Source of the DNA: Thermoflexales bacterium
GTDB lineage: Bacteria > Chloroflexota > Anaerolineae > J036 > Brachytrichaceae
Length of the DNA: 35,437 bases
NCBI GenBank assembly: GCA_019694215.1
Contig: JAIBCK010000032.1
Span: 1 to 35,437, forward strand
Direction of reading: 5' to 3'
Below, piece after piece: positions 1 to 35,437 of the stretch. Both the position numbers and the translations under genes were made by a program. Position 1 is the first letter of the stretch; each line of letters begins with the position of its first letter. Under the pieces are notes generated by a model. The model had not been told where the DNA came from and did no database searches. It saw nothing but the letters and a program-made list of their open reading frames with translations.

Positions 1-75
1 GCGCGAGTCGCCGCGCACGGTGGGCGAGAGGATGACGACGCCGTCCAGAGCCGTCGGGGTGAGGGTGATCGACAT
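1..75 (-). CDS. rfbC: dTDP-4-dehydrorhamnose 3,5-epimerase, N-terminal fragment (partial)
   Basis: An ATG on the minus strand at 75 opens a frame that runs off the left edge after 25 codons. The translation begins MSITLTPTALDGVV and continues ILSPTVRGDSR. This matches the opening of RmlC/RfbC epimerases, where a short beta strand is followed by a phrase like L-x-G-V-x-I-x-x-P-x-V-x-G-D-x-R-G. The enzyme epimerises C3 and C5 of dTDP-4-keto-6-deoxyglucose on the route to dTDP-L-rhamnose, a donor for surface glycans, which suits the glycosyltransferase cluster beside it. The gene is divergent from the methyltransferase operon. Its codons are GC-rich like the right part of the window. Only the N-terminus is seen, so the call rests on a short motif. 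Confidence 0.6.
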   Translation of the reverse strand, partial: MSITLTPTALDGVVILSPTVRGDSR

Positions 76-185
76 AACGCCGCGCCGATTGTGCCACAGG
101 ATGGCTCGGAGTCGAGTGTCGCAGCCTTCGGCAATTCGGACTTGGATATTGCGGATGACAAATGGATGGTGAACGCCACAGCCCC

Positions 186-213
186 TGGACTTGCCTGAAA
201 CGTCGCTTACACT
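186..213 (+). promoter_or_regulatory. Candidate sigma70-type promoter for the plus-strand glycan operon
   Basis: A -35-like TGGACT (186-191) and a -10-like TACACT (208-213) are separated by 16 bases. Transcription from here would start near 220 and give a leader of about 245 bases that contains the hairpin at 252-292. The match is moderate and unverified. Confidence 0.35.
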
Positions 214-251
214 GTAGGGCCGGCTCGGCCGCTCGTGAGTTCTGAGACGAG

Positions 252-292
252 GGGCAGTGTCGCCGGACGTATGGACTCCGGTGACACTGTCT
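252..292 (+). promoter_or_regulatory. Long hairpin in the leader of the glycan operon
   Basis: CAGTGTCGCCGG at 255-266 pairs with CCGGTGACACTG at 278-289 around an 11-base loop. That is 12 pairs including one G-U, and three more pairs (two G-U) can form out to 252/292. No T-run follows, so it does not look like a simple intrinsic terminator. It could be an attenuator, an antitermination or protein-binding site, or, as DNA, an operator. Confidence 0.5.
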
Positions 293-464
293 GATAACCC
301 AATCCGTAGGATGACATAATGGTTGGCGACCTCAATGCAGTACCGCGGCAGGGAAGCTCTGTCGCACGTTCGCACGGACTCTGCCATGCGGGTCATCTGC
401 CGAGTTGGAAGATCCCAGGCGAAGAACAGTCCCGGTGATTGACCCTTCTAGTGACCTCCCTTCC

Positions 465-1298
465 ATGAAAAGCACTGACTCGTCGCCAAGGAATGTGACG
501 AACTCCGGGTTGGCTGGCCAATACGACCGGTCTCCAAGCGCTGGACGCATTCATGCGGTGAGGGTGTTCGACCTGTTGGCGCGCGCCTGGCGCTCTGGGG
601 CCAATGGCCGCAATTCAGAGTCCCCCCGACAGAAACATATTCGTGGTGTGGTTCGCAATGTGGGTCGGCAGAACCTGACCTATTTGTCCCGGAATTCCCT
701 AGAACACCTCGTAGCCGTCTGCGAGCAGATCGACGACCTCCACATTCCAGGACTCATCATTGAGGCGGGTTGTGCATTGGGTGGAAGCGCGATCGTCCTT
801 GCCACTGCAAAGGGTCTCGAACGCAGGTTTGATATCTACGACGTGTTTGGGATGATCCCGGCCCCATCCCCCGAAGACACCCCCGACGTTTTCAAACGGT
901 ATTCGACCATCCTATCCGGGAAGGCCCGGGGAATTCGAGGAAGCCCCTACTACGGCTACGAGTCGAATCTGCTTGACATCGTGCTGGCCAACTTCAAGCG
1001 TTTTGGGATCGGCCTCGAAACCCACAATATGCGGGTCGTAAAAGGGCTGATCCAGGACACGCTGTCAATCAACGAACCGGTCGCGATGGCACACATCGAT
1101 GTCGATTGGTATTCACCCGTCAAGGTATCGCTGTCACGCATTTTCCCGAACCTCTCGGTCGGTGGAACGATCGTCCTGGACGACTATTTTGCGTGGGGGG
1201 GCTGCAAGAAGGCCACAGATGAATACCTGGCAACGGTGCAGGGGCAATGCGTGGCGATGCGCACCGGCTCGGTGCTTTCCATTACGAGGACATCGTGA
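465..1298 (+). CDS. TylF/macrocin O-methyltransferase-like SAM-dependent methyltransferase
   Basis: A class I SAM-dependent methyltransferase of about 277 aa, probably adding a methyl group to a sugar hydroxyl of the exported glycan. The SAM-binding glycine loop appears as IEAGCALGGSAIVLA. The later metal/substrate segment IDVDWYSPV, followed by GGTIVLDDYFAWGGCKKATDEYL, is characteristic of the TylF family. TylF proteins usually start not far before the conserved LSRNSLEHL segment, so this protein has a long, poorly conserved N-terminus. ATG at 465 is chosen. TTG at 405, GTG at 435 and GTG at 558 are in frame, and none has a good ribosome binding site. It is first in a tight operon, and its TGA overlaps the GTG of the next gene. 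The family is fairly secure; the substrate is unknown. Confidence 0.8.
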   Translation: MKSTDSSPRNVTNSGLAGQYDRSPSAGRIHAVRVFDLLARAWRSGANGRNSESPRQKHIRGVVRNVGRQNLTYLSRNSLEHLVAVCEQIDDLHIPGLIIEAGCALGGSAIVLATAKGLERRFDIYDVFGMIPAPSPEDTPDVFKRYSTILSGKARGIRGSPYYGYESNLLDIVLANFKRFGIGLETHNMRVVKGLIQDTLSINEPVAMAHIDVDWYSPVKVSLSRIFPNLSVGGTIVLDDYFAWGGCKKATDEYLATVQGQCVAMRTGSVLSITRTS

Positions 1299-2425
1299 AT
1301 GTGACCCTCGTTGGGCCTATCTTTCCCTTTCGAGGTGGAATAGCCCACTACACACGCCAACTCGCCATTGGCTTCGAGGACATCGGACATCCTGTGACGG
1401 TCGTCTCATTTTCGCGCTCCTATCCTCGTGCCCTATACAGGGGAGAAAGCGACAAGGACGGTAGCCTTGCGCCGGATCGATTACCGCACATCGAACACAC
1501 CCTCGATTGGCGATCTCCAGCCAGCTGGAAACGCGTGAGCGATGCTGTTGTCTCTTCAGCACCCCACCTTCTGTGCATAAACTGGTGGACATCTTTCTGG
1601 GCAGCGCCGACGGCCCACCTTGTCCACTCTTGCAGGCGGACGGACGTCACCAGATTGATCATCGCGCACAACGTGATCGGCCATGACGTTCCCAGGCTTC
1701 TCAAGGCGGCAGTAAAACGGGTGATCGGCAATGCCGATCTTTTCCTTGTCCATTCGCCAAGGGAACTCGACAAACTACTTGACATGGGAATTCAAGCCAG
1801 CCGGGTGATTCAGGAACCAATTCCGCCGTTTGAGCCACCCACACCCAAGGTCACAAATGCGAAGTGGGCGGGGCATGTTGATCGTGAACGGCACAAAGTG
1901 CTCCTGTTCTTTGGCTTTGTCAGACCCTACAAGGGTTTGAATACACTTCTGGATGCTCTGTCCATTCTTCGCAACCAGGGCATTGCGCCACACCTAATCG
2001 TTGCCGGTGAGTTTTGGCAGGACACGCGGCTCTATCAGGATCAGATCACTCGACTTGATTTGGGTTCCCAGGTCAGCCTGTTTGATGGATATGTGCCGGA
2101 ATCAGAGGTCGCCTCGCTCTTTGAGAGTGTGGACATTGTCGTCGCGCCATATGTCGAGGGCACTCAAAGTGCTGTCGTCTCCTTGGCGCAGGGCTACGGG
2201 CTACCCGTGGTGGCAAGCTCCACGATAGCCCAAGCGATGTCCTCTCAATCTCAATCCCCAGTCGCCATATTCCAGGCGGGTGATCCGTCAGACCTTGCCA
2301 GGGCTGTTGTCCAGCTTCTTCCCGCAACACGACAACCCAAGGTCTCCGTGACAGAAAGCTGGAGCAGCTTGGCTCAGCGGATCGCGGATCACACAATGCG
2401 AAACAAGACAGGTCATGCCAACTAG
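1295..2425 (+). CDS. Glycosyltransferase family 4 (GT-B fold)
   Basis: A cytoplasmic retaining glycosyltransferase of about 376 aa that would add a sugar from a nucleotide donor to a lipid-linked glycan. The N-terminal acceptor domain opens with VTLVGPIFPFRGGIAHYTRQ, with the usual glycine loop near residues 14-15. The C-terminal donor domain begins at FFGFVRPYKG (205-214) and ends with the PYVEGTQSAVVSLAQGYGLP segment, whose Glu (about 288) belongs to the GT4 E-x7-E region. GTG at 1295 is preferred over the upstream in-frame ATG at 1247 because it gives a GTGA overlap with the preceding stop and has GAGGA four to five bases upstream. The next gene starts inside its last codons (ATG at 2415). 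The linkage formed is not predictable. Confidence 0.85.
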   Translation: MNVTLVGPIFPFRGGIAHYTRQLAIGFEDIGHPVTVVSFSRSYPRALYRGESDKDGSLAPDRLPHIEHTLDWRSPASWKRVSDAVVSSAPHLLCINWWTSFWAAPTAHLVHSCRRTDVTRLIIAHNVIGHDVPRLLKAAVKRVIGNADLFLVHSPRELDKLLDMGIQASRVIQEPIPPFEPPTPKVTNAKWAGHVDRERHKVLLFFGFVRPYKGLNTLLDALSILRNQGIAPHLIVAGEFWQDTRLYQDQITRLDLGSQVSLFDGYVPESEVASLFESVDIVVAPYVEGTQSAVVSLAQGYGLPVVASSTIAQAMSSQSQSPVAIFQAGDPSDLARAVVQLLPATRQPKVSVTESWSSLAQRIADHTMRNKTGHAN

Positions 2426-4376
2426 CACTTTCGCCTTCGGTCCAGGTCTGGAGGCCGCGGCTGTCACGATTCTGGTCATGATCGTGGTATTTGTCCCGGG
2501 TTACTGCTTCACTGGCATCCTGATGCCCCATCAGACGGACCACAACGTGATTCTCAGCTATTCGCTTGGGCTGGGTGTTGTATTGCCTGGCCTCGTCTTG
2601 TTGTGGGCGCGGGTCATCGGCCTTCGCATGCTTTCGGCACCCGTAATTGCTGGCTACTGCGCGGTCAGCCTCTGTTTGCTGTTGTGGCTCCTGCGTCGCC
2701 GGAGCATTCGTCCGCGCCTTCCGACAGCCACCGAAGCACTCTTCCTTGTTGTATTCCTTGTCGCTCTGGTGGATCGTCTAGGCGCCGTGCTTGACCTTCG
2801 GTTTGGACACTTGGGTGACTCTCTGCAACACACGATCATTGTGCAGCTGCTGGTGGAACGAGGTGGCCTCTTCAACGATTGGGCTCCATATGGCGCCATG
2901 ACTTCCTTTAGCTACCATTTTGGCTTTCATGCAATAGCCGCGATGGCGCAAGTCCTGACAGGCATCGCCACTGAAAGATGCGTCGTTCTCGTGGGCCAGG
3001 TGATGAACGCCCTTGTGGTGCCCGCGACCTATCTGGGAACAGCGCTGCTGTTTGCCGACAAGGCATACAAACACCCATCATGGCGATGGGCGGGCGCGCT
3101 GGCCGCCCTCGTACCGGCCTTTCTGAATACGCAACCCGCCTATTACGTAAACTGGGGCCGTTATACACAGCTAACGGGACAGGTTGTCCTCCCGCTCGTC
3201 GGACCCCTTCTCTTGCGGCAGGTTGTTGGCCAATCCCGGTCTCGTAGAACCCAATGGGCGTTCGGTCTGCTACTCGGCGGTTTGTTTCTGACCCACTATA
3301 GGATATCCCTCATCGCGATCACGTTCATCGCAACTTCACTGATACTGCTGTGGGTTTCTTCCTCTGGTAACTGGCGACAGTCGCTGCGGGAGTCCCGAAC
3401 TCTCGTCTTCGTTGGGCTCTTATCGTTTGTGCTTGTCCTGCCGTGGCTGGTTCAGGTCTGGGGCGGCAAGTTGCCGACCATCTACGGACGCGTCCTGCCT
3501 CAAACGGGTGAGGCAATTCCAGCAGCCGCAATGGAGTTACCAAGAATCGCACCCTTCTATTTGAAATGGTGGATTGCAGCGCTTGCTGGTGTCGGTCTCC
3601 TGACGGGAATTCGCGGCAGAACTTGGGAAACGATCCATCCTGCCGGCTGGTTTATCGCCATGCTCGCGTTCCCCACCCTGTTTCTGTGGTCGTTACCTGG
3701 GGCGCGCCTAATTGACTGGATGACAATCTATATTGCCCTCTATATTCCAACTACCTATTTGTTTGGATATGCGGGCTCATGGCTACTTGCCAAATTGGCG
3801 GCATGGTCGCGCCGTTTGGAATACGTTGCCACCGTGGTTGGTGTCCTGACAATTTGCGCCTGGGGATTCAATTTCCAGCTCAATATTTTGAGTCCCGATA
3901 CCGGCAGGCTGGTCAACCACGACGACGAGTTGGCATTTGATTGGATCAAACAGAACACCCCTCCTGAAGGGCAATTTCTGGTTGGCGGCTTCCCTTGTTT
4001 CGGTGGCCTTGTGTGTGGGAATGATGCCGGCTGGTGGTTGACCTATGCCACTATGCGACACTCCAGCCTTTCCCCTCTGCCATACGCAACCGAAGCAACC
4101 GAGCCAATCACCTACAAGGCCAATCTCCAATCCCTGTATGGAGCGCTGAGGAGCTTCCCAACCAGCGATGATCGTACGGTGGTCATTGATCTGACAACCC
4201 CCGGCAAGATCGCCTTGCTCCGGCAAAACAAGATCGGATACATATTCATCGGCGGCTCCCGCTTTCCAGTGGCCAGCGACCGCTTTGACACGGCAGCGAT
4301 GCTGCGTAGTCCCGACTTCCGGCTTGTCTTTTCGCAAGGGGATACACGCATTTTTGAACTGCGATCAGAGCCATGA
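2415..4376 (+). CDS. Large multi-pass membrane protein, GT-C-like (possibly DUF6541-like)
   Basis: A 653-aa polytopic membrane protein with roughly a dozen hydrophobic helices, the first at about 14-36. After the early helices comes an extracytoplasmic loop with the phrase GHLGDSLQHT (Asp135), in the place where GT-C glycosyltransferases carry a catalytic acidic residue. The C-terminal soluble part contains LAFDWIKQNTPPEGQFLVGG and a GWWLTYATMRHSS stretch, a layout common to lipid-linked-sugar GT-C proteins and DUF6541-type proteins of glycan clusters. It overlaps the GT4 gene by 11 bases and the flippase by ATGA, so translation is probably coupled. It may transfer a sugar from a polyprenyl phosphate donor outside the membrane, or act as a polymerase-like enzyme. 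The function is inferred from topology and context only. Confidence 0.6.
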   Translation: MPTSTFAFGPGLEAAAVTILVMIVVFVPGYCFTGILMPHQTDHNVILSYSLGLGVVLPGLVLLWARVIGLRMLSAPVIAGYCAVSLCLLLWLLRRRSIRPRLPTATEALFLVVFLVALVDRLGAVLDLRFGHLGDSLQHTIIVQLLVERGGLFNDWAPYGAMTSFSYHFGFHAIAAMAQVLTGIATERCVVLVGQVMNALVVPATYLGTALLFADKAYKHPSWRWAGALAALVPAFLNTQPAYYVNWGRYTQLTGQVVLPLVGPLLLRQVVGQSRSRRTQWAFGLLLGGLFLTHYRISLIAITFIATSLILLWVSSSGNWRQSLRESRTLVFVGLLSFVLVLPWLVQVWGGKLPTIYGRVLPQTGEAIPAAAMELPRIAPFYLKWWIAALAGVGLLTGIRGRTWETIHPAGWFIAMLAFPTLFLWSLPGARLIDWMTIYIALYIPTTYLFGYAGSWLLAKLAAWSRRLEYVATVVGVLTICAWGFNFQLNILSPDTGRLVNHDDELAFDWIKQNTPPEGQFLVGGFPCFGGLVCGNDAGWWLTYATMRHSSLSPLPYATEATEPITYKANLQSLYGALRSFPTSDDRTVVIDLTTPGKIALLRQNKIGYIFIGGSRFPVASDRFDTAAMLRSPDFRLVFSQGDTRIFELRSEP

Positions 4377-5668
4377 CTGTGAAGATAACAAGCGGCAATG
4401 TGCGGTCATACGTCAGGGACATCGCCGTCAATCTGCCGCGTCTGCTGGAAACCGCGGCTGGACAGCTTGCGGCCCAGATTGTTTCAGCAGTACTGACATT
4501 GTTTGTTGCCAGAAAGCTTGGGCCAACCTTGACCGGCGATCTGGCAGTGGTCTATACCGTATCGACAATCGTTTCGCTTTTTTTCAACTGGGGCTTGGAC
4601 CTTTGGCTCCACGAGTCACTTCTGAAGGAGGCCAACCAACAGCAGGCACTGGTTGGCAAAATCAACCGGGTGCGTGTCAGGTTGGGCGGCGCTTCGATCC
4701 CACTGAGTGCCATTGTGTGGTGGATAACGACCAATCGTCCAGAACTATCTCCGCTTATCCTGGTCGCCGGCTGCGAGCTGCTTCTCGATGGTTGCCTTGG
4801 GGCCGTGATCATCGGAGAACACAGCGTTGCACATCACAAGCTAGGTTCCCGATTGTTGGTATTGCATCGAGTGCTCAAGTTAGCCGCCGTGGCAGCGCTA
4901 TTCGGCATCGGGATGGGATCACTGGCCGAAGTGGTCGTGACAAGGCTGATGGCAGCGGCACCGATCCTCGTGTTGTACCTGGTCAAGACAAATCGGCTGA
5001 CCAGGGTACCAGCCGTGAGTGCACCCGCCATGAGGGACATCATTCGGCACAGCGGCATTTACGCGCTGCTCAATGGCTTGTCCCTGGCCTATGGTCAGGT
5101 GGACGTCTTGCTCCTTGGGCTGCTATTGCCCGGAGGTGGGACCGTTGGATACTATTCGCAGGCGATGGGGATACTCATGAGCACCATGGCGTTGCCCTAC
5201 GCCGCGTATCTCGTTGTCACGCGAACCCTGGCAGCGCGGGTCAAGAAATCGGGACAGAAGGGGACAAATGCGTACGCGTATTCAATGGCCCTGTTTGTGC
5301 TGATAGGTTTGTTGCTTGCGGCATTCCTGTACTTCATCGGACCCGGCCTTCTCCTGCTCCTCCTTGGAGATGCCTACGCCACATCTGCGCATCTGGTGGC
5401 ACTTCAGTTTGGCACGGTTTTCCTCAAGTCCGTCAATCTAGGTTTGGCGTCGCTAATGGTGGTTGCCGCCATTCGTCGTCCCAGGGCCGTTGTACAGGGC
5501 ATATCTCTCTTCGTAAATCTGACGCTGAATCTGCTCCTGATACCAAATTTCGGCGCGGTCGCGGCGGTCTTTGTCTATACATTCAGTGAGGGAGTTCTGA
5601 TGGTGGGATATGCCGCGACGGTCGCACATCGTCTTCGGAAACATTCGATGACCTCTAGTCAAGCCTAG
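4373..5668 (+). CDS. Wzx-type oligosaccharide flippase (MATE/MOP superfamily)
   Basis: A 431-aa membrane protein with about 12-14 predicted helices, typical of polysaccharide biosynthesis flippases. The N-terminus carries LETAAGQLAAQIVSAVLTLF and FVARKLGPTLTGDLAVVYTV, the usual Wzx pattern in which an aligned small-residue helix precedes a loop with LGP..G. It would move undecaprenyl-linked repeat units across the cytoplasmic membrane. It starts in the ATGA overlap with the preceding membrane protein. No SD is needed if translation is coupled. Presence of a flippase but no recognisable Wzy polymerase or Wzz chain-length regulator in the window suggests that those functions lie elsewhere or are done by one of the GT-C-like proteins. 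Confidence 0.8.
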   Translation: MTVKITSGNVRSYVRDIAVNLPRLLETAAGQLAAQIVSAVLTLFVARKLGPTLTGDLAVVYTVSTIVSLFFNWGLDLWLHESLLKEANQQQALVGKINRVRVRLGGASIPLSAIVWWITTNRPELSPLILVAGCELLLDGCLGAVIIGEHSVAHHKLGSRLLVLHRVLKLAAVAALFGIGMGSLAEVVVTRLMAAAPILVLYLVKTNRLTRVPAVSAPAMRDIIRHSGIYALLNGLSLAYGQVDVLLLGLLLPGGGTVGYYSQAMGILMSTMALPYAAYLVVTRTLAARVKKSGQKGTNAYAYSMALFVLIGLLLAAFLYFIGPGLLLLLLGDAYATSAHLVALQFGTVFLKSVNLGLASLMVVAAIRRPRAVVQGISLFVNLTLNLLLIPNFGAVAAVFVYTFSEGVLMVGYAATVAHRLRKHSMTSSQA

Positions 5669-5683
5669 CATTTCAAAGCTGTC

Positions 5684-6556
5684 ATGACCAGTGATCCCGT
5701 TGTCTCCATCGTCCTTCCCACCTACAACAATGTCGGAACAATCGGTGCTGCAATACAGTCGGTGATCTTTCAGTCCTTCCAGGATTGGGAACTGCTTCTC
5801 CTTGACGACGGTTCCACTGACGGGACCCGGGAGCTGGTGGGGGCATTTGATGATCCTCGCATTCGACTGATTCAAGATGGACAGCATCTGGGCCTTGCCC
5901 CGCGGCTGAACCAGGGGATCGACTTGGCCCGCGGGAGCCTCATTGCACGAATGGATGGTGACGACATATGCTATCCAACTCGGCTCGCTTCCGAAGTGGC
6001 GTATCTTTCCATTCGCGGCGATGTCGATCTGGTTGGAAGCTTTGCCGCCTTTTTTGAGTCTCCTGACACGCCTCTGGGCATCTTTCGCGCTCCGGAACAT
6101 CACACCGAGCTTTGCGACAGAATGCCTGGGATCATTCGTCTGATTCACCCAACCTGGCTGGGGCGCGCCACCTGGTTTCGTCGCCACCATTACCACCCTT
6201 CCTTCCGGCGAATCGAAGACCAGGAACTTTTACTGCGGGCGAACAAGACCAGTCGCTATGCATGTGTGCAGGAAATCGGCCTCGCCTACCGGCTGCATTC
6301 AGGAAGCAGGAGAAGGGTGCGTAACGAGATCCTCGACCAATACTATCACTTGCGGCTGCGCTTGATATTTTCGGAGCAGCGCCAGCGGTATCGCACAATT
6401 GCAAAGGTGATTCTTTCCCGCGGCCCCAAACTCGTGTATCGACCTCTGTTGGCCGGCCTTGGGCTCACCAAACTCGCGCATCAGCGCGTCCTGACCCCAC
6501 CAACTTCGACCGAGCAGGCAGCCCTTCGTGAACTTATCAGGCGCTGCCAGCGTTGA
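5684..6556 (+). CDS. Glycosyltransferase family 2 (GT-A fold)
   Basis: An inverting glycosyltransferase of 290 aa. The GT2 signature is complete: VSIVLPTYNNVGTIGAAI at the start, nucleotide-binding DDGSTDGT at 41-48, and the metal-binding D-x-D as ARMDGDD (Asp91-Asp94). A later HPTWLGRATWFRRH stretch matches the usual middle of bacterial surface-glycan GT2 enzymes, and there is no transmembrane tail. It lies 15 bases after the flippase and is the last gene of the plus-strand operon. ATG at 5684 lacks a clear SD, so it is probably reached by coupling. Its final 20 bases overlap the end of the convergent acyltransferase gene. Acceptor and sugar are unknown. Confidence 0.85.
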   Translation: MTSDPVVSIVLPTYNNVGTIGAAIQSVIFQSFQDWELLLLDDGSTDGTRELVGAFDDPRIRLIQDGQHLGLAPRLNQGIDLARGSLIARMDGDDICYPTRLASEVAYLSIRGDVDLVGSFAAFFESPDTPLGIFRAPEHHTELCDRMPGIIRLIHPTWLGRATWFRRHHYHPSFRRIEDQELLLRANKTSRYACVQEIGLAYRLHSGSRRRVRNEILDQYYHLRLRLIFSEQRQRYRTIAKVILSRGPKLVYRPLLAGLGLTKLAHQRVLTPPTSTEQAALRELIRRCQR

Positions 6557-7661
6557 CAAGCTTGAGAAGGCGTTGCCGCACCGCGTTGTTGAGGTGCTGC
6601 TCGATAAGAACGTGCACCAATACACCAACGCAAACTGCGCCGACGAAGAGCGCCATCACGAGAACCGTAGGGTCCACCCATACCCTGAACTCACGCTTGA
6701 AAACTTGCAGCAAGGGGGCAATCGCGTCCAGCGCCAGGAATTGGGTGGCAAAGATGGAATACGAGGAACGCCCGACGAGCCTGGCGATTCGTACCGCCCA
6801 GCCAATTGGCCCGGCTTCCGGTGGCGGCTTGTCCAGTTGAAATCCCGCCAGTACAAGGAGCGCGGAGGGCAGACCATAGAACATGAGAAGAGGCACGTTT
6901 CCGGAACCAACTTGTTGCTCGATCGCCGCTGCCACCGAAAACCAGATCAAGCCAACCAAGATCAACATGCTCGCGGCGAGGCGGGAATCCAAACGGCGCC
7001 TTGACACGAATGCTTGTGTAGTCTTGAAAACAAGTCCGCCGAGCAGAAATTCGATATTGCGTTCATTGAGAATGAATCGCAGCAGATAGTGTGAATTTCC
7101 CAGCGGAAGTCCGGGAAGACAGTAGTTGCACACAATTGCGACAACGGACCAGACCGACATGCCAACCCAAAACGCCCTTGAGCCACGCGCGATCCCGACC
7201 ACCAGAAAGGTGTAGAAAAGAAGTTCGTGCGACAGGGTCCATGCCACACCGATGATTGGGTAAACCGATGGCCAGGGGAGTGGCAGAAGCAGATAGGATG
7301 CTGCCACAACAATCGGATCCAGTCTACCCTCATACGACAGGTTGGGAAAGAGCAGTATGGCTATCACCTTGAGCGAGATGAATAGCCAAAGTATTGGAAG
7401 AAGTCTGGATGCCCGTCCCGCCGCAAATGCCGGTATGTTGCCCGGGTTACCGAAAGTCCGTTCCACAGTCTTGACCATCATGGCACCACTCAAGACAAAG
7501 AACAGATCCACCCCGGGGACAACAAAGCCAGCAGTACCAGGCAGGTATGCGATATCCAGTTTTGTGGTAGCGACGTACTTCACATGCTGTGCAAGAACCA
7601 GTATCGCCGCGAATGCCCTGATCAACTCGATCGACCACAGGCGCTTTGCTTGGGCACCCAT
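6537..7661 (-). CDS. Acyltransferase family 3 (OafA/YrhL-like) membrane protein
   Basis: An integral membrane O-acyltransferase of about 374 aa with around ten helices, expected to acetylate or otherwise acylate the exported glycan. The family hallmarks are present: an early ELIRAFAAILVLAQH segment with the conserved Arg and His, then GVDLFFVLSG, then RASRLLPILWL, and later VAWTLSHELLFY. ATG at 7661 is chosen. A TTG at 7688 is in frame but lies inside the preceding lipoprotein gene. The ATG sits 13 bases after that gene's stop, with a weak CGGAA before it. It is the last gene of the minus-strand glycan series. Confidence 0.85.
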   Translation of the reverse strand: MGAQAKRLWSIELIRAFAAILVLAQHVKYVATTKLDIAYLPGTAGFVVPGVDLFFVLSGAMMVKTVERTFGNPGNIPAFAAGRASRLLPILWLFISLKVIAILLFPNLSYEGRLDPIVVAASYLLLPLPWPSVYPIIGVAWTLSHELLFYTFLVVGIARGSRAFWVGMSVWSVVAIVCNYCLPGLPLGNSHYLLRFILNERNIEFLLGGLVFKTTQAFVSRRRLDSRLAASMLILVGLIWFSVAAAIEQQVGSGNVPLLMFYGLPSALLVLAGFQLDKPPPEAGPIGWAVRIARLVGRSSYSIFATQFLALDAIAPLLQVFKREFRVWVDPTVLVMALFVGAVCVGVLVHVLIEQHLNNAVRQRLLKLVNAGSA

Positions 7662-7674
7662 CGTATTCCGTAGA

Positions 7675-8181
7675 TCAATAGGCCACAACGACCTCTCCCA
7701 GAATTACCGGCTGGTTGGGACGTACACGAATAATGACATCGTTGCCCTTCGCGTCGGAATAGCGGACTGAGCCACTAAATGTGGGATCGCCGACAAAAAG
7801 GACATAGTCACCGGGCTCGACGTTAATGAAATTGAACTGCCCGCTGCCCGTGGTCGTGGCTCTCGGCGATGTCCGAATGTCAAGCCCAAATACGGCATTG
7901 GTTCCGTCAGCACTGTAGTAAATCTTCGCCAGGAAGAGCTTGATATTGGCCTTCGCCCCATCAGCCTTGCCGTTTCGGAAGGTGCCACTAACAGAAGGTG
8001 CCGGGCTCGCCGGGCTCTTTGTGGCTTCAGGGATGGGGGATTGCAGCGTCGACGTGCTGGTTCCCGGTGCCACCATGGTTGATGGCGCTGTACTGACGGG
8101 TGGTACTGGCAAACCAGTCTCCTGCACCTTGCAAGAAGTCAACAGCATCACGCATGTCAACAGACAGGCTACGAGTCTCAT
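7675..8181 (-). CDS. Lipoprotein with a carboxypeptidase-regulatory-like beta domain
   Basis: A 168-aa predicted lipoprotein. The start reads MRLVACLLTCVMLLTSC with a lipobox ending at Cys17. A low-complexity Pro/Ser/Thr linker follows to about residue 60. The C-terminal half has the pattern SGTFRNGKADGAKANIKLF, SGQFNFINVEPGDYVLFVG, characteristic of small beta-sandwich domains of the carboxypeptidase-regulatory or SpaA type, where G-x-F-x-F-x-x-V-x-P-G-x-Y is conserved. It is probably anchored outside the membrane and binds or spaces a surface component. It lies between the surface repeat protein and the acyltransferase. ATG at 8181 is preferred to an in-frame GTG at 8190; no strong SD is visible. 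The specific role is unknown. Confidence 0.7.
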   Translation of the reverse strand: MRLVACLLTCVMLLTSCKVQETGLPVPPVSTAPSTMVAPGTSTSTLQSPIPEATKSPASPAPSVSGTFRNGKADGAKANIKLFLAKIYYSADGTNAVFGLDIRTSPRATTTGSGQFNFINVEPGDYVLFVGDPTFSGSVRYSDAKGNDVIIRVRPNQPVILGEVVVAY

Positions 8182-8203
8182 AGAGTGCACTTGGAATACA
8201 AGC

Positions 8204-8235
8204 TGTCGGCGCGGCTCTTTGGAACCGCGCCGACA
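8204..8235 (-). terminator. Hairpin between the surface protein and lipoprotein genes
   Basis: TGTCGGCGCGG (8204-8214) pairs perfectly with CCGCGCCGACA (8225-8235), 11 pairs with a 10-base loop. It lies 31 bases beyond the stop of the surface protein on the minus strand. No T-run follows, so termination may be partial and could reduce expression of the two downstream genes relative to the surface protein. Confidence 0.55.
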
Positions 8236-8265
8236 ACTTTATCGAGTCCCTCGAACGGGAGGCTA

Positions 8266-9741
8266 CTACGGAATGAACACCCCGTTGTAGTCTTCAGTCC
8301 AGAAGAGGTAGTCGAGCTGCTGGTGGCGAGACACAGCGATCAAGCTTGAGCCCGCCGGGCCAGTGACGATCATGCTTCCCTCAAACGCAGTCGCCGGAAC
8401 TGCGCCGGACATCGTCAACTGGGCATTCGTCACCGTGCCGAGACCAACGGAGAACTTGCTGCCGCTGCCCAGAGTGGCGTTGGTGACACCCGTTCGAACA
8501 ACATTGCCGTTGAGATCATAGAAGGTAACCGTGATCTGACCGGCGGGGATGGCTGCCCCGATGTTCTGAACCGACACGCTGGAAGCGATGTCACCCGGAG
8601 CCTGCGGGGTTGCGCGATACCGCATGTACGGGAAGGCGAGTTTGGCAGCACCCTGGCCCTGGCCCAAGAACCCGGTCTGATAGCCGGGAACCGTGGCGCT
8701 GACCTTCGCGACCACCACACCCTTGCCACCGCTACCAACGCTGATGTAGCCGGAGCCAAGGAATCCGGGGTTCGGAACACCGGCAGCATTGCACGGATTG
8801 ATGCTCTTCTTGGCATTCGGGCCGATGTCCGCGAACGTCTGGCTGCCAACTTCGGTATTCGTCGTATCCAGCCAATGAACGACGGCCGTGACGGTGAAGC
8901 TGGAGGTGTTTTGGAAGGCAAACACCGACGTGGCGTTCTGGGAGGCCGGCGCATATCCGCAAAGCGCCGTGGGCAGATAGACCGTGCTCGCCGCAGAGGC
9001 CAGCGGCACCGCTTCGTACCCATACGCCCGGCCATCGGTCGTGAAGTACTCTTCGGCGGTGCCAACCACCAGGCCCGGCGTCGCCGAACCGCTGCGAACA
9101 GCAGTCACGCGAACGGAACCGTTGAAGTTGGCAGGGATCCCCGGAATCGTCGTAGCATCCCGGCTATCGAAGAAGCGAGACGCATTCGCAGGAATGGTTG
9201 CACTGATGACAACATTCGAGCCAGAGGCCGGAATGAATGTGGCGGTGATATCCACCGAGACGCTCTCGATGTTCTGCACAGCGAGAACGCTCTTGGCATT
9301 GAAGGCTCCGTTCAGGAAGGTCGGCAGATAGAGATCCGAGGTGCCATCGCCCGAGCGAAAGCCAGTCGCCAGAATGCGGTTGGTCGTATTCACGCTGGGA
9401 ATCTGAATGGTCGAAGCAACCACATCAAAGTCAGCGCTGAGCACGGCACTTCCCTTGAAATTGGCGGCCAGCCCCGCAACGCTTCCAACCAGAATCGAGC
9501 CCGACCCGTGCGCCGGAATCGCCACGGGGATACTCACGGTAGCGGACGGCGTCCCGTTCAGGACCGGGTAGAAAGTGGCCGTCAACGCCCCGGAGGAATT
9601 CGAAGGATTCTGATAGATGATCTGGGACGTGAAGACAGTCGTTGATGCCTGGGCATTGACGCCCCGGGCAGCAACACCGAGGCATGCCGCCGACAACAGC
9701 GCAGCCAAGGCGGAATTTCGAAACACGCGATTTATGTTCAT
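8266..9741 (-). CDS. Secreted surface protein with four tandem beta-type repeats
   Basis: A 491-aa exported protein that I cannot assign to a named family. A signal peptide (MNINRVFRNSALAALLSAAC onward) has a plausible cleavage after VNA at about residue 30. The rest is four repeats of about 115 residues. Each has a phrase like VYLP, an invariant Gln-Asn (44-45, 156-157, 277-278, 392-393), an I-T-A-T-F-Y strand followed by a G-containing turn, and F-x-G-S before a final strand. The chain ends in NGVFIP, which resembles the opening of another repeat. Eight N-x-S/T sequons occur (48, 62, 118, 186, 207, 269, 278, 421). No membrane anchor or sorting motif is seen. ATG at 9741 is chosen because the signal peptide starts there; the AGGAGG upstream is 16 bases away, which is unusually far. 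It lies between pyruvyl transferase and a lipoprotein in the glycan cluster, so it may be a cell-surface or matrix protein. Confidence 0.7.
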   Translation of the reverse strand: MNINRVFRNSALAALLSAACLGVAARGVNAQASTTVFTSQIIYQNPSNSSGALTATFYPVLNGTPSATVSIPVAIPAHGSGSILVGSVAGLAANFKGSAVLSADFDVVASTIQIPSVNTTNRILATGFRSGDGTSDLYLPTFLNGAFNAKSVLAVQNIESVSVDITATFIPASGSNVVISATIPANASRFFDSRDATTIPGIPANFNGSVRVTAVRSGSATPGLVVGTAEEYFTTDGRAYGYEAVPLASAASTVYLPTALCGYAPASQNATSVFAFQNTSSFTVTAVVHWLDTTNTEVGSQTFADIGPNAKKSINPCNAAGVPNPGFLGSGYISVGSGGKGVVVAKVSATVPGYQTGFLGQGQGAAKLAFPYMRYRATPQAPGDIASSVSVQNIGAAIPAGQITVTFYDLNGNVVRTGVTNATLGSGSKFSVGLGTVTNAQLTMSGAVPATAFEGSMIVTGPAGSSLIAVSRHQQLDYLFWTEDYNGVFIP

Positions 9742-9923
9742 ATACTTTGTTTGGAAACCTCCTAGATTACGGCAGGAAGGTAGCATCAGAGCGGTTGAGG
9801 AGCGATAGCCCGTACGGGTGAATGTGTCCGCTCAAGAGTTATGTAAATCCCTTTCGTCTTCTCTGCGGCCCTGCAGACCGGCGGAGCACCCGAGACGTGA
9901 CACCCCGAAGACGCCTTGTTGCT
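9742..9923 (-). promoter_or_regulatory. Structured 5' leader of the surface protein
   Basis: This stretch between the pyruvyl transferase terminator hairpin and the surface protein has no gene. It can fold: CGTCTTC (9855-9861) pairs with GAAGACG (9907-9913), enclosing a five-pair hairpin TCTGC/GCAGA (9862-9866 with 9873-9877). Nearer the gene is a palindrome CCCGTACGGG within a larger stem made by TTGAG/CTCAA. I could not match it to a riboswitch class I know. No clear promoter box was identified inside it. Confidence 0.4.
9758..9763 (-). promoter_or_regulatory. Strong Shine-Dalgarno sequence at unusual distance
   Basis: AGGAGG on the minus strand is separated by 16 bases from the ATG at 9741. 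No alternative start codon in frame lies between. Either the ribosome tolerates the distance, or RNA folding brings the two closer. Confidence 0.5.
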
Positions 9924-9951
9924 GCGCCATGATCCCGGGCAGCCATGGCGC
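9924..9951 (-). terminator. Hairpin after the pyruvyl transferase gene
   Basis: GCGCCATG (9924-9931) pairs with CATGGCGC (9944-9951), eight perfect pairs around a 12-base loop, 45 bases beyond the stop codon on the minus strand. No T-run follows. It probably ends or attenuates the upstream three-gene transcript before the surface protein leader. Confidence 0.45.
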
Positions 9952-9996
9952 GTCATCACATAATTCACCAGCACTGCTCCCGCCTTTGCGGAGGAT

Positions 9997-11295
9997 TCAT
10001 GGCGAGCCTGCCCACGCAGCTTGGGACAGTTCCATCTTGTAGGACGCATCGATGCTCGCTGACAGCTCTGTGGCCCGTCGCACACAATTCACATAATTAT
10101 TGATCTTGGCTGTCCCATTGCGGAGGTAGTGTTGCAGTTCGGAAGAGGCGAGCTCGCAACTTGATAGGACTACGTGGCCATCGCCAATATCCTCCATGAC
10201 GCCATCCATCTTGTAGAGATAGCTCAGAGGAATGATCGGCGTGCCTTGGCAGTAGGCAAAAATTGCAGAATGCATGCGCGTGGCGACCAACAGGTCAAGA
10301 TTGCCGTAGCATGACCAGAGTGTATTCAGTGAGGGCTGATCCGTCAAAAAGATTATGTTGATCTGGCTGCTGGCGGGGTGGGTGTCCAAGATTCGACGGA
10401 ACACATTTCGATCATCCTCGCCGGGGCTGGGTCCGGCGCACTGCGGCAACAGAATCAGGTCAATTGGAATTCCAGCAACCGCCGAATAGGCGTCAATCGC
10501 GCTCCAGAGCGCTTCTTCATACTGCGCCTGGCAATTTTCCCGGCCTACCTGAACCCCGTGCTCGATGACCGTGAGCCCAATCCTGCGAGATTCGCCCGGA
10601 GGCCGAACACCATGTGCACGCAGGTACGCTTCCCCTACTTCTTGTGATGCTCCTCGAAATCCAAATCCGAGATCAGGCGTTCGGATCATGCGAGGACAGT
10701 CGCCGCCGAGGAGTTCGTATACGAACGATTCCGACTTCCGTTCACGGGTCATGATCAGACCTGCATCCCTCAGTATCCATCTCAGCATCCAGCGTTGCCA
10801 GCCACTCCGACACGGGCCAATCGACTGCGACAGGTAGATGGTGGGCTTTCCGAACAGGCGGGCAACAACGAACGGAAGGAGCATGCCAAGGAATGCGCCA
10901 GCGCCAGCGCGCCCATACAGATAGCCGCCGGGGCAGGCGAATATCAGTCGCGCGCGCGCGATGACATCTATCAGAGCCATCTGATCCGACAGCAAACCGA
11001 ATTTCAGGGCGCGACCGAACACTCGGTACGACAGCGTGGCACCCACAAGGGCCAGCGGGAGAGACAGGATACTCCAAAGCTTGCGTGGAAACGTGTTGCC
11101 GCGGCGCAGGTTCCAGACACTGCTGACCACCGAACCGATGGTTGCATCTGCGTAGTCCGAGTAGCTGTCAGGATCGTTGGCCGACAGGACCAGTTCCTCG
11201 GCAGGGAAGTATTTGCGCAAGATCGCTATTGCTTTTGATACCAACGCTGCATCTCCGCTATTCCGCGCCGAGTGCAGTCCAAGCATCGCTATCAT
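9997..11295 (-). CDS. Polysaccharide pyruvyl transferase family protein (WcaK/AmsJ-like)
   Basis: A cytoplasmic enzyme of about 432 aa that would transfer pyruvate from phosphoenolpyruvate to a sugar of the glycan, adding a negatively charged ketal. The start MIAMLGLHSARNSGDAALVS matches the family, with the G-N/S-x-G-D loop. The centre has IYLSQSIGP and then MTRERKSESFVYELLG followed by a TPDLGF segment, which corresponds to the usual S-x-G-P, R-D/E-x-x-S and D-x-x-F order. The C-terminus contains LVATRMHSAIFAYCQGTPII, the conserved R-x-H-x-x-I/L segment. The frame is open further upstream to 11526, but ATG at 11295 has AAAGGA seven bases before it and the family starts there. The upstream part overlaps the preceding glycosyltransferase in another frame. 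Confidence 0.85.
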   Translation of the reverse strand: MIAMLGLHSARNSGDAALVSKAIAILRKYFPAEELVLSANDPDSYSDYADATIGSVVSSVWNLRRGNTFPRKLWSILSLPLALVGATLSYRVFGRALKFGLLSDQMALIDVIARARLIFACPGGYLYGRAGAGAFLGMLLPFVVARLFGKPTIYLSQSIGPCRSGWQRWMLRWILRDAGLIMTRERKSESFVYELLGGDCPRMIRTPDLGFGFRGASQEVGEAYLRAHGVRPPGESRRIGLTVIEHGVQVGRENCQAQYEEALWSAIDAYSAVAGIPIDLILLPQCAGPSPGEDDRNVFRRILDTHPASSQINIIFLTDQPSLNTLWSCYGNLDLLVATRMHSAIFAYCQGTPIIPLSYLYKMDGVMEDIGDGHVVLSSCELASSELQHYLRNGTAKINNYVNCVRRATELSASIDASYKMELSQAAWAGSP

Positions 11296-11357
11296 GTTTC
11301 TGTCCTTTCCTGGCAGGCGTCGCTGCGCCCCTGTTGCATTTCGCTCATTGCAGCGCT

Positions 11358-12305
11358 CTATGGCATTCTGGGCAGGGAAGCATCGGCGCCCGTAGCCCTG
11401 TTCCGGAAGACTGACACGATTCCGCGACAGAACCCGCCAATACGCGCATACGCTACGTTGTATCTCCCGTGCAAGGTCAACTTCACCAGCTCGAGTGCCT
11501 CCGATGTCAATATCGCGACAAAGCAAATGAGGCGGGAAATGATGCGACCTCGTGATAGATAGAATCTGATTCGGCCATACGCGAAATGCGCGTGACGGAA
11601 ACCCGACTGATTACGCGTGCTGGCCGAGACTGCATGCCACGCCACAGCTTGCGTCGCAACCTTGATTTCATACCCGCATTTCTTCATCCGAGTGCAGAGA
11701 TCCCAATCCTCATAGTACATGAAGTAGGACCGATCGAAGCCACCTATCTTGCGAAACGCCTTCAGTGAAACGAGCCACACGGCTGCCGGAACGGCATCAA
11801 CATCCACTGATCTCACGGTCGCCTTCGCGTCAGGTGAGATTGCCTTGGGAAGGCCAGTGATCACACCAAATCGGGTCCCGGAATGCCATATCTCGTTCGG
11901 CTGCGATGCAAATTTCATTACCGGTGCCACGATGGCGACCTGCGGATCGAGCCGCGCGACTTCGATGAGTTCCTGCAACATGCCAGGCGCGACTTCCACG
12001 TCATTGTTCAAGAGCAGGGCGTAGTCCAGTCCTAGAGAACTCATCGCCTCCAAGCCATGATTCATTCCTCCCGCAAAACCCAGGTTGCGATCGAGCGCGA
12101 GCACGGCAGTGGGACTACATAGCGATTTCAACCTCGCCAGGTTGTCCTCCGATGAGCCATTGTCCACGACCAGTATCGCTTCTGGCAGCACGCGGGACCG
12201 CTTCAGTGCGGCCAGACTGATCAGCGTCTGTTCAGGCAAATTCCAATTCAGGAGGATTGCCCCAACCTTGCAACTCTTGGGAGGAGCGCCCTCATGTGTT
12301 GTCAA
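11358..12305 (-). CDS. Glycosyltransferase family 2, rhamnosyltransferase-like (WbbL-type)
   Basis: A 315-aa inverting glycosyltransferase. The opening GAILLNWNLPEQTLISLAAL, VVDNGSSEDN (from about residue 46), RNLGFAGGMNHG and LLLNNDVEV (metal-binding Asn-Asn-Asp at 100-102) are typical of WbbL/rhamnosyltransferase-like GT2 proteins, as is FMYYEDWDLCTRM near 196. A rhamnose role would agree with the rfbC fragment at the left edge, but that link is inferred. No ATG is available near the family start. TTG at 12305 is chosen because CGAGG lies six bases before it; the frame is also open up to 12413 inside the previous gene. It is 55 bases downstream of the GT39-like gene. Confidence 0.8.
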   Translation of the reverse strand: MTTHEGAPPKSCKVGAILLNWNLPEQTLISLAALKRSRVLPEAILVVDNGSSEDNLARLKSLCSPTAVLALDRNLGFAGGMNHGLEAMSSLGLDYALLLNNDVEVAPGMLQELIEVARLDPQVAIVAPVMKFASQPNEIWHSGTRFGVITGLPKAISPDAKATVRSVDVDAVPAAVWLVSLKAFRKIGGFDRSYFMYYEDWDLCTRMKKCGYEIKVATQAVAWHAVSASTRNQSGFRHAHFAYGRIRFYLSRGRIISRLICFVAILTSEALELVKLTLHGRYNVAYARIGGFCRGIVSVFRNRATGADASLPRMP

Positions 12306-12360
12306 TTTGAACCTCGAATGATCCGTCGTCGTTTCGGGCCACGCAGTGTGAGCGGGAAGA

Positions 12361-13854
12361 TTAAGGAGCCGGTGCGCTGCACTGCACGTCAAAGGCCGCA
12401 AATGGCCCTGCAACGGGTCCGCTGGTCAATGCACAAACACCCTCAATCGCCTCGATCGCTTCACTCTTGACTCCCGAAGGTGCCACGAGCCAAAGCCGAC
12501 GTTCCTCGCGAACTCGGTCCAACGAAACAACTGAACGTGGGCCAGTTGGCACAAGGAATTCATCCCCTGTCACGTAACGGAAGGTAAGTTCGTGTCCGAT
12601 AGATTGCGGGTTTACAAAAAGGTTGGTTGTCGGGAGGTACATACCAGTTGCAAAACTCAGCGAAGTATGCAGGCTTATCACCGGTCTTCGCCCTGTGTCG
12701 GTACTTCCCAACATGGAAATCAGCGCACCTTCCGGGCTCTTGATGGTTCCCCAGTAGGTTCTGAGACCTACTAAGTTTAATACCAGCAGAATAACAGACA
12801 GTCCAACCGTCGTCGAGGACAACAAAGGTAGTCGTAACCTGAGAGCTGAAATCGCGAACCCAACCAATACGAGCACGGATGGCAGAAGAACGATGAATTG
12901 CTTGCCCTCAGATTGTGGAACGCTTATGCCCGAGACGGCTGAGAACACAAAATACGCTGTGAGAGGGAGCACGAATTGCACCGCAAAGTAACGCCGCTGC
13001 ACGGTTGGCCGCACCAACACACTCCCAAAGGCAACGATCAGCAAGAAGGAGACGATCACTCCGGCAATCACTGTCTGGACACTCTCGCCAAATCGCGCTG
13101 GATCATTGCTTGACAGGACCTCGGCAATGCGCAACGGGGACAGAGGTTGCTGACTGGCATTGGCGAGCGAGACCCTCCGTAGCGCACTTGTCGCCCAGGG
13201 CACAAGCAGTAGTCCCGAAGCGCCAACTGTGAGAAATGACACGATCCACCCAATACGCCGAAGATGCCGGCCGGCGAGAAATGCAGCCTGAACCGCGACG
13301 ACCATGACGTAGGAGTAGCCAAACCACAAACCAACTACCGACAACAACGTCCAGAACACCTGCAATCGCCGATCATGCTGGGACAACAGACGATCTGTCA
13401 CCCAGGAGCTCAGTGCTGACAGGGCAACCAGCGTCATCGTCGCACGTGCCTCCTGCGAATAATAGCCAACCGCAGGCAACGTCATAAGGACCGCACCGAC
13501 CGATACGGCGACGCGATCTCCAGTGTGTCTTCGGGCAATTTTCCAAACCACGGCTACGGCGATGGTGCTGGCAAGGACTGATATCCAACGCCACATCCAC
13601 TCCGATCTGGATGAGGCAAATGCCGTTAGCAGCCACTCTGCAAGATAGAAGCCGGGCGGATGTGGATCCGTGAAACTGTTTTGACCAATGGCGGGAACCC
13701 CGAGTCGGGCCAGTCGGTAGCCAAATATCTCGTCCAGCCACATGGGCGCATTCAAGTTTGGCAATCTCAGCAACAGATTGGCACACAACAGGAGCCCGAT
13801 CCAACCAAATTGGCGGTATGGAGTTCGGATCAGCAGCTGTTTGTGTCGACTCAT
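12361..13854 (-). CDS. GT39/ArnT-like polytopic membrane glycosyltransferase
   Basis: A 497-aa membrane protein with about 11 hydrophobic helices. After the first helix comes NAPMWLDEIFGYRLARLG, with the acidic pair Asp41-Glu42 in the first external loop, the catalytic position of GT-C enzymes. DPHPPGFYLAEWLL (63 onward) and YYSQEARATMTLVAL follow, both classic GT39/PMT-like phrases. The C-terminal 100 residues are soluble and extracytoplasmic. Such enzymes take a sugar from a polyprenyl phosphate and attach it to a glycan, lipid or protein outside the membrane. ATG at 13854 is the first start after the divergent control region. It leads the minus-strand series ending at the acyltransferase. 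The acceptor is unknown. Confidence 0.8.
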   Translation of the reverse strand: MSRHKQLLIRTPYRQFGWIGLLLCANLLLRLPNLNAPMWLDEIFGYRLARLGVPAIGQNSFTDPHPPGFYLAEWLLTAFASSRSEWMWRWISVLASTIAVAVVWKIARRHTGDRVAVSVGAVLMTLPAVGYYSQEARATMTLVALSALSSWVTDRLLSQHDRRLQVFWTLLSVVGLWFGYSYVMVVAVQAAFLAGRHLRRIGWIVSFLTVGASGLLLVPWATSALRRVSLANASQQPLSPLRIAEVLSSNDPARFGESVQTVIAGVIVSFLLIVAFGSVLVRPTVQRRYFAVQFVLPLTAYFVFSAVSGISVPQSEGKQFIVLLPSVLVLVGFAISALRLRLPLLSSTTVGLSVILLVLNLVGLRTYWGTIKSPEGALISMLGSTDTGRRPVISLHTSLSFATGMYLPTTNLFVNPQSIGHELTFRYVTGDEFLVPTGPRSVVSLDRVREERRLWLVAPSGVKSEAIEAIEGVCALTSGPVAGPFAAFDVQCSAPAP

Positions 13855-13971
13855 GTTTTGCTACGAAATGGCTGTGGCGCCTTGCACGCGGACGCTGGGC
13901 TATGCTCCACAATCCACCGCCCAGAACTCGTTCCTGCCTCCCCCGTTAGTACCTTGGTAGGCGATCTCTTG

Positions 13972-13977
13972 ATTGTA
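13972..13977 (-). promoter_or_regulatory. Candidate -10 box for the minus-strand glycan series
   Basis: TACAAT on the minus strand, about 118 bases before the ATG at 13854. No convincing -35 was found at the right distance. Confidence 0.3.
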
Positions 13978-14069
13978 GAGCACGCCCACGGTCGAACACT
14001 TCCAAAGCACCCCTGGAATTTCACGGGCACCAACCATCGCGGCATGCGGCCCGCGCCAGTCTCCAGCGC

Positions 14070-14075
14070 TATACT
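14070..14075 (+). promoter_or_regulatory. -10 box of a probably leaderless GT2 gene
   Basis: TATACT ends nine bases before the ATG at 14085, so transcription would start within about three bases of the start codon. There is no SD. Confidence 0.5.
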
Positions 14076-14084
14076 CCTTAAACT

Positions 14085-15041
14085 ATGCGCTTGCTGGTCG
14101 CGCAGATCTGCGCACTGAATGAGCGGGAGCACATTGGCGATGTCATCCGCAGCATCCCGCGCGAGATTCCGGGCATCCAGGAAGTGCGCGTCCTCGTCAT
14201 CGACGACGGCTCCCGCGATGACACCGGCGATGTCGCGCGCGCGGCCGGCGCCGACCGCGTGGTCCGCCATGTCAACCGACGCGGATTGGCACGAGCCTTT
14301 CAGACCGGGCTCGATACCGCGCTGGAATGGGGGGCTGATGTCATCGTCAACATCGATGCGGATGGGCAGTATCGGGGCGAGGACATCCCCGCCCTGGTGG
14401 CTGACATCGTGGCCGGCCGGGCCGAGATCGTCATCGGGGACCGCCAGGTGCGCGCGCTGACGCACTTCTCGCCGGCCAAGCGCTCATTTCAATTGCTGGG
14501 CAGCCGCGTGGTGCGGCTGGCTTCCGGGCTGCGCGTCTCGGATGCCGTCAGCGGCTTTCGCGCCTACTCGCAGGAAGCCGCGCTGCGGTTGTATGTGGCC
14601 CCGCTCTTTTCATACACGATCCAGACCCTGGTGCAGGCCGGCAAACTGAATCTGGCCGTGACGAGTGTGCCCATCACCGCGCGCGAGACGCCGCGCCCGT
14701 CGCGCCTGCAACGCAACATGTTCGATTTCATGATTCAGCAGGCCATCGTGCTCGGGCGAACCTACGTCGCCTATGAGCCGATGAAGACCTTCCTGGGCCT
14801 TGCGCTTCCCTTCCTGCTGGCCGGTGCCGTGTTGATCGGTCGCGTCATCGTGCTGGGGCTGGCGCGAAATGGGCAGTTTGCCAACGTGCCTTCACTCGTC
14901 GCTGGCAGCATCGGGTTGGTGATCGGTCTGCTGCTCGGCACCACCGCCCTCATCGCTGACCGCATCCGGGAGAACCGCCGGCTGCTGGAGGAGATCCTGT
15001 ATCGCCAGCGTCGCGCACAAGTGCCGCATCGCACACCCTGA
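14085..15041 (+). CDS. DPM/DPG-synthase-like glycosyltransferase family 2 with two C-terminal membrane helices
   Basis: A 318-aa polyprenyl-phosphate sugar synthase-like enzyme, expected to charge a lipid carrier with a sugar on the cytoplasmic face. The GT2 domain has VAQICALNEREHIGDVIRSI, VIDDGSRDDT (Asp40-Gly42 region) and the D-x-D as NIDADGQYRGED (Asp91-Asp93), followed by DAVSGFRAYSQEAALRL, a phrase typical of the DPM subfamily. Two hydrophobic helices follow (about 229-252 and 262-285), then a charged tail. Such a donor could feed GT39 or GT-C enzymes like those to the left, but this gene has the high-GC composition of the right part and its own promoter. The ATG at 14085 has a TATACT immediately upstream and no SD. 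Confidence 0.85.
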   Translation: MRLLVAQICALNEREHIGDVIRSIPREIPGIQEVRVLVIDDGSRDDTGDVARAAGADRVVRHVNRRGLARAFQTGLDTALEWGADVIVNIDADGQYRGEDIPALVADIVAGRAEIVIGDRQVRALTHFSPAKRSFQLLGSRVVRLASGLRVSDAVSGFRAYSQEAALRLYVAPLFSYTIQTLVQAGKLNLAVTSVPITARETPRPSRLQRNMFDFMIQQAIVLGRTYVAYEPMKTFLGLALPFLLAGAVLIGRVIVLGLARNGQFANVPSLVAGSIGLVIGLLLGTTALIADRIRENRRLLEEILYRQRRAQVPHRTP

Positions 15042-15062
15042 ACCTGGCGGCGGGAAAGCGTT

Positions 15063-15068
15063 TACCAT
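15063..15068 (+). promoter_or_regulatory. -10 box close to the M23 peptidase start
   Basis: TACCAT ends nine bases before the ATG at 15078. There is no SD, which is consistent with a leaderless or nearly leaderless transcript. Confidence 0.4.
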
Positions 15069-15077
15069 AGCCCCCTC

Positions 15078-16481
15078 ATGAAGCGCGTCGGTTCGCTGCT
15101 CCTGATGGCCCTGGTGGCGGCCAACGTCGCCTTGGCGCAGGGACCGGTGCCCGAAACACCCACGCCGCCGACTCCCGTCGCAGCCATCGGCACCCCGGTG
15201 CCAACGGCAACGGCAGGCTCGGTCTTCGACTTCCTCCGCCCACGGCCGAGCCCCACGCCCGCCCCGACCGCCACCCCGACTCCACCCCCGTTCGGCCGGC
15301 CGCTGCGCACGGTGTCCAACGCAAACAGAACACTCGGCGCCAGCAAGTCCAGCGGAAGCATCCCGGCGATGAAGCTCATCCCGGACAGCGAGCTGGTGAA
15401 TGGCCCCGCGGCGGCCGGTTTCGACATGGGTGCCTTTCTGGACGGGCGACGCGGATATCTCACCCGCTACTCGGAGCGCGTGCGCGACGAGGTGCTGAGC
15501 GGGGAGCAGATCATCGACCGGGTGGCCTACCAGTTCAGCGTCAACCCGCGCCTGCTGCTGGCAATGCTGGAGTGGCAGGGCGGCTGGCTCGATGACCCCA
15601 ACCCCACCGGCAACGCGCGGCTCTATCCGTATGGCGAGATCAACGCACAACGACCAAATCTATACCTTCAGGTGGCCTGGGCGGCGGCCCGCCTGAACGA
15701 GGGCTACTACGGCGTGCGACTCGGGACACGCCAGCAGGTCGCTCTCGACAGTGGTGCGAAACTCGACCTGCCAGCCGGCGTCAATGCGGGAACAGCCGGG
15801 CTGATGAGTTACATCGCCGCCGTCAGCGGCTCACGGACCTGGGCGCAGGCCATGGGCGAAGGTGGCTTCATGGCCACTTACCGCAGCCTGTTTGGCGACC
15901 CGGCGCAATATGACGCCGGCCCTCCCGTCCCGGCGGGGACGCAGCAACCAAAGCTGCGCCTCCCCTGGGCCGAAGGCGAGACCTGGCTTTTTACGGGCGG
16001 CGCGCACAGCGCATGGGGGGTGGGCGCGCCCTGGGGCGCGGTCGACTTCACGACGGCCAGCGTGGGGGGATGCCAACCGCTGCCCGAGTGGGCGCTCGCC
16101 GTCGCCGATGGCACCATCGCCCGCAGTCGCAATGGCGAGGTGGGTCTGTCGCTGCACCCGGGCGGAGATGAACGCGTGGGCTGGTCGGTGTTCTACATGC
16201 ACGTCGGCGCGGTCGGTCGCGCCGCCAGTGGCACTCGCGTCCTGGCCGGGGATCGGATCGGGCATCCGGCCTGCGACGGCGGCCTCTCGATTGCGGCGCA
16301 CCTCCACATCGCGCGCAAGCTGAACGGCGAGTGGCTGCCGGCGTTGAGCGCCATCCCCTACACGCTGGGGGCTTGGACGTTTACCGAGGACGAGGCCGAA
16401 TACGACGGCTATGCGATCAAGGGCGGCGAGGTCCGAGAAGCCACCGAAACCCGCGATCCGGCCATCAACGGAATCCATTAA
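15078..16481 (+). CDS. Secreted M23 (LasA-type) metallopeptidase with a lytic-enzyme-like N-terminal half
   Basis: A 467-aa exported cell-wall enzyme. It has a signal peptide (MKRVGSLLLMALVAANVALA), a Thr/Pro-rich linker to about 75, a helical region (about 115-275) and a C-terminal M23 domain (about 295-425). In the M23 domain His310 and Asp323 are 13 residues apart, as in LasA, and FYMH (His375) and HLH (His408, His410) supply the remaining catalytic and zinc ligands. The helical region contains GEQIIDRVAYQFSVNPRLLL, which resembles the start of lytic-transglycosylase-like folds, but the catalytic Glu cannot be assigned with confidence (Glu165 in MLEWQGGW is a candidate). It would cut peptide cross-links in peptidoglycan and perhaps glycan strands. 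The stop at 16479-16481 overlaps a possible promoter of the next gene. Confidence 0.8.
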   Translation: MKRVGSLLLMALVAANVALAQGPVPETPTPPTPVAAIGTPVPTATAGSVFDFLRPRPSPTPAPTATPTPPPFGRPLRTVSNANRTLGASKSSGSIPAMKLIPDSELVNGPAAAGFDMGAFLDGRRGYLTRYSERVRDEVLSGEQIIDRVAYQFSVNPRLLLAMLEWQGGWLDDPNPTGNARLYPYGEINAQRPNLYLQVAWAAARLNEGYYGVRLGTRQQVALDSGAKLDLPAGVNAGTAGLMSYIAAVSGSRTWAQAMGEGGFMATYRSLFGDPAQYDAGPPVPAGTQQPKLRLPWAEGETWLFTGGAHSAWGVGAPWGAVDFTTASVGGCQPLPEWALAVADGTIARSRNGEVGLSLHPGGDERVGWSVFYMHVGAVGRAASGTRVLAGDRIGHPACDGGLSIAAHLHIARKLNGEWLPALSAIPYTLGAWTFTEDEAEYDGYAIKGGEVREATETRDPAINGIH

Positions 16482-16484
16482 AAT
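16479..16484 (+). promoter_or_regulatory. Weak candidate -10 box for the terC-ridA pair
   Basis: TAAAAT overlaps the stop codon of the preceding gene and would give a leader of about 43 bases. No SD precedes the ATG at 16534, and no yybP-ykoY-type Mn riboswitch fits in the 52-base gap. Confidence 0.25.
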
Positions 16485-16533
16485 AAGCTAAGACGCTGCG
16501 TGTCATCCGCCCTTTGTTTCCCGCCTATCACCC

Positions 16534-17559
16534 ATGGACTTTAACGCCAATCCCGCCTACTGGATCGCCTTCCTGATCTTCGTCGCCGCGATGCTGGCCC
16601 TTGACCTGGGCGTGCTCAATCGAAAGGCACATGCGCCGAGCCTGCGCGAGGCGGCCGTTCAGAGCGCGATCTGGATCGGCGTGGCAATCCTGTTCGGCAT
16701 CGTGATCACGGTGGGGCTGGGGCCAAAGCAGGGCGTGGAGTACTACACGGGCTGGGTGTTGGAAAAGGCGCTCAGCGTCGACAACCTGTTTGTCTTTGTC
16801 GTCGTCTTCAGCTTCTTCCGCGTGCCGCCGCAGTATCACCACCGCGTGCTGTTCTGGGGCATCCTCGGCGCAATCGTCATGCGCGGCATCATGATCGCGA
16901 TCGGGTCCACGCTGTTGCATCAGTTCGAGTGGATCATCTACATCTTCGGCGCATTTCTGATCTACACCGGCATCAAGCTGGCGCGCCAGGGTGGCGATGA
17001 GGAGCCCGAGGTCGGCAACAACCCCGTCTTGCGCTGGGCGCGCCGGGTGCTGCCCCTCACCAACGAGTATCACGCGGAACACTTCAGCATCATCGAGCAC
17101 GGCAAGCGCTTGTTCACGCCGCTGGTGCTGGTGCTGATCGTGATCGAAACCACCGACCTGGTCTTCGCGGTGGATTCAATCCCGGCCGTGATTGCCGTGA
17201 CGAAGGAACCCTTCATCATCTTCACGTCGAACATCATGGCCATTCTGGGCCTGCGCGCGCTGTATTTCCTGCTCGCCGCCGCCATGACCCAGTTCCATTA
17301 CCTCAAGCCGGCCCTCGCCTTCATCCTCACCTTCGTCGGTTTGAAGATGGTGGTCGAGAAACTCTTTCACACGCAGATCCACGACTTCCTGCACACCAGC
17401 CTGGGCGTCGCCGACCCTGAGTTCTTCCTCGTCGTCGCCTCGCTCGCCATCGTGCTGGCGGCATTGGTGCTGGCGGTCGTCGCGTCGATCGCCTACAACC
17501 GCAGACATCCTGACGCGCATGTGGCCGTCAAGGCGGCGCACGAAGATCACCTCGATTAG
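16534..17559 (+). CDS. TerC/Alx family integral membrane protein
   Basis: A 341-aa membrane protein with about nine helices. It has the TerC hallmarks: an early LALDLGVLNRKAHAPSLREA segment (Asp24), EKALSVDNLFVFVVVFSFF (77-95) and the duplicated VFAVDSIPAVIAVT motif (about 210-223), whose Asp residues sit within helices. TerC/Alx proteins are linked to metal homeostasis, notably Mn2+ export, and to tellurite resistance when found with other Ter proteins. There are no other ter genes here, so a Mn or general divalent-metal role is more likely. ATG at 16534 has no SD. The stop TAG is part of the SD of the next gene, so the two are co-transcribed. Confidence 0.9.
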   Translation: MDFNANPAYWIAFLIFVAAMLALDLGVLNRKAHAPSLREAAVQSAIWIGVAILFGIVITVGLGPKQGVEYYTGWVLEKALSVDNLFVFVVVFSFFRVPPQYHHRVLFWGILGAIVMRGIMIAIGSTLLHQFEWIIYIFGAFLIYTGIKLARQGGDEEPEVGNNPVLRWARRVLPLTNEYHAEHFSIIEHGKRLFTPLVLVLIVIETTDLVFAVDSIPAVIAVTKEPFIIFTSNIMAILGLRALYFLLAAAMTQFHYLKPALAFILTFVGLKMVVEKLFHTQIHDFLHTSLGVADPEFFLVVASLAIVLAALVLAVVASIAYNRRHPDAHVAVKAAHEDHLD

Positions 17560-17568
17560 GAGACCCGC

Positions 17569-18042
17569 ATGGACACCTCGACTGGAACGATCGACAAGCG
17601 GCTGGCGGAGCTGGGGCTGAGCCTGCCCGAGGGCCCCCTCACCCCCACCCTTTTTCTCTCCGCCGTGCGCACAGGCAACCTGCTCTTCGTGTCCGGCCAC
17701 ATCTCGCGCAAGGACGGCGTGATCATCAAGGGCAAGGTGGGGCGGGACCTGACGCTCGAGCAGGCCCAGGAGGCCGCCCGCCACGCCACGCTCGAGCTGC
17801 TGGCAGGTGTCAAACGCACGCTTGGCAGCCTCGATCGGGTGCGCCGCGTGGTGAAGATCCTCGGGATGGTCAACAGCACCGAGACCTTTGACCAGCAGCA
17901 CATCGTCATGCATGCGGCCTCACAGCTGCTCCTGGATGTCTTCGGCGATCCAGTCGGCCGCCACGCGCGCTCGGCAGTGGGGATGGCGCAGATGCCGCAC
18001 GGTTGCGCGCTCGAGATCGAAGCCGTCCTCGAAGTCGAGTAA
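17569..18042 (+). CDS. RidA/YjgF family protein
   Basis: A 157-aa protein of the RidA superfamily, which hydrolyses reactive enamines/imines made by PLP enzymes or acts in related deaminations. The first strands read LFLSAVRTGNLLFVSGHISR. A central LTLEQAQEAARHATLELLAGV helix and the C-terminal HARSAVGMAQMPHGCALEIE with the conserved Arg (about 133) and Glu follow. It is about 30 residues longer than canonical RidA, like the YjgF subgroup found in many actinobacteria and proteobacteria. AGGAG six bases before the ATG at 17569 includes the end of the TerC stop codon. The link to TerC is genomic only. Confidence 0.85.
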   Translation: MDTSTGTIDKRLAELGLSLPEGPLTPTLFLSAVRTGNLLFVSGHISRKDGVIIKGKVGRDLTLEQAQEAARHATLELLAGVKRTLGSLDRVRRVVKILGMVNSTETFDQQHIVMHAASQLLLDVFGDPVGRHARSAVGMAQMPHGCALEIEAVLEVE

Positions 18043-18108
18043 CCCGCCAGTTCGCCGCGGGAGACGGGCCAGCCCCGCGAATCGCGATGCCGCGAACACA
18101 ATGCGGCC

Positions 18109-19155
18109 ATGACAACGATCCGCTTTGGCATCCTTGGGTCCGGGTTCATGGGCCGCACGCACGCCGAGGCCGTGCGCGCGCTGCCCGAACGCGCGAAGCT
18201 TGTCGCCGTCGCGGGCGGGCGCCGCGCGGCGGGCCTGGCGCAGGATCTGGCCATCGCCCACGAACCGGATGCAGCCGCCCTGCTGGCCCGCGATGACATC
18301 GACGCCGTCGTCATCACAACCCCCCACCACGTGCATGTGGCGGAGGCCACGCAGGCGGCGGCGCGTGGCAAACATGCGTTGGTCGAGAAACCCATGTCCA
18401 CCAGCGTGGCGGATTGCGAGGCCATGATCGATGCCGCACAGCGGGCAAAAACCACCCTACGGATGGGCTATCACCAGCGCTTTCGCGCCAACAATGCCGC
18501 GGCGCGCGCGCTGATTGCGGACGGCGCAATCGGCCGACCGGAGGTGTTTCAGATCTCCATGCCGACCTATGCGGCGACCATCAAGGCGGGCGGGTTTGGC
18601 GGGGACTGGGCGTGGTGGGCGCTGCCCGAGAGCCGCGGGCACGTGCTGAACAGCGCGCCGCACGCCATCGATTTGATGCGCTGGTTCACCGGCGACGATG
18701 TCATCACGGTGTCGGCCTTCTGCCGCACCCTGCTCCCCGACCTGAAGGTCGAGGACACGACCCTGGCCCTGCTCGAGCTGCGGGGCGGCGCGATTGCGAC
18801 GCTGTTCTCGAGCCGGGCACTGCCTGCCCCCTCGTTCCCGGGCGAGGATTTCCGCATCCGTATCACCGGCAGCGCAGGGCTGATCGACCTGGACCCGTAT
18901 GGCGAGCTGCGCGTCTCGGACGAGCGCGGGTGGCGCACCGAGAGCAAGCAAGCCACCGTTGGGCACGAGGGCGCCAACACCGCGTTCGGCCCCGCGCGCA
19001 TGGGCGCGTATGTCGCGCAGATCGCCTCCTTTATCGACGCCATCGAAGGCAAGCCCGCCGAGGTGGGGACGGCGGCCGATGGGCGCGCGGGGGTGGCCGC
19101 CGTCGCCGCGATGTTTGATTCGTCCGCCCAGCGACGCTGGGTGACGCCGGCCTGA
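18109..19155 (+). CDS. Gfo/Idh/MocA family NAD(P)-dependent oxidoreductase
   Basis: A 348-aa sugar or polyol oxidoreductase. The Rossmann fold opens with IRFGILGSGFMGRTHAEAV (Gly8-Gly10-Gly15 region). ITTPHHVHVAEA and the family signature HALVEKPMSTSVADCEAMI (Glu93-Lys94-Pro95, where Lys94 is catalytic) follow. GYHQRFRANN and a C-terminal beta-sheet domain follow, with NSAPHAIDLMRWFTG carrying the conserved His-x-x-D. Substrate could be an inositol, glucose derivative or other hydroxy compound; it cannot be told from the sequence. A CACAAT six bases before the ATG (18097-18102) resembles the leaderless pattern of other genes here. A hairpin terminator follows the stop codon. Confidence 0.88.
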   Translation: MTTIRFGILGSGFMGRTHAEAVRALPERAKLVAVAGGRRAAGLAQDLAIAHEPDAAALLARDDIDAVVITTPHHVHVAEATQAAARGKHALVEKPMSTSVADCEAMIDAAQRAKTTLRMGYHQRFRANNAAARALIADGAIGRPEVFQISMPTYAATIKAGGFGGDWAWWALPESRGHVLNSAPHAIDLMRWFTGDDVITVSAFCRTLLPDLKVEDTTLALLELRGGAIATLFSSRALPAPSFPGEDFRIRITGSAGLIDLDPYGELRVSDERGWRTESKQATVGHEGANTAFGPARMGAYVAQIASFIDAIEGKPAEVGTAADGRAGVAAVAAMFDSSAQRRWVTPA

Positions 19156-19162
19156 AAAACGC

Positions 19163-19190
19163 GCCGGGCCACCCGCAAGGATGGCCCGGC
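19163..19190. terminator. Bidirectional terminator between oxidoreductase and transporter
   Basis: GCCGGGCCA (19163-19171) pairs perfectly with TGGCCCGGC (19182-19190). Two further C-G pairs and a GCAA tetraloop can form inside after one mismatch. On the minus strand it is followed by GCG and five Ts (complement of AAAAA at 19155-19159), a good intrinsic terminator for the transporter gene. On the plus strand it follows the oxidoreductase stop directly. Confidence 0.85.
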
Positions 19191-19214
19191 CGACAGGGTG
19201 GGAGTTGCGCGCCG

Positions 19215-20636
19215 CTACGGGTGCAGCATCAACAGATAGGGCGTCTCGACGACGAGGAAGACGACCAGGAAGATCGCGCCGAAGATCAGGCCGAGCAGCC
19301 AGAAATCCTTCTTGGACACAAAGCCGCTGCCGTAGTAGACCGGCGATGGCCCGGTCGCATACGGGGTGATGATGCCCATGATGCCCAGCGAGTAGCACAG
19401 CATCAGCGCGAGGACCGGGACGTTCATCCCCGGCACCGCCGCGCCGGCCGCCAGGAAGACGGGCAGCATGGCCGTGACGTGCGCGGTGACGCTGGCGAAG
19501 ATGTAGTGGGTGACGAAGAAGATCACTACCAGCAGCACCATCACCACGACCGGGTTCGCGCCGGCAAACAGGCCCGCCGCCGTCGTGCCGATCCAGGCCG
19601 TGAAGCCGACCTTGCTCAGGCCGTCGGCAAGGGTGACCAGCGTGGCGAACCACACCAGCACATTCCAGGCTGCCTTGTTGCTCAGCACGTCGTCCCAGTG
19701 CACAACGTTCAAAATCAACATCATGCCGATGACGATGAGCGCCACCGTCGTTGCGTTGATGATCTTGCTGTCGATGAAGATCCACATGACCAGCGCCAAT
19801 ACGGCCAGGCCGGCCATGATCAGCTCGTTGCGCGTGATGGCACCCATCTTGGAGAGCTCGCCGGCCGCCCAGGCGGGGACTTCGGTACTCTTCTTGATCT
19901 CGGGCGGGTGCAGCACGTAGACGAGCAGCGGCAGGACCAACATGAGGATGATGCCGGCCGGCAGGAAGCCGATCGCCCACTCCGGCCAGGTGATCGTGTA
20001 TTTCACGCCCTTGGTCACGGCATCGATGGCCAGCAGGTTGGGGGCCAGCGCGGTGATGAACATCGAGCTGGTGACGCAGGTGGCGGCAAGCGCCACCCAC
20101 ATGATGAAGGAGCCGATCTTGCGCGAGGTCGGGCCGGGCTCGGAGCCATACAGGGCCGGGATGTTGCGCAGGATGGGGAAGAGCGTGCCACCGCTGCGGG
20201 CGGTGTTCGACGGCATGAAGGGGGCGAGGATGAGGTCGGCAAAGGCGACGGCATAACCCAGCCCGAGCGTGCTCTTGCCGAGCAGTTTGACCAGGATCAG
20301 CCCGAGCCGCTTGCCAAGCCCGGTCTTCTGATACCCGAGCGCGAACATGAACGCGGCGAAGATCAGCCACACCGTGCTGTTGGCGAAGCCGGCCAGCGCC
20401 CAGTTGATCGAGTTCGTGGATGAGGGATCGACCATGCCGAACGCCGCCGCGATGGTGACGCCGATAAAGCCGACGGCGGCGGCGGGCAGGGGCTCGAGGA
20501 TGAGCCCGACCACGACGGCGGCGAACAGCGCAAAGAAGCGCCAGGCTTCCGGCTTCAACCCGGCCGGCGCGGGCAGGACCAACAGGATCAGGCCCAGAAC
20601 GATGGGGACGATGGCTTTGACATACGAGGACTTCAT
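19215..20636 (-). CDS. DASS family (SLC13/CitT-type) anion:sodium symporter
   Basis: A 473-aa membrane transporter for di- or tricarboxylates such as malate, succinate, citrate or tartrate. Hydrophobic helices run throughout. The first substrate/Na+ motif is seen as LAPFMPSNTARSGGTLFPI (Ser-Asn-Thr 143-145) and the second near the C-terminus as GIITPYATGPSPVYYGSGF, where the 2-oxoglutarate/malate and CitT subgroup has T-P-Y-A-T-G-P. ATG at 20636 is chosen. The frame is open to 20780, but that extension has no family similarity and is rich in Arg and Ala. No SD or clear -10 precedes it. It lies downstream of udp on the same strand, beyond a 279-base gap with a hairpin. Confidence 0.9.
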   Translation of the reverse strand: MKSSYVKAIVPIVLGLILLVLPAPAGLKPEAWRFFALFAAVVVGLILEPLPAAAVGFIGVTIAAAFGMVDPSSTNSINWALAGFANSTVWLIFAAFMFALGYQKTGLGKRLGLILVKLLGKSTLGLGYAVAFADLILAPFMPSNTARSGGTLFPILRNIPALYGSEPGPTSRKIGSFIMWVALAATCVTSSMFITALAPNLLAIDAVTKGVKYTITWPEWAIGFLPAGIILMLVLPLLVYVLHPPEIKKSTEVPAWAAGELSKMGAITRNELIMAGLAVLALVMWIFIDSKIINATTVALIVIGMMLILNVVHWDDVLSNKAAWNVLVWFATLVTLADGLSKVGFTAWIGTTAAGLFAGANPVVVMVLLVVIFFVTHYIFASVTAHVTAMLPVFLAAGAAVPGMNVPVLALMLCYSLGIMGIITPYATGPSPVYYGSGFVSKKDFWLLGLIFGAIFLVVFLVVETPYLLMLHP

Positions 20637-20915
20637 GATGTTGTGGGTTGGCGCATTGCTCGCAACCGCTTCACATCGATCGAGCCTGAAGGGCCTGCGC
20701 CCCCAGTGCCACGTGGCGCTGTCAGGGGCTCGGGGAGCGGAATGCTCAACGCCGTTGCGAGCCACGCGTCCTTGGCGCATGCATGATGCGCAAATAATGG
20801 CGAGCCGACAGGGGCTCAGAACGCATTCTGCATCGCCGGGCCAAATGGCGCGTCCGCCGACTGGTCAGAAAGCGCTGACCAGTCGGTCAAGCGACGGGCG
20901 GCAGTGACGGTGCGA
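20637..20915. other. Intergenic region between udp and the DASS transporter
   Basis: No gene is seen. The region holds the strong hairpin at 20857-20886, a small inverted repeat GCGCAT/ATGCGC (20775-20780 and 20786-20791), and CAGGGGCTC twice (near 20717 and 20809). Any of these could be control sites for the transporter. Confidence 0.5.
20857..20886 (-). terminator. Twelve-pair hairpin after udp
   Basis: CCGACTGGTCAG (20857-20868) pairs perfectly with CTGACCAGTCGG (20875-20886) around AAAGCG. It lies 29 bases beyond the udp stop on the minus strand. No T-run follows. It could alternatively be a double-stranded operator for the transporter gene. Confidence 0.55.
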
Positions 20916-21689
20916 TCAGGCGAACTGCGTCGCAGCGCGGAGGGCCACCCGGATGGCGTGGTTGACCGCCTCGCCCTTGGCCTCCATGACGACGGACTCG
21001 CCTTCCGTGCGTTGCGCAATCACCCCGCACACGCAGCCGGCGCGGAATCCGTAGACGGAACCCATCTTGAAGAGGGTCGCCGCCTCCATCTCGTAGTTGA
21101 TGATGTTGAGATGGCGGTATTCCTCGGTCATCCCACGCAGGCTGCGCAGGAGATGCTTGTTGGCCGAGGAGGCCGAGCGCTCCTGCCCCTCAAAGAACGT
21201 GTCGACGCTGGCCGTATAGCCCACGGCGTGTGAGACACCCAGCTCGCGCGCGGCGTTGGCGAGCGCGACCGTGACGAAGGGATCCGCGGCGGCGGGGTAT
21301 TCCACCGGCGCGATGTCGTCGGCCGCACCTTGCCGGCACAAGGCCGCCGACGTGATGACGACATCGCCGGGCTTGACCGCGGCCTGGATCGAGCCCGTGG
21401 TGCCGATGCGGATGATCGTCCGAATGCCCACCTGAAAGAGCTCATTCACCACGATGCTGAGCGAGGGGCCGCCCATGCCGCTGGTGGCCGAGATGACCGT
21501 TCGTCCGTTGGGCAGGCGGGCGAGATAGCTGTTCAGCCCACGGTTCTCCGAGAGCGTCTTCGCATCCTGCAGCAGGTCGCGGGCGATCATGGCGGCGCGG
21601 TTGGGGTCGCCGGAGAGCAATGCCAGGGTGGGCGGGGTCTGGCCGAGATCGTCGAGGCCAAAGCCAATGTGATAAAGCGTGGGGTTCAT
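20916..21689 (-). CDS. udp: Uridine phosphorylase
   Basis: A 257-aa nucleoside phosphorylase that converts uridine and phosphate into uracil and ribose 1-phosphate in pyrimidine salvage. It follows the E. coli Udp plan closely: YHIGFGLDDL at the start, the phosphate-binding LLSGDPNRAAMIA, SGMGGPSLSIVVNEL, RIGTTGSIQAAV, DTFFEGQERSAS and the ribose-binding NYEMEAATLFKMGSVYGFRAG. Length is normal for the family. ATG at 21689 has TAAGAT nine bases before it and no SD. It is divergent from the S9 peptidase, sharing a 51-base control region. Uracil made here could be connected to the dihydropyrimidinase-like enzyme at 25.2 kb, though they are not linked. Confidence 0.9.
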   Translation of the reverse strand: MNPTLYHIGFGLDDLGQTPPTLALLSGDPNRAAMIARDLLQDAKTLSENRGLNSYLARLPNGRTVISATSGMGGPSLSIVVNELFQVGIRTIIRIGTTGSIQAAVKPGDVVITSAALCRQGAADDIAPVEYPAAADPFVTVALANAARELGVSHAVGYTASVDTFFEGQERSASSANKHLLRSLRGMTEEYRHLNIINYEMEAATLFKMGSVYGFRAGCVCGVIAQRTEGESVVMEAKGEAVNHAIRVALRAATQFA

Positions 21690-21698
21690 GACAACCGC

Positions 21699-21704
21699 AT
21701 CTTA
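21699..21704 (-). promoter_or_regulatory. -10 box for udp
   Basis: TAAGAT on the minus strand, nine bases before the udp ATG. It lies where the -35 of the opposite promoter would be expected. Confidence 0.5.
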
Positions 21705-21705
21705 T

Positions 21706-21717
21706 CGCCATTTGGCG
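21706..21717. promoter_or_regulatory. Palindromic operator candidate between divergent promoters
   Basis: CGCCA-TT-TGGCG is a perfect inverted repeat of five bases with a two-base spacer. It lies between the two opposed -10 boxes, so a dimeric regulator bound here would cover both promoters. Confidence 0.45.
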
Positions 21718-21724
21718 TCAACCG

Positions 21725-21730
21725 TAGAAT
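21725..21730 (+). promoter_or_regulatory. -10 box for the S9 peptidase
   Basis: TAGAAT ends ten bases before the ATG at 21741. There is no SD, which suggests a leader of about four bases or none. Confidence 0.55.
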
Positions 21731-21740
21731 AGGCTGTCGA

Positions 21741-23594
21741 ATGGAAGAATACTCCGGGCAGCGCGCGCTGCCGCTCCCGAATCCCCATGTCCCGGAAGGC
21801 CTTTGGCCGGAACTGGTCGTGGCAGGATGGGAGCGCGCCCACAACCACGCCGTCGCGCCCAACGGTAGCGGCCAGGTCGCGTTCTACCTCGACCGCGGCG
21901 GCTACAGCGAGCTGCATGTCGTGGGCATTGAAGGGCCGGCATTTGCCCGCCGGTTGACGATTCATCGACCGCATGTGAACTGGTGGAGCGATGAGCCGCC
22001 GGTTTGGTCGCCCGATGGCGCCTGGCTGATCTACGGCGCGTATGACAGTGAGGGGGTCAGCCACCTCTACGTTGTGGCCGCGGACGGCGGGCCACCGCGC
22101 GCGCTGACCGAGCTGCGCTACGACGCCTACGAGCCGGCCCTCTCCCCCGACGGGCGCTGGGTGGCCTTCACCACCGAGCAGAGTGCGGCCGCGCAAATCG
22201 CGCTGGTCGCCTTCGAGGGGGGCTGGGTGCGCGGGCTGACGCATGGCGACGAGGAATGCTCGGGGCCGACCTGGTCGCCGGACGGGCGCCACATCCTGTA
22301 TGCGGCGTCGCCGACCGACACGCGACACAGCGATCTGTATGTCATTTCACCAGAAGGCGGCGCACCCACGCGGCTGACGCCCGGCGACGGCGCACAGTAC
22401 TGGAACGGGGTGTATGCGCCGGATGGCTCGCGCATCGCGCTGCAGTGCAACCGCAGCGGCTTCGATGAGCTGTGGATCATGCGCCCCGACGGCAGCGGGC
22501 TGCGCCAGCTCACGCGCCTGCAACAGGACATCGAGGACTTCGCGTGGTCGCCCGATGGCACGCGCCTGCTGATCGTCGGCGGCGATCAGGGCAATGACCC
22601 GATCTACGTCGTCGATGCGGACAGTGGCGCGACCCGACCGCTGGCGCTGCCGGCCGGCAACTACAGCGCCCCACGCTGGGTGGATGCCGGCACGCGCTTT
22701 GTGGTGGGCTATGACAGCCCGCAACTGCCCCCTGCGCTGTATCTGTGCGACAGCGCGGCCCCTGTTCTGCAGCCGCTGACGGACACAGCTGCCGGCGCGC
22801 TAAAGCAATTTCCGTTTGTCACGCCAAGGCACATCACGTATACCGGTGGCGATGGCTGGCAGATCCCTGCGTTTGTCTACCTGCCCGAGGGGGTGGAGGA
22901 CGCGCGCGGCGCGCCCGGTCTGATCTATCCGCACGGCGGCCCGAACGCCCAATACGACCTGTCGTGGGATCCGGTGCGGCAGTACTTCGTCGCGCGCGGG
23001 TACGCGATCATCTGCCCCAACTTCCGCGGCAGCACGGGCTACGGCCGGCTGCTCAAGGAAGGCAATTTGTTTGACTGGGGCCGCGGCGATCTCGCGGACT
23101 GCCTCGCCGCCGCCGACGCGCTGGTGGACTTTGGTGGCGTGGATGCGAATCGCCTGGCGATGTGGGGCCAGAGCTACGGGGGCTACCTCACCTGGCTCGC
23201 CCTCACGCGCGACCATCGCCATCGCCTGCGTTGCGGGGTGGCCCTCTACGGGGACACCCATTTGAAGACCTCGTGGGCGCGCGGCGACCACCCCGGGCGG
23301 CAGGACGTAGAATGGCAGATGGGTCATCCCTCCCAGGCCGGGCGACGGTATGAGGCGGCATCGCCGCTGAACGATGCGGCGTCGCTCCAGGTGCCCGTAC
23401 TGGTCCTGCACGGTGAGCGCGATACGCGTGTGGCGCTGGGCGAGTCACTCCAAATGGTTGACGCGCTGCGCAGGCTGGGCAAGACCTTTGAATTCAAGAC
23501 CTATCCCGACGAAGGGCATGGCTTTGCGCATCCTGAAAATGCGCTGGATGCCCTGCGTAGAATTGAGCGCTTCCTGGACTGGCACCTGCTGTAG
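21741..23594 (+). CDS. S9 family serine peptidase (prolyl-oligopeptidase/acylaminoacyl-peptidase type)
   Basis: A 617-aa cytoplasmic peptidase acting on short peptides. The N-terminal two thirds form a beta-propeller with PD40/TolB-like repeats: WSPDGAWLIYGAYD, LSPDGRWVAFTTE, WSPDGRHILYAAS, YAPDGSRIAL and WSPDGTRLLIVGG. The C-terminal alpha/beta-hydrolase domain has the nucleophile in MWGQSYGGYLTW (Ser478), Asp561 in HGERDTRVAL and His593 in DEGHGFAHP, so the triad is complete. ATG at 21741 fits the family start; the frame is open far upstream across udp on the opposite strand, which is a shadow. There is no signal peptide. It is followed by 46 bases and the SH3b lipoprotein. Confidence 0.92.
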   Translation: MEEYSGQRALPLPNPHVPEGLWPELVVAGWERAHNHAVAPNGSGQVAFYLDRGGYSELHVVGIEGPAFARRLTIHRPHVNWWSDEPPVWSPDGAWLIYGAYDSEGVSHLYVVAADGGPPRALTELRYDAYEPALSPDGRWVAFTTEQSAAAQIALVAFEGGWVRGLTHGDEECSGPTWSPDGRHILYAASPTDTRHSDLYVISPEGGAPTRLTPGDGAQYWNGVYAPDGSRIALQCNRSGFDELWIMRPDGSGLRQLTRLQQDIEDFAWSPDGTRLLIVGGDQGNDPIYVVDADSGATRPLALPAGNYSAPRWVDAGTRFVVGYDSPQLPPALYLCDSAAPVLQPLTDTAAGALKQFPFVTPRHITYTGGDGWQIPAFVYLPEGVEDARGAPGLIYPHGGPNAQYDLSWDPVRQYFVARGYAIICPNFRGSTGYGRLLKEGNLFDWGRGDLADCLAAADALVDFGGVDANRLAMWGQSYGGYLTWLALTRDHRHRLRCGVALYGDTHLKTSWARGDHPGRQDVEWQMGHPSQAGRRYEAASPLNDAASLQVPVLVLHGERDTRVALGESLQMVDALRRLGKTFEFKTYPDEGHGFAHPENALDALRRIERFLDWHLL

Positions 23595-23640
23595 TTATGT
23601 CCACGGGGCGGAAGGGTCGCGTTGACCCGAGGAGTGAACG

Positions 23641-25113
23641 ATGAAGTTTGGACAACGCGCGCTGTATGGCCTGGTGGCCGGCGCAATGGTTCTGAGCAGT
23701 TGCACCGTTGGCGCGCAGAAACCGACCACGATCAAGATCCTGGCACCGGCCAATCAGGCCACGGTCAAGGTGGGTCAGTCGCTGGCGATTCAGTGGACGG
23801 CGAGCGGTGACAACATCAGCCGCGTCGATGTGGCTGTCAACAACCAGGTCTGGGCGCAACTGTGGACGCAGGACCCCAAGAAGGGCGTGGCCGAGTTCCC
23901 GGGGCAAGTGGAATGGACGCCCCTGCAGCCCGGAACGGCGAGCATCCAGCTCAAGGCGTACAACCCCGATGAGAAGCTGCTGGGGCAGTCCGATCTCGTG
24001 GTGCTGAACGCCCAGGGCGCCGTCGCCACCGCAACCGCCGTTGCACAACCGACGGTTGCCAACCTTCCCAAGCCCACGGCTGGCCCGACGGTCGCCGCGC
24101 CGACGGCGACCCCGGATGCGCCGAGCCTGACCGTGGTCAACGATTTCGTCAACGTGCGCGAGGGGCCAAACACGGCATACCGCACGCTGGGCCAGCTCAA
24201 GAAGGACGACAAGGCCGTGGTCAAGGGGCGCAACGAGGCTGGCACCTGGTTCCAGATCGCCTTCAACAATGGCGTGGGCTGGGTGTTTGGTGAGCTGGTG
24301 CAGGCGAACGACGCGGCCAACAAGACCGCCGTGGCCGCCGCGCCGCCGCTGCCAACGCTGCCCCCCGCCACACCGACGCCGATCCCAACCGCGACGACCC
24401 CGCCGGTCTCCGGGGTGACGACGGGCAACCTCAGCGTCGACAAGAACAAGGTCGGCAACAACGGCTCGGTCGTGGCCAGCTGGAACGTCCAGAACATCCG
24501 CGAAGCGCTGTTTGACAAGGGCGACGGCGGCGGCTACAAGGCCGCCGGCGGCACCATGTCGGTGGTCGTCGACTGCATCACCAGCGCGCGCACCATCCGC
24601 CTGCGCGTCACAAACAACTCCGGCGCGGTGCAGGAGGATGTCGTGACGATCCAGGTCGACGCGGCGCTGCCCGGTGGGACGTGCAGCGGCGGTGGCGGAA
24701 CCGTGGCCTCGGACAGCTGCACGGCCAGCAATCCGTACTGGAAGGCGGTGATCACAGGCAACTCGAACTACACCTTCTGCGCCAAGCAGGATCTGGAATA
24801 CGTGGGAGGGCACCCTTCGGTCTTCAAATTCAAGAAGGGAACCAATCCGGACTTGTCGCTGAAGTGGAACATCTTTGGCATCGGCGGCATCGAGTTGCAC
24901 ATCGATCCCTCCACCGGCCATTGCTCGAGCACCGCCGGCAGCAAGGGCACCGGGCGTTTCCCCACCAACGGGTCGAACGGCCCGGACAACTTCATCTTCG
25001 GCCGCAGCGGCAATGACTTTGATATTGGTGAGTACAAGCTTGAGTTGTACATCATCAACCAGCAGGGGCAGACGGTCGGCTACAACGAGAAATTCTTCTG
25101 CGTCGAGCCCTGA
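23641..25113 (+). CDS. SH3b-domain lipoprotein with an Ig-like domain
   Basis: A 490-aa exported lipoprotein. The signal MKFGQRALYGLVAGAMVLSS is followed by Cys21 of the lipobox. An Ig-like domain (about 30-123) opens with IKILAPANQATVKVGQSLAI. A Thr/Pro-rich linker, an SH3b domain (about 162-222, with FVNVREGPNTAYRTLGQL and GVGWVFGELV), another Pro/Thr linker and a Cys-containing C-terminal domain follow; that last domain has six cysteines that could form disulfides. SH3b domains usually bind peptidoglycan, so it probably sits at the wall, but no catalytic domain is seen. GAGGAG six bases before the ATG is a good SD, in contrast to many neighbours. A strong terminator follows. Confidence 0.8.
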   Translation: MKFGQRALYGLVAGAMVLSSCTVGAQKPTTIKILAPANQATVKVGQSLAIQWTASGDNISRVDVAVNNQVWAQLWTQDPKKGVAEFPGQVEWTPLQPGTASIQLKAYNPDEKLLGQSDLVVLNAQGAVATATAVAQPTVANLPKPTAGPTVAAPTATPDAPSLTVVNDFVNVREGPNTAYRTLGQLKKDDKAVVKGRNEAGTWFQIAFNNGVGWVFGELVQANDAANKTAVAAAPPLPTLPPATPTPIPTATTPPVSGVTTGNLSVDKNKVGNNGSVVASWNVQNIREALFDKGDGGGYKAAGGTMSVVVDCITSARTIRLRVTNNSGAVQEDVVTIQVDAALPGGTCSGGGGTVASDSCTASNPYWKAVITGNSNYTFCAKQDLEYVGGHPSVFKFKKGTNPDLSLKWNIFGIGGIELHIDPSTGHCSSTAGSKGTGRFPTNGSNGPDNFIFGRSGNDFDIGEYKLELYIINQQGQTVGYNEKFFCVEP

Positions 25114-25133
25114 CGGCAAGGCAATCAGACAAA

Positions 25134-25173
25134 CGCGCGGGGAACGGTGACGCCGTTCCCCGCGCGCATTTTT
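25134..25173 (+). terminator. Rho-independent terminator after the SH3b lipoprotein
   Basis: Fourteen perfect pairs (25134-25147 with 25153-25166) around loop TGACG, followed by CA and five Ts (25169-25173). This is a strong intrinsic terminator. It also lies just beyond the convergent gene ending at 25183. Confidence 0.95.
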
Positions 25174-25182
25174 CGGGCTGCG

Positions 25183-26616
25183 TCAGCGGCGCAGGAAGCG
25201 ACCACGTCCGTCACGGGCGAGCAAGGTCTGATCGCGCACGATGAGCTCACCGCGGCTGATCACATGGCGCGGCCAACCCTCGAGCGTGATGCCGGTGTAG
25301 GGCGACCAGTCCACGGCCGAATGCAGGCTATCGGCTTCCAACGTTTTGCGGAGCTGTGGGTCGAACACGACCAGGTCGGCGTCCGCGCCCGGCGTCAGGG
25401 TGCCCTTGCCGGGCAGCCCGTGCAGGGTGGCCGGACGCGTGCAGCACAGCCGGACCCAGTCCGACAGGGTGAGGCGTCCGCTGCGCACGCCGAAATGGTG
25501 GATGAGGGAGAGGCGCGGCTCGATGCCGGGGATGCCATTGGCCCCGCGACGGAAGTCCTGGCGGCCGGCATCCTTGAGCGCGCGTGAGAAAGGGCAGTGG
25601 TCGGAGCTGATCACGTCGATAATGCCGGCGCGCAGCTGCTGCCAGAGCGCATCCTGATCGGCCTGCGAGCGCAGCGGCGGTGAGCACATCCAGAATCGCC
25701 CGTCCTCGCGCCGCAGCGCGTCGTCGGTCAGGGTGAGGTAGTGGGCGCAGGTCTCACCGTAGACGTGGTCGACGCCGCGGGCGCGGGCCTCGCCAAGCGC
25801 CCGGGTCGGAGCCGCCGCGCCGAGGTGGAAGATCAGCATGCGTGCGCCGGTCAGCTCGGCGGCGGAGATGGCGCGCACAACGCTCTCGCGCTCGCTCTCG
25901 GGCGGACGGGTCAGGGCGTGCAGGATGGCCGCGCCGAGGTCGGCGATGGGCCGGCCTTCGCGCTGGCGCGCCCAGCCCAGATCGAGCGCGGCCTGCTGAC
26001 GCAGCGTCTCGATGACGTCGCCGTTCTCGACATGGGCGCACACCAGAGCATCGAGCGCGGCGGCCTCGGCCAGCACGCGCACGAAGTCGCCATCGGTGAG
26101 CATGTTGCCGGCGTAGGCGAGGTAGAGCTTGAAGGTGGCAAGGCCGGCACCACGCGCGCCGCGCAGCTCACGCAAACGGGCATCGCTCAGGCGGCGCATC
26201 GCGCCGGTCGGGCCGGGGTCCAGATCGGGCAAAACGCTGAGATGAAAGCCGTAGTCGATGACGGCGGGGCTGGCTTCCTCGAGCCGCGCGGCGAGCGCCT
26301 CCAGCAGCGGCTGACCGGGGGTGGGCTCGACAAAGTCGACCATCGTCGTGGTGCCGCCGAGCGCGGCCGCGCCCGTCCCGACGCGCCAGTCGTCGGCGCT
26401 CAGCCCGATCCCGGTGTGCAGGCTGAGGTGGGCATGGGCGTCCACCCCACCGGGCAGGACATAGCAGCCCGGCGCCTCGATCAAACGTTCTGCGTCGACC
26501 TGCGCCCGTGGGTCGAGCAGGGCGGCAATGCGTCCCTCGGAGACGGCGACGGTGGCGGGAAAGGCGGCGTCGGCGGTGATCGCCGTCGCCCGGGTGATGG
26601 CGAGGTCATAGCCCAT
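25183..26616 (-). CDS. Dihydropyrimidinase/hydantoinase-like amidohydrolase
   Basis: A 477-aa cyclic amidohydrolase that would open dihydropyrimidine, hydantoin or related rings. The metal-binding His-x-His is in LPGGVDAHAHLSLHTG. The carbamylated-Lys position is in TFKLYLAYAGNM, and further ligands appear in CAHVENGDVI, GETCAHYLTL and VISSDHCPFS. GANGIPGIEPRLSLIHHFGV is a close match to the signature of the hydantoinase/dihydropyrimidinase branch. ATG at 26616 matches the family start; the frame is open back to 26859 within the STAND gene. It is seven bases after that gene's stop. GATAAT six bases before the ATG overlaps that stop, so it may have its own promoter as well as read-through. The exact substrate is not certain. 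Confidence 0.87.
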   Translation of the reverse strand: MGYDLAITRATAITADAAFPATVAVSEGRIAALLDPRAQVDAERLIEAPGCYVLPGGVDAHAHLSLHTGIGLSADDWRVGTGAAALGGTTTMVDFVEPTPGQPLLEALAARLEEASPAVIDYGFHLSVLPDLDPGPTGAMRRLSDARLRELRGARGAGLATFKLYLAYAGNMLTDGDFVRVLAEAAALDALVCAHVENGDVIETLRQQAALDLGWARQREGRPIADLGAAILHALTRPPESERESVVRAISAAELTGARMLIFHLGAAAPTRALGEARARGVDHVYGETCAHYLTLTDDALRREDGRFWMCSPPLRSQADQDALWQQLRAGIIDVISSDHCPFSRALKDAGRQDFRRGANGIPGIEPRLSLIHHFGVRSGRLTLSDWVRLCCTRPATLHGLPGKGTLTPGADADLVVFDPQLRKTLEADSLHSAVDWSPYTGITLEGWPRHVISRGELIVRDQTLLARDGRGRFLRR

Positions 26617-26622
26617 GCGCCG

Positions 26623-26628
26623 ATTATC
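26623..26628 (-). promoter_or_regulatory. Possible internal -10 box for the hydantoinase
   Basis: GATAAT on the minus strand, six bases before the ATG, overlapping the stop codon of the STAND gene. It resembles TATAAT with one mismatch, but may be chance. Confidence 0.25.
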
Positions 26629-29392
26629 GTGCCGCGCCACCGCGGGCGGCATCCTCGATTGCGCGGGCGTTGCGCAGATACGAGAGGATCGGCGCCAGGC
26701 CGTAGCCGATGCGGGTGAGCGTGGCGATGCAGCGCGCGGCCGTGATGGCGGCGGCGCCGTGCGCGCCGGCGCGGGCCTGATTGGCCGCCAGCCGGGCCTG
26801 GGCGAAGGCTTCGCGCTCCGGGCTGCGGATGCGGCGGGCCTCGGCGATGGCGGCGGCACAATCCCGTTGTGCGGCGACCGGATCCCCGAGCATCCCGGTC
26901 ATCGAGGCACGCTGTTCGAGCGCAAAGCTGAGCTCATGGCCGTGCCCGGCCCGCCGGGCGATCTCGACGGCCTCGTCGCACATCAGGCGGGCCTGCGCTG
27001 CGGCGGTCGGTCCGCGCCTCGCGATGAGCTCACCCTGCGCCGCGAGCAGCATCGCCATCAGCCGCGAGTGGCCGATCTCGCGGGCGAGGGCCAGCCCCTC
27101 GATGTAATACGTCTCGGCGGCGCGCTCCCCCACCAGGCTCTGGGTGCCAAAGCCCAGCACGAAGCAGCTCACGGCGATGCCTTCCTTGTGCCCGATCGCG
27201 CGGGCCATGACAAGGCCTTGCCGGACGCGCTCCAGCCCACGCTCGACCTGGCCGCGCTTGCACTCGAGCACGCCCAGACCCGAGAGGCAGTTGGCCTCGA
27301 ACTCGCGGTGGCCGATCTGGCGGGCCAGCGGCAGGGCCTCGTTCAAACAGCGCTCGGCCTCGCCGTAATCGCTGTGCTGGTCGTGCATCAGGGCCTTGAA
27401 GAAGAGGCCCTCCACGATGCGGCGGACATCGTTCTCGGCGCGCGCGAGGGCGAGGCATTCGCCATAGCGCAGACGGGCCTCGTCGTAGCGGGCCAGGTCG
27501 GTCGCGACGTGGCCGAGGTGCTGCAACAGCGTCGCGCACAGGGCGCGATCATCGGCCTCCCGCGCCAGGGCAAGGCCGCGTTCGAAGAGGGCCGTGGCCT
27601 CACCATACGACCCGCGCTTGACGCGGATGAAGCCGAGGTGCATGAGCGTCGCCGCCTGGGTGCGCGGATCGGCCCGCTCGGCGGCCAGGCTGGCGCGCTG
27701 GAGGTGGCGCTCGGCCAGGGCGTATTCACCGCGGATGAGCAACAACGGTGAGGCGCCAAGCGCGCCACGCATGAGGGCGGCATCATGGCCGGCGGTGTAG
27801 GCGGTGTCCAGGGCCGCCAGGATGTTGACGAGGTCGGGTGCCAGCCGCTCGGGCTGATCGGCCGCCTGTTCGCACAACGTTGAGAAATAGTCTGTAAAAC
27901 GCGCGTTGACCGCTGCGGCGGTGGCCGGGTCCGCGGCCAGGCGCAGGCGCCCGTAGTCGGCGATGGTCTGATGCATGCGCAGGCGACCGCCCGGCTCGAC
28001 GACGAGCAGCCCGGCATCGATCAGCGCATCGAGCGTGGCCGGGGTCGTGTCGGCCACGGCGAGTGCAGCCGCCTCGGGAAAGCTGTTGGGCTGGGGCGGG
28101 AAGACCGAGAGCGCATACCAGGCGGCGCGGGCGTGCGGATCGAGCGGCTCGTCGCTCAGCGCGATGACATTGGCGAGCGTGGTCGGGCTGTCCGGGTCCT
28201 GACCCGGGCGGCGTTCGAGCGGGCCCTCGGGGCGGGCCAGCGTCAGCCGGGCGCCCGTCTCGCGCAGCCGGTCGAGCTCGCCCGCGATGCGCCGACGCTG
28301 GCCGGCATGCCCTACGTGGCGAAGTCGGCTGCCGATCAGGGTGAGCGCAAGCGGGAGGCCGCCGACGGCGACGCACAGGTCGCGGGCGGACTCGGGCCGC
28401 GCGGTGACGGCCTCGGGGGCGAAGCGCGCGAGCAGGGCCAGGGCGTCCTCGTCGCCCAACGCGTCGAGGGGGAGCGCATGCGGCCCGGCGAAATCGACTG
28501 CCAGGGCGGGCGAGCGCGTGCTGATGATGCAGGCGCTGGCGGGGCCGCCGATGCGCAGGGCCAGCGCGGCGGCCGGCTCCCACACGTCATCGGCGATGAG
28601 CAACACGCGCCGGTTGCCGATGGCATCGTGCGCGGCCCGCGCGCGGCCGGTCAAGTCGGACATTCCACCGATCTCGTGGGTCGGCGCGCCCAACGCAATG
28701 GCCCATTCTGCAAGCGCAACGCCGGCATCACCCTGGCTGCCGAGGGCCGTCCACAGGATGCCATCCGGGAAGCGGGCGGCGAGATCCGGGTCGTTGGCCA
28801 GGGCGGCCAGGAGCGTGGTCTTTCCGATCCCGGGCAGGCCGAAGACGGCCAACGCGCGGGCGCCGCCGGCCAGGCGGGCCTTGATGGCTTCGAGCACGGA
28901 AGCGCGGCCCAGAATGTCCTCGAGCGGTGGGGGCGGCGCGGCGCGGCGGTGCGGTGCAGGCGGTGGCGCGGGCGCTTCGGTCTGCTCGGCCAGCCGCGCT
29001 GCCAGCTCGTTGATCGCGCGCATCTGCTCATGGTCGTAGGTGCCGCGTTCGATGAACAGGGCATCCGCGACGATGTTGCGCGGGCGGCCCTCGATGAAGC
29101 ACTGCCGCAGGATGAGATACGAGCGCCAGCGGCGGTCGGCCGGATCCGGCGCGTGGGTGGCGTCCGGGCGAAGCCCCTCGATCGCGGCGGTGATCACATC
29201 GCGCACCGCCTGACCGGTGCCGCTGGGGGTATCCGGGTGGCCGGCTTGTTCGCGCTGGCGGCCGACCTCGGGCAGCTGCATCAGGATGTGCTCCCCCAGC
29301 GCCGGCCAGCGGCGCGCGGCGATCAGCCGCAGGGCGCTATTGACGACGCGCCGTCGCTCGGAAATGCTGAGCGCAGCCAGGGGGTTTGGCAT
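26624..29392 (-). CDS. STAND ATPase: helix-turn-helix-like N-terminus, NB-ARC domain and TPR repeats
   Basis: A 922-aa signalling ATPase. The first 135 residues include RRWRSYLILRQCFIEGRPRN and a later YDHEQMRAINELAARL, which looks like a sigma region 4-type helix-turn-helix. A Pro/Ala linker follows (about 139-157). The NB-ARC domain has Walker A GLPGIGKT (185-192), Walker B VLLIADDVW (263-271), the STR sensor (291-293) and the GGLPLAL signature (344-350). A winged-helix-like region with LRMHQTIADYGRLRL follows at about 500. From about 545 to 880 there are TPR-like helical pairs, for example LMHLGFIRVKRGSYGEATAL. Such proteins sense a ligand with the TPRs and change state with nucleotide. 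No toxic or catalytic effector domain was seen, so transcriptional regulation is more likely than defence. ATG at 29392 lies 15 bases after the small acidic protein. Confidence 0.85.
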   Translation of the reverse strand: MPNPLAALSISERRRVVNSALRLIAARRWPALGEHILMQLPEVGRQREQAGHPDTPSGTGQAVRDVITAAIEGLRPDATHAPDPADRRWRSYLILRQCFIEGRPRNIVADALFIERGTYDHEQMRAINELAARLAEQTEAPAPPPAPHRRAAPPPPLEDILGRASVLEAIKARLAGGARALAVFGLPGIGKTTLLAALANDPDLAARFPDGILWTALGSQGDAGVALAEWAIALGAPTHEIGGMSDLTGRARAAHDAIGNRRVLLIADDVWEPAAALALRIGGPASACIISTRSPALAVDFAGPHALPLDALGDEDALALLARFAPEAVTARPESARDLCVAVGGLPLALTLIGSRLRHVGHAGQRRRIAGELDRLRETGARLTLARPEGPLERRPGQDPDSPTTLANVIALSDEPLDPHARAAWYALSVFPPQPNSFPEAAALAVADTTPATLDALIDAGLLVVEPGGRLRMHQTIADYGRLRLAADPATAAAVNARFTDYFSTLCEQAADQPERLAPDLVNILAALDTAYTAGHDAALMRGALGASPLLLIRGEYALAERHLQRASLAAERADPRTQAATLMHLGFIRVKRGSYGEATALFERGLALAREADDRALCATLLQHLGHVATDLARYDEARLRYGECLALARAENDVRRIVEGLFFKALMHDQHSDYGEAERCLNEALPLARQIGHREFEANCLSGLGVLECKRGQVERGLERVRQGLVMARAIGHKEGIAVSCFVLGFGTQSLVGERAAETYYIEGLALAREIGHSRLMAMLLAAQGELIARRGPTAAAQARLMCDEAVEIARRAGHGHELSFALEQRASMTGMLGDPVAAQRDCAAAIAEARRIRSPEREAFAQARLAANQARAGAHGAAAITAARCIATLTRIGYGLAPILSYLRNARAIEDAARGGAAR

Positions 29393-29407
29393 GTCAGTGA
29401 TCGGCCA

Positions 29408-29725
29408 TCAGGTCGCGGGCATGAAGACGTAGGCGACCTGCTCATCGTCCAACGCGACAAAGCCATCCTTGGTGCGGCCCTCGAAGATCAGCTCGAAGGA
29501 CTCGGGCTCGTCGTCCTCGAATTCGAAGTGCAGCCACAGCGCGCGGCGCGCCGGCGTCCAGGTGAAGCGTCCCTTGAAGGGCTCCGGCTGGTCGTCGGCC
29601 TCGGACTCGACCAGCCCGGACAGCCCGCCGGCGGCCTCCATCTCGAGGAAGACGGTGGTTTCGATGTCGTCATCGACGATCATCACCCAGCGGCCAAGGG
29701 GGACGAACTCAGTGGCGGGCAGCAT
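29408..29725 (-). CDS. Small acidic hypothetical protein upstream of the STAND ATPase
   Basis: A 105-aa protein that I do not recognise. It is rich in Asp and Glu (for example VDDDIETTVFLEME and FEFEDDEPESFELI) with alternating hydrophobic residues, suggesting a small beta-sheet protein. There is no signal peptide, membrane segment or nucleotide motif. It is the first gene of a unit with the STAND ATPase, its stop 15 bases before that ATG, so it may be a partner or sensor for it. TACAAT lies seven bases before its ATG, with no SD. The frame is well supported by this promoter and tight spacing, but function is unknown. Confidence 0.65.
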   Translation of the reverse strand: MLPATEFVPLGRWVMIVDDDIETTVFLEMEAAGGLSGLVESEADDQPEPFKGRFTWTPARRALWLHFEFEDDEPESFELIFEGRTKDGFVALDDEQVAYVFMPAT

Positions 29726-29732
29726 GGTTTGG

Positions 29733-29738
29733 ATTGTA
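29733..29738 (-). promoter_or_regulatory. -10 box for the acidic protein/STAND unit
   Basis: TACAAT on the minus strand, seven bases before the ATG at 29725. Transcription would start at or next to the start codon. Confidence 0.6.
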
Positions 29739-29806
29739 GCGGCCGGTCGTCGCTGAGACGACGCTCAGGCGGAGGGTGGGCGTCGGCCTCTTTTGGCCCC
29801 CGCTGC

Positions 29807-29812
29807 TAGAAT
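29807..29812 (+). promoter_or_regulatory. -10 box for the VanW gene
   Basis: TAGAAT ends eight bases before the ATG at 29821. There is no SD. It faces away from the TACAAT at 29733-29738 within a 95-base divergent gap. Confidence 0.6.
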
Positions 29813-29820
29813 CCCGCAAC

Positions 29821-31692
29821 ATGGGCCGGCTGTGGTCGATCGTCCGCGCAGTCATCAATCCGTTGTACCTTCTCGGTGCGACGCTCTTGGTGCCGCTCGT
29901 CATGGCCGCCGCCGGGCTGCTCTTTTTCGAGATGGCCTATCAGGAGCGGGCTTTTCCGGGCGTGCGCGTGCAGGGCGCGGATGTGGGCGGGATGCGGGCC
30001 GAGGAGATTTTCCGCATCGCGCAGGCCCATGGCACCGGCTATTTCCAGAATGCCAATGTCACACTGCGCTTTGCCGACCGGCAGAGCGTGGTCAAGCCGT
30101 CGGATCTCGGCGCCTCGCTGGATGCCGGCGCGACCACGGCCAACGCCATGCGGGTGGGTCGGGAGGGCGATCTCGGCCAGCGCCTGAAGCAGCAGGCCCT
30201 GGCCTGGTGGCGCGGTCACGAGGTCGCCGCCGTGGTGGCCATCGATGAAGCCACTGCACAACGTCGAATCAATGACATCGCCCGCGATGTGCAGCGCGCG
30301 CCCCGCGATGCCGCGCTGGTGTGGGAGAAGGGACAACCGCGCGAGATCGCCGCGGAGGCCGGGCAGGAGCTGAACATCGCGGCGGCGCTGGCGGTGGTGC
30401 GCAGCGCGGCGACGGAAGGCCGCGCGATGGAGGTCACCCTGCAGATGCGCAGCGTGCCGCCCCGCGTGTCGAGCGCGAGCGCGGCGCTGACCGCTGCACG
30501 GCGGTTGGTCAGCGGTGATCTGGTCGTGTCCACCCCGCGCTGGGACAAGGATGGCAAGGCCCTCCCCAATGGCGAGGCCTTCCGGCTGAAGGCCGCGGAC
30601 CTGCCCGGGTATGTCCAGCTCACCGAAGTGCCGCAGGCGGACAACTCGGTCGGGTTGGAGCTGCGCATCCGGCGGGACAAATTCACCCCGCTCATTGCGC
30701 CGCTCGCCAGCCTGATCACCGGGACGGCCGAGAACGCCCGCTTCGTCTTTGATGACAAGACCCACCAGTTGACAGTGATCGATCCGGGCAAACCTGAGCG
30801 GCGGATCAATGCCGCGGCCACACTCGATGCGATCGAGAAGGCGTTGTTGAGCGAGGGCACGCACGCCGCCGTGGCGGCTGCCACGCTCACGCCGCCGGAG
30901 ATCAGCGCCACCGCCACTGCCGAGCAGCTTGGCATCACCGGGCTGGTCTCGGCGGGCACCACCTACTTCAAGGGATCGAGCGCCGAGCGCATGACCAACG
31001 TCAAGGTCGCGGCCTCGCGTTTTCACGGCGTCGTGATCAAGCCCGGCGCAACGTTCTCATTCAACGCCTTTCTGGGCGAGGTCTCCAAGGAGGAGGGCTT
31101 CGCGGAAGGGCTGGTGATCATCGGCGACCGCACGATCAAGGGCGTGGGTGGCGGCGTGTGCCAGGTTTCGACGACGGCGTATCAGACCGCACTCAAGGCC
31201 GGCTTCCCCATCGCGGAGCGTCTGCCACACGGTTATCGCGTCGGCTATTACGAGCGCGGGATGGGCCCGGGGTTGGACGCCACCGTGTTCGAGCCGTATG
31301 TCGATTTGAAGTTCGTCAATGACACGAAGGGCCATCTCCTGATCGAGTCATATTACGACGGCGTCAACGCCACGCTGACCTTCAAGTTCTATGGCATGCC
31401 CGACAACCGCACCGTCTCGTTCTCGAATGCGGTGATCAGCAACGTCGTCGCGCACGGGCCGGACATCTACGAGCCGGATCCCGAAGGCAAGATGGCGCCC
31501 AACACCGTCAAGCAGGTGGACTACGCGGTGGATGGCGCGACGATCACTCTGGAGCGCACGCTCAAGAAGGACGGCAAGACCACCACCGAGAAGCTCGTCA
31601 GCCGCTACGTGCCCTGGCAGGCGGTGTATCGCTTTGGCCCCGGCTTCAAGCCGCCGGAGGGTGCCATTGTGCGTGAGGCACCAAAACCCTGA
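29821..31692 (+). CDS. VanW family protein with peptidoglycan-binding-like repeats
   Basis: A 623-aa membrane-anchored wall protein. One N-terminal helix (about 12-38, LYLLGATLLVPLVMAAAGLL) anchors it with the rest outside. The region about 45-370 resembles two copies of the DUF found before VanW (putative PG-binding, with VRVQGADVGGMRAEEIFRIA at the first copy). The VanW domain begins near GITGLVSAGTTYFKGSSAER and has FSFNAFLGEVSKEEGF, GGGVCQVSTTAYQTALKAG and ERLPHGYRVGYYERGMGPGL, all strongly conserved. The role of VanW is not settled; the association is with vancomycin-resistance clusters and cell walls. ATG at 29821 is preferred over an earlier in-frame start at 29776 because of the membrane helix and the TAGAAT box. 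Confidence 0.88.
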   Translation: MGRLWSIVRAVINPLYLLGATLLVPLVMAAAGLLFFEMAYQERAFPGVRVQGADVGGMRAEEIFRIAQAHGTGYFQNANVTLRFADRQSVVKPSDLGASLDAGATTANAMRVGREGDLGQRLKQQALAWWRGHEVAAVVAIDEATAQRRINDIARDVQRAPRDAALVWEKGQPREIAAEAGQELNIAAALAVVRSAATEGRAMEVTLQMRSVPPRVSSASAALTAARRLVSGDLVVSTPRWDKDGKALPNGEAFRLKAADLPGYVQLTEVPQADNSVGLELRIRRDKFTPLIAPLASLITGTAENARFVFDDKTHQLTVIDPGKPERRINAAATLDAIEKALLSEGTHAAVAAATLTPPEISATATAEQLGITGLVSAGTTYFKGSSAERMTNVKVAASRFHGVVIKPGATFSFNAFLGEVSKEEGFAEGLVIIGDRTIKGVGGGVCQVSTTAYQTALKAGFPIAERLPHGYRVGYYERGMGPGLDATVFEPYVDLKFVNDTKGHLLIESYYDGVNATLTFKFYGMPDNRTVSFSNAVISNVVAHGPDIYEPDPEGKMAPNTVKQVDYAVDGATITLERTLKKDGKTTTEKLVSRYVPWQAVYRFGPGFKPPEGAIVREAPKP

Positions 31693-31716
31693 CCCATCGA
31701 AATCGGGTGATATAGT
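31689..31716 (+). promoter_or_regulatory. Promoter of the DEAD-box helicase gene
   Basis: CTGACC (31689-31694), overlapping the VanW stop codon, is 16 bases from TATAGT (31711-31716). This is the best -35/-10 pair in the window. Transcription would start near 31723, giving a leader of about 143 bases. Confidence 0.6.
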
Positions 31717-31721
31717 TCCGG

Positions 31722-31865
31722 CTCGATTTTCGAGGGGGAGAACGTTCTTCTCCGCGTGCGCCTCCGGCAGTGCGAGGCGGGCAGCTTGCCCGTCGCGCTG
31801 CGCCAGCCATTCCGGATGTTCATCGCAATCGCACCCGGCTGGTCATCAAGAGAGAGGTTTCGCAC
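31722..31865 (+). promoter_or_regulatory. Long structured 5' leader of the DEAD-box helicase
   Basis: Three hairpins can form: CTCGA/TCGAG (31722-31734) at the expected 5' end, GGAGAA/TTCTCC (31737-31753), and CGGGCA/TGCCCG (31778-31792) with an outer GCGA/TCGC. An SD-like GAGAGG lies eight bases before the ATG. Long leaders of this kind are known for cold-shock helicase mRNAs such as csdA/deaD in other bacteria, so autoregulation or a temperature response is possible here, but that is inference. Confidence 0.45.
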
Positions 31866-33137
31866 ATGCATTTTTCAGACTTCAAGCTGCATCCGCAGCT
31901 TGCTCGCGCCATCACGCGCGCGGGCTACGAGGCGCCAACGCCCATTCAGGTCAAGGCCATCCCACCGGCGCTGACCGGCAAGGACCTGATCGGCACCGCC
32001 CAAACCGGCACCGGCAAGACGGCCGCCTTCGTGCTGCCGATCCTGGATCGTTTGCTGCGCGCGCCCGAGAAACTGGGCAAGTCGCGCGCGTTGATCATCA
32101 CCCCGACCCGCGAGCTGGCCGAGCAGATTCACACCACGGTGCGCGAGTTCGCCGAGGGCAGCCGCATCCGTTCCGCCACGATCTATGGCGGCGTTGGGAT
32201 GAACCCGCAGGAGAAGGCGCTGCGCGAGGGCGTCGAGATCCTGGTGGTGTGCCCGGGCCGTCTGCTTGATCATATCGAACAGGGCACCGCTGTGCTGAAG
32301 GGGATCGAGGTGCTGGTGCTGGACGAGGCCGACCGCATGTTCGACATGGGCTTTCTGCCCTCGGTGCGGCGCATCGTCGAGCGGCTGCCCCGCGAGCGCC
32401 AGACGCTGCTCTTCTCGGCCACGTTTGCGCCGGAGCTTCAATCGTTGGCCGATCAGGTCACCCGGCGCCCCGAGCGCGTCGATGCCGGGATGGGCGTTGT
32501 CAAGACGATCGCGCACGCCCTCTACCCCGTGCCACAGTCGCTCAAGACGGGGCTGCTGACGCACTTCCTCAAGACCTACATGCCGTACTCGGTGCTGGTC
32601 TTCACCCGCACCAAGCACCGCGCCAACCGCGTGTTCACGCAGCTGACGAAGTCGGGGTTCACGGCCGGGGTGCTGCACTCGAACAAGTCGCAGAACCAGC
32701 GCCAGCGCGCGCTGGATGACTTCCGCGCCGGCAAGTTGCAGGTGCTGGTTGCAACGGACATTGCCGCGCGCGGGTTGGACATCGAAGCCGTGACGCATGT
32801 GGTGAATTACGACATCCCTGACACCGTCGAGACGTACATCCACCGCATCGGCCGGACCGGGCGCGCCGAGCGCGACGGGGACGCGATGACGCTGGTCACG
32901 GCCGAGGACAACGCGATGGTGCGCGACATCGAGCGCGCGCTCAAGGCGCCGATCGAGCGCAAAACGCTCGAAGGCTTTGACTACGCCGCCGTGCCCGAGA
33001 TCGCCCCGGCGCATCCCCACGCGCATGCGCCCGCGCCACGCCCGCCCCAGGCCGGGCCTTCCGTGCGCAAGGCCCCGGCGTTTGAGCGCGGTAAGTCGCG
33101 CTGGCCGGGGAGCAACCGCCGCAAGGGCTGGCGCTAG
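31866..33137 (+). CDS. DEAD-box ATP-dependent RNA helicase (RhlE-like)
   Basis: A 423-aa helicase that unwinds short RNA duplexes in ribosome assembly, decay or cold adaptation. All core motifs are visible: F-upstream and Q motif in APTPIQ (23-28), Walker A AQTGTGKT (45-52), PTRELAEQ (80-87), CPGRLLD in place of the usual TPGR (129-135), DEAD (153-156), SAT (184-186), VFTRTKHRANRVF, VATDIAARGLDIEAV and HRIGRTGR. The C-terminal tail from about 375 is Pro/His-rich then Arg/Lys-rich, as in RhlE-type proteins that bind RNA. ATG at 31866 has GAGAGG eight bases before it. The frame is open to 31770, but that part is in the structured leader. It has a leader and a downstream hairpin, so it appears to be a single-gene unit. 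Confidence 0.92.
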   Translation: MHFSDFKLHPQLARAITRAGYEAPTPIQVKAIPPALTGKDLIGTAQTGTGKTAAFVLPILDRLLRAPEKLGKSRALIITPTRELAEQIHTTVREFAEGSRIRSATIYGGVGMNPQEKALREGVEILVVCPGRLLDHIEQGTAVLKGIEVLVLDEADRMFDMGFLPSVRRIVERLPRERQTLLFSATFAPELQSLADQVTRRPERVDAGMGVVKTIAHALYPVPQSLKTGLLTHFLKTYMPYSVLVFTRTKHRANRVFTQLTKSGFTAGVLHSNKSQNQRQRALDDFRAGKLQVLVATDIAARGLDIEAVTHVVNYDIPDTVETYIHRIGRTGRAERDGDAMTLVTAEDNAMVRDIERALKAPIERKTLEGFDYAAVPEIAPAHPHAHAPAPRPPQAGPSVRKAPAFERGKSRWPGSNRRKGWR

Positions 33138-33172
33138 AGGCTGGCGCGAGCCGGTCAAACCGAGGCATCACA

Positions 33173-33210
33173 CGAGGCCGGGCCGCGCGACGACGCACGG
33201 CCCGGCCTCG
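33173..33210 (+). terminator. Thirteen-pair hairpin between helicase and aldo/keto reductase
   Basis: CGAGGCCGGGCCG (33173-33185) pairs perfectly with CGGCCCGGCCTCG (33198-33210) around a 12-base loop. It is 36 bases after the helicase stop. There is no T-run, and the -10 box of the next gene begins only three bases later. Confidence 0.65.
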
Positions 33211-33213
33211 CGC

Positions 33214-33219
33214 TATCAT
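33214..33219 (+). promoter_or_regulatory. -10 box for the aldo/keto reductase
   Basis: TATCAT ends six bases before the ATG at 33226, so the start codon would be the transcription start. There is no SD. Confidence 0.5.
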
Positions 33220-33225
33220 CCGGCC

Positions 33226-34089
33226 ATGCTCACACGACGCTTTGGCCGGACCGGCCACCTCAGCACGATCGCCATTCTGGGGGGCGCGGCCTTTGGCCGT
33301 GTCCCGCAGCCGACGGTCGATGCCGCCATGCAACTGGCCCTCGACCATGGCGTCAACCACATCGACATCGCCCCCTCGTATGGCGAGGCCGAGGCGCGCG
33401 TCGGCCCGTGGATGCCCCGCACGCGCGAGCGCTTCTTCCTCGGCTGCAAGACTCAGGAGCGCACCCGTGAGGGCGCGCTGGCCGAGCTCTCGCGCTCGCT
33501 GGCCCGCCTGCAGGTGAAGGCGTTCGACCTGTATCAGATCCACGCCGTCACGACAATGGCACAACTGGATGAAGCCACCCGCGCCGGCGGCGCGCTGGAC
33601 GCGCTGCGGGAGGCCCGTGACCGCAAGCTCACCCGTTACCTGGGCATCACCGGCCACGGCTTTGACAGCCCGGCCGTCTTCCGCGAGGCGTTGAACCGCT
33701 TCGACTTCGACTCAGTGCTCTTCCCGGTCAACTTCGTGCAATACGCCAACCCGGTCTATCGCGCCAACGCGGAAGCCCTGCTCGCCACCTGCCGGGCGCG
33801 CGACATCGGCGTCATGGCGATCAAGGCCATCACACGCGCGCCGTGGGGGGACCGGCCGCGCGCGCGGAGCTGCTGGTACGAGCCCTTCGAGTCGCCCGCC
33901 GACATCCAGGCCGCCATCGACTTCACGCTCTCACAACCCGGCGTGACGGGCATCTGCACCGTGGGCGACACGGACGTCCTCCCCCACGTGCTCGATGCGT
34001 GCGCACGCTTCCAGCCGATGGGCGCGTCCGACCAGGAGGCGCTGATTGGGACTGCAGAACGTTATGCGCCGCTCTTCGCGCCGGCCTGA
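33226..34089 (+). CDS. Aldo/keto reductase family protein
   Basis: A 287-aa NADPH-dependent carbonyl reductase. The TIM-barrel catalytic tetrad can be assigned: Asp47 and Tyr52 in NHIDIAPSYGEAEARVGPW, Lys75 in FLGCKTQERT, and His106 in FDLYQIHAVT. The C-terminal ITRAPWGDR and GVTGICTVGD region resembles the AKR branch often found with iron-sulfur-containing or metabolic operons, but no Cys cluster is present here. The family usually starts at this M, and the long upstream open frame to 32977 overlaps the helicase end. Its last 28 bases overlap the end of the convergent peptidase gene. Substrate unknown. Confidence 0.88.
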   Translation: MLTRRFGRTGHLSTIAILGGAAFGRVPQPTVDAAMQLALDHGVNHIDIAPSYGEAEARVGPWMPRTRERFFLGCKTQERTREGALAELSRSLARLQVKAFDLYQIHAVTTMAQLDEATRAGGALDALREARDRKLTRYLGITGHGFDSPAVFREALNRFDFDSVLFPVNFVQYANPVYRANAEALLATCRARDIGVMAIKAITRAPWGDRPRARSCWYEPFESPADIQAAIDFTLSQPGVTGICTVGDTDVLPHVLDACARFQPMGASDQEALIGTAERYAPLFAPA

Positions 34090-35432
34090 CCCAGGCGCGT
34101 CAGCATCGCGGCGCCGGTCTTGATCCCGGCGATGAAGCGCCAGAGCTCCAGGTTCTCGTTCGGGGCGTGGTTGGCTTCGTCGTGGTTGGCGTACGGCACG
34201 GTGAAGGCGGGCACGCCCAGGATCTTGGTGAAGACGTAGTCGGGCAGGCTGCCCCCCATGGCCGGGACCAGCACCGGGTCCTCGCCGTGCACATCGGCCA
34301 GCCCCTGGCGGATGGGCGCGGTAAAGGGCGATTCGAGCGGGGTGCGGCTGGGCTCCATCCCGCCGGAAAAGATCACCTCGACCTCAGGCGCATGCCGCGC
34401 GAGATGGGCCTTGACCCGGGCAAAGGTGTCCTCGACGGTCATCGCCTCGACCAGCCGGATGTCGCACTTGGCGAAGGCCTCGCACGGCAGCACGGTTTTT
34501 GATCCAGCGCCGCCATAGCCGCCGTGCAGGCCGTTGATCGTCAGGGTCGGCCAGGCCGAGAGGCGCTCGAAATAGCCGCGCTCGGCCGGCGCGTCGAGGC
34601 GGGTCAGGCCGAGGTCGCGCATCGCCCGCGGCAGGTCGAGCGGCAGGGCCGCCAGCGCGGCCTGTTCGAGTGGCGTCTGCGCGATGACGTGGTCGCAAAA
34701 GCCGTCGATCAACACCCGACCGTGCTCATCCTTGAGCGAGGCCAGGGCATGCACGAGCGTCCAGATCGGATTTGGCGCGATGCCGCCGAAGTTGCCCGAG
34801 TGCAGATCACGGTTTGCCCCCCGTGCGCGGAGCTCAAAGCTGACGATGCCCCGCACCCCAAACATCAACGTTGGGCGTCCGCTCTCGTGCACGGGGCCGT
34901 CGCTGGTGATGACGAGATCGGCGCGCAGCAGGTCGCGGTTCGCGCGCACAAAGTCGGCCATGCGCGGGCTGCCGATCTCCTCCTCGCCCTCCAGCGCGAC
35001 GACGACGTTGCAGGGCAGGCGGCCGTTGACGGCGAGCATGCTCTCCAACGCCAGAAGCTGGGCAAAGTGCTGACCCTTGTTGTCGCCCACGCCGCGCGCA
35101 TACAGACGCCCCTCGCGGATGGTCGGCTCGAAGGGCGGGGAGATCCAGCGCTCGATCGGGTCCGGGGGCTGGACGTCGTAATGGCCGTAGAGCAGCACGG
35201 TCCGCGCGCCCGGCGCATGGTCCCAGCGCCCAACGACCACCGGCCACCCGGGCGTCTCGACCAGCCGGGTGTCGAACCCGAGCCGGGTCAGAAAGGCGTG
35301 CAGCAGGGCCGCCACCTCGGCGATGCCGATGCCCTGCGCGGAGATGCTGGGCTGGCGCACGTATTCAATCAGGCGCTCGATCGAGCGCTCACGCTGGCGG
35401 TCGACATGGTCAAAGACGGCGGAGAGTGTCAT
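34062..35432 (-). CDS. M20 family metallopeptidase/dipeptidase
   Basis: A 456-aa zinc-dependent amino- or dipeptidase. It has the M20 metal site: VLLYGHYDVQP (His84, Asp86), GVGDNKGQ (Asp117), the catalytic-base region LEGEEEIGS (148-155) and ITSDGP (Asp178). The dimerisation domain follows, and NHDEANHAPNENLELWRFI near the C-terminus supplies the last zinc His. The long insertion and the ANRDLHSGNFGGIAPNP segment place it with CNDP-type dipeptidases. ATG at 35432 is only five bases from the right edge, so its promoter is not in the window. It converges with the aldo/keto reductase and overlaps it by 28 bases. Confidence 0.9.
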   Translation of the reverse strand: MTLSAVFDHVDRQRERSIERLIEYVRQPSISAQGIGIAEVAALLHAFLTRLGFDTRLVETPGWPVVVGRWDHAPGARTVLLYGHYDVQPPDPIERWISPPFEPTIREGRLYARGVGDNKGQHFAQLLALESMLAVNGRLPCNVVVALEGEEEIGSPRMADFVRANRDLLRADLVITSDGPVHESGRPTLMFGVRGIVSFELRARGANRDLHSGNFGGIAPNPIWTLVHALASLKDEHGRVLIDGFCDHVIAQTPLEQAALAALPLDLPRAMRDLGLTRLDAPAERGYFERLSAWPTLTINGLHGGYGGAGSKTVLPCEAFAKCDIRLVEAMTVEDTFARVKAHLARHAPEVEVIFSGGMEPSRTPLESPFTAPIRQGLADVHGEDPVLVPAMGGSLPDYVFTKILGVPAFTVPYANHDEANHAPNENLELWRFIAGIKTGAAMLTRLGQAGAKSGA

Positions 35433-35437
35433 GCCGG

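Follow-up and report, generated by a model that had tools for sequence, protein, structure and literature searches.

The window, meaning the whole stretch of DNA analyzed, comprises 35,437 nucleotides of contig JAIBCK010000032.1 from a Thermoflexales bacterium (assembly GCA_019694215.1). It carries a glycan locus, within which lies a gene for a protein with four repeats, each marked by a Gln-Asn (QN) pair; we refer to this gene and its product as the tetrad. The features of the locus are as follows.

405..1298 (+), TylF-type methyltransferase; in some ten relatives a direct neighbor of the tetrad gene
1247..2425 (+), glycosyltransferase family 4
2415..4376 (+), large membrane protein; no Pfam match here, the relative in locus L027 is DUF6541; many loci keep it close to the tetrad gene
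4373..5668 (+), Wzx-type polysaccharide flippase (PF13440); kept in 26 of 34 loci
5684..6556 (+), glycosyltransferase family 2
6537..7688 (-), membrane O-acyltransferase (PF01757)
7675..8190 (-), partner lipoprotein, lipobox LTSC; weak carboxypeptidase-regulatory-like (CarboxypepD_reg) match in one relative
8200..8239 (-), long stem-loop of 18 bp (z -5.8), terminator-like with a weak U tail, immediately 3′ of the tetrad gene
8266..9741 (-), QN-tetrad gene, 491 aa; signal peptide and four predicted ASRAH-like beta-sandwich domains
8269..8643 (-), repeat 4, residues 367-491; QN at 8563-8568; invariant Arg374, Lys429, Arg472
8665..8985 (-), repeat 3, residues 253-359; QN at 8908-8913; invariant Cys261/Cys317, Lys311, Lys346
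8995..9336 (-), repeat 2, residues 136-249; QN at 9271-9276; matches TM1070 (1nc7), Z 14.0
9355..9636 (-), repeat 1, residues 36-129; QN at 9607-9612
9649..9741 (-), signal peptide, residues 1-31 (MNINRVFRNSALAALLSAACLGVAARGVNAQ), assigned from sequence; model pLDDT <50 there
9997..11526 (-), polysaccharide pyruvyl transferase; PF04230 over 10219-11262
11358..12413 (-), glycosyltransferase family 2
12361..13854 (-), PMT_2-type membrane glycosyltransferase

The tetrad gene reads from an ATG at 9741, preceded by an AGGAGG-type ribosome site, to a stop at 8266-8268. The earlier note had placed it correctly at 8266-9741; its strand is minus, and the plus strand over the same interval is interrupted by stops. 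The setting proposed there, a glycan cluster next to a lipoprotein, also holds, the lipoprotein being real and a conserved partner. The source genome contains a single copy of the tetrad gene. In most relatives a strong hairpin lies directly 3′ of the gene, with unrelated sequences and in many cases a U tail, so that the gene usually has its own terminator-like hairpin, and it is often divergent from the lipoprotein gene. The hairpin points to a product that is terminated independently and may be abundant, as would fit a lectin coat or a lattice alike. An Rfam search of the whole window returned no match. GC content rises from about 0.56 to 0.67 from position 14000 onward, leaving the glycan cluster AT-richer than its right flank, where a further secreted protein (15078-16481, plus strand) has a proline/threonine-rich linker, no Pfam match, and a C-terminal part that recalls M23-type peptidases by eye.

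The 491-residue product bears out the pattern that had been read from the sequence: QN occurs at residues 44, 156, 277, and 392, and each in-register QN is followed by a strand and then by F-x-G-S (TATFY/FKGS, TATFI/FNGS, TAVVHW/FLGS, and ITVTFY/FEGS in repeats 1 to 4). A fifth QN, at residue 268, is out of repeat register. This recurrence of QN, strand, and GS-type strand is beyond chance. Single-sequence alignments of the segments were scored against 500 shuffles; similarity was clear for repeats 1 and 2 (0/500 shuffles reaching the real score), 2 and 3 (2/500), and 2 and 4 (6/500), marginal for repeats 1 and 4 and repeats 3 and 4, and without signal for repeats 1 and 3. Profile-profile comparison with hhalign, using 23 family members, found all six repeat pairs homologous (E values of 8e-15 to 1e-7). 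The Asn of QN is invariant in all four repeats of 35/35 close relatives, and in 18 distant relatives it is kept in 18, 18, 18, and 15 sequences at the four positions. We rejected a fifth repeat: the C-terminal phrase EDYNGVFIP, which had been likened to the opening of one, forms the strand that closes repeat 4. AYGYEAVPL is its counterpart at the close of repeat 2, and earlier repeats finish on an equivalent strand.

Searches of Pfam, NCBIfam, and PHROGs with the window protein gave only subthreshold matches, to Ig-like families, and a search of the PDB by sequence with the family profile as query gave none. An AlphaFold model of the full protein, built on a 12-sequence alignment (mean pLDDT of 82, pTM of 0.82), predicts four beta-sandwiches, in every one of which about eight strands follow one another in the same order. 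Repeat 2 of the model matches 1nc7, Thermotoga TM1070, over 109/117 residues (Z 14.0, rmsd of 2.5) and the Anabaena sensory rhodopsin transducer (ASRT) at Z 10.4, the next, unrelated match standing at 7.1. The earlier note had suggested predicting the structure of one repeat and searching with its profile. Repeat 4, the most divergent of the four, was folded alone (pLDDT of 84), and its top match was again 1nc7 (Z 11.0, 113/116 residues, rmsd of 3.9), with ASRT second (Z 8.3) and a drop to 6.2 thereafter. Single-repeat profiles had no significant match to ASRT (hhalign E values of 0.008 to 0.14, probability about 5% or less, in register at QN/LN). The likeness among the four domains rests on their shared strand pattern, on sequence homology, and on two repeats independently matching one template. 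Long, low-TM matches to complement C3/C5 dominated the whole-model Foldseek search and were dismissed as chains of beta domains (TM of about 0.1, rmsd of about 20).

ASRT (PF07100) belongs to the ASRAH superfamily named by De Souza, Iyer, and Aravind in 2009, an eight-stranded sandwich in which strand 2 ends on an almost invariable Asn that shapes the turn between strands 2 and 3; its domains are found in dyads and tetrads, and their predicted binding of sugars derives from contextual evidence (PMC2739507). Described traits also include a conserved Trp at the start of strand 1, the motif SHEshChhN in solo ASRT, and tetrads fused to an amidase in Chloroflexi (PMC2739507). The window protein shares with ASRAH the eight-stranded sandwich (TM1070 topology, in predicted models), the tetrad arrangement, and linkage to sugar genes, and the Asn of QN corresponds to the Asn ending strand 2, in repeat 1 placed directly after E52-59. 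In contrast, the strand-1 Trp is absent from repeats 1 to 3; at the end of strand 1 of repeat 4 most relatives read PYVRW, and the window protein has Tyr there. SHEshChhN is likewise absent, the corresponding strands reading TSQIIYQN, SVLAVQN, SVFAFQN, and SSVSVQN. Furthermore, the four domains are accompanied by no amidase that Pfam can find, and the window protein, unlike the described ASRAH proteins, is linked to genes for a pyruvyl transferase and a lipoprotein. Searching for an amidase-fused relative with the repeat-4 profile in Roseiflexus, Chloroflexus, and two further genomes returned only tetrads and weak matches. Sequence similarity to PF07100 is weak (best E value of 0.0021, reached in 2/21 family members). 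Given the missing strand-1 Trp and SHEshChhN and this weak similarity, we call the protein ASRAH-like rather than a member of a described family: it would represent a new family, placed either inside the superfamily or next to it and outside the three families described. Computation shows a secreted protein of four homologous domains and their predicted ASRAH-like beta-sandwich fold, together with the conserved gene linkage and the subfamily-specific basic residues described below. The earlier view that no named family fits is not supported, both on account of the ASRT/ASRAH fold and because distant homologues match DUF5719 (PF18986). The window protein itself has no DUF5719 match, but L104, a distant homologue from the same phylum, reaches 194 bits against the profile of the window family and also passes the DUF5719 cutoff (E value of 5.9e-12), so that, judged by these profile scores, DUF5719 is the nearest curated name for the family.

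The tetrad belongs to a conserved Chloroflexota locus together with the lipoprotein and the pyruvyl transferase. Neighbors were counted by hand in 34 distinct loci of the close subfamily after removal of duplicate loci. The lipoprotein adjoins the tetrad gene in 32/34, the other two ending at a contig edge on that side, and a pyruvyl transferase is nearby in 30/34, while in the other four the contig breaks off on one side no more than 2 kb away. The lipobox Cys is present in all 21 lipoproteins aligned. In a phylum sample of 400 Chloroflexota genomes, PF04230 occurs in 16/16 genomes carrying the close subfamily versus 36/384 others (Fisher P = 7e-16); related genomes make these counts nonindependent, though eight genera agree (8/8 subfamily genera, P = 3e-7). 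Tetrad and PF04230 genes lie within 4 kb on one contig in 15 of the 16 subfamily genomes, and the only PF04230 gene of the source genome is the immediate upstream neighbor of the tetrad gene, in the same orientation. The lipoprotein gene is within 2 kb of the tetrad in every close-subfamily genome of the sample. Conversely, the lipoprotein is matched strongly in 31 of the 400 genomes, every one of which encodes a QN-family protein, with the two genes within 2 kb in the 30 genomes where the distance was measured. Many genomes of the distant QN group, too, have a lipoprotein relative close to the QN gene; the one distant-group locus viewed in detail, L024, contains glycosyltransferases and methyltransferases, and no pyruvyl transferase was detected there. 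In L051 (1764-4220) and L099, pyruvyl transferase and flippase profiles match one open reading frame of 819 to 846 aa, likely a fusion.

We aligned 35 proteins of the close subfamily and 18 distant QN proteins for comparison. Five basic residues of repeats 3 and 4 (K311, K346, R374, K429, and R472) are invariant in 35/35 close-subfamily sequences, while the distant group has Ser, Asn, Met, or others at these positions, and Lys turns up once among the 87 cells that could be scored. In the hhalign alignment, K311 is equivalent to K429 and K346 to R472. Near-invariant positions are enriched in basic residues (6/46 versus 19/463 in the mature protein, P = 0.007), and Cys261 and Cys317 of repeat 3 are also subfamily specific. 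Since many distant-group genomes keep a lipoprotein relative near the QN gene and L024 lacks a detected pyruvyl transferase, the five basic residues appear to go with the transferase and not with the module as such. Alternatively, they may be structural or a clade marker, the close subfamily and the clade being coincident.

A matrix or S-layer type, as suggested in the earlier note, is possible; the locus context points to something more specific, namely recognition of a pyruvylated polysaccharide. The best explanation, which we judge about equally apt to prove right or wrong, is a surface lectin that binds the pyruvylated polysaccharide of its own locus and is held by the lipoprotein. The neighboring pyruvyl transferase would place pyruvate ketals on the locus polysaccharide, and the secreted tetrad and the lipoprotein would form a surface module binding that polymer, with repeats 3 and 4 contacting the acidic pyruvate groups through their invariant Lys and Arg residues. 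By holding the tetrad, the membrane-anchored lipoprotein would keep the polymer on the cell. Sugar binding, the pyruvate epitope, and physical contact with the lipoprotein are all presumed in this scheme. Xanthan and other exopolysaccharides that carry pyruvate are not known to require a receptor of their own, which counts against a lectin.

A precedent for such recognition exists in Bacillus-type walls, where SLH domains bind a ketal produced by the pyruvyl transferase CsaB (PMC6801904, PMC6030368). The proposed likeness is that a secreted protein reads a pyruvylated surface glycan and is genetically linked to PF04230; the tetrad differs in having an unrelated domain, a beta-sandwich and not SLH, in being paired with a lipoprotein, and in that its ligand is a presumed one. 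SLH domains were found neither in the window protein nor in its genome or 17 other carrier genomes (18 in total), and control genomes matched. It is possible, though on balance somewhat doubtful, that the tetrad and lipoprotein constitute an SLH-independent means of recognizing and anchoring pyruvylated surface polysaccharide in Chloroflexota, and thus a second, unrelated protein solution to the pyruvate-ketal epitope.

Other roles would fit parts of the same evidence. Tight linkage in most loci to a flippase, a polymerase-like membrane protein, and modifying enzymes would be expected if tetrad and lipoprotein formed an extracytoplasmic scaffold of polysaccharide assembly or export, guiding the polymer across the wall or presenting it for modification such as acylation, and then leaving the mature polymer. 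Export machines commonly have a lipoprotein partner. However, the donor for pyruvyl transfer is phosphoenolpyruvate, and the reaction should take place in the cytoplasm, out of reach of any help from an exported tetrad; moreover, the gene's own strong hairpin and frequent divergence from the lipoprotein gene fit an independently expressed, perhaps abundant product better; we consider such a scaffold unlikely. A structural sheath or S-layer-like protein, whose beta domains polymerize and whose neighboring enzymes glycosylate the layer or make the glycan beneath it, seems to us quite improbable. It would agree with a secreted four-domain beta protein encoded once in the genome, with the strong downstream hairpin in most relatives, and with the surrounding glycan locus, and S-layers have been seen in some Chloroflexota (PMC10284905). 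Yet the protein has no SLH or other known anchor, its genome has no SLH, and the Lys/Arg conservation tracks the pyruvyl transferase, a pattern that a pure lattice role does not predict.

The fold is already known, as are ASRAH tetrads in Chloroflexi. In the literature searched, we did not find an amidase-free tetrad, a lipoprotein partner, or linkage to a pyruvyl transferase; ASRAH in the superfamily sense appeared only in PMC2739507, DUF5719 was not mentioned, and Chloroflexi and polysaccharide pyruvyl transferase occurred together only in work on gene transfer at large. Nor did that literature contain a demonstration of sugar binding by ASRAH. The Chloroflexota envelope is poorly understood, including how members without SLH hold surface polysaccharides, and the conserved set of tetrad, lipoprotein, and pyruvyl transferase offers a candidate for which both a definite ligand and particular contact residues are predicted. 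If the tetrad is indeed a lectin for pyruvylated polysaccharide, a superfamily for which sugar binding was predicted from context would gain a concrete candidate ligand.

Full-length relatives, at about 28 to 41% identity, are found in Anaerolineae, Caldilineaceae, Chloroflexus, Roseiflexus, and others. A contig profile search with the single window sequence recovered no relatives; the same scan with the alignment found them. A full-length member with the whole locus (L051) lies on a contig labeled Singulisphaera (Planctomycetota), through either misbinning or transfer. Broader QN-repeat relatives contain a subtilase domain (L102:6262-8838), a weak GH39/GH10-like domain (L100:1044-4247), or a TIG domain (L101:7438-12228), and in view of these combinations the QN repeat looks like a mobile extracellular module.
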